From the NCBI RefSeq assembly GCF_003932495.1, contig NZ_QZMT01000010.1, positions 1 to 64,000 of the forward strand: a stretch of 64,000 nt of DNA, read 5' to 3'. Numbering within the stretch: position 1 is the stretch's first letter; every line of letters begins with the position of its first letter. Below the pieces are notes generated by a model that worked only from the letters and a program-made list of their open reading frames with translations, was not told the origin of the DNA and did not search any database. Shown here one piece after another: positions 1-64,000 of this stretch. The position numbers were made by a program, and so were the translations under genes. Origin of the DNA: Guyparkeria sp. SCN-R1. Its GTDB lineage: Bacteria > Pseudomonadota > Gammaproteobacteria > Halothiobacillales > Halothiobacillaceae.

Positions 1-2
1 CC

Positions 3-48
3 ATAAGAAAACCCCTGTCAGTTGGATGGGTGTCCAACTTTCAGGGGT
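3..48 (-). terminator. Rho-independent terminator
   Basis: Read on the minus strand, a two-part stem (ACCCCTG at 11-17 with CAGGGGT at 42-48, and AGTTGGA at 20-26 with TCCAACT at 33-39) is followed by TTTTCTT. It sits just after the stop of the small secreted protein at 53-217. Confidence 0.85.
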
Positions 49-52
49 CACT

Positions 53-217
53 TCACGCGGCCAAGCCGCTGGGCGGTGTTTCAGTCGATTCGTTTTCCGC
101 CGCCGGTGCATCGGGTCCCGCCGGCAACGGCGCGGTGTCCTGGGCGTGGACGGCCAAGGGGCCGACGGACGCGACACCGAGGGCAATGGCTATCGATCGG
201 GAAAGATGGTTGGACAT
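53..217 (-). CDS. small secreted protein of unknown function (54 aa)
   Basis: I do not recognise a family. The start at 217 is chosen because a strong AGGAGGT lies 6-12 bases upstream; an in-frame start further upstream would put that ribosome site inside the gene. The product begins MSNHLSRSIAIALG, a short basic start and hydrophobic core, with a likely signal-peptidase site after AVHA. The mature part is only about 30 residues, rich in Pro, Ala, Glu and Thr, with no cysteine. A clear terminator follows immediately, so this is a monocistronic short message. A periplasmic or secreted peptide is inference. Confidence 0.7.
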   Translation of the reverse strand: MSNHLSRSIAIALGVASVGPLAVHAQDTAPLPAGPDAPAAENESTETPPSGLAA

Positions 218-310
218 GCGGCAGACCTCCTTCTGCTCAGACGGCCACGACGGCTGATCCAATCATGGATCGTTCGCCTGCATGCCCACTTTGATACTCC
301 GGATGAGGTA

Positions 311-336
311 AAAAGTCGATTAGGTTGTTAATCGAC
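311..336 (-). terminator. AT-rich hairpin with T-tract, probable terminator of the symporter operon
   Basis: GTCGATTA (315-322) and TAATCGAC (329-336) form a perfect 8-bp stem with a 6-base loop. On the minus strand it is followed by TTTTT. It lies about 145 bases after the lipoprotein gene and upstream of the small secreted gene. It could instead be an operator for the latter, since the arms are palindromic. Confidence 0.5.
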
Positions 337-479
337 TGTTGCAGGATTGCGACAAGCTGACGCTTCGGCCTTGCACGATGCCCACGGCCGCCACGGGACT
401 GGTCAATCGGCGCCGTCCCGTCCGGGCCCGGCGGCCGACTCACGTGATCGCTCGTCGAGCACGTTGCACGAATCCCGAA

Positions 480-773
480 TCAGCCACGCACCAGCACGGC
501 GCCGGGCGGCACGTGGTATTGCAGATCGCGGCAATTGCCCGGCGGCGGCTGGTCGCCCGGGCTGCGATCCGGGTACCAGATACGGCATTCTCCCGGCGGC
601 GGCAGGTGTCCAGCCGGTATGCTTACCGCATCGAGCGACGTGTCACCTCCCGGGTGAATGACAACCGTGCGATGGTCGCCGCCCGGCCCCGTCACGGCGC
701 AGCCTGCAAGAAACACCACTCCCACCAGGACGGCCCCTTTCAGGGCCGCACGGCTCGTTACGACTCGATTCAT
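480..773 (-). CDS. small lipoprotein
   Basis: The 97-aa product has a lipobox (VFLAGC, Cys25), so it should be lipidated and held in an envelope membrane. The mature part contains PPPGECRIWYPDRSPGDQPPPGNC, a Pro/Gly/Cys-rich pattern I have seen in short uncharacterised proteobacterial lipoproteins. The two cysteines in that block could pair. Its start overlaps the stop of the symporter gene by 4 bases (ATGA), so it is translationally coupled to it. No function can be assigned. Confidence 0.8.
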   Translation of the reverse strand: MNRVVTSRAALKGAVLVGVVFLAGCAVTGPGGDHRTVVIHPGGDTSLDAVSIPAGHLPPPGECRIWYPDRSPGDQPPPGNCRDLQYHVPPGAVLVRG

Positions 774-2131
774 GGTTTCGTCTCCCGGTTTTCCGTGCGG
801 GCAAAGTATTCCCGCGTGATGGCGAACACGGTGCCCGACAAGGCAATCAGGGCGATCAGGTTCGGAATCGCCATCAGGGCATTGAGGATGTCGGCGACCA
901 GCCAGATCAGCTCCAGGTTGGCGATCGCGCCGAGGAACAGGGCCCCGACCCAGACGTAGCGGTACGGCTTGATCACCTTGACGCCGAACAGGTACTCGGC
1001 GCTGCGCTCGCCGTAGTAGCTCCAGGCCACGATGGTGGTGAAGGCAAACAGCACCAGGCCGGCGGTGACCACCCAGTTGCCGCCGCCCAGGTTCGCGGCG
1101 AAGGCCGCCGAGGTCAGTGCCGCGCCACTCTCGCCGGTCTCCCAGACACCGGAAAGCACGATCACCAACGCGGTCATGGTGCAGATGATGATGGTGTCGA
1201 TGAAGGTGCCGAGCATCGCGATGGTGCCCTGGCGGACCGGGTCGTTGGTCTGGGCCGCGGCGTGCGCGATCGGCGCGGAGCCCAGGCCCGCCTCGTTGGA
1301 GAAGATGCCGCGGGCGACGCCGAAGCGGATCGCCGCCCAGACCGCCGCCCCGGCAAACCCGCCGGTGGCCGCCGTGCCGGTAAAGGCGTCACTGACGATT
1401 TGCCCCAGGGCCGCCGGCACGTCGGTGATGTTCAGCAGGATGATCACCAGCGCGAAGCCGACGTAGAGAATCGCCATCGACGGCACCAGGTATTCGGCCA
1501 GGTGCGCGATGCGACGGATACCACCGATGATCACCACGAACACCAGCGCGGCCAGCACCAGCCCGGTGGCCCAGTCGGGGATGGCGAGGTTGGACTCGAG
1601 CACGTCGGCCACGGAGTTGGCCTGCACGGTGTTGCCAATGCCGAAGGCGGCGATCATGGCGAACAGCGCGAAGGCCGCACCTAGCCATTTCCACTTCGCG
1701 CCCATGCCGTTCTTGATGTAGTACATCGGCCCGCCGACGTAGCGACCGCGTTCATCGACCTCACGATAGCGCACCGCCAGTACCGCCTCGGAATACTTGG
1801 TCGCCATACCGACCAGCGCGGTCAGCCACATCCAGAAGATCGCGCCGGGACCGCCCAGGGCAATGGCGGTGGCCACCCCGGCAATGTTGCCCGTGCCGAT
1901 GGTCGCCGACAGCGCCGTGGCCAGTGCCTGGAAGGGCGTAATGTCACCGCGGTCGTCCTTGCCGGCGTGCCGACCAAGAAACAATTGGCGAAACCCGTAG
2001 CCGATCCGGCGAATCGGCATGCCGCGCAACCCGGCGGTGAGATACACCCCCGTGCCGAGCAACAGGGCCAGCATCACCGGCCCCCAGACGAATCCACTGA
2101 TGCTGCCAAGAAACTCGGTCACTGCGTCCAT
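770..2131 (-). CDS. alanine/glycine:cation symporter family protein (AGCS)
   Basis: The product is 453 aa with about eleven hydrophobic segments. It matches the AGCS (AlsT/DagA/GlyP) sodium- or proton-coupled alanine/glycine transporters. Family features visible are the TPFQALATALSATIGTGNIAG block near residues 65-85, GGPGAIFWMW near 93-102 and the NEAGLGSAP motif mid-protein. Length is normal for the family. It should take up small neutral amino acids across the inner membrane; the exact substrate and ion cannot be read from sequence. The start has a CAGGAGTG ribosome site about 8 bases upstream. A lipoprotein gene is coupled downstream. Confidence 0.93.
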   Translation of the reverse strand: MDAVTEFLGSISGFVWGPVMLALLLGTGVYLTAGLRGMPIRRIGYGFRQLFLGRHAGKDDRGDITPFQALATALSATIGTGNIAGVATAIALGGPGAIFWMWLTALVGMATKYSEAVLAVRYREVDERGRYVGGPMYYIKNGMGAKWKWLGAAFALFAMIAAFGIGNTVQANSVADVLESNLAIPDWATGLVLAALVFVVIIGGIRRIAHLAEYLVPSMAILYVGFALVIILLNITDVPAALGQIVSDAFTGTAATGGFAGAAVWAAIRFGVARGIFSNEAGLGSAPIAHAAAQTNDPVRQGTIAMLGTFIDTIIICTMTALVIVLSGVWETGESGAALTSAAFAANLGGGNWVVTAGLVLFAFTTIVAWSYYGERSAEYLFGVKVIKPYRYVWVGALFLGAIANLELIWLVADILNALMAIPNLIALIALSGTVFAITREYFARTENRETKP

Positions 2132-2332
2132 CGTGTGTGCTCACTCCTGTCTGTGGTTCGTGCCGCCGGATTCGTAGCGGCGGGGCTTTAGCGTCAAACC
2201 CTACCCGCTTTTCGTGCCGGAATACCAGCCCAGCCCGCATATGACGCCCGATTGGGGCTTTTTGTAGCCGCGGCGCGTGCTAGTCTCGATCCAAACAGGC
2301 ATGTCTTGTCCCCACGGATTCGAGAGGCACTC

Positions 2333-4738
2333 ATGGCCGACGCGCCTACCCGGCTGGAAGCCGACCAACTCTACCGCCCCTGCCCGGCGAGTTCATTGCC
2401 GTTCGAGACGACCGCCGAACTCGATCCGCCGGCCGCCCCGCCCGGCCAGGAACGGGCACTCGAGGCCCTGTCGTTCGGCACCGCGATCGGCGACGGCGGC
2501 TTCAACCTCTACGCCCTCGGTGCGACGGGCAGCGGCAAGTACGCCGTGGTGCGCGATTTCCTCGACCGTCGCGCCCGGCGCGATGCGCCACCGCCCAGCT
2601 GGGCCTACGTCTTCAACTTCGACGATCCCGACAAGCCCCGGTTGCTGAAACTGCCTGCCCGGGCCGGGCGCGATCTGCAGTCGGATCTCAGCAATTTGAT
2701 CGACGAATTTCGCACCGCCATTCCGGCGGTGTTCGAGAGCGACGAGTACCACAACCGCATCCAGGAACTGCGCGAAACTTACAAGCGTCGCCAGCACGAG
2801 GCGATTGCCGCCATCAGCAAGGAGGCCGAAAGCCAGCACGTGGCGATGGTTAGCACGCCGAACGGGTTCACCCTGGGCCCGTACCGTGACGGGAAAATCC
2901 TCGACCCGGACGCCTTCGGCAAGTTGCCCGAGGAAGAACAGAAGGCCTGGCAGGCGGCCATCGACGAACTCGAGGAAAAGCTCAAGGAGACCCTGCACCA
3001 GGTGCCGAAGTGGCAGAAGGAGGCAGGCGAACGGCTGCAGGCACTCAACGAGGAGATGCTGCGCGTGGCTGTGGGCCAGCAGCTCCAGAACCTCGAGGAG
3101 CGCTGGGCGCACCTGCTCGACGTGACCCGGTTCCTCCACGCCATTCGCGATGACATCATCTCGCACGTCAACGACCTCGAGGACGACAGCAGCACCGTCC
3201 CCGAAGAGATCCTCAACCAGTACCAGATCAACCTGATCGTCGACAACGCCGAGCTCCACGGCGCGCCGGTGATCTACGAGGACCTGCCCACCCACGCGCG
3301 GCTGATCGGGCGGATCGAGCACTACTTCCGGGAAGGCGCCCTGCTGACCGACTTCCGCCTGATTCGCGCCGGCGCCCTGCATCGTGCCAACGGCGGTTAC
3401 CTGATCCTGCACGCCCGGCAGATACTGATGCAGCCCTTCGCCTGGGAAACCCTCAAGCGGGCGATCTACGGCAAGCAGGTGCGCATTGAATCGCTGGAAC
3501 AGCTCTACGCGGTGTTCACCACGATCACGCTCGAGCCCGACCCGATCCCGCTGGACGTCAAGGTCGTGCTGATCGGCGATCGCCTGCTCTACTACCTGCT
3601 GGCCGAATACGATCCCGACTTTGCCAAGCTGTTCAAGGTGCAGGCAGACTTCGAGGACACGCTGCCCCGGCAGGCGGAAAACGAGCTCGACTACGCACGT
3701 ACGCTGGCTGCCATTGCCCGACGTGACGGCCTGCGACCACTCGATCGCGGGGCGGTCGCCCGCAGTATCGAGCACGCCAGTCGCCTGGCCGACGATCGCG
3801 AGAAATTGGCCGCCGGCACCCGCCCACTGGCCGACTTGCTCGCCGAGGCGAACCACCTCGCGGCATCGAGCCATGCCGAACACATCAGCGCCCACCACGT
3901 CGAGGCGGCCATCCGACGCCAGGAGCACCGCGCCGAGCGCCTGCGCGAACGCGCCGTCGAGGCCATCCTGCGCGAGACATTGAACGTGCCGACCCAAGGT
4001 GAGCGAATCGGTGCGATCAACGGCCTGGCCGTCAGCGAGCTGGGCGGTTTCCGCTTCGGGCTGCCCACGCGCATCACGGCCACCGCCCGCCCGGGGCGCG
4101 GCCAGGTGGTCGACATCGAACGCGAGGCCAAGCTCGGCGGGAATATCCACGCCAAGGCGGTGATGATCCTGTCGCGGTATCTCGCCAGCCACTACGCGCC
4201 CGAAGGGGAGCTGTCCCTGTCGGCCAGCCTGGCCTTCGAACAGGTGTACGGCTCGATCGATGGCGACTCCGCCTCGGTGGCCGAGGTGGCCGCCCTGGTC
4301 TCGGCGATCGCCAAGGCACCCATCCGTCAGTCGCTGGCAGTGACCGGCTCGATCAACCAGCTGGGCGAAGTGCAGGCGATCGGCGGGGTCAACCAGAAGA
4401 TCGAGGGCTTTTTCCGCATCTGCCGCGAGCGGGGACTGGATGGCTCGCACGGGGTGCTCATCCCGGCCAGCAATCTGCCACACCTGATGCTTGCCCAGGA
4501 GGTGCGCAGCGCAGTCGCCGCCGGGCGTTTCCAGATACACGCGATCAGCCACGTCGAACAGGCGCTGGCCCTGCTCACCGGTCTCGAACCGGGGCAGGCC
4601 GACGCCCACGGGGTGTTCCCCGCCGACAGCCTCAACCGCCGGGTGGTCGAGCGGTTGGCTCGCTTCGAGCGGGCGACCCGACACGATCGCGCCCGTCATC
4701 GCGAAGAACCGGACCGGGAAGGGACCGGACCGGGATGA
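2333..4738 (+). CDS. Lon-like ATP-dependent protease with AAA+ domain (YcbZ/LonB-like)
   Basis: I start at the ATG at 2333 (GAGAGG 6 bases upstream) rather than 2252, giving 801 aa. The N-terminal two thirds is the degenerate AAA_32-type domain with an inserted coiled coil around residues 150-280. The C-terminus is a Lon-type serine protease domain. Ser646 (GDSAS) and Lys689 (NQKIEGFF) are 43 residues apart, the spacing of the Ser-Lys dyad in E. coli Lon. The P-loop equivalent is GATGSGKYA (residues 63-71), with Tyr where Ser/Thr is expected, so ATP hydrolysis may be impaired, as in the YcbZ group. It ends in an ATGA overlap with the UspA-like gene, so the two are coupled. Role: cytoplasmic protein quality control or an unknown targeted proteolysis. 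Confidence 0.9.
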   Translation: MADAPTRLEADQLYRPCPASSLPFETTAELDPPAAPPGQERALEALSFGTAIGDGGFNLYALGATGSGKYAVVRDFLDRRARRDAPPPSWAYVFNFDDPDKPRLLKLPARAGRDLQSDLSNLIDEFRTAIPAVFESDEYHNRIQELRETYKRRQHEAIAAISKEAESQHVAMVSTPNGFTLGPYRDGKILDPDAFGKLPEEEQKAWQAAIDELEEKLKETLHQVPKWQKEAGERLQALNEEMLRVAVGQQLQNLEERWAHLLDVTRFLHAIRDDIISHVNDLEDDSSTVPEEILNQYQINLIVDNAELHGAPVIYEDLPTHARLIGRIEHYFREGALLTDFRLIRAGALHRANGGYLILHARQILMQPFAWETLKRAIYGKQVRIESLEQLYAVFTTITLEPDPIPLDVKVVLIGDRLLYYLLAEYDPDFAKLFKVQADFEDTLPRQAENELDYARTLAAIARRDGLRPLDRGAVARSIEHASRLADDREKLAAGTRPLADLLAEANHLAASSHAEHISAHHVEAAIRRQEHRAERLRERAVEAILRETLNVPTQGERIGAINGLAVSELGGFRFGLPTRITATARPGRGQVVDIEREAKLGGNIHAKAVMILSRYLASHYAPEGELSLSASLAFEQVYGSIDGDSASVAEVAALVSAIAKAPIRQSLAVTGSINQLGEVQAIGGVNQKIEGFFRICRERGLDGSHGVLIPASNLPHLMLAQEVRSAVAAGRFQIHAISHVEQALALLTGLEPGQADAHGVFPADSLNRRVVERLARFERATRHDRARHREEPDREGTGPG

Positions 4739-5565
4739 CCGAACCGCACGTCCTGCTGCTGATCGATGCCTCGCCGACCAGCCGGGCGGCGTTGGCCAGT
4801 GCCGCCCTGCTGGCACGGCATCACCATTGCCAGCTGATTGCACTATTCGTCGAAGATCAGGACCTGCTCGCCTCGGCGGATCATCCGTTCACCCGGGAGA
4901 TCAGTGCCCTGTCGGGTGAATCCCGACCATTCGATCGCGAAATCCTGCTCACCCGCCTGGCACAACAACGCCGCCAGATTGAGATGCTTATGGCCTCGCT
5001 CGACCGGCAAGATCGGCTGGGATGGCGATTGGACGTGGTGAGCGGGCCGGTGACCGAGAGCATCCGGCGGGCCGTGCTCGGTGCCGAGTGGGTCGTGTTG
5101 GGCAAAACCGGGTGGTCGGCCTCACGTGGTGGCCGACTGGGTTCCACCGCGCGGCAAATCGTGGAAACCACCCGTAGTCGACTCTTGCTTTGGCAGGAGG
5201 ACGCGTTCCCCACCTCGACGGCCATCGTTGCGCTGATCCACGCTTCGGGAGACTGCAGCCCGGTAATCGAGACCGCGTGCCTACTCGCCCTCGCTACCGA
5301 CCGGATTGTTCGACTGCTTGTTTTGCCCGACTTCGAGCCGGCCGCGCTGCCGGCCCTGATCTCATGGCAGCAACAGAGTGAGCCCGAAGTGACGATCGAG
5401 CGACTTATGGGCCAAGGCATCGAGGCCCTGCGCGGCGCACTGAAGACTCAACCGGCCGGCGCCCTGGTGATAGACGACCCGGGCGCCCTCGCCCTCGGCA
5501 TGCCGATGGCCGATCTCATCGCCGAAATCGATATACCCATCATCCGCGTTCCCCCGCCCGTATAA
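4735..5565 (+). CDS. universal stress protein (UspA)-like protein
   Basis: The product is 276 aa. The N-terminal half has a Usp-type start (VLLLIDASPTSRAAL) and the ATP-binding signature GKTG...GGRLGSTARQIVETTRSRLLLW around residues 123-153, matching G-2x-G-9x-G-S/T. The C-terminal half (about 160-276) resembles a second, degenerate Usp-fold repeat with no phosphate-binding glycines and an ending IPIIRVP like a Usp last strand. It overlaps the Lon-like protease by 4 bases, suggesting one translational unit and a stress-linked role. The substrate or partner is unknown. Confidence 0.75.
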   Translation: MTEPHVLLLIDASPTSRAALASAALLARHHHCQLIALFVEDQDLLASADHPFTREISALSGESRPFDREILLTRLAQQRRQIEMLMASLDRQDRLGWRLDVVSGPVTESIRRAVLGAEWVVLGKTGWSASRGGRLGSTARQIVETTRSRLLLWQEDAFPTSTAIVALIHASGDCSPVIETACLLALATDRIVRLLVLPDFEPAALPALISWQQQSEPEVTIERLMGQGIEALRGALKTQPAGALVIDDPGALALGMPMADLIAEIDIPIIRVPPPV

Positions 5566-5579
5566 CCTGCCTGACAGGC

Positions 5580-5613
5580 AAAAAAGGCGGTGACCCAACA
5601 AGGATCGACCGCC
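5580..5613 (-). terminator. Rho-independent terminator after the dsrE-like gene
   Basis: On the minus strand GGCGGT (5608-5613) pairs with ACCGCC (5586-5591) and is followed by TTTTTT (5580-5585), 25 bases after the dsrE-like stop codon. Confidence 0.65.
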
Positions 5614-5637
5614 CGATCGCGTCCAACATCAATACCG

Positions 5638-6081
5638 TTAGTAGCTCAACGCCACCACGCCCTCCTGCGAGAGCAGCTCGAACAGAGTGTCAGGTTTGCC
5701 GAGTTCGACACCGTCGATCAGGTCATCGGCAGAGAGCCCGCCCTGCTTCATGCACATCGGACAGACAAGCACCCGGGCTCCGTTCTCGATTGCCATCTGG
5801 AGGGTCTCCTGCGCGGTTCGGCCCGTTGCCCCCAAGGTATCCTGCTTGCGATCCTTGGCAGCGAGGTAAACGCCGCGCACGTTGAGATACACGATCACGT
5901 CATGTCCCCGCTTGGCGGCGTTGTAAGCCTGCGCCGCGGCCATCCCTGCCGGCCAGACTTCGTCGGTCGTCAGGTTGTAGAGCAATGTATTGCCCTTGTC
6001 CGGAGCGGCAACGACATTGCCTGATCCGACCAGGGCAAGCGCGAGGAAAAGTGTGGTGAAAAGGCGCTTGAGCGTCGACAT
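5638..6081 (-). CDS. periplasmic DsrE/DsrF-like family protein
   Basis: The product is 147 aa with a Sec signal peptide (residues 1-26, cleavage after VVAA). The rest is a DsrE-like alpha/beta fold: a LLYNLTTDEVWPAGMA strand-helix start, GHDVIVYLNVRGVYLA in the middle and RVLVCPMCMKQGG near 103-115. Cys107 and Cys110 form the conserved CPMCMK motif of the secreted DsrE subgroup. Relatives bind or relay sulfane sulfur in sulfur-oxidising bacteria, and a periplasmic location fits thiosulfate/sulfide oxidation. It is monocistronic with its own terminator. The sulfur role is inference from family and host type. Confidence 0.85.
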   Translation of the reverse strand: MSTLKRLFTTLFLALALVGSGNVVAAPDKGNTLLYNLTTDEVWPAGMAAAQAYNAAKRGHDVIVYLNVRGVYLAAKDRKQDTLGATGRTAQETLQMAIENGARVLVCPMCMKQGGLSADDLIDGVELGKPDTLFELLSQEGVVALSY

Positions 6082-6380
6082 GGATTCTCTCCTCTCGAGG
6101 TTGGCTGATCTGACATGGAAAGTGTAGGCAACACATCAACGGACTTTCAGACCGCCGCCCGATATGGATGACAGGCGCAGGAAGAGGGTTGCCTACCCCG
6201 TGCATTGCCTCGCCAAGATCCACGGACCGGTGATCCGCACGCCGGTGACCAACTACCGACCGAGCCGAACGCGCTCTATAACCCTCACGGGGGTCCGGGG
6301 GCATGCTAGGATTCCGGGCCGTCTATTCGCCGTGCTTCACACGCGAATTATTCGGAACGATCCCGACCGCAGGAGACCCC

Positions 6381-7295
6381 ATGACGTCCCGTCAACCTTT
6401 CGCCCGATCCCTCGTCTTGCTCGCCATCAGCGCGCTGCTGGCCGTGATGCTGAGTACGCCCGCCGAGGCCAAGCGCTTCGGTGGTGGCAAGAGCTTCGGC
6501 TTCCAGGGCCAGAAGAGCTCGCAGACCACCAACCAACGGCAGGTCACCACCGACCAGAAAGCCACCCGTAGCCCGGGCGCCGGTCTGGGCGGCATGTTCG
6601 CCGGGTTGGCCGCCGGCGGCCTGCTGGCGTGGATGTTCATGGGCGGTGCCTTCGAGGGATTCCAGCCGATGGACTTCCTCGTGATCCTGCTGCTGGCCGC
6701 CGGGGCGTTTCTCCTGATTCGTCACCTGCGCGGCGGTGCCATGGGTGCCCGGCCGGCGTATGCGGGCGCGTCCCGACCGGAGCGCATGGTCGACCAACCG
6801 CCCCATCAGGCCCGGGCATCGAACGAGACGCTCGGCGGCTCGAACCACGGCAAACCGGGGGTGCGCCCCGGCTCGCTGATGGACGAGTTCGGCTTTGGCG
6901 GCACGTCCGGCTACCAGCCTCCCAGCTGGTTTGACGAGACCCGCTTCCTTGGCGCGGCACGTACCCATTTCACCAACCTGCAACTGGCCTGGGACGCCAA
7001 TCGCATGGACGAGATCCGCGAGTTCGTCACCCCGGAGCTGTTCCGTGAGCTGGTGCGCGAACGCGCTGCCCTGGGCGATGCCGAGAACGTCACCGACGTA
7101 CTCGATCTCGACGTATCACTGGAAGAGTTGGGCGAGGAAGGCCGTGACCTCGTCGCCGCTGTGCGCTTTACCGGCCACGTACGTGAAGGCCGCGAGGCAA
7201 CGGCCGAGTCGCTCGACGAGACCTGGCTGGTCAGTCGCAATCTCGACGACGAGAACGCCAACTGGCTGATCGCCGGGATTCGCCAGAACGGCTGA
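6381..7295 (+). CDS. Tim44-like domain membrane protein
   Basis: The start at 6381 has AGGAGA 5 bases upstream; an upstream in-frame ATG at 6303 has none. The 304-aa product has a signal/TM segment (residues about 8-27, ending STPAEAKRFGGG), a Gly/Ser/Gln-rich linker, two more hydrophobic segments around residues 70-120, a low-complexity linker, and a C-terminal Tim44-like domain (about 185-304: FLGAARTHFTNLQLAWDANRMDEIREFVTPELF). This architecture is that of bacterial Tim44-domain proteins with a KRFGGGKS signature after the signal. Its role is unknown; the fold may bind peptides or lipids at the inner membrane. A strong terminator follows. Confidence 0.88.
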   Translation: MTSRQPFARSLVLLAISALLAVMLSTPAEAKRFGGGKSFGFQGQKSSQTTNQRQVTTDQKATRSPGAGLGGMFAGLAAGGLLAWMFMGGAFEGFQPMDFLVILLLAAGAFLLIRHLRGGAMGARPAYAGASRPERMVDQPPHQARASNETLGGSNHGKPGVRPGSLMDEFGFGGTSGYQPPSWFDETRFLGAARTHFTNLQLAWDANRMDEIREFVTPELFRELVRERAALGDAENVTDVLDLDVSLEELGEEGRDLVAAVRFTGHVREGREATAESLDETWLVSRNLDDENANWLIAGIRQNG

Positions 7296-7326
7296 TCGAG
7301 ACCGGAGCCTGCCCGCCGCAAAAACG

Positions 7327-7356
7327 AACCCCGCGGATCGATCGATTCGCGGGGTT
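7327..7356 (+). terminator. bidirectional Rho-independent terminator
   Basis: AACCCCGCG (7327-7335) pairs with CGCGGGGTT (7348-7356). It has TTTTT on the plus strand and, after a CG, TTTTT on the minus strand. It separates the convergent Tim44-like and DUF2173 genes and can serve both. Confidence 0.9.
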
Positions 7357-7393
7357 TTTCATTGTCCAGATAGCGTGGCTCGACGCGTGACCG

Positions 7394-7732
7394 TCAGGTG
7401 AAGAACGATTCCTGAGCCAGCGCCTTCATCACCTCGGTCAAATTGGCTTCGGCATTATCGACCACCGCCACCATGCTCGACATTCCGCACACCGTGCGCC
7501 GATCGCCATGCACAATCCAGCCGTTGGCCGGTGTCCAGCCGGGCTGGTTGACGAACAGGGCCAACTGGTCGGCATGACCCTGGGTCATGCGCTTGAAATC
7601 CAGCGCGAGACGCGTCAGCCGTCGGGCATCGGTGTCCGACAGCTCACCGTGTACCTGCCACGGCTCGCCGGATTCCTCGCGAAAATGCGCGACGGCCTGA
7701 ACGCCCTTTAGATCGAGCAGTTGCTTGAGCAT
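7394..7732 (-). CDS. DUF2173 family protein, copy 1 of 3
   Basis: The 112-aa product starts at the ATG at 7732 (GAGGAGG just upstream); a longer reading would run back through the neighbouring gene. It begins MLKQLLDLKGVQAVAHF and has the family layout: an N-terminal strand-turn-strand, a central helix with SDTDARRLTRLALDFKRMTQGHADQL, the NGWIVHGDRRTVCGM strand, and a short amphipathic end. It has no signal peptide, so it is cytoplasmic. It is the last of three tandem paralogues. The fold looks like a small roadblock/profilin-type alpha/beta protein, which would suit dimerisation or scaffolding, but no function is established. Confidence 0.85.
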   Translation of the reverse strand: MLKQLLDLKGVQAVAHFREESGEPWQVHGELSDTDARRLTRLALDFKRMTQGHADQLALFVNQPGWTPANGWIVHGDRRTVCGMSSMVAVVDNAEANLTEVMKALAQESFFT

Positions 7733-7742
7733 GACATCCTCC

Positions 7743-8081
7743 TCACCCCGCCAGGGCCTTATAGGCGGCGTCGAAGTCGGCCTTGTCGTTGGACAACACC
7801 ACGCCCTGATGGCCGCGAGAAACCGCCGACCAATCAAGCCCGACGAAGGTGAAGCCTTGTACTGGGTAGAAACCCTTGACGTCGCTCATCCCTTCCCAGC
7901 CACGGGCCTGCATGGCGCCAATGGCCATGTTTGCCACGCAAAGATGACCGAGCAGATCGAGCGTATCTCGGTCGATCACTACATCGTCAGTGATCACCGC
8001 GTCCTCAAATCGACCTTCCTCATCGAACTGGAACGCCGCCACGGTGCCGGGCATCGAACTGAGTGTCTTGAGATCGGACAT
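7743..8081 (-). CDS. DUF2173 family protein, copy 2 of 3
   Basis: Start chosen at 8081 (MSDLKTLSSM), because AAGGAGGA ends 7 bases upstream; the ATG at 8087 is too close to that site. The product is 112 aa and ends 10 bases before the next paralogue's start. It keeps the family pattern of N-terminal GTVAAFQFDEEG, central DTLDLLGHLCVANMAIGAMQ and the VKGFYPVQGFTFVGLDWSAVSRGHQGVVL strand pair. It is more diverged than the other two copies and lacks the Cys of the T/S-V-C motif. Cytoplasmic, function unknown. Confidence 0.85.
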   Translation of the reverse strand: MSDLKTLSSMPGTVAAFQFDEEGRFEDAVITDDVVIDRDTLDLLGHLCVANMAIGAMQARGWEGMSDVKGFYPVQGFTFVGLDWSAVSRGHQGVVLSNDKADFDAAYKALAG

Positions 8082-8119
8082 GGTCATTCCTCCTTTTTGG
8101 GACGGATCGCCCGCGGGCG

Positions 8120-8500
8120 TCAGTTCAGGAAATCGGGTGCGTCGGCTAGACGTTCTCGCATCATGCCGAGCACATTCCCCAAGGATCCCCGCTCGTTGTC
8201 GACCACGCAGTAGACGTTGGAGATCACACAGACACTGCGCGACTTGCCATGCATCACCCAGCCCTTGACCGGTTCGAAACCGCAACCACCCGCACTCGGC
8301 TGGCACACGCGGGAGAACATCGCCAGCATGTCACCCTCCATCCGTACCGCCGCGGCGTTTGACCGACACAGCGACGAGATCAATCGGGTGTCGGCTGCAG
8401 ACAAACCGCCCTTGTGGTGATAGTACTGATCCCCCCGGTAGGCGAAGTCGCCCGCCGCCACGACCCCGGGTTGGTCCATCAGATCACTTACCAGACTCAT
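8120..8500 (-). CDS. DUF2173 family protein, copy 3 of 3
   Basis: The 126-aa product is first in the tandem set. It shows LMDQPGVVAAGDFAYRGD, the LSAADTRLISSLCRSNAAAVRM helix and VKGWVMHGKSRSVCVISNVYCVVDNE, close to copy 1's GWIVHGDRRTVCGMSSMVAVVDNAE. The shared W-x-V/I-HG-x-R-x-V-C core is the best family signature here. The ribosome site is weak but GGGGCGACAT lies just upstream. A probable promoter lies in the AT-rich 8530-8615 stretch shared with the divergent methyltransferase. The three genes very likely form one operon. Confidence 0.85.
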   Translation of the reverse strand: MSLVSDLMDQPGVVAAGDFAYRGDQYYHHKGGLSAADTRLISSLCRSNAAAVRMEGDMLAMFSRVCQPSAGGCGFEPVKGWVMHGKSRSVCVISNVYCVVDNERGSLGNVLGMMRERLADAPDFLN

Positions 8501-8614
8501 TATGTCGCCCCTCTTCTGGACTCCGTACCAACCTTATAGACCGTTGAAGGCAAAAGGGCGCGCTTTGCAGATTCAATCTATTAATTTCAATGGGTTCTGG
8601 TTTATACGGAGAGC

Positions 8615-9409
8615 TTGCTTTTGGGTGAATCGCCGCCACACGTAGCGCCAAAATCGCCGCCGCCTGGCCATTTCGAGACCGTCGCCACCGAGTACGCCCG
8701 TCACCGCCCCACCTACCCGGAGGCATTGATCGAGTGGCTGGTGGGCAACTCGCCGGGTCGCGGCCTGGCCTGGGATTGTGGAACCGGCAATGGGCAGGTC
8801 GCGCGGTCGCTTGCCCCGCACATCGAGCAGGTGATCGCCACAGATCTCAGTGCCGCCCAACTGGCACAGGCCTCACCGCTCGCCGGGGTAACCTTCCGTC
8901 AGGCTCGCGCGGAGAACTCGGGGCTTGAACCGGCAAGCGTCGACCTGGTGGTGGTCGCCCAGGCATTGCACTGGTTTGACATCGATGCCTTTAATCGCGA
9001 AGCCAGCCGCGTGCTTCGCCCTGGTGGCCTCATGGCGCAGTGGTGCTACGGGCTGATGAAAACCGGCGTCACACCGATCGACGCCGAGGTCACCGCGTTC
9101 TACAAGAACATCGTCGGTCCATACTGGCCGGCTGAACGTCGCCACGTCGAAAACGGCTACCGTGACCTACCCTTCCCGTTTCAACGCATCCCGGCCAGGG
9201 CATTCTCGATGACCGCGGAATGGACACTGACGGACGTGATCGGCTACCTGCGGAGCTGGTCGGCCACGGCACGTCATATCCAAATGACCGGTGTCGATCC
9301 CGTCCCCGACCTGACCGATCGGCTCGTCCGTCTCTGGGGCGACTCTGAACGCACAAGACACGTGGAGTGGCCGCTCATGCTACGCGTCGGGCGAGCCAAC
9401 TGTTTTTAG
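8615..9409 (+). CDS. class I SAM-dependent methyltransferase
   Basis: The product is about 264 aa. SAM-binding motif I is LAWDCGTGNGQVA (residues about 51-63), followed by VIATDLSAAQLAQA (motif II acidic Asp) and LDLVVVAQALHWFD-type motif III/IV, typical of Methyltransf_11 proteins of the YcgJ/Tam-like group. The acceptor is unknown. The start is uncertain: there is no ATG, and two TTG codons at 8615 and 8621 follow GGAGAG; the second has the better spacing. It is divergent from the DUF2173 operon. Confidence 0.85.
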   Translation: MLLGESPPHVAPKSPPPGHFETVATEYARHRPTYPEALIEWLVGNSPGRGLAWDCGTGNGQVARSLAPHIEQVIATDLSAAQLAQASPLAGVTFRQARAENSGLEPASVDLVVVAQALHWFDIDAFNREASRVLRPGGLMAQWCYGLMKTGVTPIDAEVTAFYKNIVGPYWPAERRHVENGYRDLPFPFQRIPARAFSMTAEWTLTDVIGYLRSWSATARHIQMTGVDPVPDLTDRLVRLWGDSERTRHVEWPLMLRVGRANCF

Positions 9410-9441
9410 GGGATCCGCGGTATATCGCCAACACTCCGAGC

Positions 9442-10167
9442 TCAACGCGTGGACAGGATTGCCCGCAGTCGGGCCGCATCCCGCGGTGCCTGCGCCTCGG
9501 CATCGTTGTCGAAATAGGCATAGACATCCCGACCGTCGTCCAGCGCCCCCTGGAAACGCTGAGCCAACGACCGCAACTGCGCGTCGCTGTACCCACCCCG
9601 ATACGGTCCATCTGTCCCGTGCCAGCGCAAGTAGACGAAATCCGCGGTCTCGATGAACGGGCTGGTCTCCCCGTCGAGATCGAACAGGCAAAACGCGGCC
9701 CCGTGCGTGGCCAACAGGTCGGTCACCGACGCATTCCACCAACTGGGATCGCGAAACTCGAAGGCGTAGCGATACCCACCGGGCAGTGCGTCGAGGAAGG
9801 CGGACAACCGCTCGACGTTGACGTGCCAGCGTGGCGGCAACTGGAACAGGATTGGTCCCAGCCGGTCGCCAAGCCGATCGATGCGCTCGAAGAACGTGGC
9901 GATGATGGATTGCGCATCCTTGAGCTTCTTCAGATGGGTGATGTAGCGGCTGGCCTTCACCGCGAAGCGAAAATCAGGGGGAACGGCATCCCGCCAGGCA
10001 CCCAGCGTTTCGGGGCTGGGCAAGCGGTAGAAGGTGGCGTTGATCTCGACGCTGGAGAAGTGCCGGGCATAGAACGACAACCAGTCGGCCGGTGGCATTC
10101 CGGACGGGTAAAACGCCTCTCGCCAATGGGGGTAATTCCAACCGGAGGTGCCGATATAAAGCGCCAC
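9442..10167 (-). CDS. DUF72 family protein (YecE-like)
   Basis: I start at the GTG at 10167 because a perfect AGGAGG lies 6 bases upstream; this gives 241 aa beginning VALYIGTSGWNYPHW. The protein has the DUF72 TIM-barrel marks: GTSGW near the N-terminus, YARHFSSVEINATFYRLP, FAVKASRYITHLKKL, LGPILFQLPPRW, YAFEFRDPSWW and a YAYFDNDAEAQAPRDA end. The family is widespread and uncharacterised, with a putative metal or nucleic-acid-related role. It is cytoplasmic and apparently monocistronic. Confidence 0.92.
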   Translation of the reverse strand: MALYIGTSGWNYPHWREAFYPSGMPPADWLSFYARHFSSVEINATFYRLPSPETLGAWRDAVPPDFRFAVKASRYITHLKKLKDAQSIIATFFERIDRLGDRLGPILFQLPPRWHVNVERLSAFLDALPGGYRYAFEFRDPSWWNASVTDLLATHGAAFCLFDLDGETSPFIETADFVYLRWHGTDGPYRGGYSDAQLRSLAQRFQGALDDGRDVYAYFDNDAEAQAPRDAARLRAILSTR

Positions 10168-10258
10168 GCCTGGCCTCCTCGAGATCAAGACAACCGAGGT
10201 TAGACGATCGGTTCATTGGCTCAAATGAAACCGTGCTTTGAACAGACGATCCGGCCAA

Positions 10259-10295
10259 GAAAAACGCCCCATCCCCGGAACCGGGAATGAGGCGT
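10259..10295 (-). terminator. Rho-independent terminator of the diguanylate cyclase gene
   Basis: On the minus strand a stem built from ACGCC...GGCGT with an inner CCCCGG/CCGGGA pairing is followed by TTTTTCTTGG. It lies 24 bases after the stop of the GGDEF gene. Confidence 0.8.
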
Positions 10296-10318
10296 GGTTC
10301 AGTTCGTCGCGGAGGCAA

Positions 10319-11698
10319 TCAGCTCGCGAGTGCCTGGCCGGCCCCCTCGGCAATCACCCGATCACGTCCTCCCGACTTGGCGGCATACAGGCGAGAATCG
10401 GCCAGCTTCATGAGCGGCTCGGCGCTGGTCACGCGATCGTCGGCGGTGCACGCAACCCCAATGCTGGCCGTAACCGACAGCGTATGTCCGGCAATATCGA
10501 CCTGGCTGTGTGCCAGCGCAAAGCGGATCCTCTCGGCCACTTCCTGACTGTCCTCGATATCCGAACCGGGCAGGATGGCAATGAACTCCTCGCCACCATA
10601 GCGCATCACCACATCGCCCTTGCGCAGCATGTCGCGAATCACACTTGCGGCCCGGACCAGCACCTTGTCGCCGGCCAGGTGCCCGTAGGTGTCGTTGAGA
10701 CGCTTGAAATGATCCAGGTCGACAATGATCAACGACATCGGCGTCTGATTGCGCTGGATACGGGCCAGTTCCTCCTCGAGTCGCTTCATGCCGAAGCGGC
10801 GGTTGTACAGGCCGGTCAACGGATCCAGCGCCGCGACCCGTTGCAGGTCGTCGTGTAGCAACGCGTTGTTCAGCGCGAGACCCAATCCCTGGATCATCAG
10901 CGGCAACAGGCGTGTGGTCTTGTCGCTGAAGGGAGAGGCTGCTGCCAGCACCACCCAGCCGAGCAGCAGGCCATGGTGCTTGATCGGCAAGAGCAGCACG
11001 TCGCTGGGGGTGAAGTGCGAGAGCACCGCATCGACCTTGACCTCGGCCGGCAGATCGTAGCGTCGAATCACGGCCTGCTCGTGAGCCGCCTGCAAGGCCG
11101 GGCTCTTGAGGATCGCCTCGGGCTCGATCAGCCCGGTGGAGGCAGGGATGGTCCACTCGCCCTGCTTTTCCAGGATGATGGCGCCGCCATCGGCCTCGGA
11201 ATGCTCGATCAACAACGACAAGGCCTGCTCGCTGAGATCGTGCAGGTCGAGCTGGCTCGAGAGGGTGTTGTTGAAGTTCTGGATGCGTTCCTCGACGCGA
11301 TGGGCCGCGTGAAGCGCCTGCAACAGGGCGTTGTAACTGTCGGCCACGTCACCGAGCTCATCCTCGGCCTGCTCCTTGAGCTGGCAGACTGCCGGATCGC
11401 ATTCCGACCAGTCCCCGGAATAGGTGGCCTGGTCCATTGCCGAGCGCACCTGCCGCATACGGCTGGTCAGCCGGCGCAGGCGCGGACGGACGATGCGACT
11501 GGCCAGCGCGAAGTTCAGCCCACCCACGATCAGGCCCGCGGCCAAGGTGGTGACGATGAAGCTCGGTGACAGGGCCAGATCGGCCGACACCCCCAGCTCC
11601 ATGGCCACGAGCGGGAAGATGGCTCCGGTGAGGACCCCCAGGAAAACCATGCCCCAGGCCAACGCTCGAAATACGTGCTTCGATCGGTAGAAACTCAT
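10319..11698 (-). CDS. membrane diguanylate cyclase (GAF-like plus GGDEF)
   Basis: The 459-aa product starts at 11698. It has two N-terminal membrane segments (residues about 13-35 and 42-62), then a HAMP-like helical linker, a GAF-like sensor (about 135-285) and a C-terminal GGDEF domain. The active site is intact (GGEEF, residues 368-372), and an RxxD inhibitory site (RKGD, 359-362) sits at the right distance for product feedback. It should make cyclic di-GMP from two GTP in response to a cytoplasmic or membrane signal. It is monocistronic, ending in its own terminator. Confidence 0.93.
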
Positions 11699-11916
11699 CC
11701 CTGTTTCCCTCGTTATATTCGATTCGGCGCGGAACATTAGCATGCCATGATGGATTAATAACCCTCTGGTCTGTACGGGAATTACACCGCCAAACGATCA
11801 GCCCCGCCCCACCGATTCACGGGGTGGTCTACCCTTGCCGGCATCCGAATCGAAGCATCAACCGACAGCGCAATCCGTCATTCGACACGCATAATCCACC
11901 ACACCGAGGTAATCGC

Positions 11917-12516
11917 ATGAGCAAGGTTCTCGTTCTCTACTACTCCATGTACGGCCACATCGAGACCATGACGCAGGCGGTGGCCAACGGCGCCGCCGAG
12001 ATCGACGGCACCGACGTCACCATCAAGCGCGTGCCGGAACTCATGGACGAGGAGACGGCAAAGAAGGCCGGGGCCAAGCTCGACCAGTTCGCCCCGATTG
12101 CCAGTCCGAAAGAGCTGGGTGACTACGATGCCGTGATCATCGGCACGCCGACGCGCTTCGGCAACATGGCCGCGCAGATGCGCAACTTCCTCGACCAGAC
12201 CGGCAGTCTTTGGGCGGAAGGAAAGCTGATCGGCAAGGTCGGCAGTGTGTTCACCTCGACCGGCACTGGCGCGGGCAACGAGACCACCATCACCTCCACC
12301 TGGAACACGCTGGCCCATCTGGGGATGGTGATCGTCGGCACGCCCTACGGCATCCCCGAGATGTTCGACATCTCCGAGCCGCGCGGTGGCGGCCCCTACG
12401 GCGCCGGTACGCTGGCAGCCGGCGACGGCAGCCGTCAGCCCAGCGAGATGGAGCTGACCATTGCCCGCTATCAGGGCCGGCATGTCGCAGAGATTACTAA
12501 GAAACTGGCAGGCTAG
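11917..12516 (+). CDS. wrbA: NAD(P)H:quinone oxidoreductase, WrbA type
   Basis: The 199-aa length is right for WrbA. It starts at 11917 after GAGGTAATCGC. FMN-binding features are [21 protein letters not shown] at the phosphate loop, [26 protein letters not shown], and the [11 protein letters not shown] and [31 protein letters not shown] stretches diagnostic of WrbA rather than simple flavodoxins. It performs two-electron reduction of quinones to limit redox cycling, as a cytoplasmic tetramer. It stands alone. Confidence 0.95.
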
Positions 12517-12528
12517 CTCCCCGGCCGA

Positions 12529-13290
12529 TCAGGCAGACGTGCGAACGAAACGGCTGAGGTGGAACGCGCAAAGCTTCACTTCTTCCGGCGACAATTGACC
12601 GGCACTGTTGCCGATGAACGCCGGCAGGGCCTTGGGGTTCAACACCCAGACATCACTCCGCTTCGCCTCAGCGGTCGGCTCGATATACCAACCGGGAAAG
12701 ACCACGACCGGACGAATGGGGAACCGTCGCCCGGTCGACTCTTCAAGCACACCGGTCAACCAATGTTTCGCGGCTCTTACCTGAATGATGGGCGCATCCG
12801 TTGCGGGTGCGCCTTTCTTTTTGATGGTCGAGCCGTCGAACAGCAGCCGTGCCTCGCCCCGATCCGGCTTGGACCAGGTCTTGGTTTCGATCACATAGAT
12901 GCCACTAAGATGGATGACCACGTGATCGAGGTTGAAATTCGGCCCCGGAATGTCATGGAACACGCGAGCGCCGGACTCGCGTAGCGACTCAAGGAACTGG
13001 CCGACGGCCCGCTCACCATCTAGTCCCTGCCTCATCCGACCTGCCTTCTTAAGAGCCCGCCGAATCTTCCAAACAGCAACACCAACGCCTAGGACCGCAA
13101 TCGCCGTGGCTACCCCAGGGGCTGGGGGTATGTCGCGCAACTCACGCCACCATTCATGAGCTGCGAAAAGAACGAGAAATAAAGCGGCTGCGAAATATAC
13201 AAGTGCCTCATCCCACAGCACGTCCTGGATTTGTCGTTCCAACGACTGACCCGGATTGTGCAGAGGCTTGTCCTTGATAGGTGATCTCAT
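12529..13290 (-). CDS. NERD domain membrane protein
   Basis: Start at 13290 (AAAGGAACCC then ATG), giving 253 aa. Two membrane segments lie near residues 30-70, followed by a basic stretch (KIRRALKKAGRMRQGLDGERAVGQFL) and a NERD nuclease-related domain. The latter shows the core FNLDHVVIHLSGIYVIETKTWSKPD, the usual D...E-x-K arrangement of the restriction-endonuclease-like fold. Family members are suspected nucleases, but none is assigned a clear role. A second, different NERD protein lies at 40063-40836. Confidence 0.85.
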   Translation of the reverse strand: MRSPIKDKPLHNPGQSLERQIQDVLWDEALVYFAAALFLVLFAAHEWWRELRDIPPAPGVATAIAVLGVGVAVWKIRRALKKAGRMRQGLDGERAVGQFLESLRESGARVFHDIPGPNFNLDHVVIHLSGIYVIETKTWSKPDRGEARLLFDGSTIKKKGAPATDAPIIQVRAAKHWLTGVLEESTGRRFPIRPVVVFPGWYIEPTAEAKRSDVWVLNPKALPAFIGNSAGQLSPEEVKLCAFHLSRFVRTSA

Positions 13291-13492
13291 GGGTTCCTTT
13301 ACCACCTCTGAAAAAACGAAAGATCGGGAAACGGCTGGGAATCCGCCATTGCAGCATATCGCAATCAAAAAGGCCTGCCGGCGATACCACCACGTGGCCA
13401 GTGAGCTCCCCTCACGGCAACGATCGACCTTCGGGTCGATCTGGCCTTTAATGACATGACCGGCAACGCCACGACGTTGATCAGGAGACACC

Positions 13493-14620
13493 GTGTCGCA
13501 TCTCGCACCGACGAAGCTATCCGCTGAATTGCCGCTACTGTTCGGCGGGGACGTGATGCTCGGGCGCGGTATCGACCAGATCATGGCTTCGCCCTCCGAC
13601 CCCGTGCTCTACGAGGACTACGTCCGGGACGCGCGCGAGTATGTCCGGCTGGCCGAGCGGGCCAATGGCCCCGTGGCGCGAGATGCCGATGCCGATTATG
13701 TCTGGGGGGCGGCACTCGGCACGCTTGCCGACCCGTCCCGACGGCGCATCCTCAACCTCGAGACCGCGATCACCACCAGCGACACGCCATGGCCGGGCAA
13801 GGGCATCCACTACCGCATGCAACCGGCCAATATCGGCTGCCTGACGGCCATCGCGCCTGACTGCCTGGTGCTGGGCAACAACCACGTGCTCGACTGGGGA
13901 CGTACGGGGCTGATCGAAACCATCGAGACCCTCGAGGCCGCCGGCATCCCGTTCGTCGGCGCCGGTCGGGACCGGCACGAAGCCGAGCGCCCGGCCATCC
14001 TGCCCGGGGCGGGAGGTAACCGGCTGCTGGTATTCGCCGCCGGGCACGGCGACAGCGGCATCCCGGCCGACTGGGCGGCCAACGAGTCGAGTGCCGGCGT
14101 TCACTACCTGCCCGACCTCGACGAGACAGCCGTCGACCGGCTGGGCGAGCTCATCGACTCCCATCGCCAACCGGGTGACACGGTGGTGTTTTCGATCCAC
14201 TGGGGCAGCAACTGGGGCTACCAGATCCCCAAGACGCACCGGCGGTTTGCCCATGCATTGGTCGACGAGGCGAACGTCGACCTGGTCCACGGCCACTCCT
14301 CGCACCACCCGCGTGCGTTCGAAGTACACCACGATCGCCTGATCCTTTACGGCTGCGGCGATCTGATCAATGACTACGAGGGCATCGGCGAGACCACCCC
14401 GTATCGATCCGATCTGGCCCTGCTCTATCGGCCGACCCTGTGCCGGGGGCGCCTGCAGCGCCTCGAACTCGATCCGTTCGTGATCCGCCAGTTGCAGTTG
14501 CAGGCCTGCTCACCACCGGAGCGGGACTGGCTGCTGGGCGTGATCGACCGGCAGGCGCAACGCTTTGGTGCGCGGGTCACCGATACCGGCAACACCCTCT
14601 CCTGCCGCTGGAGCGACTAG
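13493..14620 (+). CDS. CapA family protein (poly-gamma-glutamate capsule type, metallophosphatase-like)
   Basis: The product is 375 aa with a GTG start after AGGAGA. It follows the PGA_cap pattern: LLFGGDVMLGRGIDQI at the start, LNLETAITTSDTPWPGKGIHYRM, LGNNHVLDWGRTGLIETIETLEAAGIPFVGAG, VFSIHWGSNWGY, and VHGHSSHHPRAFEVHHDRLILYGCGDLINDYEG. These Asp/His/Asn motifs match the calcineurin-like metal site. It has no signal peptide, unlike capsule-bound CapA, and no cap genes nearby, so a stand-alone cytoplasmic phosphoesterase is as likely as capsule work. Its end overlaps the convergent nrdJ by 4 bases. Confidence 0.9.
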   Translation: MSHLAPTKLSAELPLLFGGDVMLGRGIDQIMASPSDPVLYEDYVRDAREYVRLAERANGPVARDADADYVWGAALGTLADPSRRRILNLETAITTSDTPWPGKGIHYRMQPANIGCLTAIAPDCLVLGNNHVLDWGRTGLIETIETLEAAGIPFVGAGRDRHEAERPAILPGAGGNRLLVFAAGHGDSGIPADWAANESSAGVHYLPDLDETAVDRLGELIDSHRQPGDTVVFSIHWGSNWGYQIPKTHRRFAHALVDEANVDLVHGHSSHHPRAFEVHHDRLILYGCGDLINDYEGIGETTPYRSDLALLYRPTLCRGRLQRLELDPFVIRQLQLQACSPPERDWLLGVIDRQAQRFGARVTDTGNTLSCRWSD

Positions 14621-16425
14621 TCCGACTCGCGATCAATCCCGCAGCACGGCGTGGCCGTGTCGACGTCCTGCAGGATCGCGCCGGTGATCGGGTTGGGACG
14701 GTAGGTGGTGCAACCTTTAAGCCCCAGTTCGAAGGCTCGCTGGTAGATGGCCTCGAAATCGGTGAACGGCATCGATTCCGGAACATTGATGGTCTTGGAG
14801 ATCGCGCTGTCGACATACGGCTGCAACGCGGCCTGCATCGCCAGATGCGCCTCGGGCAGCAGGGCCTCGGCCTCAACGAACGTGTCCGGCGCCTGGCCGT
14901 GCGGATGCCCGGCACGCCATTGCTGCCAGGCGCGGTCCTCGAGGCGAAACGACTCGCGCGTGCCGTCGCCGGTGAGCACCGAGCGGCACACCTCACGGCG
15001 AAAGATCGGCTCGACACCGGATGACACGTTTCCCGCCAGCAGGCTGATGGTGCCGGTGGGAGCGATCGCCGTCAGGTGGCTGTTGCGGATGCCATCGCGG
15101 GCAATCCCGGCGCGGATGTCGCCCGGCAGCCTGCGGACAAACGGCCGATCGAGAAAACGAGCGACCTCGAAGTACGCAAACGGCCGCTTCTCCCGCGCCA
15201 GCTCAATCGAGGCGCGATAGGCCGCGTGCGTGATCGATTGCATGATCGTGCCGGCCTGTTCCCGCGCCTCGGGACTGTCGTAATGCAGCCCCAGCATGAT
15301 CAGCGCATCGGCCAGTCCCGTGACACCCAGGCCGATCCGCCGGCTGCCGCGTGCCTGCTCGGCCTGCGCGGGCAACGGGAACGACGAGGCATCGATCACG
15401 TTGTCGAGAAAACGCACCGCCAGGCGAGCGGTCGCCTCCAGCCCGTCGTAGTCCAGCGTCGCCCGCGACGTGAACGCATCGCTCACGAAGCGCGTCAGGT
15501 TGATCGAGCCGAGATCACAAGCCCCGTAGGGCGGCAGCGGGATCTCGCCGCAGGGATTGGTGGCCGAGATACCTTCACGATCGCCCAGATTGTTCCACTG
15601 GTTGATCCGGTCGATGAACAGCACACCCGGCTCGGCGTGATCGTAGGTCGCCCGCATGATGTGCTCCCAGAGCTCGCGGGCGCGCACCCGGCGGAGCACC
15701 CGGCAGACGACCGGCTCGTCGAACCCGGGCCAATCGCGCCGAACCGTTTCGCCCGTGCCCTCCCCGCTCGTACCCTCCAGCGCGGCGGCCGGGAAGACCA
15801 GCGGCCAATCCGCATCGGCGTGTACCGCGGCCATGAAGGCATCGCTGACCAGCACCGAGCAGTTGAAATGCGTCAGTTCCCCGGAACGATGCTTGGCATC
15901 GACAAACGATTCGATATCCGGGTGATCGACCCGCAGGGTGGCCATCATCGCCCCGCGCCGGGCGCCGGTGGAGAGAATGGTGGCGCACATGCTGTCCCAG
16001 ATACGCATGAACGAGACCGGTCCCGAGGCGATCGTGCCGGCGTGCCGCGCCGCCGTGCCGGCCGGGCGCAGGGTGGAGAAGTCGTAGCCGACGCCGCCGC
16101 CCTGCTGCATGGTGATCGCGCCTTCCTTGAGCGCCTCGAAGATCCCGTCCATGGAGTCCTCGATCGGGCCCATGACAAAGCAGTTGAATAGCGTCACCTG
16201 GCGATTGGTGCCGGCCCCGGCGAGGATGCGGCCGCCCGGCAGGAATCGAAAATCAGCCAGCAGATCGGCAAACCGCCGCTCCCAGACCGCGGGCTCGGCT
16301 TCGACCGTCGCCAGCGCCCGTGCCACGCGTTGCCACGTGGCCTCGATGCCCGGCTCGTCGGCATAGCGATAACGGGTCGCCCAGATGTGCCGAGCGATGT
16401 CGGTGTCGAAGACCTGCGCCGTCAT
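14617..16425 (-). CDS. nrdJ: adenosylcobalamin-dependent (class II) ribonucleotide reductase
   Basis: The 602-aa product is a short class II NrdJ that makes deoxyribonucleotides using adenosylcobalamin. Visible are the redox cysteine in TLFNCFVMG (Cys82), the catalytic NPCGE loop with the thiyl-radical Cys292, YGACDLGSINL, GVTGLADALIMLGL, TAIAPTGTISLLAGNVSSGVEPIF and SMPFTDFEAIYQRAFELGLKGCTTYR. A C-terminal Cys-Cys pair (ATPCCGID) likely reduces the active site. It is the last gene of a three-gene unit with a hydrolase 7 bases upstream and a phosphoribosyltransferase before that. No cobalamin riboswitch is evident in front of it, since no space is left. Confidence 0.95.
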   Translation of the reverse strand: MTAQVFDTDIARHIWATRYRYADEPGIEATWQRVARALATVEAEPAVWERRFADLLADFRFLPGGRILAGAGTNRQVTLFNCFVMGPIEDSMDGIFEALKEGAITMQQGGGVGYDFSTLRPAGTAARHAGTIASGPVSFMRIWDSMCATILSTGARRGAMMATLRVDHPDIESFVDAKHRSGELTHFNCSVLVSDAFMAAVHADADWPLVFPAAALEGTSGEGTGETVRRDWPGFDEPVVCRVLRRVRARELWEHIMRATYDHAEPGVLFIDRINQWNNLGDREGISATNPCGEIPLPPYGACDLGSINLTRFVSDAFTSRATLDYDGLEATARLAVRFLDNVIDASSFPLPAQAEQARGSRRIGLGVTGLADALIMLGLHYDSPEAREQAGTIMQSITHAAYRASIELAREKRPFAYFEVARFLDRPFVRRLPGDIRAGIARDGIRNSHLTAIAPTGTISLLAGNVSSGVEPIFRREVCRSVLTGDGTRESFRLEDRAWQQWRAGHPHGQAPDTFVEAEALLPEAHLAMQAALQPYVDSAISKTINVPESMPFTDFEAIYQRAFELGLKGCTTYRPNPITGAILQDVDTATPCCGIDRESD

Positions 16426-16432
16426 GGGTTAC

Positions 16433-17080
16433 CTAGGCCGGGATCAGCCAGCGTGTGAACCACTCGGCCGCCAGCCGCGCGGCCTGGAACAAGGTGCCCG
16501 GCTCCTCGAACAGGTGCGTGGCCCCCGGCACAATGGCTAGTTCGGTGGTCGCCTGCATGCGATCGCGGGCCATCTGGTTGAGTTCGATCACCTGGGTATC
16601 CGCCCCACCGACAATCAGCAGGGTCGGAGCGACCACGCGAGGCAGTGCCTCGCCTGCCAGATCCGGTCGACCGCCCCGCGAGACCACCGCCCGAATCGAG
16701 TCGGGCAGCTGCGCGGCGGCCTTCAACGCGGCGGCCGCCCCGGTGCTGGCACCAAAATACCCCTGCGGCAGCTCGGCCAGCTCGGGTTGTTCGGCCACCC
16801 ACGCGGATGCCTGCGCAAGCCGGTCGGCCAGCCGATCGATGTCGAAGCGATTCTCGTAGACCTCATCCTCTGACTCGCTCAGCAGATCGAACAGCAGCGT
16901 GGCCAGTCCCACCTCGCGCAGCTGGCGTGCGACGAACTGATTGCGCGAGCTGTGTCGGCTACTGCCGCTGCCATGGGCGAACAACACCAACCCTCGAGGC
17001 TTGGCCGGCAACCCGAGTATGCCCTCATGAATCGCCCCGCCGAGCCGCATCTCGACGTTCTGTTCCGTATCAGCGTTCAT
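16433..17080 (-). CDS. alpha/beta hydrolase (dienelactone-hydrolase-like)
   Basis: The product is 215 aa. It has the oxyanion region LVLFAHGSGSSRHSSRN, nucleophile elbow GASTGA (Ser112), acidic residue in LIVGGADTQV and His in PGATHLFEEPG, so the Ser-Asp-His triad is complete. This subgroup is often encoded next to or fused with phosphoribosyltransferases, as here: it overlaps the upstream PRTase gene by 11 bases. The substrate is unknown. Confidence 0.9.
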   Translation of the reverse strand: MNADTEQNVEMRLGGAIHEGILGLPAKPRGLVLFAHGSGSSRHSSRNQFVARQLREVGLATLLFDLLSESEDEVYENRFDIDRLADRLAQASAWVAEQPELAELPQGYFGASTGAAAALKAAAQLPDSIRAVVSRGGRPDLAGEALPRVVAPTLLIVGGADTQVIELNQMARDRMQATTELAIVPGATHLFEEPGTLFQAARLAAEWFTRWLIPA

Positions 17081-17720
17081 TGCCCACCTCCCGGCCGGTG
17101 GCCTCCTGCAGCATGGCGATGACCTCGTGGTCAGTCACCTGCGGGAAACTGTCGTAGTAGGCGCCGACCGCCCCCAGGTACTGATCGGTGATGTCCAGCG
17201 CCACCAACTCGTCGGCCTCCCGTTCCAGTTGCGCGGCCGTCGAGGCCGGGACCACCGGGATGGCGACCACCACCCGGGCCGGCTCGCGCGCGTCGGCATC
17301 GCGAATGGCCGCTCGCATCGTCAGCCCGGTGGCAATCCCGTCATCCACGATGATGGCAAGTTTGCCGGTGACCGACGGCGCATCCGCCCGCCCGTAAAGC
17401 GCCCGGCGCCGGGAGGCCTCCACCCGCTCGCGCGATTCGGCGTCCGCGAGCCAGTTCGGATCGATGGCAGCCTCCTCGCGCGGGTTGCAGACCCGCGCGC
17501 CCTGCTCGGGCACAGCGCAGATGGCGTATTCCGGTTGCATCGGGTGACCGATCTTGCGCGGAATCAACACGTCCAACGGCATATCCAGATAGCGCGCCAC
17601 TTCCAGGCCGAGGGATACCCCGCCCCGGGGGAGCGCGTAGACCACACCGGGCTGGCCCCGGAAGCGTTCCAGGGCCTCGGCCAACTGGCGGCCGGCCTCA
17701 CGTCGATCGGCGAATCGCAT
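17070..17720 (-). CDS. phosphoribosyltransferase family protein
   Basis: Start at 17720 with GGGAGGG 5 bases upstream, giving 216 aa. The type I PRTase features are YALPRGGVSLGLEVARYLDMPLDVLIPRKIG near the N-terminus and the PRPP loop AIIVDDGIATGLTMRAAI in the middle, followed by VVVAIPVVPASTAAQLEREADELVAL. This group is annotated as a putative phosphoribosyltransferase and frequently pairs with an alpha/beta hydrolase; here they overlap. Genomic linkage with nrdJ suggests nucleotide salvage or supply, which is inference. Confidence 0.9.
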   Translation of the reverse strand: MRFADRREAGRQLAEALERFRGQPGVVYALPRGGVSLGLEVARYLDMPLDVLIPRKIGHPMQPEYAICAVPEQGARVCNPREEAAIDPNWLADAESRERVEASRRRALYGRADAPSVTGKLAIIVDDGIATGLTMRAAIRDADAREPARVVVAIPVVPASTAAQLEREADELVALDITDQYLGAVGAYYDSFPQVTDHEVIAMLQEATGREVGNER

Positions 17721-18180
17721 GACACCCTCCCAAGACATCCTGCGTGGAGGACCCACTCACCGGGTCTGACATGACTATAGCCATTCAGCAGAAGAACGCT
17801 GTTTTTTAATGGGGATTTTTATCGGCCAAACAGTAGGTTGCGAACGATAACAGGGTGATTGGCTGTGCTATGTTTTATGGTGGAACGCCGGTTAGTTAGT
17901 CGCGCCACACTTACCCCAACGTCGTTAGTCGAGGTCTTATCGATTAGGGGAGCCATTGTGGCCAGCCGCGTTCCGGGACATCCACGTCAGTGGGTGATCA
18001 GCAATACGGGGAACCAACCGAGCGCGTCATTGCAGATGCCCGCTCGGCGTTCCCCGATCGGGCCGTCTGAGAAAGTCGCGTGTCGCTGCATCCCGGATAC
18101 CAACGCTATTCCGAGTAATGAGTTGGCCCGCGGGTTTACCGCGGCCCAGGCCTTCAACCCGAACAAGGAGGAGAAGCGCC
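17721..18180. other. intergenic region between divergent operons
   Basis: This stretch has no convincing coding sequence; an open frame from 17859 runs into the Spy-like gene in another frame and has no family character. 17790-17900 is AT-richer with T- and A-tracts and probably holds promoters for both sides. I could not assign a -35/-10 pair. Confidence 0.4.
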
Positions 18181-18795
18181 ATGATCAGGAAACGATTGTT
18201 ACGAGAACTGACCGCCTGCGGTCTTGCCGCGACCATGCTGACCGCTGCCCCAGCGGTACTGGCCGATGACGACAAGCAGCGACGCGGCATGTATGGCCCG
18301 GGAATGATGGACGGCTCCGGCCCCTACGGACCCGGATATGGCCCCGCTTACGGGATGCAGGGTGGCGCACCGTGTGCCCCCGGTACCGGCTATGGCCCCG
18401 GCATGATGGGTCCGGGTTATGGCGGTGGCTACGGCCCAGGCATGATGCAGCCGGGTTACGGCCCCGGGATGATGGGTCAGGGCATGATGGGCCCTGGTGG
18501 CGGCTACGGGCCGATGATGAACGGCTCCGGATCGGGCTGGGCCGGCCAACCCCTTTCCGAAAAGCAGGCCGAACGGGTCCGCGAGCTCCAGCGGGAAGAG
18601 CAGAAGGAAAACTGGGAGCGCATGCAGCAAATGCAGGATCGCCAACGCGAACTCCAACGCATGCAGCTTGCCGATGAGCCCGACTACGACGCGATCAAGG
18701 AAAAATCACGGGAGATCAGCGAGCTCCAGCAGGAAATGGCCGAGGAACGCATCGAGATGCAAAAGCGCATGCGCGAGGCCCTGGATCAGGACTGA
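18181..18795 (+). CDS. periplasmic Met/Gly/Tyr-rich Spy/CpxP-like protein
   Basis: Start at 18181, preceded by AAGGAGGAGAA. The 204-aa product has a Sec signal peptide (cleavage near AVLA-DD). Residues about 35-120 are a low-complexity array of GPGMM, GPGYG and GYGPG units with over a dozen methionines. The C-terminal 80 residues are a highly charged helix (LSEKQAERVRELQREEQKENWERMQQMQDRQRELQRMQ), as in the LTxxQ-type Spy/CpxP chaperone family. Met-rich periplasmic repeats often bind Cu(I); that is inference. It ends in a strong terminator and faces SHOCT and DUF3096 genes. Confidence 0.8.
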   Translation: MIRKRLLRELTACGLAATMLTAAPAVLADDDKQRRGMYGPGMMDGSGPYGPGYGPAYGMQGGAPCAPGTGYGPGMMGPGYGGGYGPGMMQPGYGPGMMGQGMMGPGGGYGPMMNGSGSGWAGQPLSEKQAERVRELQREEQKENWERMQQMQDRQRELQRMQLADEPDYDAIKEKSREISELQQEMAEERIEMQKRMREALDQD

Positions 18796-18825
18796 CCGTC
18801 GCCCCTGATCCGACACGAAACCAAG

Positions 18826-18852
18826 AAGGCCGCCCACGATGGGGCGGCCTTT
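18826..18852 (+). terminator. Rho-independent terminator
   Basis: AAGGCCGCCC pairs with GGGGCGGCCTT around the loop ACGAT and is followed by TCTCTTT. It lies 30 bases after the Spy-like gene. Confidence 0.85.
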
Positions 18853-18895
18853 CTCTTTGTCGCTAGCGACTGGCACGGGATGCCGTGTCATGCCA

Positions 18896-19153
18896 TCAAT
18901 CGTTCAACCGTCGTCGGCGCTCCTCGAACTCCTCGTGGTCGATCTCGCCGCGCGCATATCGTTCCTTGAGTATGTCCAGTGCCGTGCGCCGACCGTCACG
19001 CGGCTCGGATGGCCGCTGCTGGCCGGAGGAAAGCAGCCACTTGATCAACGCGACAATGCCGATGATCAGCAGCACCCAGAAAAGCACCATCAGCACCCAG
19101 CCTGCGCCGTACATGCCGCCATGCGGCATCCAGCCATAACCCCAGTCGTACAT
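18896..19153 (-). CDS. SHOCT domain membrane miniprotein
   Basis: The 85-aa product has one membrane segment (AGWVLMVLFWVLLIIGIVALIKWLL, residues about 17-41) after a short Gly/Tyr/Met-rich N-terminus. It ends in a SHOCT domain (LDILKERYARGEIDHEEFEERRRRL). SHOCT miniproteins of this layout are common beside envelope or metal-stress genes. It lies convergent to the Spy-like gene, and a 47-aa DUF3096 gene sits 48 bases upstream on the same strand, so the two probably share a message. The N-terminal GYGWMPHGGMYG echoes the neighbour's repeats. Confidence 0.88.
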   Translation of the reverse strand: MYDWGYGWMPHGGMYGAGWVLMVLFWVLLIIGIVALIKWLLSSGQQRPSEPRDGRRTALDILKERYARGEIDHEEFEERRRRLND

Positions 19154-19201
19154 GCCTTGCCTCCGTGGAGTTCAGGAATGGTCCCGCCACTTGGGCGATT
19201 A

Positions 19202-19345
19202 TCAGAAACCGTAACCCAGCAACCCCAGCACCCCGATCGTGATCAGGTAGATCGCGACGATGTAGTTGAGCAGTTTGGGAACGATCAGGATCGCGATGCC
19301 CGCGACCAGCGAGATCAGGGGAACAAACTCGATATGGAAGGTCAT
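19202..19345 (-). CDS. DUF3096 family membrane miniprotein (47 aa)
   Basis: Too short for many gene finders, but well supported: AAGGAGAAAGGT precedes the ATG at 19345, and the translation MTFHIEFVPLISLVAGIAIL continues through IVPKLLNYIVAIYLITIGVLGLLG to a stop at 19202. This is the two-helix hairpin pattern of DUF3096 (V/IPLISLIAGILILIxPxLLNYIVAIYLIxxGxxGL). It is an inner-membrane peptide of unknown function. It precedes the SHOCT gene on the same strand. Confidence 0.88.
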   Translation of the reverse strand: MTFHIEFVPLISLVAGIAILIVPKLLNYIVAIYLITIGVLGLLGYGF

Positions 19346-19442
19346 ACCTTTCTCCTTGCCTTGTCGTCAGTGTGACAACCGTAAACCACGACATCGATCG
19401 TGCCGCGCCCGGCAGGTGTTGTCCACCGGCCTGGTCGACACA

Positions 19443-20057
19443 TTACAGGGCGCCCTCGTCACGAAGAACCTCGGCAAGGCGCTCGGCCATGGCTCGATAG
19501 CCCTCGGCATTCAGGTGCACCGCATCGGCCTTGTATCCCGGACGACGCAGCAGGCTGGCAACCAGATCATCCACGAGCACCACCCCGTGTTCCTCCGCCA
19601 GCGAGTCGTAAAGGGGAGCGGACTGCGAGAACAGGGACTTCTCCGGCACGCCGACGAGCACCACGGCAACACCCTTGGCCTGGGCCTGGTTGATCATCCG
19701 GGCGAGGTTGCGCTTGGCCTCGGCCAGATCCTGGTTGCGCAGCACGTCATTGCCGCCCATTAGCAGGATCAACAGGTCGGGCGCATGGGTCTCGAGTGCC
19801 TCCGGCAGACGCGTCACGCCATCGGCCGTGGTCTCACCGGCCACACCGGCGTTGACCACTGTCCAACCCGTAAGCCGGGCGAGCTGCTCGGGATAGGCCG
19901 CGCCGTCCGGTGCGCCCACCCCCTCGGTCAGGCTATCGCCAAACGCCAGGATGGTTGCATCACGCGGCAACGGCTCGAGCGCCGGCTCGCCGCAGCCAAC
20001 CAGCGCCAGCACGACAATGGCCAAAAGCCAGCGGCGTGATCGTCCGAATCCGTTCAT
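19443..20057 (-). CDS. SGNH/GDSL lipoprotein esterase (TesA-like arylesterase)
   Basis: The 204-aa product has a lipobox (LALVGC), so it is membrane-anchored outside the cytoplasm. SGNH blocks are all present: I AFGDSLTEGVGA, II NAGVAGETTADG, III LLMGGNDVLR and V DAVHLNAEGY. It resembles E. coli TesA/arylesterases that cleave acyl thioesters or esters. Start and stop overlap the upstream GGDEF gene by one base (TGATG), so the two are translationally coupled. Confidence 0.93.
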   Translation of the reverse strand: MNGFGRSRRWLLAIVVLALVGCGEPALEPLPRDATILAFGDSLTEGVGAPDGAAYPEQLARLTGWTVVNAGVAGETTADGVTRLPEALETHAPDLLILLMGGNDVLRNQDLAEAKRNLARMINQAQAKGVAVVLVGVPEKSLFSQSAPLYDSLAEEHGVVLVDDLVASLLRRPGYKADAVHLNAEGYRAMAERLAEVLRDEGAL

Positions 20058-21022
20058 CAATCGCTTGCCGCCTCCTTCCGCGCGGCATGTTTCTCGTCGA
20101 GCATCGCCCGGTCCGCCTCGATCACGGCCGACTCGATATCCTGGCGCGGATTGCGCGCCGACCAGCCCACCGACGCCTCGATGCCGGCCTCGGCCAGTGC
20201 CCCGCGGATCTTGTTCTCGATGCGCCAACCGGCGTCGGCGCCACTTTCCATGCAAAGCACGGCGAACTCATCCCCGCCGATCCGCGCCACGGCATCGGTG
20301 TCGCGCATGGCCGCACGCAGCGCTTGCCCGGCGCGCACCAGCAGATCGTCACCGACTTCGTGGCCCTGCCTGTCGTTGACCTCCTTGAGGCGATCCAGGT
20401 CGATGATGACTACCGTTGCCGGGCTGCCATAACGCCTTGCACGACGCTCCTCGATCTCCACCCGTTCGTTCCAGCCGCGACGGTTGAGCAGCCCGGTGAG
20501 CGGATCGAGGCTTGCCTCCTCCCGCACGGCCTGGAGCGTTCGCGCCAACTCCACACCGTGCAACTCGGCCTCGAGGATGCTGCCCAGCAACCGGGCGAAC
20601 AGGTGAAAAAGGGGCAATTCGGCATTTAGTGCCTCCGGCTGCGGGTCGGGGTCGATCGCGCACAGGGTGCCGAACAACTCGCCGTTCGCCCGCATCACCG
20701 GCACCCCCACGTACGCCCCGATCGGGACCTGACGACCGATCGGGGCGTCTCGATAGCTCGACACCTCGGCGGCGCGTGGCGCCGACTGCGGACCCTTTCC
20801 CACCACCATCAGCGAGCAGAACGAATCCGCCCAGCGCATGACGTCGCCGTCCGTCACCGCGTATTGATTCCCTTCGGCCTGGAGCACGATCCAGTCCTCG
20901 CCCTCGGTGCGGGTCATCATCCAAAGCCCCAGGCCGGTGCGTTCGCTCAAGTGGGCCAGCACGGCCCGACAGGCAGTGTCGAAATCCTCGTAAGGCAGGA
21001 CATCAGCGGATTTGTCGGTCAT
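20057..21022 (-). CDS. GAF-GGDEF diguanylate cyclase, soluble
   Basis: The product is 321 aa without membrane segments. An N-terminal GAF domain (residues about 8-150, with the YRDAPIGRQVPIGAYVGVPV and LFGTLCAIDPDPQP features of GAF) is followed by a GGDEF domain. The active site ARIGGDEFAVL is intact, and an RDTD motif five residues before it fits the RxxD inhibitory site. It should make cyclic di-GMP under control of a small ligand or redox signal. A coupled TesA-like lipoprotein lies downstream. Confidence 0.93.
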   Translation of the reverse strand: MTDKSADVLPYEDFDTACRAVLAHLSERTGLGLWMMTRTEGEDWIVLQAEGNQYAVTDGDVMRWADSFCSLMVVGKGPQSAPRAAEVSSYRDAPIGRQVPIGAYVGVPVMRANGELFGTLCAIDPDPQPEALNAELPLFHLFARLLGSILEAELHGVELARTLQAVREEASLDPLTGLLNRRGWNERVEIEERRARRYGSPATVVIIDLDRLKEVNDRQGHEVGDDLLVRAGQALRAAMRDTDAVARIGGDEFAVLCMESGADAGWRIENKIRGALAEAGIEASVGWSARNPRQDIESAVIEADRAMLDEKHAARKEAASD

Positions 21023-21390
21023 CGTTCGAGACCCTCACCTCTGGGACGGGGTCGATGGCTCACCGACCGTGTCGAATCCCGAGTGTAGTGGTCAAGCATA
21101 CACCTCGCGCGAGCCCGCGCATGCGGCTTTGTGGGGCGTGGCACGCCCGGCACGAAACCGATGCCGCCCTGCCCCGGCGCGTCACTTGTGACCTGGCGTA
21201 ACGTCGTCGACGTGCCAGTGGGCACGTCACGACATCGGGATGCCGGGCGGTATGAGATTCGTGCATACCTCGTTTACCGTATGGCAACCATAAGGGATCG
21301 CAATTCCTCCCGGTTCCTGCTGATGGTAGACTCGCCGCCATTCGACCTTTCCTGATACTTGATTATGGCTCGCGCCAAGGTCCCCGCTCG
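21023..21390. other. intergenic region between the GGDEF gene and csoS1D
   Basis: 368 bases with no coding signal that I trust. It is GC-rich up to about 21240, then AT-richer from 21250 to 21370, where a promoter for csoS1D is likely. No terminator or known regulatory motif was recognised. Confidence 0.4.
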
Positions 21391-22005
21391 ATGATCGAAC
21401 TTCGGACGTACGTCTTTATCGACTCGCTCCAGCCCCAGTTGGCGGAGTACTTGGCGACGGCGTCCCAGGGCTTTTTGCCGGTCCCGGGCGATGCCTGCTT
21501 GTGGGTCGAGGTCTCGCCGGGGATGGCCGTCCACCGACTGACCGACATCGCGCTCAAGGCCTCCAGCGTGCGCCTGGCGCAGCAGGTAGTCGAGCGGGCC
21601 TTCGGCTCGATGGTCATCCACCACCGCGTGCAGAGCGACGTGGTCCAGGCCGGCAACACGGTGCTCGAGTACCTCGGCCGCGAGCAGACCGAGCGCCAGC
21701 CCTGCGAGATCGCCTGGCAGGAGATCATCCGCGGCATGACGCCGGACCACACGGTACTGATCAACCGCCAGAACCGCCGCGGCAACATGATCCTGCCCGA
21801 CCAGAGCATGTTCATCCTCGAGGTCGAGCCGGCCGGTTACGTCGTCTACGCCGCCAACCAGGCGGAAAAGGCGGCCAATATCTCGCTGATCGACGTACGG
21901 GCCGTCGGCAAGTACGGCCGCCTGACGATTGCCGGCACCGAGGGCAACGTCGACGAGGCCGCCCGCGCGGCCATCGCCGCGGTCAAGAACCCCGCCATGA
22001 CCTAG
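21391..22005 (+). CDS. csoS1D: carboxysome shell protein CsoS1D (tandem BMC domain)
   Basis: The 204-aa product contains two fused BMC domains and forms pseudohexameric trimers that stack face to face with a gated pore. Diagnostic stretches are [60 protein letters not shown] and [26 protein letters not shown]. The VVERAFGS block (Glu68-Arg69) matches the Glu-Arg pair that gates the pore in the Prochlorococcus protein. The long N-terminal extension of cyanobacterial CsoS1D is absent. No other cso or cbb gene is in the window, so this is a satellite copy, followed 12 bases later by a NUDIX gene. I call it by recalled sequence resemblance. Confidence 0.9.
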
Positions 22006-22017
22006 GGGCGCCGACTC

Positions 22018-22569
22018 ATGCATCGCTGCGACCTGCTTGACCAACTCGCCCGCTACGACACGCGCTACCTCGACGAGGCCGCCTTCGTCCAGCGCGCGCG
22101 GCAGTTCGTTGCCACGCACCCCGACACCTTCTACCGCGAGCATCTGCCGGCGCACGTCTCGGCGTCCACCTGGGTGGTCAATCCCTCGCGTACCGCGGTG
22201 CTCCTGATGCACCACAAGAAGCTCGACTGCTGGCTGCAGCCCGGCGGGCATGCCGACGGCGACACCGACATGCGCGCCGTGGCCTTCAAGGAGTGCGTCG
22301 AGGAGACGGGTGTATCGCCCGAGCATGTCCGGCTGGTCGGTGACGAGATCTTCGATGTCGACATCCACGCCACCCAGGAGCCGCACCCGGACGCGATGCC
22401 CCACCACCACATCGATATCCGTTACCTGGTGGAAGTGGATGACAACGTCCCCGCGCCGGGCAATGAAGAATCCTTCGAGGTGCGCTGGGTGCCCGTCTCC
22501 ATGGTCACGCGGCTGAACAACAGCCGCTCGACCCTGCGCATGGTCGACAAGACACGCAAGATGCGCTGA
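22018..22569 (+). CDS. NUDIX hydrolase
   Basis: The 183-aa product has a helical N-terminus, then a NUDIX domain. The Nudix box reads GGHADGDTDMRAVAFKECVEETGV: it has the KECVEETG helix (Lys for the usual Arg), but Thr stands where the first box Glu is usual. A His-rich PDAMPHHHIDIRYLV strand and ESFEVRWVPVSM follow. It likely hydrolyses a nucleoside diphosphate derivative. It follows csoS1D by 12 bases and shares its terminator, so the two are one operon. A housekeeping or metabolite-repair role for carboxysome substrates is possible but not shown. Confidence 0.9.
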   Translation: MHRCDLLDQLARYDTRYLDEAAFVQRARQFVATHPDTFYREHLPAHVSASTWVVNPSRTAVLLMHHKKLDCWLQPGGHADGDTDMRAVAFKECVEETGVSPEHVRLVGDEIFDVDIHATQEPHPDAMPHHHIDIRYLVEVDDNVPAPGNEESFEVRWVPVSMVTRLNNSRSTLRMVDKTRKMR

Positions 22570-22601
22570 TCCCCCACTGGCACGACACCAGTCGGCACAA
22601 A

Positions 22602-22630
22602 AAAGCCCGGATCCAATGGATCCGGGCTTT
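22602..22630 (+). terminator. Rho-independent terminator of the csoS1D-NUDIX operon
   Basis: AAGCCCGGATCC pairs with GGATCCGGGCTT around AAT, with a T-tract on the plus strand and AAAAAA before it, so it can also work on the minus strand for the 22670-22900 gene. Confidence 0.9.
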
Positions 22631-22669
22631 CTCGTCATGGGGTCGCACTGGGCGGCCCGAAGAAGGCCG

Positions 22670-22900
22670 TTAGCTTGCCTTAGCGAGGCCGCGAGCGTGG
22701 TCCACCGCGTCGTCGAACACCGTGGTCTCGTAGAGGGTCTCCATGTCGCCCGGCACCGTCATGCGTCCGTTGGTCGATCCCTTGCGGGGTCGCCGTGCGG
22801 GCCGCTGCACCAGATACATGCCGTCGGTGGCCTGTTCAACCAGGATGTTGCCGTTGCGGTAGAAACCGCGTTCCGCGTCCATCTTCTCTGCCATGAGCAT
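22670..22900 (-). CDS. small conserved-looking protein of unknown function (76 aa)
   Basis: I do not recognise this family. The start is either ATG 22900 or ATG 22894, both near AAAGGTG; a longer reading has no ribosome site. The product MLMAEKMDAERGFYRNGNIL is followed by a strand-rich stretch VEQATDGMYLVQRPARRPRKG and a helix FDDAVDHARGLAKAS. It looks like a small beta-beta-alpha domain. It faces the csoS1D-NUDIX operon and shares its bidirectional terminator. Confidence 0.6.
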   Translation of the reverse strand: MLMAEKMDAERGFYRNGNILVEQATDGMYLVQRPARRPRKGSTNGRMTVPGDMETLYETTVFDDAVDHARGLAKAS

Positions 22901-23291
22901 CACACCTTTGTCGTGATCAGGCCGTACCGCAAAAGGCGGCCGACCGTGGTGAGTGACAGCCCCGGAACACTCCGAGGCGCCCACTGGTCCACTGTAGGCC
23001 ACTCGTCACCGCTGTGTCATGGAAAAATATCGAAGCAAACCGAGCCCCGATTCTCGCAGCATTCGTTCTCGACGAACGACGGCCACAGGCGGGCACAGGC
23101 CCCGGGCCGTGATTTCGAAGTTGTCGAACAAGGTATGTATGCGGCCCACCATTGATCGGTGCTGCCGAAAATGACATCGACGCCCGGAATCCCTACAATG
23201 GCGGGCTTCTTGAGGGCTTTCCCGCTGAACTTCCAGACATCATTTCTGGCAGGATTTCCCGGCCCCATCGAATCGTGACGGAGACCGATCA
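22901..23291. other. intergenic region upstream of the iota-CA-like gene
   Basis: 391 bases without a supported gene. It carries the ACGGAGA ribosome site at about 23278 for the downstream gene, and an AT-richer patch around 23015-23060. No RNA gene or terminator recognised. Confidence 0.4.
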
Positions 23292-23852
23292 GTGACCAGA
23301 AGCAACCGCCCGCGCATCAGCGGCACCCGCTTTCTCAGCGCCGACGATGCGCCGAACTCACGCCTGAGCCTGGGCTCGTCCCACCGCGATGCCTACCGCT
23401 CAGTCACCGGCACCGGCAGCCATTACGACGCGATCGACGTGCCCGCCAACGAGAGCTGCGTGATCTGCGCCCCGGCGACGCGCCGCCTGGCCGAAGACCT
23501 GTTCAACCAGTGGAACGCCGCCCTGCAGACCGGTGACGCCGCCAAGGTCACGGCACTGTACGCCGAGGACGGCGTGCTGCTGCCCACTGTCTCCAATGTG
23601 CCGCGCACCAGCCACGCCGAAATCCAGGACTACTTCGAGCACTTCCTGGAGAAGGACCCGGTCGGCACCATCAACACGCGCAACGTGAAGCTTGGCTGCA
23701 ACAAGCTGACCGACGCCGGCACCTACACCTTTCGCGTCACCGACGGGGACGAGACCCGCGACGTCCCGGCCCGCTACACCTTCGTCTACGAGAACCGCGA
23801 CGGCCGCTGGCTGATCGTGCATCACCACTCCTCGATGATGCCGACCGACTGA
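23292..23852 (+). CDS. iota-class carbonic anhydrase-like protein (COG4337) with unusual N-terminal extension
   Basis: The 186-aa product starts with GTG after ACGGAGA. Residues about 58-186 form a SnoaL/CaMKII-association-like domain matching bacterial iota carbonic anhydrases, often annotated SgcJ/EcaC: FNQWNAALQTGDAAKVTALYAEDGVLLPTVSN, then R-TSHAEIQDYFEHFL, ARYTFVYE and the signature HHHSSMMP (177-184). Such enzymes hydrate CO2 and can be metal-free. Known bacterial members usually carry a Sec signal; this one has instead a 50-residue basic, polar N-terminus with ISGT (9-12) and VTGT (38-41), resembling CsoS2 shell-binding motifs. With csoS1D 1.3 kb upstream, a carboxysomal location is a reasonable inference. 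A perfect terminator follows. Confidence 0.8.
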   Translation: MTRSNRPRISGTRFLSADDAPNSRLSLGSSHRDAYRSVTGTGSHYDAIDVPANESCVICAPATRRLAEDLFNQWNAALQTGDAAKVTALYAEDGVLLPTVSNVPRTSHAEIQDYFEHFLEKDPVGTINTRNVKLGCNKLTDAGTYTFRVTDGDETRDVPARYTFVYENRDGRWLIVHHHSSMMPTD

Positions 23853-23878
23853 TCAGCGCGATCGCAACGATCAAACCA

Positions 23879-23907
23879 AAACGCCCGCCAATTTGGCGGG
23901 CGTTTTT
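23879..23907 (+). terminator. Rho-independent terminator
   Basis: AAAACGCCCGCCAA pairs with TTGGCGGGCGTTTT, with TTTTTT on the plus strand. The symmetrical A-tract makes it bidirectional between the iota-CA-like and DUF808 genes. Confidence 0.93.
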
Positions 23908-23939
23908 TCAGGTCGCAACGAACCGGTTGGCCAAGCGCC

Positions 23940-24866
23940 CTACAGGGCCTTGCGAATCCGCTGGAATCCGGTCACGCCCGCCAGCACGATCGCCCCGGCG
24001 ACCAGCCCCACGATCCCGTTGAACAACATCGGGACCAGCAGCCCGGCCAGACCCTCGAAACCGGGATCAATCCATTCGAGCAGATGGTGCAGGAACGGCA
24101 GGCCGTGGACCAGGATGCCACCACCGACCAGGAACATGGCGACCATGCCGACAACCGACAGCCCGCGCATGAACTTCGGTGCCGCCACCAGGATGCCGCG
24201 CCCGACCGCTTCTTTGAAGCGTCCCCAGGCATCGCCTCCGGCACCCTTCACCATCGCCAGCCCCCAGTCATCGAAGCGCACGATCCCCGCGACCAGCCCG
24301 TAGACGCCCACGGTGGCCACCAGCGCCACCAGTGACACCACCACGGTCTGCGTCCATATGCCTGCCGCGCTCGCCGCGCCCAGCGCGATCACGATGATCT
24401 CGGCCGAGAGGATGAAATCGGTGCGGATCGCACCCTTGATCTGCGCTTTCTCCGCCTGCTTCATGTCCTTTTTCCCGTCGACGGCGGCCTCGAGCACCTC
24501 CCTGCGGTGCGCCTCGTCTTCCTCGGGACTGTGCAGCCACTTGTGGGCGATCTTCTCCGCGCCCTCAAAACACAGGAACAGCCCGCCGAGCATCAGCAGC
24601 GGGGTGATAAGCCACGGCAGGAAGGCACTGATCAGCAAGGCCGACGGCACCAGGATCAGCTTGTTGAGGAACGAACCCTTGGCCACTGCCCAGACCACCG
24701 GCAACTCGCGGCTCGCGCCGGCACCGCTGACCTGCTGGGCATTGAGCGCCAGGTCGTCACCGAGCACGCCGGCCGTGTTCTTGGCGGCGACCTTGGAGTA
24801 GACGGCGACATCGTCGAGTAGCGTGGCGATGTCGTCGAGCAGTGCGAGCAGCCCGGCTGTGGCCAT
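23940..24866 (-). CDS. DUF808 family membrane protein (YedI-like)
   Basis: The product is 308 aa. It starts with the family hallmark MATAGLLALLDDIATLLDDVAVYSKVAAKNTAGVLGDDLALNA and has about six membrane segments, with a charged cytoplasmic insert (HSPEEDEAHRREVLEAAV...KKDMKQAEKAQIKGAIRTDFILSAEI) typical of DUF808. Function unknown, inner membrane. It seems monocistronic and uses the shared terminator at 23879-23907. Confidence 0.93.
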   Translation of the reverse strand: MATAGLLALLDDIATLLDDVAVYSKVAAKNTAGVLGDDLALNAQQVSGAGASRELPVVWAVAKGSFLNKLILVPSALLISAFLPWLITPLLMLGGLFLCFEGAEKIAHKWLHSPEEDEAHRREVLEAAVDGKKDMKQAEKAQIKGAIRTDFILSAEIIVIALGAASAAGIWTQTVVVSLVALVATVGVYGLVAGIVRFDDWGLAMVKGAGGDAWGRFKEAVGRGILVAAPKFMRGLSVVGMVAMFLVGGGILVHGLPFLHHLLEWIDPGFEGLAGLLVPMLFNGIVGLVAGAIVLAGVTGFQRIRKAL

Positions 24867-25038
24867 GGTTCGATTTCCCTACTAGTTCTCGTGAAAAAAT
24901 CCCGTTCGATCCGTCACGCAGTGTGGCACAGGCGCACCGGCTAACGTCCGACGGGTCGGTGCGCCCACTGCGCACCCAAGGCATGCGAAGATAACGCCCC
25001 TCGCCCCACACGCGGTTCTTTTGGCAACGTAAGCGGCA

Positions 25039-25890
25039 ATGAATTCCTACCAACGCAAGGCAGCCAACCTGATCGCCGTGGTGAGCATCGCGCTTGCCAT
25101 CGTCGCGGCTAGCGGCGCGTGGCTGATCGTGCCGGGGGATGGCGCGCTGACGGCCGCCCTGTTCGCCGCGCTGGCGGCGATCGCCTGCGGAGCGATGATC
25201 TACCCGATGGTGGTGCGCCTGAACAACGAGCAAGACCGCCAGTCGCGCCACCTGCTGAGCTCCCACGTCGCCCTGCTCGAGGCCATGGGCAAGGCGGTAG
25301 CCAAGCGCGACTCGGACACGGGCGATCACAACTACCGCGTCACCGACATCGCCATGGCCATCGGCGAGCGCATGGGCCTGGGCAAGGCGGCGATGCGCGC
25401 CCTGCTCTCCGGCGCCCTGCTCCACGACGTCGGCAAGATCGGCGTGCCGGATCGCATCCTGCTCAAGCCCGGCCGGCTCGACGACCACGAGATGGCGCTG
25501 ATGCGCTCACATGTCCCACAGGGCGAGGACATCGTCGACGGCATCCCCTCGCTCGAGGAGGCCCGCGATGTGATCGCCTGTCACCACGAGAAATGGGACG
25601 GCAGCGGTTATCCGCGCGGGCTGGCCGGCGAGGCCATCCCGCTCGGTGCCCGCATCTTCGCCGTCGCCGACGTCTTCGACACACTGTGCTCGCCGCGCCC
25701 CTACAAGGAGGCCATGTCCTTCGAGACGGCCTGGGGCATCATCCGCGACGATGCCGGCAGCCACTTCGACCCCAAGGTGGTCGAGGCCTTCCGTCCCATC
25801 GCCCGCCGCCTTTACGAACTGCACTTCAACGGTGACGCCCGGCGCTCACGTGAACTGCTCGAGCGCCAGATCCGCAAGTACTTCTTCTAG
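25039..25890 (+). CDS. HD-GYP domain c-di-GMP phosphodiesterase
   Basis: The 283-aa product has two N-terminal membrane helices (about residues 10-28 and 38-55), then a HD-GYP domain. Catalytic motifs are present: HNYRVTDIAMAIG, LLHDVGKIGVPDRILLKPGRL, MRSHVPQGEDIV, CHHEKWDGSGYPRGLAGEAIPLGARIFAVADVFDTLCSPRPYK. HD and GYP are intact, so cyclic di-GMP hydrolysis to GMP or pGpG is expected. It counters the three GGDEF proteins in the window. It has no sensor domain beyond the membrane anchor. Confidence 0.93.
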   Translation: MNSYQRKAANLIAVVSIALAIVAASGAWLIVPGDGALTAALFAALAAIACGAMIYPMVVRLNNEQDRQSRHLLSSHVALLEAMGKAVAKRDSDTGDHNYRVTDIAMAIGERMGLGKAAMRALLSGALLHDVGKIGVPDRILLKPGRLDDHEMALMRSHVPQGEDIVDGIPSLEEARDVIACHHEKWDGSGYPRGLAGEAIPLGARIFAVADVFDTLCSPRPYKEAMSFETAWGIIRDDAGSHFDPKVVEAFRPIARRLYELHFNGDARRSRELLERQIRKYFF

Positions 25891-25905
25891 GGAAGGTGAC
25901 CTGCC

Positions 25906-26823
25906 CTACTCGGGCATTTCCACCTCGTCTTCCGGCACCACCGGCCGGCTGCGGTAGGGGTAGTTCTTCAACCTCGTGTCGCCGCGCACGTGCGGCTCGG
26001 CGATGGTCTTCTCCGGGTCGACCCACTCTTCCCACTGGAAGTCCTCGATCACCTTGGCCTGGTAACTTTGCTCTAGCGGGTGTTCGAGGATGTCGTTGAT
26101 ATGCTGCCACTGGTAATGGCGCATCAAGTCGACCTGGTAGGGCGTCGGGTTGCCACCGGCCTGCTTGACCACCGCCTTGAGCGCGTTGACCTTCTCCATC
26201 GATACGGTCGGCTCCCAGTCGATCTTTCCCGGCAGCATCACCGGCTCGCCCGGGATGTTGTTGATGCCCTGCTTCCAGGTCGCCAGCACGGCCGTGTCCG
26301 TGTCCTCGCGATACAGCAGGATGGCGTGGCTGTAGCGCGTGTCCCTGAAAAAGCCCAGCGTGCCGTACTGCAGGCGCGCGCCGGTCAGGTAGGCGACCGC
26401 ATCCGACCAGCACGGCGAGGTACCACTGATGCCACGCAGCACGCTGCGATCGATGATTCCGTCCGGGAACAACGTCTGGAAGGCCACCCAGGCCGCGTTG
26501 GCCGCGTGCGTGGTGCCCTCGCAATCGTGACCGTGGAAACGCACCAGGTCCTTGAGCGTGACCGGGTAGGTGTAGGGGTAATAGCGCCCCTGCGTGCCGC
26601 GGGTGGCCGGCATCTCGAACACCGGCGCGTGGGGTTGCGCCACCATCGAGGCGTACCAGGTCGGCTCGCGATCCGGCGCCTCCACACCCGTCTCGATGAA
26701 CATCGTCCGGCCCTGCTCGAAGGTCGGCTCGTCGGCGATTGCTGCCGACCACGTCCCCCACAGGCCCATCACGCCCAATGACGCGACCAGCCCGGCGGCA
26801 AATCTTGCCCAACTCGATTTCAT
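25906..26823 (-). CDS. secreted FmdE family protein
   Basis: I start at the ATG at 26823 (GGAGGGT 8 bases upstream), giving 305 aa with a signal peptide ending SAAIADEP. The central part is a FmdE domain (formylmethanofuran dehydrogenase subunit E region): VRFHGHDCEGTTHAANAAWVAF, where the usual GHxCPG reads GHDCEG, then ISGTSPCWSDAVAYLTGARLQYGTLGFF. In this organism there is no methanofuran pathway context; secreted FmdE proteins may bind metal or a molybdopterin-related ligand. The charged C-terminus (from about 225) is not part of the core domain. Role unknown. Confidence 0.85.
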   Translation of the reverse strand: MKSSWARFAAGLVASLGVMGLWGTWSAAIADEPTFEQGRTMFIETGVEAPDREPTWYASMVAQPHAPVFEMPATRGTQGRYYPYTYPVTLKDLVRFHGHDCEGTTHAANAAWVAFQTLFPDGIIDRSVLRGISGTSPCWSDAVAYLTGARLQYGTLGFFRDTRYSHAILLYREDTDTAVLATWKQGINNIPGEPVMLPGKIDWEPTVSMEKVNALKAVVKQAGGNPTPYQVDLMRHYQWQHINDILEHPLEQSYQAKVIEDFQWEEWVDPEKTIAEPHVRGDTRLKNYPYRSRPVVPEDEVEMPE

Positions 26824-26862
26824 GGCACTGACCCTCCACGAATGCCCGCTCGACCGTCCCCT

Positions 26863-27131
26863 AGGGAAACTCTGCACGAATGCCATACCGCTCTGCGTGC
26901 CTTGAGCCAGGCAGATGCAAGGCGTCCGTCCGCCGTGGAAGGGCATTCCCTTTCCAAGGACGGCAACGCAGCAGGTGCCTGGCTCAAGGCGCGCCCTGCG
27001 GGGCCTTGCGAGCCGTACGCGCTCGACGTTGCCTCGTCTTGACGTGGCCACCGGCACGCCGGCAACGACGCGCCTTGATCGCGAACGGCTCGCCAGGCCA
27101 GAGTGGCATGGCATTCGTGCAGAGTTTCCCT
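26863..27131. repeat. 269-bp nested inverted-repeat element (MITE-like or structured RNA)
   Basis: A perfect 24-bp inverted repeat bounds the element (26863-26886 with 27108-27131; arms begin AGGGAAACTCTG). Inside are two further long hairpins: CCTTGAGCCAGGCA (26900-26913) with TGCCTGGCTCAAGG (26976-26989), and GGCCTTGCGAGCCGT (27002-27016) with ACGGCTCGCCAGGCC (27085-27099, two mismatches). The fold is a three-way junction. No protein with family character is encoded. It lies between the FmdE gene's start and the convergent end of the cupin gene. Confidence 0.85.
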
Positions 27132-27231
27132 CACGGGGCCGGCACCGTGGACAGGTCTCGCGCCTCATCACCTACATCTCGCGCCACCCTGCCCATCAAC
27201 GAGCATAGGCCTCGCAGCACCGGAAACCACA

Positions 27232-27253
27232 AGACCCGTCGTTTGACGGGTCT
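27232..27253. terminator. hairpin between the cupin gene and the repeat element
   Basis: AGACCCGTC and GACGGGTCT form a 9-bp stem with loop GTTT, 33 bases after the cupin stop. No strong T-tract follows on either strand, so this is a weak terminator call. Confidence 0.4.
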
Positions 27254-27286
27254 ACTGGACAGGCTCAGGTTTTAGGCGAGCGACCG

Positions 27287-27604
27287 TCAGTCGTAATGCA
27301 CCGCCAACCAGACCGTATCCTCGTCCGGTGCGGTCCAGGCAACGCGGTGCCGAGTGTGGGCGGGAATGCTGAGATGGTCACCCGGGCCAAGAGTGACCTC
27401 CTCGCCGTGCTCGAATGCCACCACGCCTTTCCCCTTCAGCACGACCACCCACTCGTGGCGAGCCTGGTCGTACCAGCCGGAGGCCGGCGAGGTGTGACCG
27501 TGCGAGACGATGCGTTCCACCATCACGTGCTCGGCCTCGATCAGCGTGTCGAAGCACTCTTCCGTCAAGTGCGCGGGCATGTTTTCGAACAGATTTGCGG
27601 TCAT
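27287..27604 (-). CDS. single-domain cupin protein
   Basis: The product is 105 aa with GGAGAGACGTGATCC before the ATG. The beta-barrel cupin pattern is VSHGHTSPASGWYDQARHEWVVVLKGKGVVAFEHGEEVTLGPGDHLSIPAHTRHRVAW. The G(X)5HXH motif reads SHGHTSPASGWYDQARHEW, with metal-ligand histidines partly kept, and PGDHLSIPAHTRH is the second motif. Probably a small metal-binding cupin of unknown reaction. Monocistronic. Confidence 0.88.
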   Translation of the reverse strand: MTANLFENMPAHLTEECFDTLIEAEHVMVERIVSHGHTSPASGWYDQARHEWVVVLKGKGVVAFEHGEEVTLGPGDHLSIPAHTRHRVAWTAPDEDTVWLAVHYD

Positions 27605-27800
27605 GGATCACGTCTCTCCTGAGTGGAAACATGCAACGGCAACCACGTGAACGGGCGACGCAAGGGACGGATGCGCAACTCGTCGATAGGTCTGTCTTCG
27701 CGCATTTGATAACCGCGCGACATCCATACTAGATTCCTTGATCGCTCCGCGACGCGAGCGCGTTTGGCAAGCCTTTTCCTATTCACTGGGAGGAATTCTC

Positions 27801-27998
27801 ATGGATTCAGACCGCATCAAAGGCAAATGGAAACAGATCAAGGGCCGTATCAAGGAGGAATGGGGAGATCTGAGGGATGACGACCTAGACGAGGCCGAAG
27901 GTCACCGCGATTACCTGATCGGCAAGGTGCAGGAACGGTATGGCATTGGCAAGGACGAAGCACGCAAGCAGGTCGAGGAGTTCGAACGCAAGCTCTGA
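27801..27998 (+). CDS. CsbD family stress protein
   Basis: Start at 27801 (GGGAGGAATTCTC upstream), 65 aa: MDSDRIKGKWKQIKGRIKE then WGDLRDDDLDEAEGHRDYLIGKVQERYGIGKDEARKQVEEF. This is the classic CsbD four-helix small protein, hydrophilic and cytoplasmic, induced by general stress in many bacteria. The molecular role is unknown. A GC hairpin follows. Confidence 0.95.
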   Translation: MDSDRIKGKWKQIKGRIKEEWGDLRDDDLDEAEGHRDYLIGKVQERYGIGKDEARKQVEEFERKL

Positions 27999-28011
27999 AT
28001 GCGCAACCGCG

Positions 28012-28031
28012 GGCCGCTGTTGTCAGCGGCC
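28012..28031 (+). terminator. hairpin after csbD, possible terminator
   Basis: GGCCGCTG and CAGCGGCC form an 8-bp stem with loop TTGT, 14 bases after the csbD stop. The following bases (TGATT) are not a real T-tract. Confidence 0.45.
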
Positions 28032-28863
28032 TGATTGACTCATGTCCCTGCTCAAGCAAGCCGTCTTCCTTCACGAGCCGGGGCGTACTCCAGCCATCCG
28101 CCAGCCAATCTGGGCATTACCCTTCCCCCCAACATAGCCCGCCCAATGGAAGCCCGACCGCCCCCGGGCACATGCACCGCGAGCCTCTCTCGCAATGCAT
28201 AAGCGCCAAACCGGCAATTAAGGAACCCTCGCCCCCGGTCACAATGGCACTGGACGATCCGCAGCAATCGGGGAAACCGCTTCGGCCAGCGGGAACATAA
28301 TCCGTCTCGGATAGCATCCGGCTAAATCGACACGTCGTTTGGCCATGCCAGGCGAAGCCAGGTCCACTCTTCCAGCGAACAATCGCCACACCCATGCGGG
28401 ATTCGGGGAAATACCCGCAATGACAGCGCGGAATTCTCCGGGGCAAAAGACCGTATCAATCACGCGGTTTCTCGGGACATAACCACCGTCCATGTCCGGT
28501 CTTTAGTCACGCGCCATCACCAACAGGGAAGAGGCACAACGGATTAACAGCCATTCCTGGCCAGCCGGATGGCGCCAGCATAGTACGAAAGGACCGACGC
28601 GCCACCCCGGAATCGCACCCTCGCTGGCCTGCGAAGACCATCGCCTCACGCAAACCCGGGCTTCTGAAATCACTAAACACTTTAGGTAATTGTGTGGCAA
28701 TGGAACGTCTGCTGTACTAAGAACCAATAACTGTGCTATTTGTGTAACCAACGCATTTCGAGAAAACCAGACAGTTCAGTATTTAATGGATTTCTAAATT
28801 ACCAGAAACGGTTTCTGATTCCGCCAACCCATACCGAGAGCTTTCAAGCCAAGGAGGGCCGCG
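28032..28863. other. 830-base non-coding region upstream of the oxidase operon
   Basis: No supported gene on either strand; the open frames here are short and lack any family character. GC is visibly lower than around it, and from about 28680 to 28830 it is AT-rich (TTTAGGTAATTGTG, ACTGTGCTATTTGTGTAACC, TATTTAATGG), a plausible place for the cox operon promoter and regulators. I could not fix a promoter. It may be eroded former coding DNA. Confidence 0.45.
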
Positions 28864-30003
28864 ATGATGTGGAAAAAACTGCTATTGGCTCTGACCACCC
28901 TGTCCACGGCGGTCGTTGCCGCTGCGCAGGAGGAACCAAGCGCCTTCAACATGACCCGCGGGGTCACCGAAGTCAGCCGCGACGCCTACGACATGCACAT
29001 GCTGCTGTTCTGGGTTTGCGTGGCGATCGGTGTCGGCGTGTTCGGCGTCATGATCTGGTCGCTTATCCGGCATCGGCGCTCTCGCGGAGCGAAGGCGGCC
29101 AAGTTCTCGGAAAACACCGTGGTCGAGGTGGTCTGGACCGCCATCCCGGTACTGATCCTCGTGGCCGTGGCCGTTCCTGCCACGGCCGTTTTGTTGAAGA
29201 CCAACTCACCATCGCCAGAACCGGACGTCATCGTCGATGTACACGGCTCCCAGTGGAAATGGGAGTACGTCTATCCCGACGAGGACATCTCCTTCTTCAG
29301 CAACCTCTCCTCCAGCAGCCGTGATGCCAGCCAGCTGAACGCCGAGAAATCACCGGCCGATGCCCCCAATTACCTTGTCGATGTCGACAACCCGCTGGTC
29401 GTCCCGGCGGGCAAGGACGTTCGGTTGCGCATCACCAGTGACGACGTGATCCACTCCTGGTGGGTACCGCAGCTGGGCTTCAAGAGAGACGCGGTCCCCG
29501 GCCAGTTCAACAACGCCGACATACGTATTGACGAACCCGGCACCTACCGCGGCCAGTGCGCCGAACTCTGCGGTTCGGGGCATGCCTACATGCCCGTTGT
29601 CGTCGAGGCGGTAACGCCAGAGGCTTACAACGAATGGCTGGCCCAGAAGAAGCAGGCTGCAGCCGCGGAGGCCGAAGAGGCTTCCGGCCCATGGAACCGC
29701 GAGGTGGCCATGGCGCAAGGCAAGAAGATCTACGACTCGGCCTGCGCCTCCTGCCACCAGGCCAACGGCAAGGGCATCGAGGGCACCTTCCCCGCGCTGG
29801 AAGGCGGCAAGATCACCACCGGCCCTGTCGAGGGACACCTGAAGATCGTGATCCACGGCAGCGAGAAAAACCCGGTCATGCAGGCCTACGGCGACCAGCT
29901 GAGCGATCGCGAGATCGCGGCCGTGGTCACCTACGAGCGCAATGCCTGGAGCAATGACACCGGTGACCTGGTCACCCCGGAAGCAGTGGAGGCGGCACGA
30001 TGA
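28864..30003 (+). CDS. coxB: cytochrome c oxidase subunit II with fused cytochrome c (caa3 type)
   Basis: The 379-aa product has AAGGAGGGCCGCG before its ATG. Order: signal peptide (1-21), two membrane helices (about 45-67 and 90-113), a cupredoxin CuA domain with CAELCGSGHAYM (Cys232, Cys236, His240), then a C-terminal c-type cytochrome with CASCH (294-298) and a distal Met candidate in NPVMQAYGDQLSD. It takes electrons from a soluble donor through haem c and CuA to subunit I. The fused cytochrome marks a caa3-like oxidase. It overlaps coxA by 4 bases. First gene of the operon. Confidence 0.97.
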   Translation: MMWKKLLLALTTLSTAVVAAAQEEPSAFNMTRGVTEVSRDAYDMHMLLFWVCVAIGVGVFGVMIWSLIRHRRSRGAKAAKFSENTVVEVVWTAIPVLILVAVAVPATAVLLKTNSPSPEPDVIVDVHGSQWKWEYVYPDEDISFFSNLSSSSRDASQLNAEKSPADAPNYLVDVDNPLVVPAGKDVRLRITSDDVIHSWWVPQLGFKRDAVPGQFNNADIRIDEPGTYRGQCAELCGSGHAYMPVVVEAVTPEAYNEWLAQKKQAAAAEAEEASGPWNREVAMAQGKKIYDSACASCHQANGKGIEGTFPALEGGKITTGPVEGHLKIVIHGSEKNPVMQAYGDQLSDREIAAVVTYERNAWSNDTGDLVTPEAVEAAR

Positions 30004-31631
30004 ATCAAACAGCGGATTCTGTAGTCGATCAGATCGAACACGAGCACAGCCATCACGGGCCGAGAAAAGGCCCGCTGCGCTGGCTGCTGACCGTCAATCA
30101 CAAGGACGTCGGCACCATGTACCTGGTGCTTGCCCTGGTGGCGCTGCTCGTCGGCGGCGTCATGGCGCTGGTCATCCGGGCCGAGTTGTTCCAGCCGGGG
30201 CTGCAACTGACCCAGCCGCAGTTCTTCAACTCCCTGACCACCATGCACGGCCTGACCATGATCTTCCTGGCGATTATGCCGGGGCTGACGGGGCTGGCCA
30301 ACTGGATGGTGCCGTTGCAGGTCGGCGCGGACGACATGTACTGGCCGCGGGTCAATAACTGGGCCTTCTGGATGCTGCCGCCGGCGGCGATCATGCTGTG
30401 GATCGGCTTTTTCATGCCCCAGGGCGCGCCCGGCGGCGGCTGGACCCTGTACGCGCCGCTCTCGTCGACCTACGCCCCGCCGTCGATCGACTGGGTGATC
30501 ATGGCAATCCACATCATGGGCATCTCCTCGATCCTCGGGGCACTCAACATCATCCTCACGATCCTGAAGATGCGCGCCAAGGGGATGAGACTCTGGGACA
30601 TGCCGCTGTTCACGTGGACCTGGCTGATCACCGGCTTTCTTCTGCTGCTGGCGATGCCGACACTGGCCATCGCGGTCACCATGCTCCTGACCGATCGGCA
30701 CCTGGGCACCGCCTTCTTCGATGCCACGAACGGCGGCGACCCGGTGCTGTTCCAGCACATCTTCTGGTTCTTCGGTCACCCCGAGGTCTACATCATGATC
30801 CTGCCGGCCTTCGGCATCGTCTCGGAGATCGTGCCGGCCTTCAGCCGCAAGCCCCTGTTCGGGCGCACCTCGATGATCTGGGCCGTGATCGCCATCACCT
30901 TCCTGTCGGCGATCGTCTGGGCGCACCACATGTTCACCGTGGGCCTGCCGGTCGAGGCACAAGTGCTGTTCATGTACACCACGATGCTGATCGCTATTCC
31001 CACCGGCATCAAGATATTCAACTGGGTCGCCACCATGTGGCGCGGGTCGATGACGTTCGAGGCGCCGATGCTCTGGGCGCTCGCCTTCATCTTCCTGTTC
31101 ACGATCGGCGGCTTTTCCGGACTGATGCTGGCCGACGTGCCGGCCGACTACCAGTACCACGACACCTACTTTGTCGTGGCGCACTTGCACTACGTGGTGG
31201 TGACCGGCTCCCTGTTCGCCATCATCGCCGGGGTCTATTTCTGGCTGCCCAAGTGGACCGGCCACATGTACAACGAGAAGCTCAGCCAGTGGCACTTCTG
31301 GTTGTCGGCCATCTCGGTCAACGTCACGTTCTTCCCGATGCACTTCGCCGGGCTGGCCGGCATGCCTCGCCGGATTCCTGACTACCCGTTGCAGTTCATG
31401 GACTTCAACATGATCTCGACCGTGGGGGCGTTTGTCTTCGGCTTTTCCCAGCTGCTGTTCATCTGGCTGGTAATCCAGACGATCCGTGGCGGCAAGAAGG
31501 CGGGCGACCGCCCCTGGGATGGTGCAAAGGGCCTGGAATGGACCCTGTCCTCTCCGCCGCCGTACCACACGTTCACCGAACCACCGTCTCGCCAGACGAT
31601 TCATGACGAAGGACCGCACGGCTACCACTGA
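30000..31631 (+). CDS. coxA: cytochrome c oxidase subunit I
   Basis: The product is 543 aa with twelve membrane helices. It binds haem a, haem a3 and CuB and reduces O2 to water while pumping protons. Visible are TTMHGLTMIF (haem a His), the WIFGHP-like FFGHPEVYIMILPAFG (CuB His and Tyr crosslink), WAHHMFTVG (CuB His pair), HDTYFVVAHLHYVV (haem ligands) and the ending FTEPPS. Length is that of a plain subunit I, not a subunit I-III fusion. No coxC follows. Confidence 0.98.
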   Translation: MNQTADSVVDQIEHEHSHHGPRKGPLRWLLTVNHKDVGTMYLVLALVALLVGGVMALVIRAELFQPGLQLTQPQFFNSLTTMHGLTMIFLAIMPGLTGLANWMVPLQVGADDMYWPRVNNWAFWMLPPAAIMLWIGFFMPQGAPGGGWTLYAPLSSTYAPPSIDWVIMAIHIMGISSILGALNIILTILKMRAKGMRLWDMPLFTWTWLITGFLLLLAMPTLAIAVTMLLTDRHLGTAFFDATNGGDPVLFQHIFWFFGHPEVYIMILPAFGIVSEIVPAFSRKPLFGRTSMIWAVIAITFLSAIVWAHHMFTVGLPVEAQVLFMYTTMLIAIPTGIKIFNWVATMWRGSMTFEAPMLWALAFIFLFTIGGFSGLMLADVPADYQYHDTYFVVAHLHYVVVTGSLFAIIAGVYFWLPKWTGHMYNEKLSQWHFWLSAISVNVTFFPMHFAGLAGMPRRIPDYPLQFMDFNMISTVGAFVFGFSQLLFIWLVIQTIRGGKKAGDRPWDGAKGLEWTLSSPPPYHTFTEPPSRQTIHDEGPHGYH

Positions 31632-31727
31632 GGTGAACGTGAGACGACTCGGCCGCAGCGCGCAATGAACGGAATCTCGTCGCCAGGGAAGGACGCGCGC
31701 GGCAGCACGACAAGTCGAGGGGGGAAA

Positions 31728-32522
31728 ATGGCAACGGCCAGGGACAACCGAACGGCTGACCTCACCGAAGGGGCTGCATCGGCGAAGGGCACCACCCCCG
31801 GCGGGCATCGATTCCGCCCTGCCCTTGTGCAAAGCCTCGCGACGCTGGTCCTGCTACCGGTCTTTGTCGGGCTGGGTGTCTGGCAGGTACAGCGGGCGGC
31901 GGAAAAGCAGCATCTGCTCGAAGCCGAGTCGGCGGCGACGCAAGCCTCGCCGGTGCCGATCGGATCACTCGGCCCCACCAACGTGCCATTGCACGTCCGG
32001 GCCAGCGGCCGCTACGACGAGCACCTGTTCCTGCTGGACAACCGGGTACGGAATCGCCGCGCGGGCTACGAGGTGTTGGCGCCGTTGCGCATCACGGACG
32101 ACGAGGCGGTACTGGTCAACCTGGGCTGGATAGCGCAAGGCGAAAGCCGCGGGCAACTGCCCACGGTCGGGGCGCCAACCGGAACGGTGCAGGTTACCGG
32201 TCTGGCCATGACGCCCCAGCCACCACCGTTCGAACTGTCCGATCGCGAGACCTTCGCCGCCGGCTGGCCCAAGGTGGTACAGACGGCTGCACCGGGGACG
32301 CTGGAAAAGGAATTGGGCTACCGGTTGCGGCCGGTCGTGCTTTATCCCGACGGCTCCGAGGTCGCGGCACACAAGGTCGAGGTCATGCATGAGTTCGGCC
32401 CGTCGCGGCATCACGCCTACGCGGCGCAGTGGTTCGGATTCGCGGTGGTACTGGTGATTGTGTACCTGTGGCACGGCCTGCACCGGGGCAAACAAGGGAG
32501 AAACGCAAATTGGACGCAGTAA
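31728..32522 (+). CDS. SURF1 family cytochrome oxidase assembly protein
   Basis: I start at 31728 (GAGGGGGGAAA upstream) rather than 31665. The 264-aa product has two membrane helices, one near the N-terminus (LATLVLLPVFVGLGVWQVQRAAEK) and one at the C-terminus (WFGFAVVLVIVYLWHGL), around a periplasmic domain. SURF1 marks are GLGVWQVQRAAEK, the RNRRAGYEVLAPL strand and VLVNLGWIAQG. It helps insert haem a into subunit I. Its stop overlaps the next start (TAATG). Confidence 0.93.
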   Translation: MATARDNRTADLTEGAASAKGTTPGGHRFRPALVQSLATLVLLPVFVGLGVWQVQRAAEKQHLLEAESAATQASPVPIGSLGPTNVPLHVRASGRYDEHLFLLDNRVRNRRAGYEVLAPLRITDDEAVLVNLGWIAQGESRGQLPTVGAPTGTVQVTGLAMTPQPPPFELSDRETFAAGWPKVVQTAAPGTLEKELGYRLRPVVLYPDGSEVAAHKVEVMHEFGPSRHHAYAAQWFGFAVVLVIVYLWHGLHRGKQGRNANWTQ

Positions 32523-33082
32523 TGACGAATGCCAATCGACGGCAATGGATCATTCTTCTGAGCCTGGCGGTGATCTTCATCCTGCCGCTGGCCGCTTCGT
32601 GGACCATGTACACCCTCCAGCCGTTCGAGAAACGGGGCGGGCTCGAACACGGGGAGTTGATCACCCCCGTCGAGAAGGTGCCGGTGGCAGGGCTGAGAAC
32701 GCTCGACGATGAGCCCGTCGACGCCAGCCTTTTCCAGGAAAAATGGACCTTGCTCTATCACGTGCCCGCCGGCGAGGACCAGGCCGGCTGCGACGCGGAT
32801 TGCCGCGCGCTGATGGACACCCTCCGCCGGGTTCGCCTGGCGCAGGACGAAGGGATGCGTGCCGTGCAACGGGTCCTGCTGGAGCCGGCAGGCACTGGCC
32901 GACCCGCGGATTTCGACCCGGGCTTGCAGGTGCTCGAAAGCAACCAGTGGGCGTTGGCACGCGGGTCCGTCTATATCGTCGATCGACAGGGTTACCTGGT
33001 GTTGCGCTACGACGCCGGGTTCGATCCGCAGGGACTGCTGAAGGACCTGGAGCGCCTGTTGCGACTGGCCGGGGAGGGTTAA
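32522..33082 (+). CDS. Sco-like thioredoxin-fold membrane protein of the oxidase operon
   Basis: The 186-aa product has one N-terminal membrane anchor (WIILLSLAVIFILPLAASWTM) and a periplasmic thioredoxin-like domain. It carries a CxxxC pair (GCDADCRALM), as in Sco copper proteins but without the flanking Pro, and ends with YIVDRQGYLVLRYDAGFDPQGLLKDLERLL, like a peroxiredoxin/Sco C-terminus. No Sco-type third ligand His is evident. This small protein is commonly found between surf1 and ctaA in oxidase operons. Copper or thiol handling for CuA assembly is inference. Confidence 0.85.
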   Translation: MTNANRRQWIILLSLAVIFILPLAASWTMYTLQPFEKRGGLEHGELITPVEKVPVAGLRTLDDEPVDASLFQEKWTLLYHVPAGEDQAGCDADCRALMDTLRRVRLAQDEGMRAVQRVLLEPAGTGRPADFDPGLQVLESNQWALARGSVYIVDRQGYLVLRYDAGFDPQGLLKDLERLLRLAGEG

Positions 33083-33086
33083 CGGG

Positions 33087-34139
33087 ATGAACCTCAACTC
33101 GGCAAAGCAACGTATGAAAAGCACGGGTTCCGGCCGCGTCTACCGTCGCCTGACCTACCTGGCCACGGTGCTGGCCCTGGTGGTGGTCGTGCTCGGCGCC
33201 TACGTGCGCCTGACCGATGCCGGCCTGGGCTGCCCGGACTGGCCGGGCTGCTACGGCCATCTGACGGTCAGTTCGGCCCAGGCCAATGAAAGCCAGGTCA
33301 ACGCCCTCTACCCCGACCAGCCATTGGAGGCCGGCAAGGCCCTCAACGAAATGGTGCACCGCTATGCCGCCGGTACCCTCGGCCTGCTGATCGTGATGCT
33401 GGTGGCGATCGGCTGGTGGTACAAGCGCCATCGGGCCCTCTTGTCCACCCTCGCCGCGCTGGTCGTGTTCCAGGCCCTGCTGGGCATGTGGACCGTGACC
33501 ATGCTGCTCAAGCCCGTGGTGGTAACCGCCCACCTGTTGGGCGGCATGGCCGTGCTATCCATGCTCTGGTGGATATGGCTCGACAACCGTCACCGATGTC
33601 TGCGTGAGGCCGGGGCAACACCGCTGCCATCATCGACGGTAAGCCCCGGCATGCGCTGGTTCGCCGCAATCGGCTTGGTGCTGCTGATTGGCCAGATCTT
33701 CCTTGGCGGCTGGACCTCGACCAATTACGCCGGGCTGGCCTGCAGCGGCTTCCCCACCTGCAACGGCCAGTGGTGGCCGGATGCAGACTACGGCTCCGTC
33801 TTCGGTCTGCACGAAGTGAACGACCTGCATGGCCCCGGCCTGATCGCCACCCAGTGGCTTCATCGACTGGGGGCGCTGGTCGTGTTCATCACCCTGCTGG
33901 CATTGACGATCAAGGCAAGCCCAGTGGCGCCGCGAGTGGCCGTGGCCATCGGCACCCTGCTGGGGCTGCAGATATCCATCGGCGTCGCCAATGTCCTGTT
34001 CGGCCTGCCCCTGGTGATGGCCGACGCCCACAACGCGGTCGCCGCGCTACTGCTGCTGGCGGTCCTCGCGCTCAATCACCACCTCAATCATCCGCTGACC
34101 CCCGCGATGGGTCAGGCACCGAAGGGAGTGTGCACATGA
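33087..34139 (+). CDS. ctaA: haem A synthase (COX15/CtaA)
   Basis: The product is 350 aa with about eight membrane helices. It hydroxylates haem O to haem A. Motifs: YVRLTDAGLGCPDWPGCYGHL, a first conserved His loop NEMVHRYAAGTLGLL, WTVTMLLKPVVVTAHLLGG, CSGFPTCNGQWWPDADYG, and NDLHGPGLIATQWLHRLGALVVF. It overlaps ctaB by 4 bases (ATGA), so haem O synthesis and conversion are translationally coupled. Confidence 0.96.
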   Translation: MNLNSAKQRMKSTGSGRVYRRLTYLATVLALVVVVLGAYVRLTDAGLGCPDWPGCYGHLTVSSAQANESQVNALYPDQPLEAGKALNEMVHRYAAGTLGLLIVMLVAIGWWYKRHRALLSTLAALVVFQALLGMWTVTMLLKPVVVTAHLLGGMAVLSMLWWIWLDNRHRCLREAGATPLPSSTVSPGMRWFAAIGLVLLIGQIFLGGWTSTNYAGLACSGFPTCNGQWWPDADYGSVFGLHEVNDLHGPGLIATQWLHRLGALVVFITLLALTIKASPVAPRVAVAIGTLLGLQISIGVANVLFGLPLVMADAHNAVAALLLLAVLALNHHLNHPLTPAMGQAPKGVCT

Positions 34140-35062
34140 ACGTTCGAGCCCAGACGGTTGCCGCGATCGGCGCCTTCCCGTGGCACAGCTATGTCAAGCT
34201 GTGCAAGCCCAAGGTCGTCTCGCTGGTGGTGTTCACGGCACTGGTTGCCATGCTCCTGGCCGCGCCGCCGGGAGATCTGCCCTGGACGCTGCTCCTGGCC
34301 GGCACCGCCGGCATCACCCTCGCCGGTTTCTCGGCGGCGGCGTTCAACCATATCGCCGACCGAGAGATCGACGCGGAAATGGGACGAACCAAGGCCCGGC
34401 CGCTACCCACCGGCGACATCTCGAGAAGCGCAGCGACCATCTTCGCCAGCCTGCTCGGCACGGCGTCGCTGACCCTGCTGTGGTTCGTGGTCAACCCGCT
34501 CACCGCCGTGCTGACCCTGTTCACCCTGATCGGCTACGCCGTGATCTACACCCGCTATCTCAAGTGGATCGGGCCGCAGAACATCGTGCTGGGCGGGGCC
34601 TCGGGCGCGGCGCCGGCCCTGCTGGGCTGGACCGCCGTCACCGGCCAGGTCGGCTGGGAGGCCATCACCCTGTTCCTGATCATCTTCGTCTGGACGCCGC
34701 CGCATTTCTGGCCGCTGGCGATCGCCCGGCGCGAGGAGTATGCCGCCGCCAAGGTGCCGATGATGCCGGTCACCAACGGCGTGGCCTACACCAAGCGTCA
34801 AACCCTGTACTACGCGATCGCCCTGCTGCCCGTCAGCCTGCTGCCGGTGCTGGTGGGCATGAGCGGCCCGGTGTACCTGGTTGGTGCCACGCTGCTGGGT
34901 GGCAGTTTCATCCTGCGTGCCTGGCGGCTGCTGCACGTCGACAGCGACCGGCAGGCCATGAAGCTGTTCGGTTTCTCGATCACCTACCTGACCGCGCTGT
35001 TTGCCCTGATGCTGGCCGATCACTACCTGCCGCTCGGCTCTCTGCCGACAGTAATCGGCTAG
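34136..35062 (+). CDS. ctaB: protohaem IX farnesyltransferase (haem O synthase)
   Basis: The 308-aa product is a UbiA-type prenyltransferase that adds a farnesyl group to haem B. Marks: LCKPKVVSLVVFTALVAMLL, FNHIADREIDAEMGRTKARPL (the NxxxDxxxD/RTKARPLP motif), IYTRYLKWIGPQNIVLGGASGAAP, and WTPPHFWPLAIARREEYAAAKVPMMPV. It has eight or nine membrane helices. It sits between ctaA and the CtaG-type assembly gene. Confidence 0.97.
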   Translation: MNVRAQTVAAIGAFPWHSYVKLCKPKVVSLVVFTALVAMLLAAPPGDLPWTLLLAGTAGITLAGFSAAAFNHIADREIDAEMGRTKARPLPTGDISRSAATIFASLLGTASLTLLWFVVNPLTAVLTLFTLIGYAVIYTRYLKWIGPQNIVLGGASGAAPALLGWTAVTGQVGWEAITLFLIIFVWTPPHFWPLAIARREEYAAAKVPMMPVTNGVAYTKRQTLYYAIALLPVSLLPVLVGMSGPVYLVGATLLGGSFILRAWRLLHVDSDRQAMKLFGFSITYLTALFALMLADHYLPLGSLPTVIG

Positions 35063-35088
35063 GTTGACCGGCCGACGGGGAGGGAATC

Positions 35089-35979
35089 ATGACGCTACCC
35101 ACCCTGCTTGAGCAGACTGTCGCCTTCCTCGTGCCGTACGAGTTCTCGCCGACGGTACTGCTGGTCTGTGCCGCTGCCGCCCTGCTCTACCAGCGGGGCT
35201 GGAGCCGGGCGGGCGGCGGTATTGGCCAGGCGGTGATGTTCTGGATCGGGCTCGTGGGCATGTATGTCGTCCTGCAGACCCAGTTCGACTACTACGGCCA
35301 GCACAGCTTCTTCATGCATCGCTTGCAGCACCTGGTGCTGCACCACGTCGCCCCGTTCCTGATCGCCGTCTCGGCGCCGGCCGCGATTCTCGGGGCCGGC
35401 CTGCCCGAGCCCATCCATCGTTACGTGGTCGCGCCGCTGCGACGCAACTGGCTGCTGCGCCGCCTGTATGCCGCGATCCAGGAGCCGCTGGTGGCGGGCG
35501 CGATCTTCGTCGGCCTGATCTACTTCTGGCTGATCCCGTCGGTGCACTTCTACGCCATGCTCAACGTGCCGCTCTACAACACGATGAACTGGGGCATGGC
35601 GATCGACGGGCTGCTGTTCTGGTGGATGATCTTCAACCTGCGCGCGCCGGGCGCGAGCGACATGCGCCACTACGGCTACCGCCTGCTGGTGCTGTTCCTG
35701 GTGATGTTTCCGCAGATCGCCCTCGGCGCCTACATCGCCCTGAGTGACCACGACCTGTTCGGCATCTACGCGGCTTGCGGCCGCATCCTGCCGATCACAC
35801 CCCTGACGGACCAGGCGATTGGCGGCCTGCTCACCTGGGTTCCCGCGGCGATGATGAGCGTCGTCGGTGGACTGGTGCTGGTGCATCGATGGAACCGCCG
35901 GAGCCGTCACGTACAGAAACCCGTTTCCCCCCACCCTTGGCTGTGCGAGGTGAGATCGTGTCGCGATCCAAACATCTGA
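35089..35979 (+). CDS. ctaG: cytochrome c oxidase assembly factor CtaG (caa3_CtaG family)
   Basis: The 296-aa, seven-helix membrane protein starts after GGGAGGGAATC. It has the caa3_CtaG pattern: FFMHRLQHLVLHHVAPFLIAVSAPA, IQEPLVAGAIFVGLIYFWLIPSVHFYAML, AIDGLLFWWMIFNLR and IALSDHDLFGIYAACGRILPITPLTDQAIGGLL. It is unrelated to the Cox11-type CtaG and occurs with caa3 oxidases, where it supports copper loading. Its C-terminus overlaps the sco gene by 22 bases. Confidence 0.94.
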   Translation: MTLPTLLEQTVAFLVPYEFSPTVLLVCAAAALLYQRGWSRAGGGIGQAVMFWIGLVGMYVVLQTQFDYYGQHSFFMHRLQHLVLHHVAPFLIAVSAPAAILGAGLPEPIHRYVVAPLRRNWLLRRLYAAIQEPLVAGAIFVGLIYFWLIPSVHFYAMLNVPLYNTMNWGMAIDGLLFWWMIFNLRAPGASDMRHYGYRLLVLFLVMFPQIALGAYIALSDHDLFGIYAACGRILPITPLTDQAIGGLLTWVPAAMMSVVGGLVLVHRWNRRSRHVQKPVSPHPWLCEVRSCRDPNI

Positions 35980-36551
35980 TCCTTTGGCTACTGCCCCTGT
36001 TCCTGCTCGGTTGCAGCGGGGAGGCATCCAACCAGTGGCACGGCCACAACATCACCGGCGTCATGCCGGACCTCGAGTTCGAACTGACCGACCACACCGG
36101 CCAACCGGTCACCGCCGAAGACTACCGCGGCAAGGTCACCATGATGTTCTTCGGCTACACCAGCTGCCAGCACGTCTGCCCGGTCGCCCTCAGCAAGCTG
36201 GCCGCCGCAACCCGGAAGCTGGGCGACCAGGCCGACAAGGTCGAGATCCTGTTCGTCGCGGTCGACCCCAAGCGCGACAAGAAGGTGCTCGACGACTACG
36301 TCACCGAATTCACCCCCGACCTCGTCGGCCTGACCGGCACCCAGAAGCAACTCAAAGCCGTGGCCAAGCGTTACCGCGTTGCCTTCAGCTACGAAGAGCC
36401 GCGTGAGGACGGCTTTTACATCGTCAATCACAGCGGCGCGGTATTCGTCTTCGGCCCGCAGGGAAAGGTCCGCCTGCTGATCGACGAGCAGTCCAGGACC
36501 GCCAATATCACCGAGGATCTCCGGCGCCTGATCGAGCAATCGTCCGGTTGA
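35958..36551 (+). CDS. SCO1/SenC family copper chaperone lipoprotein
   Basis: The start is GTG 35958 with GAGGTGA upstream; the longer frame would overlap too much of ctaG. The 197-aa product has a lipobox (LFLLGC, Cys16). Its thioredoxin fold has copper ligands CQHVC (Cys70, Cys74) in FFGYTSCQHVCPVAL and a later His in YIVNHSGAVFVF. It delivers copper to, or reduces, the CuA site of CoxB in the periplasm. Last gene of the oxidase operon. Confidence 0.95.
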   Translation: MSRSKHLILWLLPLFLLGCSGEASNQWHGHNITGVMPDLEFELTDHTGQPVTAEDYRGKVTMMFFGYTSCQHVCPVALSKLAAATRKLGDQADKVEILFVAVDPKRDKKVLDDYVTEFTPDLVGLTGTQKQLKAVAKRYRVAFSYEEPREDGFYIVNHSGAVFVFGPQGKVRLLIDEQSRTANITEDLRRLIEQSSG

Positions 36552-36735
36552 TCCGGCCTCGGCACGAGGGCCGTTCTCCTTGAGGCGGCGTCTGGGTCAG
36601 CTGAACCTATTGACGAATGGCCGCGCGGCGCGGCCGTGAGGGTGACAGGCGAGAGCGCGATCGACCCCGATGGCCTGCCTCGAGGCGCTGGTGTATGTTC
36701 GATGGCATTCCATGCGTCGACAGGGAGCCACGACG

Positions 36736-38196
36736 ATGAGCGAACACGTGCTGGTAGGCGGGGCCGATGGCCATGCCGTGAACCAACTGGGCCGGATGAG
36801 CAATCGGCACGGCCTGATCGCCGGGGCGACGGGCACCGGCAAGACCGTCAGCCTGCAGATCCTCGCCGAAGGTTTCTCCCGGCTGGGCGTGCCGGTCTTC
36901 GCCGCCGACATCAAGGGCGATCTTTCCGGACTGGCGGCCGCCGCCAAGCCTCATCCCAAGGTCGACGAGCGGGTTGAGCGCATCCCGGTGCCGGACTACC
37001 AGGCGGAGGCCTCGCCGGTGCTGTTCTGGGACCTGTTCGGCGAGTCCGGCCACCCGATACGCACCACCGTCTCGGAAATGGGGCCGTTGCTGCTCGGCTC
37101 CCTGCTCGAACTCAACGACACCCAGGAGGGCGTGCTCTACGCGGCCTTCCGCATCGCCGACGATGAAGGCATGCTGCTGCTCGACCTCAAGGACCTGCGC
37201 TCGTTGTTGAACTGGATGGGCGAGCATCGCAGCGAGCTCTCGCAGGAATACGGCAATCTGGCACCGGCCAGCATCGGGGCCATCCAGCGCCGTCTGCTGG
37301 TCCTACAGGAACAGGGTGGCAATCACTTCTTCGGCGAGCCTGCCGTCGAACTCAAGGACCTGATGCGCACGGATTTCTCGGGGCGCGGCGTGATCAGCCT
37401 GCTGGACGCCACCCGTCTCTACCGCGATTCGCCTCGGCTATACAGCGCGTTCCTCCTGTGGCTGCTGGCCGAGCTGTTCGAGGAATTGCCCGAGGCTGGC
37501 GACGCGGCACTACCGAAGCTGGTGTTCTTCTTCGACGAGGCGCACCTGTTGTTTGATCAGGCCACGCCGGCGCTGCTGGAGAAGATCGAGCAGGTGGTGC
37601 GGTTGATCCGCTCCAAGGGAGTCGGCGTCTACTTCGTCACGCAAAGCCCCGCCGATGTGCCCGACACGGTACTGGGGCAACTCGGGCTCAAGCTCCAGCA
37701 TGCCCTGCGCGCCTTCACACCCAAGGACCGCAAGGCGATCCGTGCCGCGGCCCAGAACTTCCCGGCCAACCCCGGTCTCGACGTCGAGGCGACCCTGACG
37801 GATCTGGGCATCGGCGAGGCGCTGGTATCGATACTGGATGCCAAGGGCCGTCCACAGCCGGTGCAACGCACCTTGATCGTGCCGCCCCGCTCGCGCATGG
37901 GGCCGTTGTCTGACGAGGAACGCGCCGAGGTACTGTCGCGATCGCCACTTGCCGGGCAATACGACACGGTGAACGACCGGGACTCGGCCTACGAGGAGCT
38001 GGCTCGGCGTACCGAGGCGCGCCAGAAGGAACTGGACGAGCAAGCCGATGCGCCGTCGAAGACAAAGGGAAAGTCGACATCCCGTGGCGACTCGGCCGGC
38101 GTCGCCTTCCTCAAGAGCGCCGCGCGCAGCTTCGGCACCCAGCTCGGCCGCCACCTGGTGCGCGGCCTGCTCGGCGCGTTATCGGGAAAACGATAA
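36736..38196 (+). CDS. DUF853/HerA-like ATPase
   Basis: Start at 36736 (GGGAGCC upstream), 486 aa. It has a P-loop GATGTGKTVSLQ near residues 29-40, PVFAADIKGDLSGLA, a Walker B-type LPKLVFFFDEAHLLFD and an arginine-finger region FTPKDRKAIRAAAQNF. These match the DUF853 HerA-FtsK ATPases. The C-terminal 60 residues are basic and Gly/Ser/Lys-rich with a hydrophobic end. Probably a cytoplasmic DNA-handling ATPase; the exact role is unknown. Monocistronic. Confidence 0.92.
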   Translation: MSEHVLVGGADGHAVNQLGRMSNRHGLIAGATGTGKTVSLQILAEGFSRLGVPVFAADIKGDLSGLAAAAKPHPKVDERVERIPVPDYQAEASPVLFWDLFGESGHPIRTTVSEMGPLLLGSLLELNDTQEGVLYAAFRIADDEGMLLLDLKDLRSLLNWMGEHRSELSQEYGNLAPASIGAIQRRLLVLQEQGGNHFFGEPAVELKDLMRTDFSGRGVISLLDATRLYRDSPRLYSAFLLWLLAELFEELPEAGDAALPKLVFFFDEAHLLFDQATPALLEKIEQVVRLIRSKGVGVYFVTQSPADVPDTVLGQLGLKLQHALRAFTPKDRKAIRAAAQNFPANPGLDVEATLTDLGIGEALVSILDAKGRPQPVQRTLIVPPRSRMGPLSDEERAEVLSRSPLAGQYDTVNDRDSAYEELARRTEARQKELDEQADAPSKTKGKSTSRGDSAGVAFLKSAARSFGTQLGRHLVRGLLGALSGKR

Positions 38197-38270
38197 GCCC
38201 GGCTGGATTATCACCCCTGAACGCCCCACGGGCGAGGCACACCGATTCCATATCGGAGCCACCCAGGCAC

Positions 38271-38306
38271 AAAAAAGCGGCCATCCGGGAAACCCGCGAT
38301 GGCCGC
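38271..38306 (-). terminator. Rho-independent terminator of the HprK-PqqD operon
   Basis: GCGGCCATC (38277-38285) pairs with GATGGCCGC (38298-38306). On the minus strand it is followed by TTTTTT (38271-38276). It lies 29 bases after the kinase stop codon. Confidence 0.92.
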
Positions 38307-38335
38307 CATGATCAAGGCGGGGACGCCTTGCCAAG

Positions 38336-39553
38336 TCACTCCGGCACGACGAGATCCGCGTCGACCAGGTCGGTCAGTAGTGCCTGCACGTCCACCCGAA
38401 TCTGACTCGCCGATACCATCGGGTGCATATCGCTCAGCAAAAGCGCGATCTCGCGGCCGCTGATCGTTTCCGCCCGGAGCAACCCCCACACCAATTGCCC
38501 CGTGGCATTGAGCCGGTAGATGGCCCCGCTGGCAACGTGAATCAGGAAGCGTTCCTCGTCCAGTTCGTACTCACGGACGGCCTCGGTCGCCTGCCAGCGA
38601 TCATCGGCGTCCACCATGGTGCGCGCCGGTTGGGCGACAGGTGCATTGCGCGGTGCACTGGGGCCGGCATCCATCCCGTCGATAACGCCCGGCATCGACG
38701 CAAGCAGGCGTCGTGTTGCCGCCAATGGTTCGGGGTAGCGCAGCAGCCGGCACGGCAGCGATTGCATCAGGGGCAGAAAGCGCGCCATCAGCGCCTCGCT
38801 GGGCAGATCGTGGGCGAAATGCTGGCGCAGCAGCCGGGTCAGCCCCTCGCCCGGTGCGAGCCGCAGGAGCTCCGCCTTGTCCAGGCTCTCGTCACGTTCC
38901 AGCAGCACCACCGCGCCGAGCGGCAGGGTCTCGCCGTGATGCGCCAGTTGCCCGTCTGGCAGATCGAGGTAACGGTACCGATCATCCTCGGGTCCGGCAT
39001 GGGTGGTCGTGTATTGGTGCAGGGCCACGTCCAGTGCGGGGGGTAGCGGCAGCGGCAAGCGCAACCGGGGGGCAATGCCCAACGCCATGCCCTGCCCGTC
39101 CTCACCCAGCGCGAGCACGTCGTCACCGAACACCCGCTGCCCGCCACCGGCCAGCGCCGCCATCAGGGTGCTCTTGCCCGCCCGGTGGGTTTCCGGAAAC
39201 AACACCAGCCGGCCATTCACCTCGACCGAGGCACAATGCAGGCCGATCCACTGGGGGTTCAGTTCAAGAAAGCGTTCGACCAAATCGGCGGCCACGGCGC
39301 ACGCGGCTGAGACCGGCGAACGGTGAGACACACCACCGGGAAAGGCAGGCGACACCTGCCGGCACTCCCCGTTCCGGCCCTCCAGCCGGATCGTCGGCAC
39401 CGGCCCGTCAGCCGCCACCTCGGTGATCGACCAGCCCGCCAGGGCCGCCTTGAGCACGGCCGAGAACTCCGGGCAACCCGAGACACGCACCGCCGGCCCG
39501 ATGCCCGGCAGGACGAGGTCTCTGGCTTCGGTGGTTATTCCTCCAGCGGTCAC
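38336..39553 (-). CDS. HprK-related kinase fused to a C-terminal PqqD-like domain
   Basis: The 405-aa product has two parts. Residues about 1-310 resemble HprK-related kinase A (HPr-rel-A system): LHCASVEVNGRLVLFPETHRAGKSTLMAAL is the P-loop region (Gly126-Lys127-Ser128, with Glu at the usual first Gly), followed by RVFGDDVLAL (Asp-Asp as in HprK). Residues about 325-405 form a PqqD-type peptide-binding domain: FLIHVASGAIYRLNATGQLVWGLL...VDVQALLTDLVDADLVVPE. The two are normally separate genes. It starts at a GTG inside the stop of the upstream His-rich peptide gene (GTGA), with no ribosome site of its own, so translation depends on that gene. It may recognise and phosphorylate or escort that peptide; inference. 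Confidence 0.85.
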   Translation of the reverse strand: MTAGGITTEARDLVLPGIGPAVRVSGCPEFSAVLKAALAGWSITEVAADGPVPTIRLEGRNGECRQVSPAFPGGVSHRSPVSAACAVAADLVERFLELNPQWIGLHCASVEVNGRLVLFPETHRAGKSTLMAALAGGGQRVFGDDVLALGEDGQGMALGIAPRLRLPLPLPPALDVALHQYTTTHAGPEDDRYRYLDLPDGQLAHHGETLPLGAVVLLERDESLDKAELLRLAPGEGLTRLLRQHFAHDLPSEALMARFLPLMQSLPCRLLRYPEPLAATRRLLASMPGVIDGMDAGPSAPRNAPVAQPARTMVDADDRWQATEAVREYELDEERFLIHVASGAIYRLNATGQLVWGLLRAETISGREIALLLSDMHPMVSASQIRVDVQALLTDLVDADLVVPE

Positions 39554-39849
39554 CAGCGGCTGGGATGCAGCAGGATGTTCAGTTGCAGCTCCGAGTCACG
39601 GTGGTGGTGATGCCGCCGATCGTCCCGGTAGTAGCGACGCTCGGAGTAATGGTGATGGTGATGACCGCCGCTGGGGCGGCTGTAGCTCGGACGGGAATAG
39701 CTGCCCCTACCATGTCCATGCGGACCCGGGTGCGCCCCCGCGACGTTCACCAATGTCGGGGCCACATACGCCCCGGCTAGGCCCGCGCCCAAGGTGATAA
39801 GCAGGCGACGACGGCGGCGATAGATTTCATCAGACTGGTGATCACTCAT
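39550..39849 (-). CDS. His-rich secreted peptide with RR-leader and NILLHPSRW tail, copy 1
   Basis: Start at 39849 (MSDHQSDEIY); 99 aa. Residues 11-37 form a twin-arginine-like leader, RRRRRLLITLGAGLAGAYVAPTLV. After that comes a His/Arg/Tyr/Ser-rich stretch (SYSRPSGGHHHHHYSERRYYRDDRRHHHH) of at least ten histidines. It ends in ELQLNILLHPSRW. The second copy at 43066-43374 keeps the leader, SYSRPSG, HYSERRYYRD and NILLHPSRW. The last codons overlap the start of the kinase/PqqD gene. I do not recognise the family. Possible readings: a metal-binding export peptide, or a precursor whose conserved tail is a recognition or processing tag. Confidence 0.8.
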   Translation of the reverse strand: MSDHQSDEIYRRRRRLLITLGAGLAGAYVAPTLVNVAGAHPGPHGHGRGSYSRPSYSRPSGGHHHHHYSERRYYRDDRRHHHHRDSELQLNILLHPSRW

Positions 39850-40062
39850 TGACCAATCCCCGTATGAGTCAGGTGGAAGAATCCTCGCGACCCGGGCGCA
39901 CAGCCAAAGTCGCGATCTTCCAGTTCTGACAGGAATGGGCGCCAAAAGTGCCGAGTTGGAAGCGATCAAGGAGAGAGGGTGAACAACCGGCGACGGATCA
40001 ACCGACTGGCCGATCCGCTTCGCCTTGGCGGGCGCCAGTTGTCCGCAGAGGCGGGGCTTTGC

Positions 40063-40836
40063 TCAGTCGACATCCTGCCTTACCCGACAGATGGGAAAGG
40101 TCGAACAGCCCCAGAAGCGCTTGCCGACATTGGCGCCACGCTTGGCCGTTCGCAATACCATTTCGCTGCCGCATTGGGGGCAGTGCCTCATGGCATTCGG
40201 ATCGGAGCGCGCCTTCAAGTGGGCAACACGCTGGCGATGCGTCGCGCGCGTCGGCACCAGTCGACCAGACTCGATCGCGGCGATCGTTTCGCGCACCTGC
40301 GCTGCATTCAGAACGGGTGTCTCGAACGAGCGGATGTAACGCACGTAACCGCCAATACGGGTGACATTGGCCGGCATCGGGGTCTTGAAGCGGCAGTCAC
40401 CGGTGAAGACCACCACCGAATGAATTGTGTCCGCGGGCAAATCGAGCAACGCCTCTAGCGCCTTAACGTGCTTGTAGTTCTGTCGGAGCGGATTCTGGAA
40501 CGAGACGGTCTTGCGGTAGATCTTCTGGGTCCATTTCGGTTGCCGCTCATCACCAAAGATCCATCCCCGCATGTGCTTGGTCTCGACCACGAATAGCCCG
40601 AACAAGGAGACGAAGACGTGATCAATCTGCGTGGTGCCGTCCGGCGTGCGCACCGTCACGTTATGCAGCGCGTGATACGTGCCCGACGGCAGGCGAAACA
40701 GGGCGACGACCTTCACCCAGAACTCGCCCACTATGCCCTTGAACCATGGCGTCTTGAGAATCCCGGCAATGATGATAAGCGGGATCAGCCACCAGATCGT
40801 GCTGAGCGCATTGCCGAGCGCTGAGAGGTAGTCCAT
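40063..40836 (-). CDS. NERD domain protein with topoisomerase-type zinc finger
   Basis: The 257-aa product has an N-terminal membrane anchor (TIWWLIPLIIIAGIL), a NERD domain (residues about 50-170, with VTVRTPDGTTQIDHVFVSLFGLFVVETKHMRGWIFGD), a helical linker, and a C4 zinc finger at the end: CPQCGSEMVLRTAKRG...FWGCSTFPICR. This arrangement is common in putative DNA-acting NERD proteins. It is 213 bases upstream of the His-rich peptide gene on the same strand; co-transcription is possible but not shown. Confidence 0.92.
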   Translation of the reverse strand: MDYLSALGNALSTIWWLIPLIIIAGILKTPWFKGIVGEFWVKVVALFRLPSGTYHALHNVTVRTPDGTTQIDHVFVSLFGLFVVETKHMRGWIFGDERQPKWTQKIYRKTVSFQNPLRQNYKHVKALEALLDLPADTIHSVVVFTGDCRFKTPMPANVTRIGGYVRYIRSFETPVLNAAQVRETIAAIESGRLVPTRATHRQRVAHLKARSDPNAMRHCPQCGSEMVLRTAKRGANVGKRFWGCSTFPICRVRQDVD

Positions 40837-40912
40837 TACGCAAGTTCTCCGGAAAATTCCATGTCCCGATTAAACGTTCCAACCAGGCCTTCAAATCCAA
40901 TGCAGCCTGCGA

Positions 40913-41617
40913 TCAAATGTCATCTTCCACTAGCCAGGTCGCACTTCCCCGATCGGAGAAGAAAGGATTCTGATCCCTTTTCGATTTAACGCCTACTCCG
41001 GCCGCGGCTGAATCCCTTCGCTTCACCTGCCAACTGGCCCAGAAGGCGCTGCCCTCGATACCGCACCCCAACTGCCGGAGCCATTCGGCGACCTTGTGGT
41101 TGGAGTTGTTCCAGAACGCATAGGCCTCCGGATGCTCGACGAAAGCGAGATCGTAGACGGCGTTGTACTTCAGGCTGTCCTCGTTGTCCCGGTGGAGGCC
41201 TTCGAGCGATGAACGCAAGGTGGCCACCCGCTCGGTCTCGACGGGTATCTCGTGAATCTCCTGGATGCCGACACGCAGCCCCCCGCGCACGCCCTCACGC
41301 GTTGGCGGTGCCTCCGTCAGGCTCTGCCCGAGGCCCGCACGGGTCGGTAACAGCACGGCCCGGCTCGCCTCGATCGTTCCGGTGTCGACCTCGGCATACC
41401 AACCCCAGTCACCATAGGCGTAGCGGACAAAGCCTTCCGGGTGCGGGAGCACCAGGCTGGAATGACGTCCGTGGTCCAGAACGAAAACCGATTGCGGCCG
41501 ATCCACCGACGCGGGAGGAACGATGGTCGTGGTGCACGCACCCAGCATCAAGCCCGCCCCGCCCGCGAGGGCAATCGAAGCGCACAACCGAAAAACACGC
41601 CGGGGACTTCGTGCCAT
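40913..41617 (-). CDS. lipoprotein, DUF2459-like
   Basis: Start taken at 41617; a GTG at 41641 is an alternative, and neither has a strong ribosome site. The 234-aa product has an RR-containing leader and a lipobox (LMLGAC). The mature part has VFVLDHGRHSSLVLP and RYAYGDWGWYA, similar to the DUF2459 beta-rich domain (envelope protein of unknown role), and FWNNSNHKVAEWLRQLGC near the end, with Cys and His in a papain-like NlpC-type neighbourhood. Family assignment is moderate. Confidence 0.7.
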   Translation of the reverse strand: MARSPRRVFRLCASIALAGGAGLMLGACTTTIVPPASVDRPQSVFVLDHGRHSSLVLPHPEGFVRYAYGDWGWYAEVDTGTIEASRAVLLPTRAGLGQSLTEAPPTREGVRGGLRVGIQEIHEIPVETERVATLRSSLEGLHRDNEDSLKYNAVYDLAFVEHPEAYAFWNNSNHKVAEWLRQLGCGIEGSAFWASWQVKRRDSAAAGVGVKSKRDQNPFFSDRGSATWLVEDDI

Positions 41618-41860
41618 ATCAACTCGTTGACGTTGGGACACTCGACAAGGTCAGTAGCTGCCGATGAGTGCTGATAGATACCAGCGTAGGCCAGAACGGC
41701 TGGCTCGACCTGCGGACACCTGATCGTGACGGTCACATGCGACCTCGGCTCGAGGGGCCTCACGGAGGAGTAAACGTCCAGCCGACGAACAGGAAAAAGC
41801 CACGCCATAGCGGACTATCCTTGTTCCAAACCAACCAGAAAGCCCGGGCGAAGATCTATC

Positions 41861-42748
41861 GTGTACAGCTGGTCGAAATACGTGCTCTTGCTGCCCTGGC
41901 TTCTGGTATCCCCCCTGCTGCCGGCCCAGGACCCCTCCCTGCCACCCTACGAAAGGGAAACCACGCGCGAGACGGTCACGCTCGTCGAAAATGCGGCCGA
42001 GGTGATCAGCCGGGAAGGCGAGTCGGTCTTCGCGGACTTCCGTGAGCCGGCAAGTCGGTGGTATCGCGGTGAGCGCTACCTCTTCGTCTGGGACCTGGAT
42101 GGCAACCGGAAGGTCTATCCACCGGACCCCGAACACGAAAAACAGAACCTGATCGACCTGGAGGACGTCGGCGGCAAGCCGATCGGGCGGATGTTCGTCT
42201 ATGCCGCCCGAGAGGGTGACGGCAAGGGGTGGGTGCACTACCAGTGGAACCGGCCCCATGAGCTGGAACCGACCTGGAAATCGACCTACATCGTTCGCGC
42301 GCGTTCACCGTCCGGAGACGACTACCTGGTCGGCAGCGGGGTATACCAGGGCGGCATGGAGAAGGCCTTCCTCGTCGAAGAGGTGGAGGCGGCGGCCGAC
42401 CTGCTGCAACGGGAGGGAAAGGCCGCGTTCCCAACCTTGCGCGACCCCACCAGCCGCTTTTTCTTCCATGACACCTACATATTCGTCACCGCCGAAAGCG
42501 GCGTGGAGCTGGTCAATCCCGCCTTTCCTGGCATCGAGGGCCGCAGCCTGTGGGATACGCAGGACCGTACCGGCAAGTACCTGGTGCGTGAATACATCAG
42601 GCTGGCCAAGGAGCAGGGCCATGGCTGGGTGACATATCACTGGCCGCGGCCCACTCAGCCACAGGTAAATGCCGTGAAAAGCACCTATGTTCGAAGCATC
42701 GCCGTGGGTGATGAGACCCTGATCGTCGGGGCCGGCATGTATCAGTAA
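41861..42748 (+). CDS. secreted protein with two tandem Cache-type sensor domains
   Basis: The product is 295 aa with a GTG start and a signal peptide (LLLPWLLVSPLLPAQD). Two copies of a single-Cache-type domain follow (about 40-160 and 170-295): each contains RYLFVWDLDG / TYIFVTAESG, then GKPIGRMF / GKYLVREYIRLA, and KGWVHYQWNRP / HGWVTYHWPRP with a following K-STY. There is no membrane anchor or output domain, unusual because Cache domains normally sit on chemoreceptors or kinases. It could be a ligand-binding periplasmic partner. Confidence 0.85.
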   Translation: MYSWSKYVLLLPWLLVSPLLPAQDPSLPPYERETTRETVTLVENAAEVISREGESVFADFREPASRWYRGERYLFVWDLDGNRKVYPPDPEHEKQNLIDLEDVGGKPIGRMFVYAAREGDGKGWVHYQWNRPHELEPTWKSTYIVRARSPSGDDYLVGSGVYQGGMEKAFLVEEVEAAADLLQREGKAAFPTLRDPTSRFFFHDTYIFVTAESGVELVNPAFPGIEGRSLWDTQDRTGKYLVREYIRLAKEQGHGWVTYHWPRPTQPQVNAVKSTYVRSIAVGDETLIVGAGMYQ

Positions 42749-43065
42749 CGGGCGCCGGAAGTCCGGGCTTCGGGCATTCACGGAAACCCTTACCCGACGC
42801 TGTTGAAGAACCGCCGCGTGACGCGGCCGCTGCGCATGCAGTTGATCGGTCCCTACGCGATTTTGTGCTGCAAATTACGTCACCGCTTTCAGAGCCGAGA
42901 ACCACGCCCTACAGCCGCATTACCCGGCGTTTTCAGCCCGAAGCCCCACAAGTTCAACACTTGCCCAGGTCCAACCCCGCGCTAATCGGTGCGATCCCAG
43001 GCCCTCTGAGAGCCGCGCCGCCTTCTCGACTCCCGGCAGGTGAAAATCGCTTGCGTTCCTTGTGA
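42749..43065. other. intergenic region downstream of the second His-rich peptide gene
   Basis: 317 bases with no supported gene. On the minus strand this is where the kinase/PqqD gene would follow copy 2 if the whole operon had been duplicated. I see no remnant of it. Confidence 0.45.
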
Positions 43066-43374
43066 TCACCAACGGCTGGGATGCAGGAGGATGTTGAAAT
43101 GCATGCCGCTGTCGTGATGATCGTGGTGGCGACGACGATAGTGGTGCTTGTCGCGATAGTAACGGCGTTCGGAGTAATGGCGATGGTGGCCGCTGGGCCG
43201 GCTGTAGCTCGGCCCGGAGTGACCGTGATGGCCGCCGTGACCACCATGGTGAGGCGGCTCCGCTCGCGCCACAGTGACCAGCGTCGGCGCGACATAGGCA
43301 CCGGCAACACCAGCGCCCAGCGTTATCAGCAGACGGCGACGACGATCAATAGGGTTGGACTTCTGGTCACTCAT
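43066..43374 (-). CDS. His-rich secreted peptide with RR-leader and NILLHPSRW tail, copy 2
   Basis: Start at 43374 (MSDQKSNPID), preceded by AAGGGGACTGAGT; 102 aa. The leader RRRRLLITLGAGVAGAYVAPTLV differs from copy 1 at one residue within the block. The histidine-rich part is longer on the N-terminal side (PPHHGGHGGHHGHSGPSYSRPSG), then HYSERRYYRDK and the same NILLHPSRW tail. The 3' ends of the two genes are nearly identical at DNA level, pointing to recent duplication. No kinase/PqqD gene follows. It is a paralogue that may be served in trans by the single kinase gene. Confidence 0.8.
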   Translation of the reverse strand: MSDQKSNPIDRRRRLLITLGAGVAGAYVAPTLVTVARAEPPHHGGHGGHHGHSGPSYSRPSGHHRHYSERRYYRDKHHYRRRHHDHHDSGMHFNILLHPSRW

Positions 43375-43600
43375 ACTCAGTCCCCTTGTCACGGTTCATG
43401 GTGATCCTGACCTCTTGTCACGAGGCCGTTGCACTCTTCGGACAGGGGAAGACGGGGAAAGTGCCGAAAACAGCACGGATCGAGTGGGAAACAGATGCTT
43501 ATCCAGCCCCATCCCGCATGCACGCGATGTTGCCACAGAGACGTCCAGCCGTTAGCACCCTTTCACGAACGGACAGTAATGATCAGGCAATCAAATGCCA

Positions 43601-44947
43601 TTACGCATCGGATGAAGTCCGGGAGTCCGGTTCTGGAACGGGAGGGGGCCGATGCGAACCGTGGACGCCCAGGAGCAGTTCCACCAGCGTGGCCCAGCCT
43701 ATCCCCAGCGCCAGCCCCAAAACGATTCCCGAGGGCGCGGCCCAGCCGGCCACGAGGGTGCCCAGCCCCACGGTAAAGAGCACGAAGGTTCCGATCCCGG
43801 CGTAGGCCACCGCGGACCGCCAATTCGACATTCTGAAAGTGAACGCCGTCGTTTGAATCAAAAGCGCTGCTGCGGCCGCGACCGGCACCGAAGGAAACTC
43901 CGCGTCGGGGACGACACCTTCCAGCACGAAGCGATCGAGAAAATAGGCGCCACCGACTGCGCAGAGGACACCGGCGCCGATTCGAAGCGCGGCTCCCCAT
44001 CCGGCACGCCAGCACACGAACGCTATTAACGGGAGAGCCAGCGTCAGGATGCCAGGCCAATGAAACGCCAGGAGTCCGCCGCGCGCGACCGCGACAGCCT
44101 CGTCCGTTCTCACGTCCCCCATCCATTCGAGAACCGGAAAGTCGATCAGCGCCAGGCCGGCTACCGCCCGTGTCTGGCTGACCACCAGGCCGATAGCGCC
44201 CGCGGCAACCAACAACACGAGGAAACTGAGCGTCAGGCTCAACCCCTGGGCCAAACTTGGGTTGAACCGGCGGCTCAGCCAGTGAAGACCAGGGGCGAGT
44301 GCCTGGGCGACTCCGCTGAAGCCCGTAACCCGCAGTGCGACGAGGAATACCTCTTCCACCCGGCGTCGGTTTGCCGCAATGCGGGCAGCCACCCAACGAA
44401 TGACCAGCGCCATGATGAACAGGATCAGCACCAGAAGAGCGGCGGTTCCAGTGACTTCCTGCAGCACGTCCCAGGACGCACCGAGCACGACACCAAGCGT
44501 GATAAACGTGACTGCCCAAATGATGCTTGCCGGCACATCGAACAGCAGGAAACGACGGTAGGGCATCTCCGACGCACCAGCGAGAAAAGGCACGATGATC
44601 CGGGTGGGAGTGGACACCCGTCCCAGCACGATCGCCCATTCCCCTCGTCGATGCATGAAACCCTGAACTCGCTGGATCGAGGGGCCGAAGTAACGCTCCA
44701 GTGGTGCCCAGTGCAACATTCTGTCGCCCCAGCGACGACCGAGATAAAAACCCGTCGCATTACCCAGCAGCGTGGCCGACAGCACGACACCAAGCACGGG
44801 TCCCATCTCGACTTGACCACGGGAGGCGAGGATGCCGCCAATTACCACGGCCACCTCACCGGGCGTGAAGAAGCCGAGAAAGAACGCGGCTTCCGCCCAG
44901 CAAAGCACCCCGAGTACGAGATAGATCGTCAGGGGCGAGAGCTCCAA
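43601..44947 (-). CDS. DedA family membrane protein with degenerate PAP2-like C-terminus
   Basis: The 448-aa product has an N-terminal DedA/SNARE-associated domain (about 1-180): GFFTPGEVAVVIGGILASRGQ, LGNATGFYLGRRWGDR, RRGEWAIVLGRVSTPTRIIVPFLAGASEMPYRRFLLFDVPASIIWA. The C-terminal half (about 220-430) follows the helix pattern of phosphatase PAP2. It has FPSVPVAAA where FPSGHA is expected, and the third-motif SR...H...D is missing, so it is probably not catalytic. The start is a TTG (44947) with a weak ribosome site. Lipid scrambling or transport is the likely role, by analogy with DedA. Confidence 0.8.
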   Translation of the reverse strand: MELSPLTIYLVLGVLCWAEAAFFLGFFTPGEVAVVIGGILASRGQVEMGPVLGVVLSATLLGNATGFYLGRRWGDRMLHWAPLERYFGPSIQRVQGFMHRRGEWAIVLGRVSTPTRIIVPFLAGASEMPYRRFLLFDVPASIIWAVTFITLGVVLGASWDVLQEVTGTAALLVLILFIMALVIRWVAARIAANRRRVEEVFLVALRVTGFSGVAQALAPGLHWLSRRFNPSLAQGLSLTLSFLVLLVAAGAIGLVVSQTRAVAGLALIDFPVLEWMGDVRTDEAVAVARGGLLAFHWPGILTLALPLIAFVCWRAGWGAALRIGAGVLCAVGGAYFLDRFVLEGVVPDAEFPSVPVAAAAALLIQTTAFTFRMSNWRSAVAYAGIGTFVLFTVGLGTLVAGWAAPSGIVLGLALGIGWATLVELLLGVHGSHRPPPVPEPDSRTSSDA

Positions 44948-45094
44948 AGCAGACTGGAGAAACCTGTCGATGAGATCACCCGTGCGTGGTTGGGAGGGAG
45001 CGGAAAAGTATAGCTAAGGAAACTCAGCACGATTCGATATCGTCCCGCCAGAAGACTGAAGCGCCTCGGCATGCGATTCGTCGCGGTTGCCCGT

Positions 45095-45152
45095 CAAAGG
45101 GTTCTGACGCCCTCTCCCTCAGATTCGCTAAAGGGTTCTGACCCCTTTTTCA
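45095..45152. repeat. two copies of an AAAGGG-TTCTGAC-CCCTTT short palindrome
   Basis: AAAGGGTTCTGACGCCCT begins near 45098 and AAAGGGTTCTGACCCCTTTTT near 45131. A third copy lies at 45554-45575. Read on the other strand this is AAAGGGGTCAGAACCCTTT, a motif I recall flanking REP-associated (Y1) transposase genes in many Proteobacteria. No such transposase gene is present in the window. Confidence 0.65.
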
Positions 45153-45222
45153 CGTCGCGCATGGCAGCCAAAGCCACCCAAGCCGGTCGCGAGAAAGCCG
45201 AAGGAATCCGTTGAAGCGCTAC

Positions 45223-45546
45223 CTAACGAATCAACGGGCGAGCAAGAAGAAATGGATACCGGCACCTAATCATCGGGCGGGGGAAGTCCCCTTCGCCCTT
45301 GCCGAGCGGCCGGGGTGCCGCAGGGTCAGCGCCACAAGGACGTGGCGCTGAGGTTCGCCGCGACACGACGTCGCGTCGAACCGACCCGTCCGCGGCACCC
45401 CGGACGGGAGGAAAGCCCGCAGGGCCAAGGCGAGGGGTGCCCTTCTCTTTGGGTACTTTCTCTTGGGCAAGCAAGAGAAAGTGCCTCGCGCGCCGGGGTC
45501 GGAACGGTGAAGTAGCTGCGCCACAAAAGAGCGTGCGAAACCACAT
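45223..45546. repeat. intergenic repeat-like block with TCTCTTGGGCAAGCAAGAGA palindrome
   Basis: The block contains a 20-bp inverted repeat around 45458-45480 (TTTCTCTT...AAGAGAAAG). Its translation in one frame (FLLLAQEKVPKEKGTP) is a phrase that recurs as spurious ORFs in many GC-rich proteobacterial genomes. I read it as a dispersed non-coding repeat, not a gene. Confidence 0.55.
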
Positions 45547-45553
45547 TCAAAGT

Positions 45554-45575
45554 TAAAGGGTTCTGACCGCTTTTT
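45554..45575. repeat. third copy of the AAAGGG-TTCTGAC palindrome
   Basis: AAAGGGTTCTGACCGCTTTTTTT, the same motif as at 45095-45152, here followed by a long T-tract. It lies about 100 bases downstream of the minus-strand orphan gene at 45672-46307 and bounds the repeat block. Confidence 0.6.
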
Positions 45576-45671
45576 TTGCGCCCCCCCTCTTTCGAGTTGC
45601 AGGAACCCACCGCCTTTTAATCGGTGGACTTTCTCATTAGTTCACTACGCGGCAGTGGCAGCATGGTGCTA

Positions 45672-46307
45672 TTACGGGATTTGGGGGCGAGGCTGGTAAA
45701 CGCACCTACAATGAACAGAGTCACAACTTTCGAGTGGTAACACCGGAAGATCATCCAACTTGTATAGTTTGCCCTCGTATTGCTTGATGGCGTTACAGTC
45801 ACGCTCGTCTCTGCTCGATGATATTGCTACCAACGCATGCTGGCCTTCAAGGTCCATGGCGCGTCGAACAGAATCTTTCCGAGATTGGCGAGAAGAACAA
45901 CGAAGCAAAACAAGAAATCCTGCGTTTAGAGGCTGTTCTTTTCGACCTTTCTCGCTAAGGGCTTCCATATAAGGCTTCGCCATTTTGGCGTTCGATCGCA
46001 CACCAAGAGCGCGCTTTTCTTCTTTGCTGGCCTGTTCACCGATGTCTCTTAAGGCGGTTTTCGGTATTGCCATCCCTCTGCTAGCAGCCTTTAAAAGCTT
46101 TTCCCCTTCTTCCACGAGCCACGGAGGGAGCGGTTCGACGAACCACCCTGACTCTTTCGCGACCTCCTCAAAGTCGGCCGGCGGAAGTTCCGGAAGCCTA
46201 AATCCTGAACCGGTGGAACCTCCTGAAGACGCCTCAGAGCTCTTGTGCCACTTTTGGTAACCCCACACACCAAGGATGGCGAGCAGGGCGATTCCGAGTA
46301 GCTCCAT
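45672..46307 (-). CDS. orphan membrane-anchored protein of unknown function, low GC
   Basis: The 211-aa product starts MELLGIALLAILGVWGYQKW, a single membrane segment. A Ser/Gly/Thr linker follows, then a region with PPADFEEVAKESGWFVEPLPPWLVEEGEKLLK, and a cysteine-bearing end (SCDSVHCRCVYQPRP). The C-terminal motif loosely resembles the Cys-rich ending of phage head morphogenesis/Mu F-like proteins, but there is no matching domain in front. Base composition is clearly lower in GC than its neighbours, suggesting acquisition. I cannot assign a function. Confidence 0.7.
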   Translation of the reverse strand: MELLGIALLAILGVWGYQKWHKSSEASSGGSTGSGFRLPELPPADFEEVAKESGWFVEPLPPWLVEEGEKLLKAASRGMAIPKTALRDIGEQASKEEKRALGVRSNAKMAKPYMEALSEKGRKEQPLNAGFLVLLRCSSRQSRKDSVRRAMDLEGQHALVAISSSRDERDCNAIKQYEGKLYKLDDLPVLPLESCDSVHCRCVYQPRPQIP

Positions 46308-46587
46308 ATTTGCTTCCCTTCCAGCTTCTTATGTTTTGTTGCGGTGGTTGACGAGTCTGTTTGTAAGTCCTTCGCTTTACACAGGGATCGCCCCGCCTGA
46401 CTCACCTGCGATTCAGCCCATGGGGCATCACTTTCTTGAAGAGGGAGGTGAGTTACCCAATAGCGTTAGATCACCCGCGTCTACCCGCTGCGGAAAATCT
46501 GGCTACATTTTCCTGAGGCGTTAGTTTGCTGCACATGGGCACGCCGCCCAGCGTTTAACCGACGGCACCGCCGCCAATCCGGACCTG

Positions 46588-48084
46588 TCACTCCGGCCGC
46601 ATATGCGGAAACAGCAACACATCCCGAATCGACGCCGAGTCAGTCAGCAGCATGATCAACCGATCGATGCCGATGCCCTCCCCCGCTGTCGGCGGCATGC
46701 CATGCTCCAGCGCGCGGATGTAGTCGGCGTCGAAATGCATGGCCTCCTCGTCGCCGGCTTCCTTGTCGTTGACCTGCTGCGCGAAGCGCTCGGCCTGGTC
46801 CTCGGCGTCGTTCAACTCGGAGAAGCCGTTGGCGATCTCGCGGCCACCGACGAAGAACTCGAACCGCTCGGTAACGAACGGGTCGTCGTCCTTGCGGCGG
46901 GCCAGCGGTGAGACCTCGGCCGGGTACTCGGTGATGAAGGTCGGGTCGTGCAGCTTGTGCTCGGCGGTCTTCTCGAAGATCTCGATCTGCACCTTGCCCA
47001 GGCCGTAAGACTCCTTGAGCGGAATGCCGAGTTTTTCGGCGACGGCACGGGCCTTTTGTTCGTCGTCGATGTCCGCTTCCGTGAGGTCCGGGTTGTGGCG
47101 CAGGATCGCCTCGCGGACGGTCAGGCGCTCGAAGGGCTTGCCGAACTCGAAGGTGCTGCCCTGATACTCGATGGTGGTGCCGCCGTGGACCTCCTGGGTG
47201 CACTGGCGCAGCAGGTCCTCGGTGAGGTTCATCAGATCCAGGTAGTCGGCGTAGGCCTGGTAGAACTCGATCATCGTGAACTCGGGGTTGTGCCGCGTGG
47301 AGAGCCCCTCGTTACGGAAGTTTCGGTTGATCTCGTAGACCCGCTCGAAGCCGCCGACCACCAGGCGCTTGAGGAACAGCTCCGGCGCGATGCGCAGGTA
47401 CAGCGGCATGTCGAGCGCATTGTGGTGGGTCATGAACGGCTTGGCCGCCGCCCCGCCGGGGATGACGTGCATCATCGGCGTTTCGACTTCCAGGTAGCCA
47501 CGGTCATTGAGGTAGTCGCGGATGAACTGGATCACGCGACTGCGCAGGCGGAAGGTCTTGCGCGCCGACTCGTTCATCACCAGATCGAGGTAGCGCTGGC
47601 GATAGCGCGACTCGGTGTCCGACAGGCCGTGGAACTTATCCGGCAGCGGGCGCAGGCTCTTGGTGAGCATGCGGATGGAATCGACCCGCACGGAGAGCTC
47701 GCCCTTGTTGGTCTTGAAGAGCACGCCCTCGCCGCCGACGATGTCGCCGATGTCCCAGGTCTTGAAGTCCTGGTAGACGTCCGCGCCGACGTCGTCGCGG
47801 GAGACGTAGAACTGGATGCGGCCGGACTGGTCGAGGATGGAGAGGAAGCTCGCCTTGCCCATCACCCGCTTGGCCATGACGCGACCGGCGACCGCAACGC
47901 GCACGGTGTTTTCCTCGAACCACGGTTTGTCGTGCTCGCCGTACTCGGCCTGCAGTTCGCCTGCCATGTGCTCGCGGTCGAAGTCGTTGGGGAACGGGTT
48001 GCCGGTCTCGCGCAGCTTTTTCAGCTTCTCGCGGCGCTCGGCAATCAGTTGGTTCTCGTCGAGTGCGGGCTTTTGCTCGGCCAT
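46588..48084 (-). CDS. lysS: lysyl-tRNA synthetase (class II)
   Basis: The 498-aa product is a class II LysRS that charges tRNA-Lys. The N-terminal OB fold contains [19 protein letters not shown] and [28 protein letters not shown]. Class II motifs are [40 protein letters not shown] (motif 1), [33 protein letters not shown] (motif 2) and [37 protein letters not shown] (motif 3). Length is normal. It follows prfB on the same strand, the classic prfB-lysS order, with REP elements between. Confidence 0.98.
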
Positions 48085-48143
48085 GGTTTCGGCTCTTGGT
48101 GGTGGGGTTGGGCCGGGTTACCGGCGTGTCTGTTCAGTCACTT

Positions 48144-48211
48144 GTAGGAGCGCCTTCAGGCGCGATGTCATCGGGCTGCGGTTTGCGTTTCGCGGCTAAA
48201 GCCGCTCCTAC
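48144..48211. repeat. REP element (paired hairpins)
   Basis: GTAGGAGCG at 48144 pairs with CGCTCCTAC ending at 48211. Inner hairpins are CGCCTTCAGGCG and GCGGCTAAAGCCGC. It is the intact counterpart of the REP interrupted by the IS110 element near 51320/52505. It lies between prfB and lysS. Confidence 0.85.
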
Positions 48212-48223
48212 GGTTGTTTCACT

Positions 48224-48343
48224 GTGGGAGCTTGCCTTGCAAGCGCATCGCGCCGGTGGCGCGAATCCCCAATTGAGATTTGCACACTCCTCAAACGGGG
48301 GCGGCCGCTATGGCGGCCTTCGCGAGCGGGGCTCGCCTCCCAC
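48224..48343. repeat. second REP-like element
   Basis: GTGGGAG (48224-48230) and CTCCCAC (48337-48343) bound a region with inner palindromes GCTTGCCTTGCAAGC, CGCGCCGGTGGCGCG and GGCCGCTATGGCGGCC. It looks like a compound REP/BIME-type element in the prfB-lysS gap. Confidence 0.6.
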
Positions 48344-48364
48344 GGTGGGGTCTCGTTTGCGTTT

Positions 48365-48387
48365 CGCGGCTGAAGCCGCTCCTACGG
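48365..48387. repeat. partial REP
   Basis: CGCGGCTGAAGCCGCTCCTAC, the right half of the REP type seen at 48144-48211, just after the prfB stop codon. Confidence 0.6.
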
Positions 48388-48402
48388 CGCGAGTTGTACG
48401 CT

Positions 48403-49501
48403 TTACAGGCCGCTCTTGAGGCTGGCCTCGATGAACGGGTCGAGGTCGCCGTCGAGCACGGCCTGGGTGTTGCCGGTCTCGTGGCTGGTGCGCAGGTCCT
48501 TGATGCGGCTCTGGTCGAGCACGTAGGAGCGGATCTGGCTGCCCCAGCCGACGTCGGCCTTGGTGTCTTCCACCGCCTGGGCCTCGGCGCGGCGCTTTTG
48601 CATCTCCAGCTCGTAGAGCTTGGCCTTGAGCTGCTTCATCGCCCGGTCGCGGTTCTGGATCTGCGAGCGCTCGGACTGGCAGGCGACCACCACGCCGGTG
48701 GGGATGTGCGTGAAACGCACCGCGGACTCGGTCCGGTTGACGTGCTGACCGCCGGCCCCGGAGGCGCGGTAGACGTCGACGCGGATGTCGGCCGGGTTGA
48801 CCTCGATCTCGATGTTGTCGTCGATCTCGGGGGAAACAAACACCGAGGCGAACGAGGTGTGACGACGGTTGTCAGAGTCAAAGGGCGATTTGCGGACGAG
48901 GCGGTGCACGCCGGTCTCGGAGCGCAGCCAACCGAAGGCGAACTCGCCCTCGAAGCGGATGGTGGCCGACTTGATGCCGGCGACTTCGCCATCGGAGATC
49001 TCGGTGATCTCGGTCTTGAAGCCGTGCTTCTCGCCCCAGCGCAGGTACATGCGCAGCAGGATGGAGGCCCAGTCCTGCGCCTCGGTGCCGCCGGCGCCGG
49101 CCTGGATGTCCATGAAGGCGTTGGACTCGTCCATCTCGCCGGAGAACATGCGGCGGAACTCGAGGTCCTCGATCTGACCCTCGAAGGTGGCGACGTCGGA
49201 TTCGACCGAGGCAATGGTGTCCTCGTCGTCTTCCTCGCCGGCCATCTCGAGGATCTCGCGGGCGTCGGTCAGGCCGTCGCGCATCTCTGAGAGCGTGTCG
49301 ACGATGCGCACCAGCGAGGCGCGCTCCTTGTTGAGCGCCTGGGCGCGATCCGGATCATTCCAGACGTCGGGAACTTCCAGCTCGCGGTCGACCTCTTCTA
49401 GACGTTCTTTCTTCTGATCGTAGTCAAAGGTACCCCCGGAGCGACTCGGAGCGCTCGATGAGGTTGTCGATTCGGTTCACGATCGGATTGATTTCGGCCA
49501 T
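48403..49501 (-). CDS. prfB: peptide chain release factor 2 (programmed +1 frameshift)
   Basis: RF2 ends translation at UGA and UAA. Reading from ATG 49501, 25 codons lead to an in-frame UGA at 49426-49424 within CTTTGAC, preceded by the internal Shine-Dalgarno-like CGGGGGTAC. This is the conserved autoregulatory frameshift site. The +1 frame continues as the 302-aa body and beyond. It has the [18 protein letters not shown] segment near the SPF anticodon-like region and [15 protein letters not shown] with the catalytic GGQ. About 365 aa in all, as expected. The same-strand lysS follows. Confidence 0.97.
49424..49435 (-). promoter_or_regulatory. programmed frameshift site of prfB
   Basis: On the minus strand the site reads GGGGGTACCTTTGAC: SD-like CGGGGG, then CTT TGA C. 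Low RF2 lets the ribosome slip +1 at CTT past the UGA, giving autoregulation. Confidence 0.95.
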
Positions 49502-49792
49502 GGAATGCGGTTTCGCTGGTAGTCGATGAGATTTGAAGCAAGCGTCATCTGATCGAATCCGAGCGAGGCCCGGATTCGACAGGAAGTGCGGTAGTTTACT
49601 GAATGCCCACGGTTACCTCAAAGCGCATGGCGACGGGAAAACGAGGGAGCGACATCCCCATATTCTCAGGCCTTTCCCCTATGGCATGATGAAGCTGATT
49701 CGCGGGTGGGCCCGCGCGAGCCTTGAACACGTTACGACCGATATACCCGGCCCGGAGCACCGATTTTCGGCCCGGCCCAACTTCCCGACCCA

Positions 49793-51295
49793 ATGGACGA
49801 CCTATACCCCATGGAACCGATGCTACCCAATCACACGCGCACCACCCGCTCATCCAGCCGGAAAACCGGCTGGCTTCAGACCCTGGGCCTGGCCTGCCTG
49901 CTCGCCCTGCCGTTGGCAGCCCCGGCGGCGAACGACGCGCTGCCGGCCACGGTGAACTCGGCGCTCGCGGCACAGAAGCTCGATGCCAATCAACTCGGGC
50001 TGTGGGTGCAGGCGGTCGACAGCGACACGCCATTGATCAACCACCAGGGCGATCGACTGTTCAATCCCGCCTCGGTCATGAAGCTGGTGACCACGGTCGC
50101 CTCGCTAGACGTGCTGGGGCCGACGTTTCAGTGGAAGACCGAGTTCCTGGCCGATTCGGTGCCGGTCAACGGCGTGATCGCGGGCGATCTCTACATCAAG
50201 GGCTACGGCGACCCGTGGTTCCGCAGCGAGGACCTGTGGGACGCCGTGCGCCGTCTGCGCGAGCTGGGCGTGAAGGAGATCCGCGGTGACGTGGTGCTCG
50301 ACGACTCGTATTTCGCGCCGATCGCCGCCGACCCGGGCGATTTCGACAACCGACCGGACCGGGTCTACAACGCCCTGCCCAACGCGCTGCTGCTCGACAA
50401 TCGCGCCGTGCGCATCAGCATCACGCCCCACGGCGAGGGCGAGTCGGCGGTGACCACTTGGCCGCCCAACCCGCGCATGGCGCTGCAGAACAGCCTCAAC
50501 CTGGTCGATCAACCCTGCCGGAGCAGCACGAACCAGCCGGTGATCGACATTCGCAATCCCACCGACCCGGGGGCGGAGATTCAGGTGCGCGGTACGGTCT
50601 CGCGCCAGTGCGCGCCGCATCTGTACTACCGCGTCGCCGGCGACCCGCACGACGCCTTCTTCCACGCCTTCAAACGGCTGTTCGAATCCGCCGGCGGCAC
50701 GATCACGGGCCACTGGCGCCAGGGACTGGTGCAGGCCGGCTCCAAGCGCCTGATCACCCACGAATCGCGCCCGCTATCGAACTACCTCTGGCTGATGAAC
50801 AAGTGGTCGAACAACATCATGGCGCGCCAGATCATGCTCACCTTGGGCGCCGAACTCGAGGGCACACCGGCGACCGAACTCAAGGCCGCCCGGGTGATCG
50901 AGCGTTGGGCTGCCGATCGTGACTTCAACTGGGAGGGCGCCGTGGTCGAGAACGGCTCGGGGCTGTCGCGTATCTCGCGGCTGTCGCCGCGCCAGCTCGG
51001 CAACATGCTGCTGTCGGTGTGGAAAAGCCCGTACATGGCCGAGGTGATGGCCACCCTGCCGATCGCCGGGATCGACGGCACCATGCGAAAGCGGCTGACC
51101 AGCGGCTCGATCCGTGGTCACGCCCATATCAAGACCGGCACCCTGCGCGACGTGCGCGCCGGCGCGGGCTACCTGCTGGCGAAATCGGGGCGACGCTACG
51201 TGGTGGTCATGCTGCACAACGAACAGGGCGTGCAGTACGGCGGCGGTACCCGCGTGCAGGACGCGTTGCTGACGTGGTTGTACGAGAACGGTTGA
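49793..51295 (+). CDS. dacB: D-alanyl-D-alanine carboxypeptidase/endopeptidase (PBP4)
   Basis: The 500-aa product has a signal peptide (GLACLLALPLAAPAAN) and a penicillin-binding domain with the SxxK SVMK in NPASVMKLVTTVASLD, the SxN WSNNIMARQIML and the KTG HIKTGTLRDVRAGAGYL motifs. A large insert between SxxK and SxN is usual for PBP4. It trims peptidoglycan crosslinks in the periplasm. The start could be ATG 49793, 49811 or 49820; no clear ribosome site favours one. An IS110 element begins 30 bases after the stop. Confidence 0.95.
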   Translation: MDDLYPMEPMLPNHTRTTRSSSRKTGWLQTLGLACLLALPLAAPAANDALPATVNSALAAQKLDANQLGLWVQAVDSDTPLINHQGDRLFNPASVMKLVTTVASLDVLGPTFQWKTEFLADSVPVNGVIAGDLYIKGYGDPWFRSEDLWDAVRRLRELGVKEIRGDVVLDDSYFAPIAADPGDFDNRPDRVYNALPNALLLDNRAVRISITPHGEGESAVTTWPPNPRMALQNSLNLVDQPCRSSTNQPVIDIRNPTDPGAEIQVRGTVSRQCAPHLYYRVAGDPHDAFFHAFKRLFESAGGTITGHWRQGLVQAGSKRLITHESRPLSNYLWLMNKWSNNIMARQIMLTLGAELEGTPATELKAARVIERWAADRDFNWEGAVVENGSGLSRISRLSPRQLGNMLLSVWKSPYMAEVMATLPIAGIDGTMRKRLTSGSIRGHAHIKTGTLRDVRAGAGYLLAKSGRRYVVVMLHNEQGVQYGGGTRVQDALLTWLYENG

Positions 51296-51329
51296 ACGCC
51301 GCTGGGGCCTGAGCCGACCGTAGGAGATT

Positions 51330-52280
51330 CTATGTCTCCCCACAAGGGATTCTCGGCACGTAGTCAGTCTGTTTCTGCATCAAACTGAAAGCGACCCGAG
51401 CCAGTTTTCTCGCAAGGGCGACCAACGCTTGGGTGGGTGCTAATCCTCTTGCGACGTGTCGCTGGTAGAAGTCCTCCCACGCCGGCTGTCGTTTTGCCTG
51501 CATGGCGGCAAGATAAAGCAGTCGGCGTGCCTCGGGATCTCCTTGGCGGGTCAACCGGCGTTTGCCGGACTTGATCCCCGAATCCCGAACCCGCACATCG
51601 AGCCCAAGAAAGGCGATGAAGGCATCGCTGTTGCGAAAGCTTCCTCGATGGAACAACGTCGTCAGACTCGCTGCGGTAACGGGACCCACGCCTTCGATCG
51701 CCTGGCAGCGTTTGGCATCAGCCTCCCAGCCGGCCTCCTTGAGGCATTGGCGGATGTGCTTCTGGATCAACTGATCCGTCTGCTTGAGCTGGGCGACGAT
51801 CCGATGGAGGCTCGCTTTGAGGGTTGGAATACCCGCAAGGCTCTGCTGGAGGGCGACTCGGACCTGTACCAGCGTGGCTCGTCGCCGGAGCAGTGTTTGG
51901 AGTTGCCGGTAGGCTTTGCCCGGCGGGCTCCACGGGCGCAGCTCATCAATCTCCCGAGACAGATAGCGCAGCAACAGGCGGGCATCACCGGCATCCGTCT
52001 TGGCTCGTGTGCCAATGCTGTCGCGATACCGGTTGAGCCGGTAGCCGTTGATCAGAAAGATCTCATGCCCACGTCGATGCGCCTCGAGAGCGATTTCGAG
52101 ATGGTAGTTGCTGGTGGCTTCAAGGGCGATTCGGACTGACTCGCCCAGCGAATCGAGCCATTCGCCAATGGCCTTGGGCGTGTTCTCGATGGACTGGTGC
52201 CCACCGTCATCGGTGGCGATGTCGAGACGAAACTTGCCGACGTCGATGCCGACATGGGGGCGTTGAACTGGCATTGCCAT
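51330..52280 (-). CDS. IS110 family transposase (DEDD/Tnp_20 recombinase)
   Basis: The 316-aa product has an N-terminal RuvC-like DEDD domain (HVGIDVGKFRLDIA with the first Asp; ALEATSNYHLEIA with a Glu; TDAGDARLLLRYL with two Asps). The C-terminal Transposase_20 domain contains GVGPVTAASLTTL and SGIKSGKRRLTRQGDPEARRLLYLAAMQAKRQ, including the Ser region used in catalysis. It is full length and looks intact. Its stop codon is only about 3-5 bases from the element's end. Confidence 0.95.
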   Translation of the reverse strand: MAMPVQRPHVGIDVGKFRLDIATDDGGHQSIENTPKAIGEWLDSLGESVRIALEATSNYHLEIALEAHRRGHEIFLINGYRLNRYRDSIGTRAKTDAGDARLLLRYLSREIDELRPWSPPGKAYRQLQTLLRRRATLVQVRVALQQSLAGIPTLKASLHRIVAQLKQTDQLIQKHIRQCLKEAGWEADAKRCQAIEGVGPVTAASLTTLFHRGSFRNSDAFIAFLGLDVRVRDSGIKSGKRRLTRQGDPEARRLLYLAAMQAKRQPAWEDFYQRHVARGLAPTQALVALARKLARVAFSLMQKQTDYVPRIPCGET

Positions 52281-52504
52281 GACAGGACCTCCGAGCTAAC
52301 TTGGAAGGGCTTGTCGGGGTCTCACCGAGCGCTGGCTTGCCAAATATCGTCGGTCTCGAGCCGATGGATTCCTTATCGGCGCTTGAAGGTGAGGGGTGGG
52401 ACGAGGTCTCCTACCGTCTGTGCTCTTTCATTTGAGCCAGAAGCGTCTTCTGTCCCTCCACCCCGACAAGCCCAGTTTTTGACTTGCCGGGGTAAACATA
52501 CAAG
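52281..52504 (-). ncRNA. candidate bridge RNA region of the IS110 element
   Basis: IS110-family recombinases are guided by a bridge RNA encoded in the non-coding end, upstream of the transposase in IS621. This 224-base stretch is in that place and has strong structure: GGGCTTGTCGGGGT (52307-52320) is the perfect inverted repeat of ACCCCGACAAGCCC (52460-52473). A direct repeat CTTG[TC]CGGGGT also occurs (52310 and 52483). The loops that would pair to target and donor cannot be read without folding. Confidence 0.6.
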
Positions 52505-52566
52505 CGCCTTCAGGCGCGATGGGATCGGGTGCCGCCTTGGCATTTCGCGGCTAAAGCCGCTCCTAC
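52505..52566. repeat. right part of the REP split by the IS110 element
   Basis: CGCCTTCAGGCG and GCGGCTAAAGCCGCTCCTAC are the same inner hairpins and right arm as in the intact REP at 48144-48211. The matching left arm GTAGGAG is at 51320-51326. The radC stop codon lies inside its right end. Confidence 0.8.
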
Positions 52567-53234
52567 AGTAGGCCTCGTTCGGCCATCGAGATGCAGGGGC
52601 GTCCCACCACCACGTGATCGAGCAGGCGCACGTCGATGAGATTGAGCGCATCGCGAAGCCGTTCGGTGATGCGCCGGTCGGCGCTGCTGGGTTCGGCGAC
52701 GCCGGAGGGGTGGTTGTGGGCGAGGATCACGGCCGCGGCGTTGTGGCGCATCACGGCGCGGACCACCTCGCGCGGGTGGACGGCCGCCTGGTCGATGGTG
52801 CCGAAGAACAATCGCTCGAAGGCGAGCACCCGGTGGCGGTTGTCGAGATAGAGCACGCCGAAGACTTCCTGCGTTTCGCCGTCGAGCTCGGCCTGCAGGA
52901 AGCGGAACACCGCCTGTGGACTGGCGATATCCGGCCCGACGCGCAGCTCTTCGGCGAAGTGACGGCGCGCCAGTTCGAGCACCGCCTGCAACTGGCAAAA
53001 CTTCGCGTCGCCCAGTCCGCGGGCGCGGCCGAAATCCTGCCGCGAGGCACTGAGCAGCGAGCTGATCGAGCCGAAGTGCGACAACAGGTCGCGGGCCAGA
53101 TCGACCGCCGAACGGCCGGCCACGCCGGTGCGCAGGAAGATCGCCAGCAGTTCGGCGTCGGAGAGGCTGGCCGGCCCTCGGGCCAGCAGGCGTTCGCGGG
53201 GCCGCTCGGTGGTCGGCCAGTCGGTGATGGGCAT
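52563..53234 (-). CDS. radC: RadC family JAMM-motif protein
   Basis: Start at 53234 with GGAGGG upstream; 223 aa. It has an N-terminal helix-hairpin-helix-type region ([58 protein letters not shown]) and a JAB1/MPN fold with the metal motif [13 protein letters not shown]. The DNA repair role originally proposed for RadC is not supported in E. coli; a DNA-linked function is likely. It precedes no ligand genes here; the bufferin genes lie just upstream on the same strand. Confidence 0.94.
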
Positions 53235-53280
53235 GGTGATTCCCTCCCTGGAATCGTCATGACAGATGAATGGTGTCCGG

Positions 53281-54042
53281 TCAGTTCGGCGGACGCGCCC
53301 CCAGCAGGAGCCCTTCTGCGCGCCACTGTTCCAACTGCTCGCCGGCAAATCCGAGCAGTTCGTCGACCGGGCGGCCGAAGGCCTCGGCCAGCTGCGCAAT
53401 GATCTCGCGGCCGGTCTGCTCCTCGGCCTCGGTGAGCGCGAGCAGCAGCTGGGCGCTGCCCGGCGTGAGATTGAGCGCAAACGGCGCGCCGTGCTCGTCG
53501 CGGTGCAGGGCCAGATGGTGCATACCCGCCGGCGGGATCTCGGGCCCCTCGCCGGCCTCGAGGGCTGCGGCGATCCGGTCGACCGGGTAGGCGGTCACCA
53601 TCAGGCGGGCCAGCGAGGAGACCACCGGCCGGCCGGCGAGCAGGTCGCCTGCCTGATCGAGATCGTCGGGTGCGGAGTCGGCGTCCTCGGCCATCAGCTC
53701 GAAACGCGCCAGCTCGTAGGCGGCCAGTTCGCGCTGCCAGTCGGCCAGCTCAGGCTTTTCTTGCAGGAACTCGGCGAACTCGGCCGGCAGGTCGCGCAGG
53801 ATCGGCGAATGGGCACGATGGTCGCGGAAGAATGGCCGGGTCAGTCCCCGCCAACCTGCATCATCGAGGCTCGCTCGCAGCGCCGGGAAGGCGTTTTCCA
53901 GCGTGCCGTCGATGTTGTTGAAGAACAGCTTGGAGTACCAGGCCATCCGCTCGGGCCTGCTTCCCGGCGGTGGCGGGTTGGTTTCAGGATCACGCACGTA
54001 GCGCGTGAACGCCTCCTGGGTTTCCTTGAAACTCGATCCCAT
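53281..54042 (-). CDS. bufferin/HvfC-type maturation partner (DUF2063)
   Basis: The product is 253 aa. It matches the DUF2063 N-terminal domain: [46 protein letters not shown], then [31 protein letters not shown], and [17 protein letters not shown]. Together with the DUF692 enzyme it forms a heterodimer that modifies a cysteine-containing precursor peptide. It overlaps the DUF692 gene by one base (TGATG). The C-terminal half is less conserved, usual for this family. Confidence 0.9.
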
Positions 54043-54887
54043 CAGGCGGCCTTGCTGCCCAGCGCCCGCTCGCCGGCCCGACGGATCTGCGCGACCTCGC
54101 CCATCAGCTCGTCGAGCGGCGGGATGTCGAAGTCGCGCTCCAGCAGCGTCGGCACCGGGCCGACGTGGCGGTAGGTGTGCTCAAGCAGGTCCCACACCGG
54201 TGCGCTGACCGGCGCGCCGTGGCTGTCGATGATCAGGTCGCCCTCGACCTGGTGGTGCCCGGCGACGTGCAGGTAGCGCACGCGCTCGGCCGGCATGGCG
54301 TCGATGAAGGCATAGGGGTCGTAGCCGTGGTTGACGCTGTTGACGAACACGTTGTTGACGTCGAGCAACAGGTCGCAGCCCGAGCGCTCGAGGATTGCCA
54401 GGATGAACGTCTGCTCGTCCATGGTGGATTCCACCGGCGAGTAGTAGGAGACGTTCTCCAGCACCAGTCGGCGACCGAGGCGCTGCTGGACGGTGTCGAT
54501 GCGCGCGACGACGTGGTCGATCGCCTCCTTGGTGAAGGGGATCGGCATCAGGTCGTAGAGATGCGCGTTGTCCGAGCAGAACGACAGGTGCTCGCTGTAG
54601 AGCTCGGGGCGGTACTCGTCGAGAAACGCGCCGACGTCATCGACGAAGCCCATGTCCAGCGGCGCCGGGCCGCCAATCGAGAGCGACAGGCCGTGCGTGT
54701 AGAGCGGGTAGTCCTCGAGCAGGGCCTGGAAGCGCTCCTTGACCGGTCCGCCGAAGCGCAACCAGTTCTCGGGCGCGACTTCGAGGAAATCCACGTTCGG
54801 CCGCTGCTCCTCGATCTCGCGCATGAGTGGACCGCGGCGCAGGCCGATGCCGACGGGGACGTGCTGGCTGGCGGATTGGGGGCTCAT
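54042..54887 (-). CDS. MNIO (DUF692) iron enzyme, bufferin/HvfB type
   Basis: The product is 281 aa. It is a TIM-barrel multinuclear iron oxidase of the BufB/HvfB group. Iron-ligand blocks visible are YSEHLSFCSD, LGRRLVLENVSYYSP, LLLDVNNVFVNSVNHGYD, YLHVAGHHQVEGDLIIDSHGAPV and TLLERDFDIPP. It turns cysteines of the partner peptide into thiooxazole-type copper-binding rings. It sits between the precursor gene and the DUF2063 gene in the canonical order. Confidence 0.95.
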   Translation of the reverse strand: MSPQSASQHVPVGIGLRRGPLMREIEEQRPNVDFLEVAPENWLRFGGPVKERFQALLEDYPLYTHGLSLSIGGPAPLDMGFVDDVGAFLDEYRPELYSEHLSFCSDNAHLYDLMPIPFTKEAIDHVVARIDTVQQRLGRRLVLENVSYYSPVESTMDEQTFILAILERSGCDLLLDVNNVFVNSVNHGYDPYAFIDAMPAERVRYLHVAGHHQVEGDLIIDSHGAPVSAPVWDLLEHTYRHVGPVPTLLERDFDIPPLDELMGEVAQIRRAGERALGSKAA

Positions 54888-55022
54888 GGCAGGCCTCCCG
54901 GAGCGCTGGATGGCCGACGGCGGGGAGCCGCCGGCCGGGATTGTTTGTGGGCCGACGGCAGCGTGCCGGCGACCTTCAGTCGAGGCGTCGGCCCAAGTGG
55001 GCCGGTGCCGTCAGGGCGCGGT

Positions 55023-55268
55023 TCAGGACTTGTCCTTGTCGTCGTCCTTGTCGCCATCGCCCTTCTCTTCGTCCATGCTGCTGCCGCACTGGCCGGCACC
55101 GCAGGCCATCTCGGCCGTCTGGAAGGTGCCCGCGTGGGTGGACTCGGAGGCGAACGGGTTGCCGTTGCCCGCGGCCATGGCCGAGGAGCCGGCGATGGCG
55201 GTGGCCAGGGCAGTCGAGCCGATCAGCAGGTGCTTCTTCGGCAGGTTTCTCTTGGATTGGGCTTTCAT
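55023..55268 (-). CDS. bufferin/HvfA-type RiPP precursor peptide
   Basis: Start at 55268 (MKAQSKRNLPKKHLLIGS). The 81-aa product has a signal-peptide-like leader (LLIGSTALATAIAGSSAMAA), then a core with only two cysteines in EMACGAGQCGSS, resembling the CGxGxCG motif of HvfA-type precursors, and an acidic/Lys tail (DEEKGDGDKDDDKDKS). Together with the MNIO and DUF2063 genes downstream on the same strand this is a complete maturation set. The modified peptide is expected to bind copper in the periplasm. Long for a two-Cys core. Confidence 0.85.
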   Translation of the reverse strand: MKAQSKRNLPKKHLLIGSTALATAIAGSSAMAAGNGNPFASESTHAGTFQTAEMACGAGQCGSSMDEEKGDGDKDDDKDKS

Positions 55269-55417
55269 CTCGTCAGAACCTCTCATTGGGGATTCACGCG
55301 GCGAACCGCGTTGAGTTTCGGCAGCCGTGTCGACCGCCGGTTTCCTGATCATGCCCAAGGGTAGACGGCAATACCAGAGTTAGTCGCTGGGATTTGTTAG
55401 CCCAGTCAACTAGTTGG

Positions 55418-56029
55418 TCAGTCCGTGCGGGTCAGGTCGCGTCGTGGCTGATCGATGCCGTCGGTACAGACATCGAGTGTCGGGTCTTCGATGCAGCGTT
55501 CGGCGGCGCGCAGGCGCTGGTCGAGGTACTGCGGGTAGAAGTCCGGCACGGTCACGCCCTTGAGCTCGTCGACCACCTGCTTGCCGTCCGGGGCGAAGTA
55601 GATCACCTCGGGGACCAGCTGCACGCCCTGCAGGCGAGCGAATTCGACCGGCGTGTAGGAGGTGCCCTGCCATTCGATCTCCGGCAGATCGGAGTCGATT
55701 TCCACCCGCCGGATGATCAGTCGGCCCTCGTAGTCCGGGTCATTGGCCATGGTCTGCAGGAATTCGTCGTCGACCGTCTGGCAATAAGTGCAGTAGGTGG
55801 CGTGGAAGAACATCAGCATCGGAATCTGGTGTTCCTGCATGTAGTCGAGGTCGGCCTGGACGTTCTCCAGGTCGCTCATCAGGGGTACCTTGTCGCGCTC
55901 CGTGCTGGCGGCCGACTCGTCGGCCTGACCGGGCGGGGTCGCCATGCCCATGAGCATGAGGCCGGCCAGGGGTGCCAGCGCGGCCAGGGCGAGGCGGGTG
56001 ACGCGGCGCGTTGGGATGATTGCAGGCAA
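55418..56029 (-). CDS. periplasmic thioredoxin-like protein
   Basis: The 203-aa product has an N-terminal signal or anchor (LALAALAPLAGLMLMGMATP) and a thioredoxin-fold domain with the active site ATYCTYCQTVDDEF (CTYC), ending VQLVPEVIYFAPDGKQV with the cis-Pro. The tail adds RCIEDPTLDVC, two extra cysteines. It resembles SoxW/DsbE-type periplasmic reductants. It lies upstream of and same-strand with the bufferin cluster, 149 bases away, so it may help keep copper-binding thiols reduced; inference. Confidence 0.88.
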   Translation of the reverse strand: MPAIIPTRRVTRLALAALAPLAGLMLMGMATPPGQADESAASTERDKVPLMSDLENVQADLDYMQEHQIPMLMFFHATYCTYCQTVDDEFLQTMANDPDYEGRLIIRRVEIDSDLPEIEWQGTSYTPVEFARLQGVQLVPEVIYFAPDGKQVVDELKGVTVPDFYPQYLDQRLRAAERCIEDPTLDVCTDGIDQPRRDLTRTD

Positions 56030-56249
56030 GGTTTTTCTCCCGAAAGGTGTGGCTGCCGGGCTGACCCGGAGTCTGGCCGAGGTTCTCGCCAGTATCGTTG
56101 CCCGGATTGTATTCGGTTTGGACTATGTCGGGGTGGGCGGGTTCCCCGGACCTCGTGTCCCAGTGCGGCATCCGGGTTACCATGACGGCTATTTCGCGAC
56201 GGTCCCGGCCGGGACCCGGACCGTCCGGTTGCCAGAATGAGGATGACAG

Positions 56250-57218
56250 ATGAGCAAGGCATTTTCCGAGGGCCGCGTGCTGCGGATCGCCACCCGAGCC
56301 AGCCTGCTGGCGCTTTGGCAGGCGGAGTTCGTCGCCGCGGAGCTGAAAAAGCGCAACCCGGGGCTCGAGGTCGAGCTGGTCAAGATGACCACCCGCGGTG
56401 ACCAGCTGCTCGACAGCCCGCTGTCGAAGATCGGCGGCAAGGCGCTGTTCGTCAAGGAGCTCGAGGTCGCCATGCTCGAGGATCGTGCCGACATCGCGGT
56501 TCACTCGATGAAGGACGTGCCGATGCAGTTCCCGGACGGCCTGGAGCTGATCGCCATCCTCGAGGGCGACGACCCGCACGACGCCTTCGTCTCCAACAAG
56601 TACGGCAACCTCGACGAGATGCCGGCCGGTTCGGTGGTCGGCACCTCCAGCCTGCGCCGCGAGACCCAGGTGCGCGAGCGTTTCCCGGACCTCGAGGTCA
56701 AGACCCTGCGCGGCAACATCCACACCCGCCTGCGCAAGCTCGACGACGGCGAGTACGACGCGATCATCCTGGCCGCCTCGGGCCTCAAGCGCGCCGAACT
56801 GGCCGATCGCATCACGCATCGGCTTTCGGCCGAGGAATCCTTGCCGGCCATGGGTCAGGGCGCGCTCGGTATCGAGGCGCGCAGCGATGACTCGGACGTC
56901 CACGCGCTGATCGACCCGCTGATCGACCGAGACACCACCACCCGCGTGACCGCCGAACGGGCCTTCAACACCCGTCTCAACGGTGGCTGCCAGGTACCGA
57001 TCGGCGGCCATGCCCTGCTGGTCGAGGGTGACCAGCTGTGGCTGCGCGGCCTGGTCGGTCGCCCGGACGGTTCCGAGACCCTGCGCGACGAGATCACCGG
57101 ACCGCGTGATCGGGCCGAGGCACTGGGCATCGAGCTGGCCGAGCGGGTGCTGCGTGATGGTGCCGACAAGATCCTCGCCGAGGTAGGCATCGAGACCGAG
57201 GCGCCGGGTCAGGGCTGA
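56250..57218 (+). CDS. hemC: porphobilinogen deaminase (hydroxymethylbilane synthase)
   Basis: The product is 322 aa. It joins four porphobilinogens into hydroxymethylbilane. Motifs: [95 protein letters not shown], and the dipyrromethane cofactor Cys in [14 protein letters not shown]. First gene of the haem operon; hemD follows after 4 bases. Confidence 0.98.
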
Positions 57219-57222
57219 TTCC

Positions 57223-58029
57223 GTGGCCGATCGCGACCTGCCGCCGATCCGCGAGGTCGTGCTGACGCGACCGGCCGGGAGCAATGCCGGCCTGCGCGAG
57301 GCGCTGGTGGCCGCCCGGCCCGCCGGGATGCCCGAGCCAGCCCTGGTCACGCAGCCGCTGCTCGCTATTCAGCCGCTGTGTAATGGGGGCGAGCTGCCCG
57401 ACGCGCTGGCGGCGATGGATTGCGGGGATCTCGTGGTCTTCGTCAGCCCGCGCGCCGTGGAGGTCGCCGACGCCGTGCGTTCGCTGGTCGACTGGCCGGC
57501 GCGCGAGTTTGCCGCGGTGGGGGCTGCCACCGGCCGGGCCCTGGCGCACGTCGGTCGACCCGCCACCTTCCTGCCCGATTCGTCCGAGGACAGCGAGGGG
57601 TTGCTTGAGTGCCTGCGCGGTGTGCCCATGAGCGGCCGGCGCGTGTGGATCATCCGGGGCGAGACCGGGCGTGAACTGCTGGCCGACTCCCTGGCCGCAC
57701 GGGGTGCCGAGCCCCGTTTCGTCGCTGTCTACCGGCGCGAATGCCCAGCGTCGAAGCCACCCGTGCCGGTGGGTCCCGCCTGCCTCTGGATCATCACCGC
57801 CCCGCAGGCCCTCGACTGTTTCGCCCAGCTGGCCGGCGAGACGGATGGGAGCGAGCCCGGGCTGCTAGACTCCAACTTGCTGGTCATCAATGAGCGCGCG
57901 CGTGAGCGGGCGCGGGCACTGGGAATTCGCGGCCCGATTCTCCTGGCCGGCGGGCCGGGCGCCGAGACACTGGCCCGCGCGGCGTGGGAGTTGATCGCCG
58001 AGCGGCAATCATCGCCGCCGAGGCACTGA
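57223..58029 (+). CDS. hemD: uroporphyrinogen-III synthase
   Basis: The 268-aa product, GTG start, has the weakly conserved HemD layout: VVLTRPAGSNAGLREAL at the start, LVVFVSPRAVEVADAV, AAVGAATGRALAHVGRPATFLPDSSEDSEGLLECL, RVWIIRGETGRELLADSLAARGAEPRFVAVYRREC and an ending that is typical. It closes hydroxymethylbilane to uroporphyrinogen III. The assignment rests on context and these blocks. Confidence 0.93.
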   Translation: MADRDLPPIREVVLTRPAGSNAGLREALVAARPAGMPEPALVTQPLLAIQPLCNGGELPDALAAMDCGDLVVFVSPRAVEVADAVRSLVDWPAREFAAVGAATGRALAHVGRPATFLPDSSEDSEGLLECLRGVPMSGRRVWIIRGETGRELLADSLAARGAEPRFVAVYRRECPASKPPVPVGPACLWIITAPQALDCFAQLAGETDGSEPGLLDSNLLVINERARERARALGIRGPILLAGGPGAETLARAAWELIAERQSSPPRH

Positions 58030-58080
58030 CCGGGCGGTCGCGCGCCCGACCGCTTTTATCCGATCGCATCCATACTGGGG

Positions 58081-59604
58081 ATGAGCATGGACAAGAAAGA
58101 CAACGACAAGCAGGCCGAGGAGACCAAGGCCGGGGCATCTGCCCAGACGGACAAGGCCTCCGAGTCGTCTGCCGCTTCGCCATCGGCCGACAATGCCCAG
58201 ACTGACAAGGGTCAGGCCAACATGGGCGGTGCAGGCAAGCCCAGCACCAAGGCCGGGCAGAAGACGAGCGGCAAGCCCGCCGCCTCGACCGAAGCGGACG
58301 AGAAGTCGTCCTCGGCCAGCGGTGCCTCGGGCGCGAAGGTCACGGGCGGAAAACCATCGGACGACCCGGATGCCAAATCCGTCGGGTCGGGTGCCGAGGA
58401 TTCCTCCGCCGATGCCAAGGCAGCGAATCCCAAGGGTGGTGATGACAAGATCGTCGGTGCCAAGACGACGGCCTCGGCATCGTCTGCGCGCCCGCCCCGC
58501 CGGTCGGCCACGCCCTGGCTGGTCATCGGCGTCGTGATCCTGTTCGCGTTGGCTGCGGTGGGCGGCTGGCAGTTGTGGCAGCTCCAGCAGGCCCAGCAGC
58601 AGGCGTTGGCCTCTCAGGCCGGCGAGCGTGAGGCGCTGGATGAGAAGTTGAACCAGGAAATCGAGCGCCTCGATGAGCAGCTGGGCTCGACGCGCTCGAG
58701 CGTGTCGGCGCTGGAAGATCGTGGTGAGGCGATCCGCGAGGAGGTCGAATCCGGCCTGCAGGCCCAGCAGGACGAACTGGCCGAGCGACAGGATCATCTC
58801 GATGAACGCATGGCCCGCATCGACGACCGGCTTTCGCGCGGCGAGATCGCCTGGAAGACCGCGGAGATCGGCTTCTTGCTGACGCGCGCCCAGGAACGCC
58901 TGACCATTTCGCGTGATCCCGACGGCGCGATGCTGGCCCTGCAGCTGGCCGATCAGCGGGTCGCCGCCCTGTCGCGCCCGCACTGGCTGCCGCTGCGCTC
59001 GGCGATCAGTGATGCTATCGCCGAAATCGAGGCGGCCGGCGAGGGTGACCGGGTCGGCCAAGCGTTGGCACTGCGTCGGCTGACTGACCGTGTCGAGGAC
59101 TGGCCGCTGGCCGACGCGGGCGACGGCAACAAAGGTGACCAGACCGAGGCGCCCGCCGATACAGCCGATACCGACGAGTCGCTGCCGGACGACGCCGCCT
59201 GGTACGAGAAGGCCTGGGCGGCCACCAGCGGCTGGGTCGCCGGGCAGGTCACCGTGACCCGGTCGGATACACCCACTCGACTGCGCGAGCGCGTGGCCAC
59301 GGATCGCGAGATGCGTCTGTGGCTGATCGCCGTGCGGGAATCCCTGCTCTCGCGGGACCACGACGCGCTCTCGACCACGGTCGACGAGGCGCGCGACTGG
59401 CTCGAGTCGCATTACGCTACCGACGCCGACGGACCGGACAAGGCCCTCGAGGCGCTCGAGCGTACGCAAGAGCGTTTCGCCAGCCGCGAATTCCCGTCGA
59501 TCGACGCGGTGCTCGATGCCTGGGAGCGGGCCAATGCCCGCGAAAAGGCGCGTGCCGAGCCGGCCGAAGCGCCCGCTGAGACCGTCAAGGAGGACCCGTC
59601 ATGA
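58081..59604 (+). CDS. hemX: HemX-like membrane protein
   Basis: The 507-aa product starts at ATG 58081 (58084 or 58087 possible). A long Ser/Ala/Lys/Asp-rich cytoplasmic N-terminus (about 1-140) precedes one membrane helix (TPWLVIGVVILFALAAVGGWQLW). A coiled coil follows (REALDEKLNQEIERLDEQLGSTRSSVSALE...), then a periplasmic domain with WKTAEIGFLLTRAQERLTISRDPDGAMLALQLADQRV. This is the hemCDXY-operon HemX, commonly and wrongly called a uroporphyrinogen methyltransferase. Its role in haem synthesis is unproven. Confidence 0.93.
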   Translation: MSMDKKDNDKQAEETKAGASAQTDKASESSAASPSADNAQTDKGQANMGGAGKPSTKAGQKTSGKPAASTEADEKSSSASGASGAKVTGGKPSDDPDAKSVGSGAEDSSADAKAANPKGGDDKIVGAKTTASASSARPPRRSATPWLVIGVVILFALAAVGGWQLWQLQQAQQQALASQAGEREALDEKLNQEIERLDEQLGSTRSSVSALEDRGEAIREEVESGLQAQQDELAERQDHLDERMARIDDRLSRGEIAWKTAEIGFLLTRAQERLTISRDPDGAMLALQLADQRVAALSRPHWLPLRSAISDAIAEIEAAGEGDRVGQALALRRLTDRVEDWPLADAGDGNKGDQTEAPADTADTDESLPDDAAWYEKAWAATSGWVAGQVTVTRSDTPTRLRERVATDREMRLWLIAVRESLLSRDHDALSTTVDEARDWLESHYATDADGPDKALEALERTQERFASREFPSIDAVLDAWERANAREKARAEPAEAPAETVKEDPS

Positions 59605-60923
59605 AGCGCCTGATCGTCTGGATCGTCCTGCTGGCGGCGGCCGTGGCCGCGGCCATCTATTTCCTGCCGGGGGCCGGCGTGGCGATGATCGAATTCGCCG
59701 GATGGCGGCTCGAAACCACCGCGGTCGGCCTGGTGCTGATCGTGCTGGCCGTGCTGATTGGCCTGCAACTGATCTGGCGGTTGATCGCCGGGGTGGTGCA
59801 CCTGCCGGCTCGCTTCGGTCGCCGCTCTGCCGAACAGCGCCGCCGGGCGGCCGACGAGAAGCTCCTGCGCGCCTGGGCCGAGCGCCAGCGTCGCCAGACT
59901 GATCTGGCCCAGCGCTACGCCTTGGCCGGGGTGGAGGACGGCAGCCTGCCGCCCATGCACTTCCAGGTGGCGATCGACGCCCTGCTCGATGGGCTCGATC
60001 CGTCCCGTCAGGGGGTGGCGATGCATGGCCGGGACGAGACCCGCCAGGAGATCAGTGACCTGTTCGAGACGGTCGGGCGCCGCTTTCCCAAGTTCGCCGA
60101 GTTCCTGCGCCTGCATATCGTCCAGCGGCTGATCGCGCTGAACGAGATCGAGTGGGCGCAGACGATGGTTGAGCCGCTGGTCGAGACCCACCCGCGCGAC
60201 GAGGCCATTCTGCTGATCCGGGCGCAATTGCTCGAACTGGCCGGCGAGTTCGACGCGCTGGCGCGGCTGCTGCCGACCCTGCGTCGCATTAAGGACAAGC
60301 GCCTGACCGCCGACGAGCTGCTGCGCATCGAACGCGTGGTACTGCTCGGCCGAATCGAGGCCGCCTCCCGGGCGCGTGATCTGGATCTCCTGTCGCGGTT
60401 TTGGTCTGAGGCCGGGCGCAACGTGGTCGACAGTCCGGCCGTGACGATCGCCTACGCCGAGGCACTTGCCCGTGTTGGCGCGGAAACGGGCGCTGCCCGC
60501 GTGCTGGAAAAGCGCCTCGGCCGCTCGCTGGAGGCCCAGACGCTGCATGCCTGGGCCGAACTGCGCCACGAGGACCCGGCCGATGCGCGCAAGCGCCTGC
60601 TCAAGCTGGTGCCGGACGACTGGAGCGAGCCGGCGAATGCCCCCGACGTCGGGCGTGCCCGCGAGCGCGCCGCGTTCGCCTACGCGATGGCACGCCTCGC
60701 GCTGGCCGAATCCGACCCCAGCTCGGCACAGATGTGGGTGGGGCGCCTGGGTCCGCTCGACCAGGAACTGCGTTATCTGGCGGTCGCCGCGCGTGTGCAT
60801 GCCCGCCTGCGCGACAGCAGCGAGGCGGCCCTGCTCTACGAGCGTGCCCTGGCACGGGCCGGCCTGGAAACGGCCGCCGCCCCGCAACCGGTGAAACCGT
60901 CCGCGACCGACGATGGCCGCTGA
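59601..60923 (+). CDS. hemY: HemY-like tetratricopeptide membrane protein
   Basis: The 440-aa product has two N-terminal membrane helices (about 3-22 and 42-60) with HemY-N features ([36 protein letters not shown]) and a C-terminal TPR-like helical repeat region. It is not the protoporphyrinogen oxidase also named HemY. It overlaps hemX by 4 bases and ubiD by 11. Probably a scaffold for late haem enzymes at the inner membrane; inference. Confidence 0.93.
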
Positions 60924-62484
60924 TCGGGCGGCCAAGGCGTCCAAGGGGGCGCTGGCCGACCTGCGGCGCTTTCTCGAGCAGCTCGAGCGCCAGGGCGAAC
61001 TGGTCCGGGTGACCGAGCCGGTCGATCCCGACCAGGAGATGACCGTGCTGGCCGACCGCGTCCTGCGCGCCGGCGGCCCGGCCCTGCTGATCGAGAACCC
61101 GGTCGGCTTCGACACCCCCGTGCTGCTCAACCTGTTCGGCACGCCCGAGCGCGTGGCGCAGGGCATGGGCGGGCAGACGCTCGCCGACCTGCGCGAGATC
61201 GGTCGGTTGCTGGCCTTCCTCAAGGAGCCCGACCCGCCGGCGGGCCTCAAGGAGGCCTGGCGGAGCCTGCCGATCTTCAAGAAGGTGCTCGACATGGCAC
61301 CGCGGCGGGTGAAGAAGGCGCCGGTCCAGGAGGTGGTGATCGAGGGCGACGAGGTGGATCTCGCGCAGTGGCCGATCCAGACCTGCTGGCCGGAAGACGC
61401 CGCGCCGCTGATCACCTGGGGGCTGACCACCACGCGCGGCCGGCCGCGCAAGGGCGGCGGGCTCGAGTCGAACCCCGAGGATGCCGCGGCAGCCGGCCGC
61501 GAACGCCTGAATATGGGTATCTATCGCCAGCAGGTGATCGGCCGCAACCGGGTGATCATGCGCTGGCTGGCCCATCGCGGCGGGGCGCTGGATTTCGCGA
61601 ACTGGCAGGAGACGCACCCCGGCGAGCCGTTTCCCATCGCCGTGACGCTGGGGGCCGACCCGGCCACTATCCTGGGTGCGGTCACCCCCGTGCCCGATAC
61701 CCTGTCCGAATATGCCTTCGCCGGCCTGCTGCGCGGCGAGCGCACCCGGCTGGTCGAGTGCCTGTCGCACGACCTGCTGGTGCCGGCGAACGCCGAGATG
61801 GTGCTCGAGGGCTTCATCCACCCCGACGACACGGCCGTCGAGGGCCCGTACGGGGATCACACTGGCTACTACAACGAGACCGAGACCTTCCCGGTGATGA
61901 CCATCGAGCGCATCACCCATCGCAAGAACCCGATCTACCACAGCACCCACACCGGCCGCCCGCCGGACGAGCCCGCCATCCTCGGCGTGGCCCTGAACGA
62001 GGTGTTCGTGCCGCTGATCCAGAAGCCGTTCCCGGAGATCGTCGACTTCTACCTGCCGCCGGAGGGCTGCTCCTACCGCATGGCCGTGGTGTCGATGAAA
62101 AAGCAGTACCCGGGCCATGCCAAGCGCGTGATGATGGGCGTGTGGAGCTTCCTGCGCCAGTTCATGTACACCAAGTTCGTCATCGTGGTGGACGACGACG
62201 TCGACCCGCGTTCCTGGGAGGACGTGATCTGGGCGATGACCACGCGCATGGACCCGGTGCGCGACACGCACCTGGTCGAGAACACCCCGATCGACTACCT
62301 CGACTTCGCCTCGCCCGTCTCCGGGCTGGGCGGCAAGATGGGGCTGGATGCGACTAGCAAGTGGCCGGGCGAGACCGACCGCGAATGGGGGCGGCCGATC
62401 CGGGCCGACAGGCAGGCCGAGCAGGCGATGGCCTCGGTCTTCGAGGCGGTCATGGCCCGGGCCGAGGCGGCGCAGAAGGGCTGA
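60913..62484 (+). CDS. ubiD: UbiD family decarboxylase (4-hydroxy-3-polyprenylbenzoate decarboxylase)
   Basis: The 523-aa product uses prenylated FMN to decarboxylate the ubiquinone precursor. Visible are [29 protein letters not shown] at the start, [28 protein letters not shown]-like prFMN-binding region, [19 protein letters not shown], and [61 protein letters not shown]. Length is normal. It ends the operon; a prFMN synthase (UbiX) is not in the window. Confidence 0.97.
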
Positions 62485-62497
62485 AACGCCTGAAAGG

Positions 62498-63910
62498 TCA
62501 GTCGACCGTGTCGGCCGAGAGCACGCAGCGGTTGCGGCCCTTCTCCTTGGCCTGGTAAAGCGCGTCGTCGGCGCGCGCGAAGACCGTTTCCATCTCCTCG
62601 CCGGGCGTGAATTCGGCCAGTCCACAGGAGGCGGTGACGCCGATTTCGCGGCCGCGGTAGCGCAGCTTGGTACGTGCCAGCTTCTCGCGGATGCGCTCGA
62701 CTACCTTGAGGGCGTCCTCGCCGGCGGCGGCCGGCAGCAACATCACGAACTCCTCGCCGCCAAATCGCGCGATGATGTCGACGTCGCGGATCAGGTTCAT
62801 GAAGGTCTTGGCGACGATGATCAGGGTCTTGTCGCCGGCCTGATGACCGAGCTGGTCGTTGATCTCCTTGAAGCGATCCAGGTCCCAGATCGCCAGTGTC
62901 AGCGGGGATTCGTCGCGACGCATGCGCGCCATTTCCAGGCGCACGCGGTGATCGAAGGCCAGCCGGTTCGGCAGCCCGGTGAGGTTGTCGCGGAACAGTT
63001 TCGCCTCGCTCTGCTTGAGCTGTTCCTCGAGCATGCGCGTCTGGTCCTCGAGTCGCGCGAGTCGTTGCCGCAACTGTTCGTTGTCCGCCTCGACATCTTC
63101 CTGGCGGCGTTCTTCGCCCTGCTGGAAGGCCTGCACCTGCTGGCGGATGCGGTTGATCCGTTCGCGGACCACGAGCTTGAGGCCATCGAGATCGTCGGCC
63201 GATTCCACCTGCGCGTCGATGTCGTCGACCTGCTGGCGCAGCGAGTCGTCGAGCTTGAGGCGGGCGTCTCGCTGCACGAGCAGGTCGTCGCTCTGCGCCT
63301 GGCTGAACTGGTCGATGTCGGCCAGTGCGTCGGTGACCTGCTCGAGAAAGCGGGTGAGCTCGCCCTTCTCCTTCTCGATCGCCTGGCGCATGTCATTGAT
63401 CAACGTGGCGCTGCGGTCGATCAGGATGCTGGGCAAGGTGCGGTCGTTGGGGTCGTCGATGGCCGCGATCAGTCGCGCGCGGCGACCTTCCATCGCATCG
63501 ACGAAGGCGATGCGGTCGAGCAGCAGGGGCAGCACCTCACGAACATGTGAGGCCGAGCCGTTGTGCGTGCCATGACTGGCCGGGGCGGCCTCCGGCCGCG
63601 GTGCGTCGTCGGGCTGGCTGGCCTCGAGTTCACGGATGCGCCGCGCCAAGTCTTCGAGCTCGCCCTTGAGCCGGCCGACCTCGAAGGCATGCTCGTCCTG
63701 CTTGCGGGCCTTGTCGCGGATGCGGGCGGCGGCGTCGGCCAGCTCCGGGTAGGCCTTGTCGACGGCGAACAGCACCCGCGTGAGGGTGATCTTGAGCAGC
63801 CCGCCCAGTTCCTGGTCGTGGTCCTCCAGTCGGCCGAGTTCACCTAGCAGCTGTTCGTAACGCTCCCGGTAGTCGTCGTTTTCCGTCGACGCGGTGGGTG
63901 CCTCGGCCAT
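62498..63910 (-). CDS. diguanylate cyclase with long coiled-coil N-terminus
   Basis: The product is 470 aa, no membrane segment. Residues about 15-310 are predicted largely coiled coil (RYEQLLGELGRLEDHDQEL, KGELEDLARRIRELEASQ, LNDMRQAIEKEKGELTRFLEQVTD, EDNEQLRQRLARLEDQTRMLEEQLKQSEAKL), followed by a GGDEF domain (NLTGLPNRLAFDHRV; active site RFGGEEFVMLLP intact; inhibitory RDVD five residues before it). It resembles SiaD/YeaP-type cytoplasmic cyclases where a coiled coil controls dimerisation. It is convergent with ubiD and starts 90 bases from the window end. Confidence 0.93.
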   Translation of the reverse strand: MAEAPTASTENDDYRERYEQLLGELGRLEDHDQELGGLLKITLTRVLFAVDKAYPELADAAARIRDKARKQDEHAFEVGRLKGELEDLARRIRELEASQPDDAPRPEAAPASHGTHNGSASHVREVLPLLLDRIAFVDAMEGRRARLIAAIDDPNDRTLPSILIDRSATLINDMRQAIEKEKGELTRFLEQVTDALADIDQFSQAQSDDLLVQRDARLKLDDSLRQQVDDIDAQVESADDLDGLKLVVRERINRIRQQVQAFQQGEERRQEDVEADNEQLRQRLARLEDQTRMLEEQLKQSEAKLFRDNLTGLPNRLAFDHRVRLEMARMRRDESPLTLAIWDLDRFKEINDQLGHQAGDKTLIIVAKTFMNLIRDVDIIARFGGEEFVMLLPAAAGEDALKVVERIREKLARTKLRYRGREIGVTASCGLAEFTPGEEMETVFARADDALYQAKEKGRNRCVLSADTVD

Positions 63911-64000
63911 CGTTTCGGTCTCTCCATAGGGTGAAGTGCCTAGACTAGTGCTGTTTATGCGGCAATGGTAGCGCGATGCTCATCGCCACCGGGATGTGGT

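Follow-up and report, generated by a model that had tools for sequence, protein, structure and literature searches.

A probable carboxysomal iota-class carbonic anhydrase of Guyparkeria sp. SCN-R1 carries a conserved CsoS2-like N-terminal extension

A 64,000-nucleotide stretch of the Guyparkeria sp. SCN-R1 genome (contig NZ_QZMT01000010.1, positions 1 to 64,000, here called the window) encodes an apparent iota-class carbonic anhydrase (iota-CA) whose N terminus resembles parts of the carboxysome protein CsoS2, and raises the question of where this enzyme works and how it gets there. A carboxysomal iota-CA has already been published for Thiomicrospira, where, according to the papers that cite the work, it replaces CsoSCA (Wieschollek 2024 AEM 90:e0107524, cited in PMC12628692, PMC12918739, and PMC12646314). 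The route by which an iota-CA enters carboxysomes is not addressed in the literature examined, and a CsoS2-like extension on an iota-CA finds no mention there; the primary Wieschollek 2024 paper lies outside that literature.

The gene encodes an iota-class carbonic anhydrase without a signal peptide

The ORF (23292–23852, forward strand) encodes 186 amino acids from a GTG start codon, a start common to the Guyparkeria and Thioalkalivibrio orthologues, with GGAGA located approximately 7 nt upstream. A promoter-like site at 23171–23199 (10/12 matches) and a GC-rich hairpin with a T tail at ∼23880–23910, 3′ of the gene, are consensus matches only, the hairpin coming from direct reading and being unlisted by the terminator scan. 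The catalytic domain spans residues 61–186 (23472–23849, forward strand) and has an NTF2-like assignment, with Pfam CaMKII_AD matching residues 69–184 (E = 8e-23) and an HHSS motif at the C terminus. The closest solved structure is PDB ID 3H51, both by sequence (E = 1.8e-39) and by the fold of the predicted model (E = 2e-17), and 3H51 is itself an apparent iota-CA (PMC8132391). Activity of the cyanobacterial iota-CA all2909 requires Thr106, Tyr124, His197, and Ser199 (PMC8132391); the putative catalytic residues T99, Y114, H179, and S181 of the Guyparkeria protein, matched to these four by motif rather than by superposition on all2909, are invariant in 19/19 aligned proteins. By sequence the protein is an iota-class carbonic anhydrase, with predicted CO2 hydration activity.

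Secreted bacterial iota-CAs of the Burkholderia/Pseudomonas/Xanthomonas type, which include PDB ID 3H51, share the same catalytic domain at ∼40 to 60% identity. They differ from the Guyparkeria enzyme at the N terminus: most carry a signal peptide by inspection and none carries a CsoS2-like extension, whereas inspection of the 186-residue protein reveals no signal peptide.

The N-terminal extension carries two conserved motifs

Residues 1–58 (23292–23465, forward strand) form a polar extension that is predicted to be disordered and is conserved only in the carboxysomal clade; in the predicted model, residues 1–55 have pLDDT values of <50 nearly throughout. The extension holds two motifs, ISGT at residues 9–12 (23316–23327, forward strand; consensus [IV][ST]G[TS]x[FG]I[DEN]) and VTGT at residues 38–41 (23403–23414, forward strand; [VI][TS]G in orthologues), which are spaced 29 residues apart. 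Across non-redundant orthologue rows, motif 1 retains [IV][ST]G[TS] in 16/16 and motif 2 retains [VI][TS]G in 15/16; the positions are fixed, and motif 1 has Ser more often than Thr. Between the motifs, S26 and R32 are invariant in the same 16 rows. Such a pair is rare: among 432 other proteins encoded in loci of this kind, only 1 has two (I/V)(T/S)G motifs within its first 60 residues. The earlier note, written from the DNA alone, had read this protein as a catalytic-type domain marked by LLPTVSN and HHHSSMMP behind a polar N terminus with ISGT and VTGT in place of a signal peptide; each of these features is borne out (LLPTVSN at residues 96–102, HHHSSMMP at 177–184), and the motifs are conserved among orthologues, as its reading needed.

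A scan of GTDB genomes returned 31 loci with the extension and one Pseudomonas protein without it. Among 40 orthologue rows (37 distinct), the extension lies at fixed positions relative to the catalytic domain; motif 1 is found in all extended proteins and motif 2 in nearly all, again at fixed distances from the domain, and the extension is absent from 9/9 signal-peptide or short relatives in the same alignment. In a tree built from the catalytic domain only, the extended proteins form one clade (support 100/98) with other iota-CAs outside. The Thiomicrospira members, which have 55 to 57% identity to the Guyparkeria iota-CA, fall inside this clade, and like them the Guyparkeria protein has no signal peptide. 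Two rows of the clade are labeled as non-extended. One, a second iota-CA copy in a Thiomicrospira-type locus (L127), keeps motif 1, but its motif 2 reads VTR, without the Gly; the other, from Thioalkalivibrio thiocyanoxidans, is a tandem paralogue with a signal peptide and the sole clade member that has not kept the extension. Conservation and co-occurrence of the extended enzymes thus count as one clade, not as independent events. Among the strong hits in a 399-genome phylum sample there is no extended iota-CA outside Gammaproteobacteria, and every match begins after motif 1, except for the Guyparkeria iota-CA itself.

The Thioalkalivibrio thiocyanoxidans ARh2 locus (L044:9938–11100) presents tandem iota-CAs, the first with the extension and the second with a signal peptide, a natural swap of address labels.

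The extension resembles the shell-binding part of CsoS2

CsoS2 binds the shell through [IV]TG/VTG motifs (PMC10484944, PMC11365436). These contact His79 of CsoS1A and recur about every 8 residues in CsoS2-C (PMC10484944), and in the M-repeats VTG together with a Tyr is required for CsoS2 function (PMC11365436). His79 is kept in the CsoS1 proteins of Guyparkeria sp. SCN-R1. A profile of the extension scored 24.3 against the CsoS2 profile, versus 12.2 ± 2.3 (maximum 21.3) for 400 column shuffles, 0/400 being as good; in the comparison across profiles, CsoS2 gave z = 5.7 and 16 other carboxysome or neighbor profiles all gave z < 2. The match comes from the middle and C-terminal, shell-binding part of CsoS2 and spans only 11 columns around motif 1, where the best hhalign match is VTGTpYxGxE and ISGTxF pairs with VTGTxY, the third motif of the M-repeat. 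The CsoS2-like nature proposed in the earlier note is thus supported by the conserved motifs together with a specific profile match to the CsoS2 M/C region.

The likeness has limits. As in the CsoS2 M and C repeats, (I/V)(T/S)G motifs lie within a disordered chain; unlike the closely spaced CsoS2 repeats, with one motif about every 8 residues, the extension has two motifs 29 residues apart, is fused to an enzyme, and lacks the Rubisco-binding N-terminal repeats. A by-eye likeness to the CsoS2 C-terminal peptide, ITGTSG...S...R in the Thiomicrospira types against ITGSSG...TYSGGARG, found no support (hhalign score 9.6). Kinship with the CsoSCA N terminus (10.2 versus 8.2 ± 1.3 for shuffles, maximum 12.0) or with the Rubisco-binding N-terminal repeats of CsoS2 (z = −2.0) was likewise rejected, with no profile similarity to either.

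Extended iota-CAs are linked to carboxysome genes and mostly coexist with CsoSCA

The Guyparkeria sp. SCN-R1 genome (2.42 Mb, 68 contigs; nearest named relative found, Guyparkeria hydrothermalis R3, with an iota-CA protein 98% identical) carries its iota-CA on contig C10; its cso operon, which is complete, lies on contig C4. The operon comprises cbbL, cbbS, csoS2, csoSCA, csoS4A, csoS4B, and three csoS1 genes, along with a bacterioferritin-like gene, acRAF, parA, a cbbO-like gene, and dabB/dabA. Its CsoSCA aligns with that of Halothiobacillus neapolitanus over the whole catalytic region, with the zinc ligands Cys173, His242, and Cys253 retained, so the idea that CsoSCA is missing here was rejected. 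Within the window, the iota-CA lies a short way downstream of csoS1D (21391–22005, forward strand), which encodes a 204-residue tandem-BMC carboxysome shell protein (Pfam BMC, E = 1.4e-8; NCBIfam CcmP model, E = 1.4e-68, below the model cut-off), with a Nudix hydrolase gene (22018–22569, forward strand; Pfam NUDIX, E = 4e-14) between them.

Orthologues elsewhere are found at the cso operon. Where loci are long enough, the iota-CA of Thioalkalivibrio, Methylonatrum, and Ectothiorhodospiraceae lies 3′ of the operon, ∼1.1 to 1.5 kb past the cbbO-like gene. Guyparkeria and Halothiobacillus-type loci mostly have it beside csoS1D and Nudix; the csoS1D-Nudix-iota-CA order is the same in loci L035 and L036, the Nudix is divergent in a Halothiobacillus-type MAG (L051), and csoS1D adjoins iota-CA in L051 and L127 too. 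A Thiomicrospira-type genome without CsoSCA (G053) has two iota-CAs flanking csoS1D (L127:5340–7824, reverse strand) ∼7 kb past the cso genes, by SulP and Sbt-like transporters, the same neighborhood as that of Thiomicrospira pelophila, whose carboxysome locus has SulP, an Sbt-like transporter, and iota-CA nearby (PMC12628692). In Thiomicrospira sp. WB1, the iota-CA is outside the main cso operon.

The genomes with an extended enzyme encode CsoS2 in 29/31 cases, CsoSCA in 29/31, and both in 29/31, the two exceptions being MAGs; the Pseudomonas control genome has neither. In a class survey of 369 genomes, the extended enzyme occurs in 8/72 CsoS2-positive and 1/297 CsoS2-negative genomes (Fisher p = 1e-5; the counts stem from a single clade and do not represent independent events), the lone CsoS2-negative genome being a 1.1 Mb MAG; none of the surveyed genomes with secreted-type enzymes is CsoS2-positive. 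CsoSCA is absent from four CsoS2-positive genomes: in two of them the csoS2 match is close to the end of a contig, and the remaining two, G053 and G117, carry the extended enzyme. The earlier note had tied its proposal to carboxysome genes in the genome, to linkage of homologues with cso loci, and to a check for csoSCA; the genes are there, Thioalkalivibrio and Methylonatrum provide the linkage, and the check found csoSCA. Its wording that the enzyme might supplement or replace CsoSCA divides by lineage: in the Guyparkeria sp. SCN-R1 genome, where CsoSCA is intact, it supplements, and replacement is a feature of Thiomicrospira-type genomes, not of the clade.

Two loci gave further observations. 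L051:11225–18391 has two csoS1D copies and DabA/DabB-like genes near the iota-CA. At L127:14022–14798 (reverse strand), in the genome without CsoSCA, a 258-residue ORF takes the place of csoSCA, with csoS2 and csoS4A on either side; it is probably csoSX, a gene with weak homology to csoSCA and without the catalytic residues (PMC12646314).

A proposed role for the extension

Cso linkage and CsoS2 co-occurrence support the carboxysome membership that the earlier note inferred, and from its sequence the protein is very probably a carboxysomal iota-CA, orthologous to the Thiomicrospira enzyme. It differs from the latter in being an addition to CsoSCA and in its place beside csoS1D on a contig other than that of the cso operon. 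With CsoSCA, a beta-class enzyme, it shares a presumed role and an N-terminal tail, whereas the folds are unrelated and the CsoSCA tail, which binds Rubisco, has no similarity to that of the iota-CA.

The conserved CsoS2-like tail suggests a route of entry. As it has no signal peptide, the iota-CA would stay in the cytosol and then be captured into the growing alpha-carboxysome. The two (I/V)(S/T)G sites of the tail may imitate the CsoS2 M/C repeats and bind CsoS1 hexamers on their inner face, at the sites where CsoS2 [IV]TG contacts CsoS1A His79. Since the catalytic domain probably dimerizes, a single enzyme would display four or more weak sites, which would suffice for multivalent recruitment. 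Once in the carboxysome, the enzyme would supply Rubisco with CO2 made from bicarbonate, alongside CsoSCA. We think it probable, judging from motifs and profiles, that the tail docks the enzyme to the shell in this way. Against docking are the strong multivalency of CsoS2 fragments, set beside a tail with two sites; the 29-residue spacing, the 11-column match, and the weak alignment with the C-terminal peptide; and the absence of linkage to the main cso operon in the Guyparkeria genome.

The main rival to shell docking is a carboxysomal iota-CA whose tail binds Rubisco or CsoS2 instead of shell hexamers, the (I/V)(S/T)G likeness being secondary. Residues 1–50 of CsoSCA do bind Rubisco (PMC12918739) and the invariant S26...R32 segment is unexplained by the CsoS2 match, but the rejected comparisons with the CsoSCA N terminus and the CsoS2 N-terminal repeats speak against a Rubisco binder, and we consider this rival unlikely. 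Less likely still is a free cytosolic enzyme, with the extension serving stability or oligomerization and only an indirect carboxysome link. The position of the gene outside the main cso operon in Guyparkeria and Thiomicrospira sp. WB1 would suit it; however, a cytosolic carbonic anhydrase would short-circuit the CO2-concentrating mechanism and dissipate the bicarbonate pool (PMC10880623), the orthologous enzyme was identified in Thiomicrospira carboxysomes (PMC12628692), and linkage to cso genes or csoS1D is strong in other genomes. That the protein is some other SnoaL/NTF2-like enzyme is very improbable: ketosteroid isomerases and SgcJ have the same fold, and TIGR02246 is the top NCBIfam model, but the iota-CA-like 3H51 is closest in both sequence and fold, the four residues on which iota-CA activity depends do not vary, and identity to the Thiomicrospira orthologues is 55 to 57%.

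Returning to shell docking, what appears to be new is the CsoS2-like tail as a probable targeting signal, together with widespread coexistence with intact CsoSCA. We lean slightly toward a fuller account, in which one of the enzymes packaged in the alpha-carboxysome came to bear a shell-docking tail of the CsoS2 type, a natural encapsulation peptide that does not depend on Rubisco. In this account the tail would have arisen a single time, when the carboxysomal iota-CA clade originated, and would give carboxysomes already equipped with CsoSCA a second, possibly metal-free carbonic anhydrase. A 2026 review describes the carboxysomal iota-CA as metal-free (PMC13159521), and adaptation to alkaline, metal-poor conditions has been suggested (PMC12918739); such adaptation might explain the second enzyme. 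Should the tail prove to be a shell-docking peptide, alpha-carboxysomes would have a short, natural encapsulation tag, and the CsoS2 binding code would serve cargo as well as scaffold. Two unrelated carbonic anhydrases would then share one compartment in many alkaliphilic sulfur oxidizers, so that partial redundancy, an adaptation to pH or metals, and the subsequent loss of CsoSCA by Thiomicrospira could be tested directly.

Other genes of the window

The Nudix gene (22018–22569, forward strand) adjoins csoS1D and iota-CA in several genomes. A small ORF at 22670–23002 (reverse strand), with no Pfam match, is kept beside iota-CA in Guyparkeria and Halothiobacillus-type loci (L035, L036, and L131). 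Further downstream, 28864–36551 (forward strand) is likely a cytochrome c oxidase cluster, judged from translations only, with coxB, coxA, and SURF1-, CtaA-, CtaB-, and SCO-like ORFs.

Follow-up and report, generated by a model that had tools for sequence, protein, structure and literature searches.

The element, its ends and its REP sites

The window, meaning the whole 64,000-nucleotide stretch of Guyparkeria sp. SCN-R1 DNA that was analysed, carries on its minus strand an insertion sequence of the IS110 group with half a REP on either side.

51327..52504, minus strand: IS110-group insertion sequence, 1178 bp including one copy of the CT core
51330..52280, minus strand: DEDD transposase/recombinase gene, 316 aa
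51320..51326, minus strand: CTCCTAC, REP head and right half of the target, ancestrally downstream of dacB and intact in the same-genus genomes G009 (L100) and G002 (L101)
52505..52516, minus strand: CGCCTGAAGGCG, REP hairpin and left half of the target, ancestrally upstream of radC and intact in G002 (L091) and G009 (L089)

The 316-aa protein matches Pfam PF01548 (DEDD) and PF02371 (Transposase_20), and its only PDB matches are the transposases of IS621 (8wt6; phmmer E 6e-22, 81 bits) and ISCro4 (9t56; E 3e-25). In the phmmer alignment, D13, E54, D96, D99 and S234 are placed opposite D11, E60, D102, D105 and S241 of IS621, which are its five catalytic residues.

We read the left junction, in the orientation of the element, as CGCCTGAAGGCG-CT-TGTATGTTT and the right junction as ACATAGAAT-CT-CCTACGG. 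The ends are identical in the element's own and same-genus copies and strongly conserved among relatives. The core, which is AG on the plus strand (51325-51326 and 52503-52504), is present at both junctions, and this is why the ends carry a two-base uncertainty. A sequence-only reading had proposed an IS110 element at 51327-52504 with ends fixable to within two bases; the Pfam domains, the phmmer matches and the end positions bear this out, the ambiguity being the CT core.

As in the IS110 group, we found a DEDD and Transposase_20 protein with a catalytic Ser, a long non-coding left end (224 nt) upstream of tnp and a short right end, with the ORF ending only a few bases short of it, and a CT core at both ends accompanied by a short ATA/TAT subterminal pair and no long terminal inverted repeats. 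The marks of the IS1111 group were not found: the guide region lies upstream and not downstream of tnp, and in place of long (7-17 bp) subterminal inverted repeats the matching pair spans only about 5 bp. The element is thus a typical, well-preserved, IS621-like member of the IS110 group, belonging to a recently discovered programmable class and aimed at REPs, and not a new class. In 37 of 41 elements, the next base outward from the subterminal CATA/TATG pair at one end is complementary (C-G or A-T) to that at the other, which lengthens the short subterminal repeat known from IS110.

The genome (2.42 Mb in 68 contigs) has at least three copies of the element, counted as three left and three right ends, and the copies other than the one in the window sit at contig ends. 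G010, of the same genus, has at least three left ends, the matching pieces being 98-100% identical. The element is 98-100% identical to copies in another species while the flanks there are about 82-93% identical, which, on this comparison of sequences, suggests recent movement. The right part of the third copy (L002:1-207, contig C33 of G000) is 93% identical to the window copy with the same right end, and the genome may therefore hold two element lineages.

REPs of the GTAGGAGCG type are found at 48144-48211, where an intact pair is present, at 48356-48385 and at 52549-52566, often as inverted pairs. Genome-wide there are at least 42 empty CTCCTAC-type REPs, which fall by their stem into two sub-types, AAGCCG and AAGGCG.

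Element-free genomes of the same genus have undisturbed REPs (GTAGGAGCGCCTTCAGGCG) at both the radC locus (L089, L091) and the dacB locus (L100, L101), with flanks that match those of the window right up to the core. Judged from these alignments, these REPs are genuine empty sites, and they locate the insertion point without recourse to the rejoined window flanks. The comparison also indicates that the two flanks are halves of two different REPs, one downstream of dacB and the other upstream of radC, both intact and unlinked in same-genus genomes (radC and dacB lie at 0.24 and 1.76 Mb in the complete G009). The ancestral neighbour of radC is at contig end C28, with a right end (RE), and that of dacB at contig end C12, with a left end (LE); as C28 and C12 carry complementary neighbours, we count two insertions, one per REP, with flanks exchanged in the assembly.

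Reciprocal exchange between two copies would leave the same complementary neighbours on C28 and C12, and a real IS-IS recombination therefore keeps some plausibility, though we think it unlikely. Both loci have the same orientation in two complete relatives, so that one exchange would split the chromosome, and the flanks of the third copy (C5/C33) remain collinear with relatives. Furthermore, the contig ends overlap by exactly 55 bases, as is characteristic of short-read de Bruijn assembly with k=55. A short-read misjoin through a collapsed repeat is the more likely origin of the dacB-IS-radC adjacency. The first reading had taken the element to be inserted exactly in a REP that rejoined flanks rebuild; the rebuilt sequence is right and matches 48144-48211, but the single insertion at this adjacency does not stand, since flanks from two REP loci make the rebuilt REP no evidence for it. 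The conclusions on the element itself are independent of how the junction arose.

Structure of the non-coding left end

The 224 nt upstream of the transposase gene contain a perfect 14-bp inverted repeat, GGGCTTGTCGGGGT (52460-52473, minus strand) with ACCCCGACAAGCCC (52307-52320), and a partial direct repeat, CCCCGGCAAG (52483-52492) and CCCCGACAAG (52310-52319), both as previously described from the sequence. Compared with shuffled sequences, the fold has a z of -2.2 for the 224 nt and of -3.9 for the central 191 nt (0/200 shuffles).

52310..52492, minus strand: predicted bridge RNA region, in the order 5' stem-loop, target-binding loop, donor-binding loop, arm A'
52483..52492, minus strand: arm A, CCCCGGCAAG, pairing with arm B to form the 5' stem-loop, a 13-pair hairpin of -23 kcal/mol
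52461..52470, minus strand: arm B, CTTGTCGGGG, common to two alternative helices
52310..52319, minus strand: arm A', CCCCGACAAG, pairing with B to enclose the whole RNA (the 14-bp inverted repeat)
52398..52456, minus strand: target-binding loop, closed by GGGAC/GTCCC, with an inner stem-loop TCTG..CAGA
52321..52393, minus strand: donor-binding loop, closed by CTCACC/GGTGAG
51340..51345, minus strand: candidate -35, TTGTGG, spaced 17 bp from the -10 once the ends are joined in a circle, at the same position in most relatives
52495..52500, minus strand: candidate -10, TATGTT, of the junction promoter

In the predicted folds, the inverted and direct repeats are three arms, from which either a 5' stem-loop or a stem around the whole RNA can form. 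The predicted RNA ending before A' is 175 nt long and folds as 5' stem-loop, target loop and donor loop, which is the domain order of IS621. Arm A, and hence the A:B stem-loop, is present here and in some distant relatives; the Pseudomonas elements are without A and have the enclosing stem only.

A MAFFT alignment gives a thin RNAalifold consensus, with a covariation term of only -0.52, since differences in length put the target loop out of register; arm specificity was tested instead by swapping partners between relatives. The B:A' arms pair better with their own than with a swapped partner (0/10,000), as do the arms of the target-loop stem (1/10,000), and the inner helix of the donor loop, GCGC/GCGC, keeps pairing through two-sided changes. 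An Rfam scan of the region returned no matching family, and a search of E. coli DNA with the left end gave no match, hence no direct alignment to IS621 DNA.

The predicted energies of the A:B and B:A' states, -86.1 and -86.7 kcal/mol, are almost the same, and covariation of the B:A' arms is seen among relatives. It is conceivable, although we hold it to be improbable, that A, B and A' act as a switch in the junction transcript, with A:B giving the bridge RNA and B:A' the full-length transposase mRNA, each transcript being either guide or message; B:A' would then enclose the guide loops in the message form. A translation switch by the same arms was rejected, as the SD is equally paired in both predicted RNA states.

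On the joined circle, the best -35/-10 pair of most relatives is 17 bp apart with a -10 of TATGNT in the left end. This candidate promoter is clear in several relatives, strong in L032/L033 (-35 TTGACC) and weak here, where 27/200 shuffles are as good. The joined-end sequence is absent from this genome and from every element in 47 others; a 16-base copy of it, CATAGAATCTTGTATG, in a Pseudomonas genome (G468, L120:1501-1516) has no element around it and is probably due to chance.

Guides and their targets

In the IS621 scheme, the RNA carries the left target including the core (left target guide, LTG), a stem-loop, and the reverse complement of the core and right target (right target guide, RTG) (PMC11208160, PMC11208158), and discontiguous pairing of the right donor guide (RDG) has been described for the same element (PMC11208158). 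We found candidates for all four guides in the two loops.

52442..52450, minus strand: LTG, GAAGACG-CT, matching the REP target GAAGGCG-CT at 8/9 bases and covarying with the target in relatives
52408..52414, minus strand: RTG, GTAGGAG, 7/7, the reverse complement of CT-CCTAC, switching together with the target 4 times on the tree
52367..52374, minus strand: left donor guide (LDG), AAGGAATC, pairing with the left donor ATAGAATC (GAATC plus one G:T), conserved in relatives and analogous to the IS621 LDG (PMC11208158)
52336..52347, minus strand: RDG, AT..GCAAG, pairing discontiguously with CTTGTAT, its CAAG invariant in relatives

Within GGGAC...GTCCC, GAAGACGCT is followed by TCTGGCTC...GAGCACAGA and then by GTAGGAG, which is the order of the guide scheme. 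Taken in this order, the LTG and RTG match 15/16 bases, and none of 3000 dinucleotide shuffles did as well (p 0.04 for the LTG alone, 0.016 for the RTG alone). The LTG is mismatched to most occupied targets, having A where most REPs have G. The donor pairings GAATC and CAAG are present, and the donors are nearly invariant in relatives, leaving no covariation to score. By a reading of the sequence, the A after the RTG and the C after the RDG could form the first handshake pairs with donor T7 and target G7.

Protein searches located relatives in 38 of the 298 Pseudomonas genomes and, here and there, in other gammaproteobacteria; a plasmid search by protein at E 1e-30 found none. They are about 40-55% identical in protein, and their guides change along with their targets. 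Their left end reads CTTGTATG and their right end, with few exceptions, ATAGAATCT, and ends this constant allow the targets to be read directly. Three elements with one ambiguous end or a truncation (L060, L071, L073) were excluded from the guide statistics and L054 is unscored; the LTG pattern anchored L034, L035 and L057 wrongly, an error that depresses the observed score and so counts against the claim. Over 21 distinct guide pairs, left targets agree with their LTGs at an average of 5.5/7 bases compared with 3.3 after permutation, and right targets with their RTGs at 6.95 compared with 6.37, with 0/20,000 permutations as good in either case. CCTAC targets go with GTAGGAG guides and CCCAC targets with GTGGGAG (one GTGAGAG) in 35/35 elements, and on the protein tree the target and RTG traits undergo 4 changes each, changing together, although the independent pairs, 3 to 4 in number, are too few to give a formal pairs test any power. 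L037 and L038 share the target CTCATCG (guides CGACGAG and CGATGAG), and their left targets, TCCCTGG and TCCTTGG, differ by one base, at exactly which their LTGs differ. This natural covariation, a comparison across sequenced elements, provides the strongest evidence for the guides. In L054, a Pseudomonas relative, about 200 extra bases (2428-2655) lie between tnp and the right end and include the REP-like GGCAAGCCGGCCTCCCAC, possibly comparable to the ssr9 segment of ISPpu9.

These data bear on an alternative that could have been entertained for ISPpu9-like elements before 2024, namely that the protein itself chooses the REP and the upstream region, as a structured 5' UTR, serves only to control translation of the transposase. 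In ISPpu9, the 244-nt 5' UTR forms a structure that probably takes in the RBS (PMC8450116), and the SD is mostly paired in every fold predicted here; a protein-only model, however, predicts no covariation of guides with targets, and UTR and guide roles are not mutually exclusive, so that we judge the protein-only account very unlikely. A chance capture of a REP fragment in the left end, without a guide role, is hardly credible even in a genome with at least 42 CTCCTAC-type REPs, given two matches in LTG/RTG strand order flanking a stem-loop, the recurrence of matches at the corresponding position in relatives whose targets differ, and the covariation. Collectively, the bridge RNA reading is strongly favoured: both target guides were found, in the right order within one stem-loop, where the sequence-only reading had made its case depend on a loop pairing with the REP target, and guide order and covariation support its proposal of a REP-targeting, IS621-like element.

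The guides may also account for which REPs are occupied. About 29 of the empty REPs in this genome end AAGCCG-CTCCTAC and 13 end AAGGCG or AAGACG; G010 has 13 and 15, respectively. All six readable left flanks (three in each genome) are of the AAGGCG/AAGACG type, and none is of the AAGCCG type that makes up 29/42 empty sites here; the statistics for this preference are modest (joint hypergeometric p about 0.007 over both genomes, by hand arithmetic). At -3 the LTG has an A, which would pair properly with AAGACG (the C5 copy) but would be opposed by C in AAGGCG and by G in AAGCCG. The choice would be explained, we infer, if the A:C mismatch is tolerated and the A:G one rejected. For the targets GAAGGCGCTCCTAC, GAAGACGCTCCTAC and GAAGCCGCTCCTAC, the guide model predicts that A-type would do at least as well as G-type at -3, both far above C-type, and that activity on CTCCCAC targets would be lost, a loss that changing the RTG to GTGGGAG should reverse.

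Proposed mechanism and comparison with known systems

The left end very probably encodes a bridge RNA that guides the element into one class of REPs, the element moving as IS621 does. As far as sequence can attest, the ends, the exact empty sites, the complementarity and covariation of guides and targets, and the conservation of catalytic residues and RNA helices are in place; the circle, transcription, RNA length and strand exchange are ascribed by homology. The ends would join into a circle, creating a promoter that would drive transcription of the left end; the product would be a bridge RNA, about 175 nt long, with a 5' stem-loop, a target-binding loop carrying the LTG GAAGACGCU and the RTG GUAGGAG, and a donor-binding loop carrying the LDG AAGGAAUC and the RDG AU..GCAAG. 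The DEDD-Ser recombinase and this RNA would insert the circle at the CT between the REP hairpin CGCCTGAAGGCG and the head CTCCTAC, keeping the hairpin whole and severing the head.

That IS110-family elements target REPs has been recognized since 2003-2006 (PMC1525189 and references therein), and that RNA guides members of this family, since 2024 (PMC11208160, PMC11187229). This study adds a fully assigned member from a Halothiobacillaceae host with exact empty sites, a correction of the locus, and a guide-level account of the use of one of two co-existing REP types. With its ends, guides and empty sites defined, the element supplies a diverged bridge recombinase of compact size (316 aa), and its relatives, with repeatedly retargeted natural guides, are useful for deriving pairing rules.

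Compared with IS621 of E. coli (PMC11208160, PMC11208158), the element shares the DEDD and Ser recombinase, the CT core, an upstream bridge RNA ordered 5' stem-loop, target-binding loop and donor-binding loop (177 nt in IS621, a predicted 175 nt here), insertion next to a REP's GTAG head, and the right donor CTTGTAT (from residues listed in PMC11208158); for the joined-end promoter of IS621 it has a candidate counterpart. It differs in a clearly diverged protein, another REP and other guides, an RTG match of 7 bases compared with 4, and the extra B:A' stem that can enclose the whole RNA.

ISPpu9 and ISPpu10 of P. putida (PMC1525189, PMC8450116), compared by description, are likewise IS110-family elements inserted in REPs at a constant position, with a repeat of 2 bp (AG for ISPpu9). 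ISPpu9 also has a long structured 5' UTR, but it is accompanied by two sRNAs that were not identified here: asr9, which is antisense, and ssr9, encoded downstream in most copies. ISPa11, an IS1111-group element in a P. aeruginosa REP (PMC11187229), shares the REP target and an RNA guide (seekRNA), whereas its guide region lies downstream of tnp, with reversed guide order and subterminal inverted repeats, and the region here lies upstream. The IS110 elements of Pseudomonas, Stutzerimonas and other gammaproteobacteria (L018-L078) have near-identical donor ends, the same guide layout and mostly REP-like targets, and differ in protein (about 40-55% identity) and in their mostly CTCCCAC targets.
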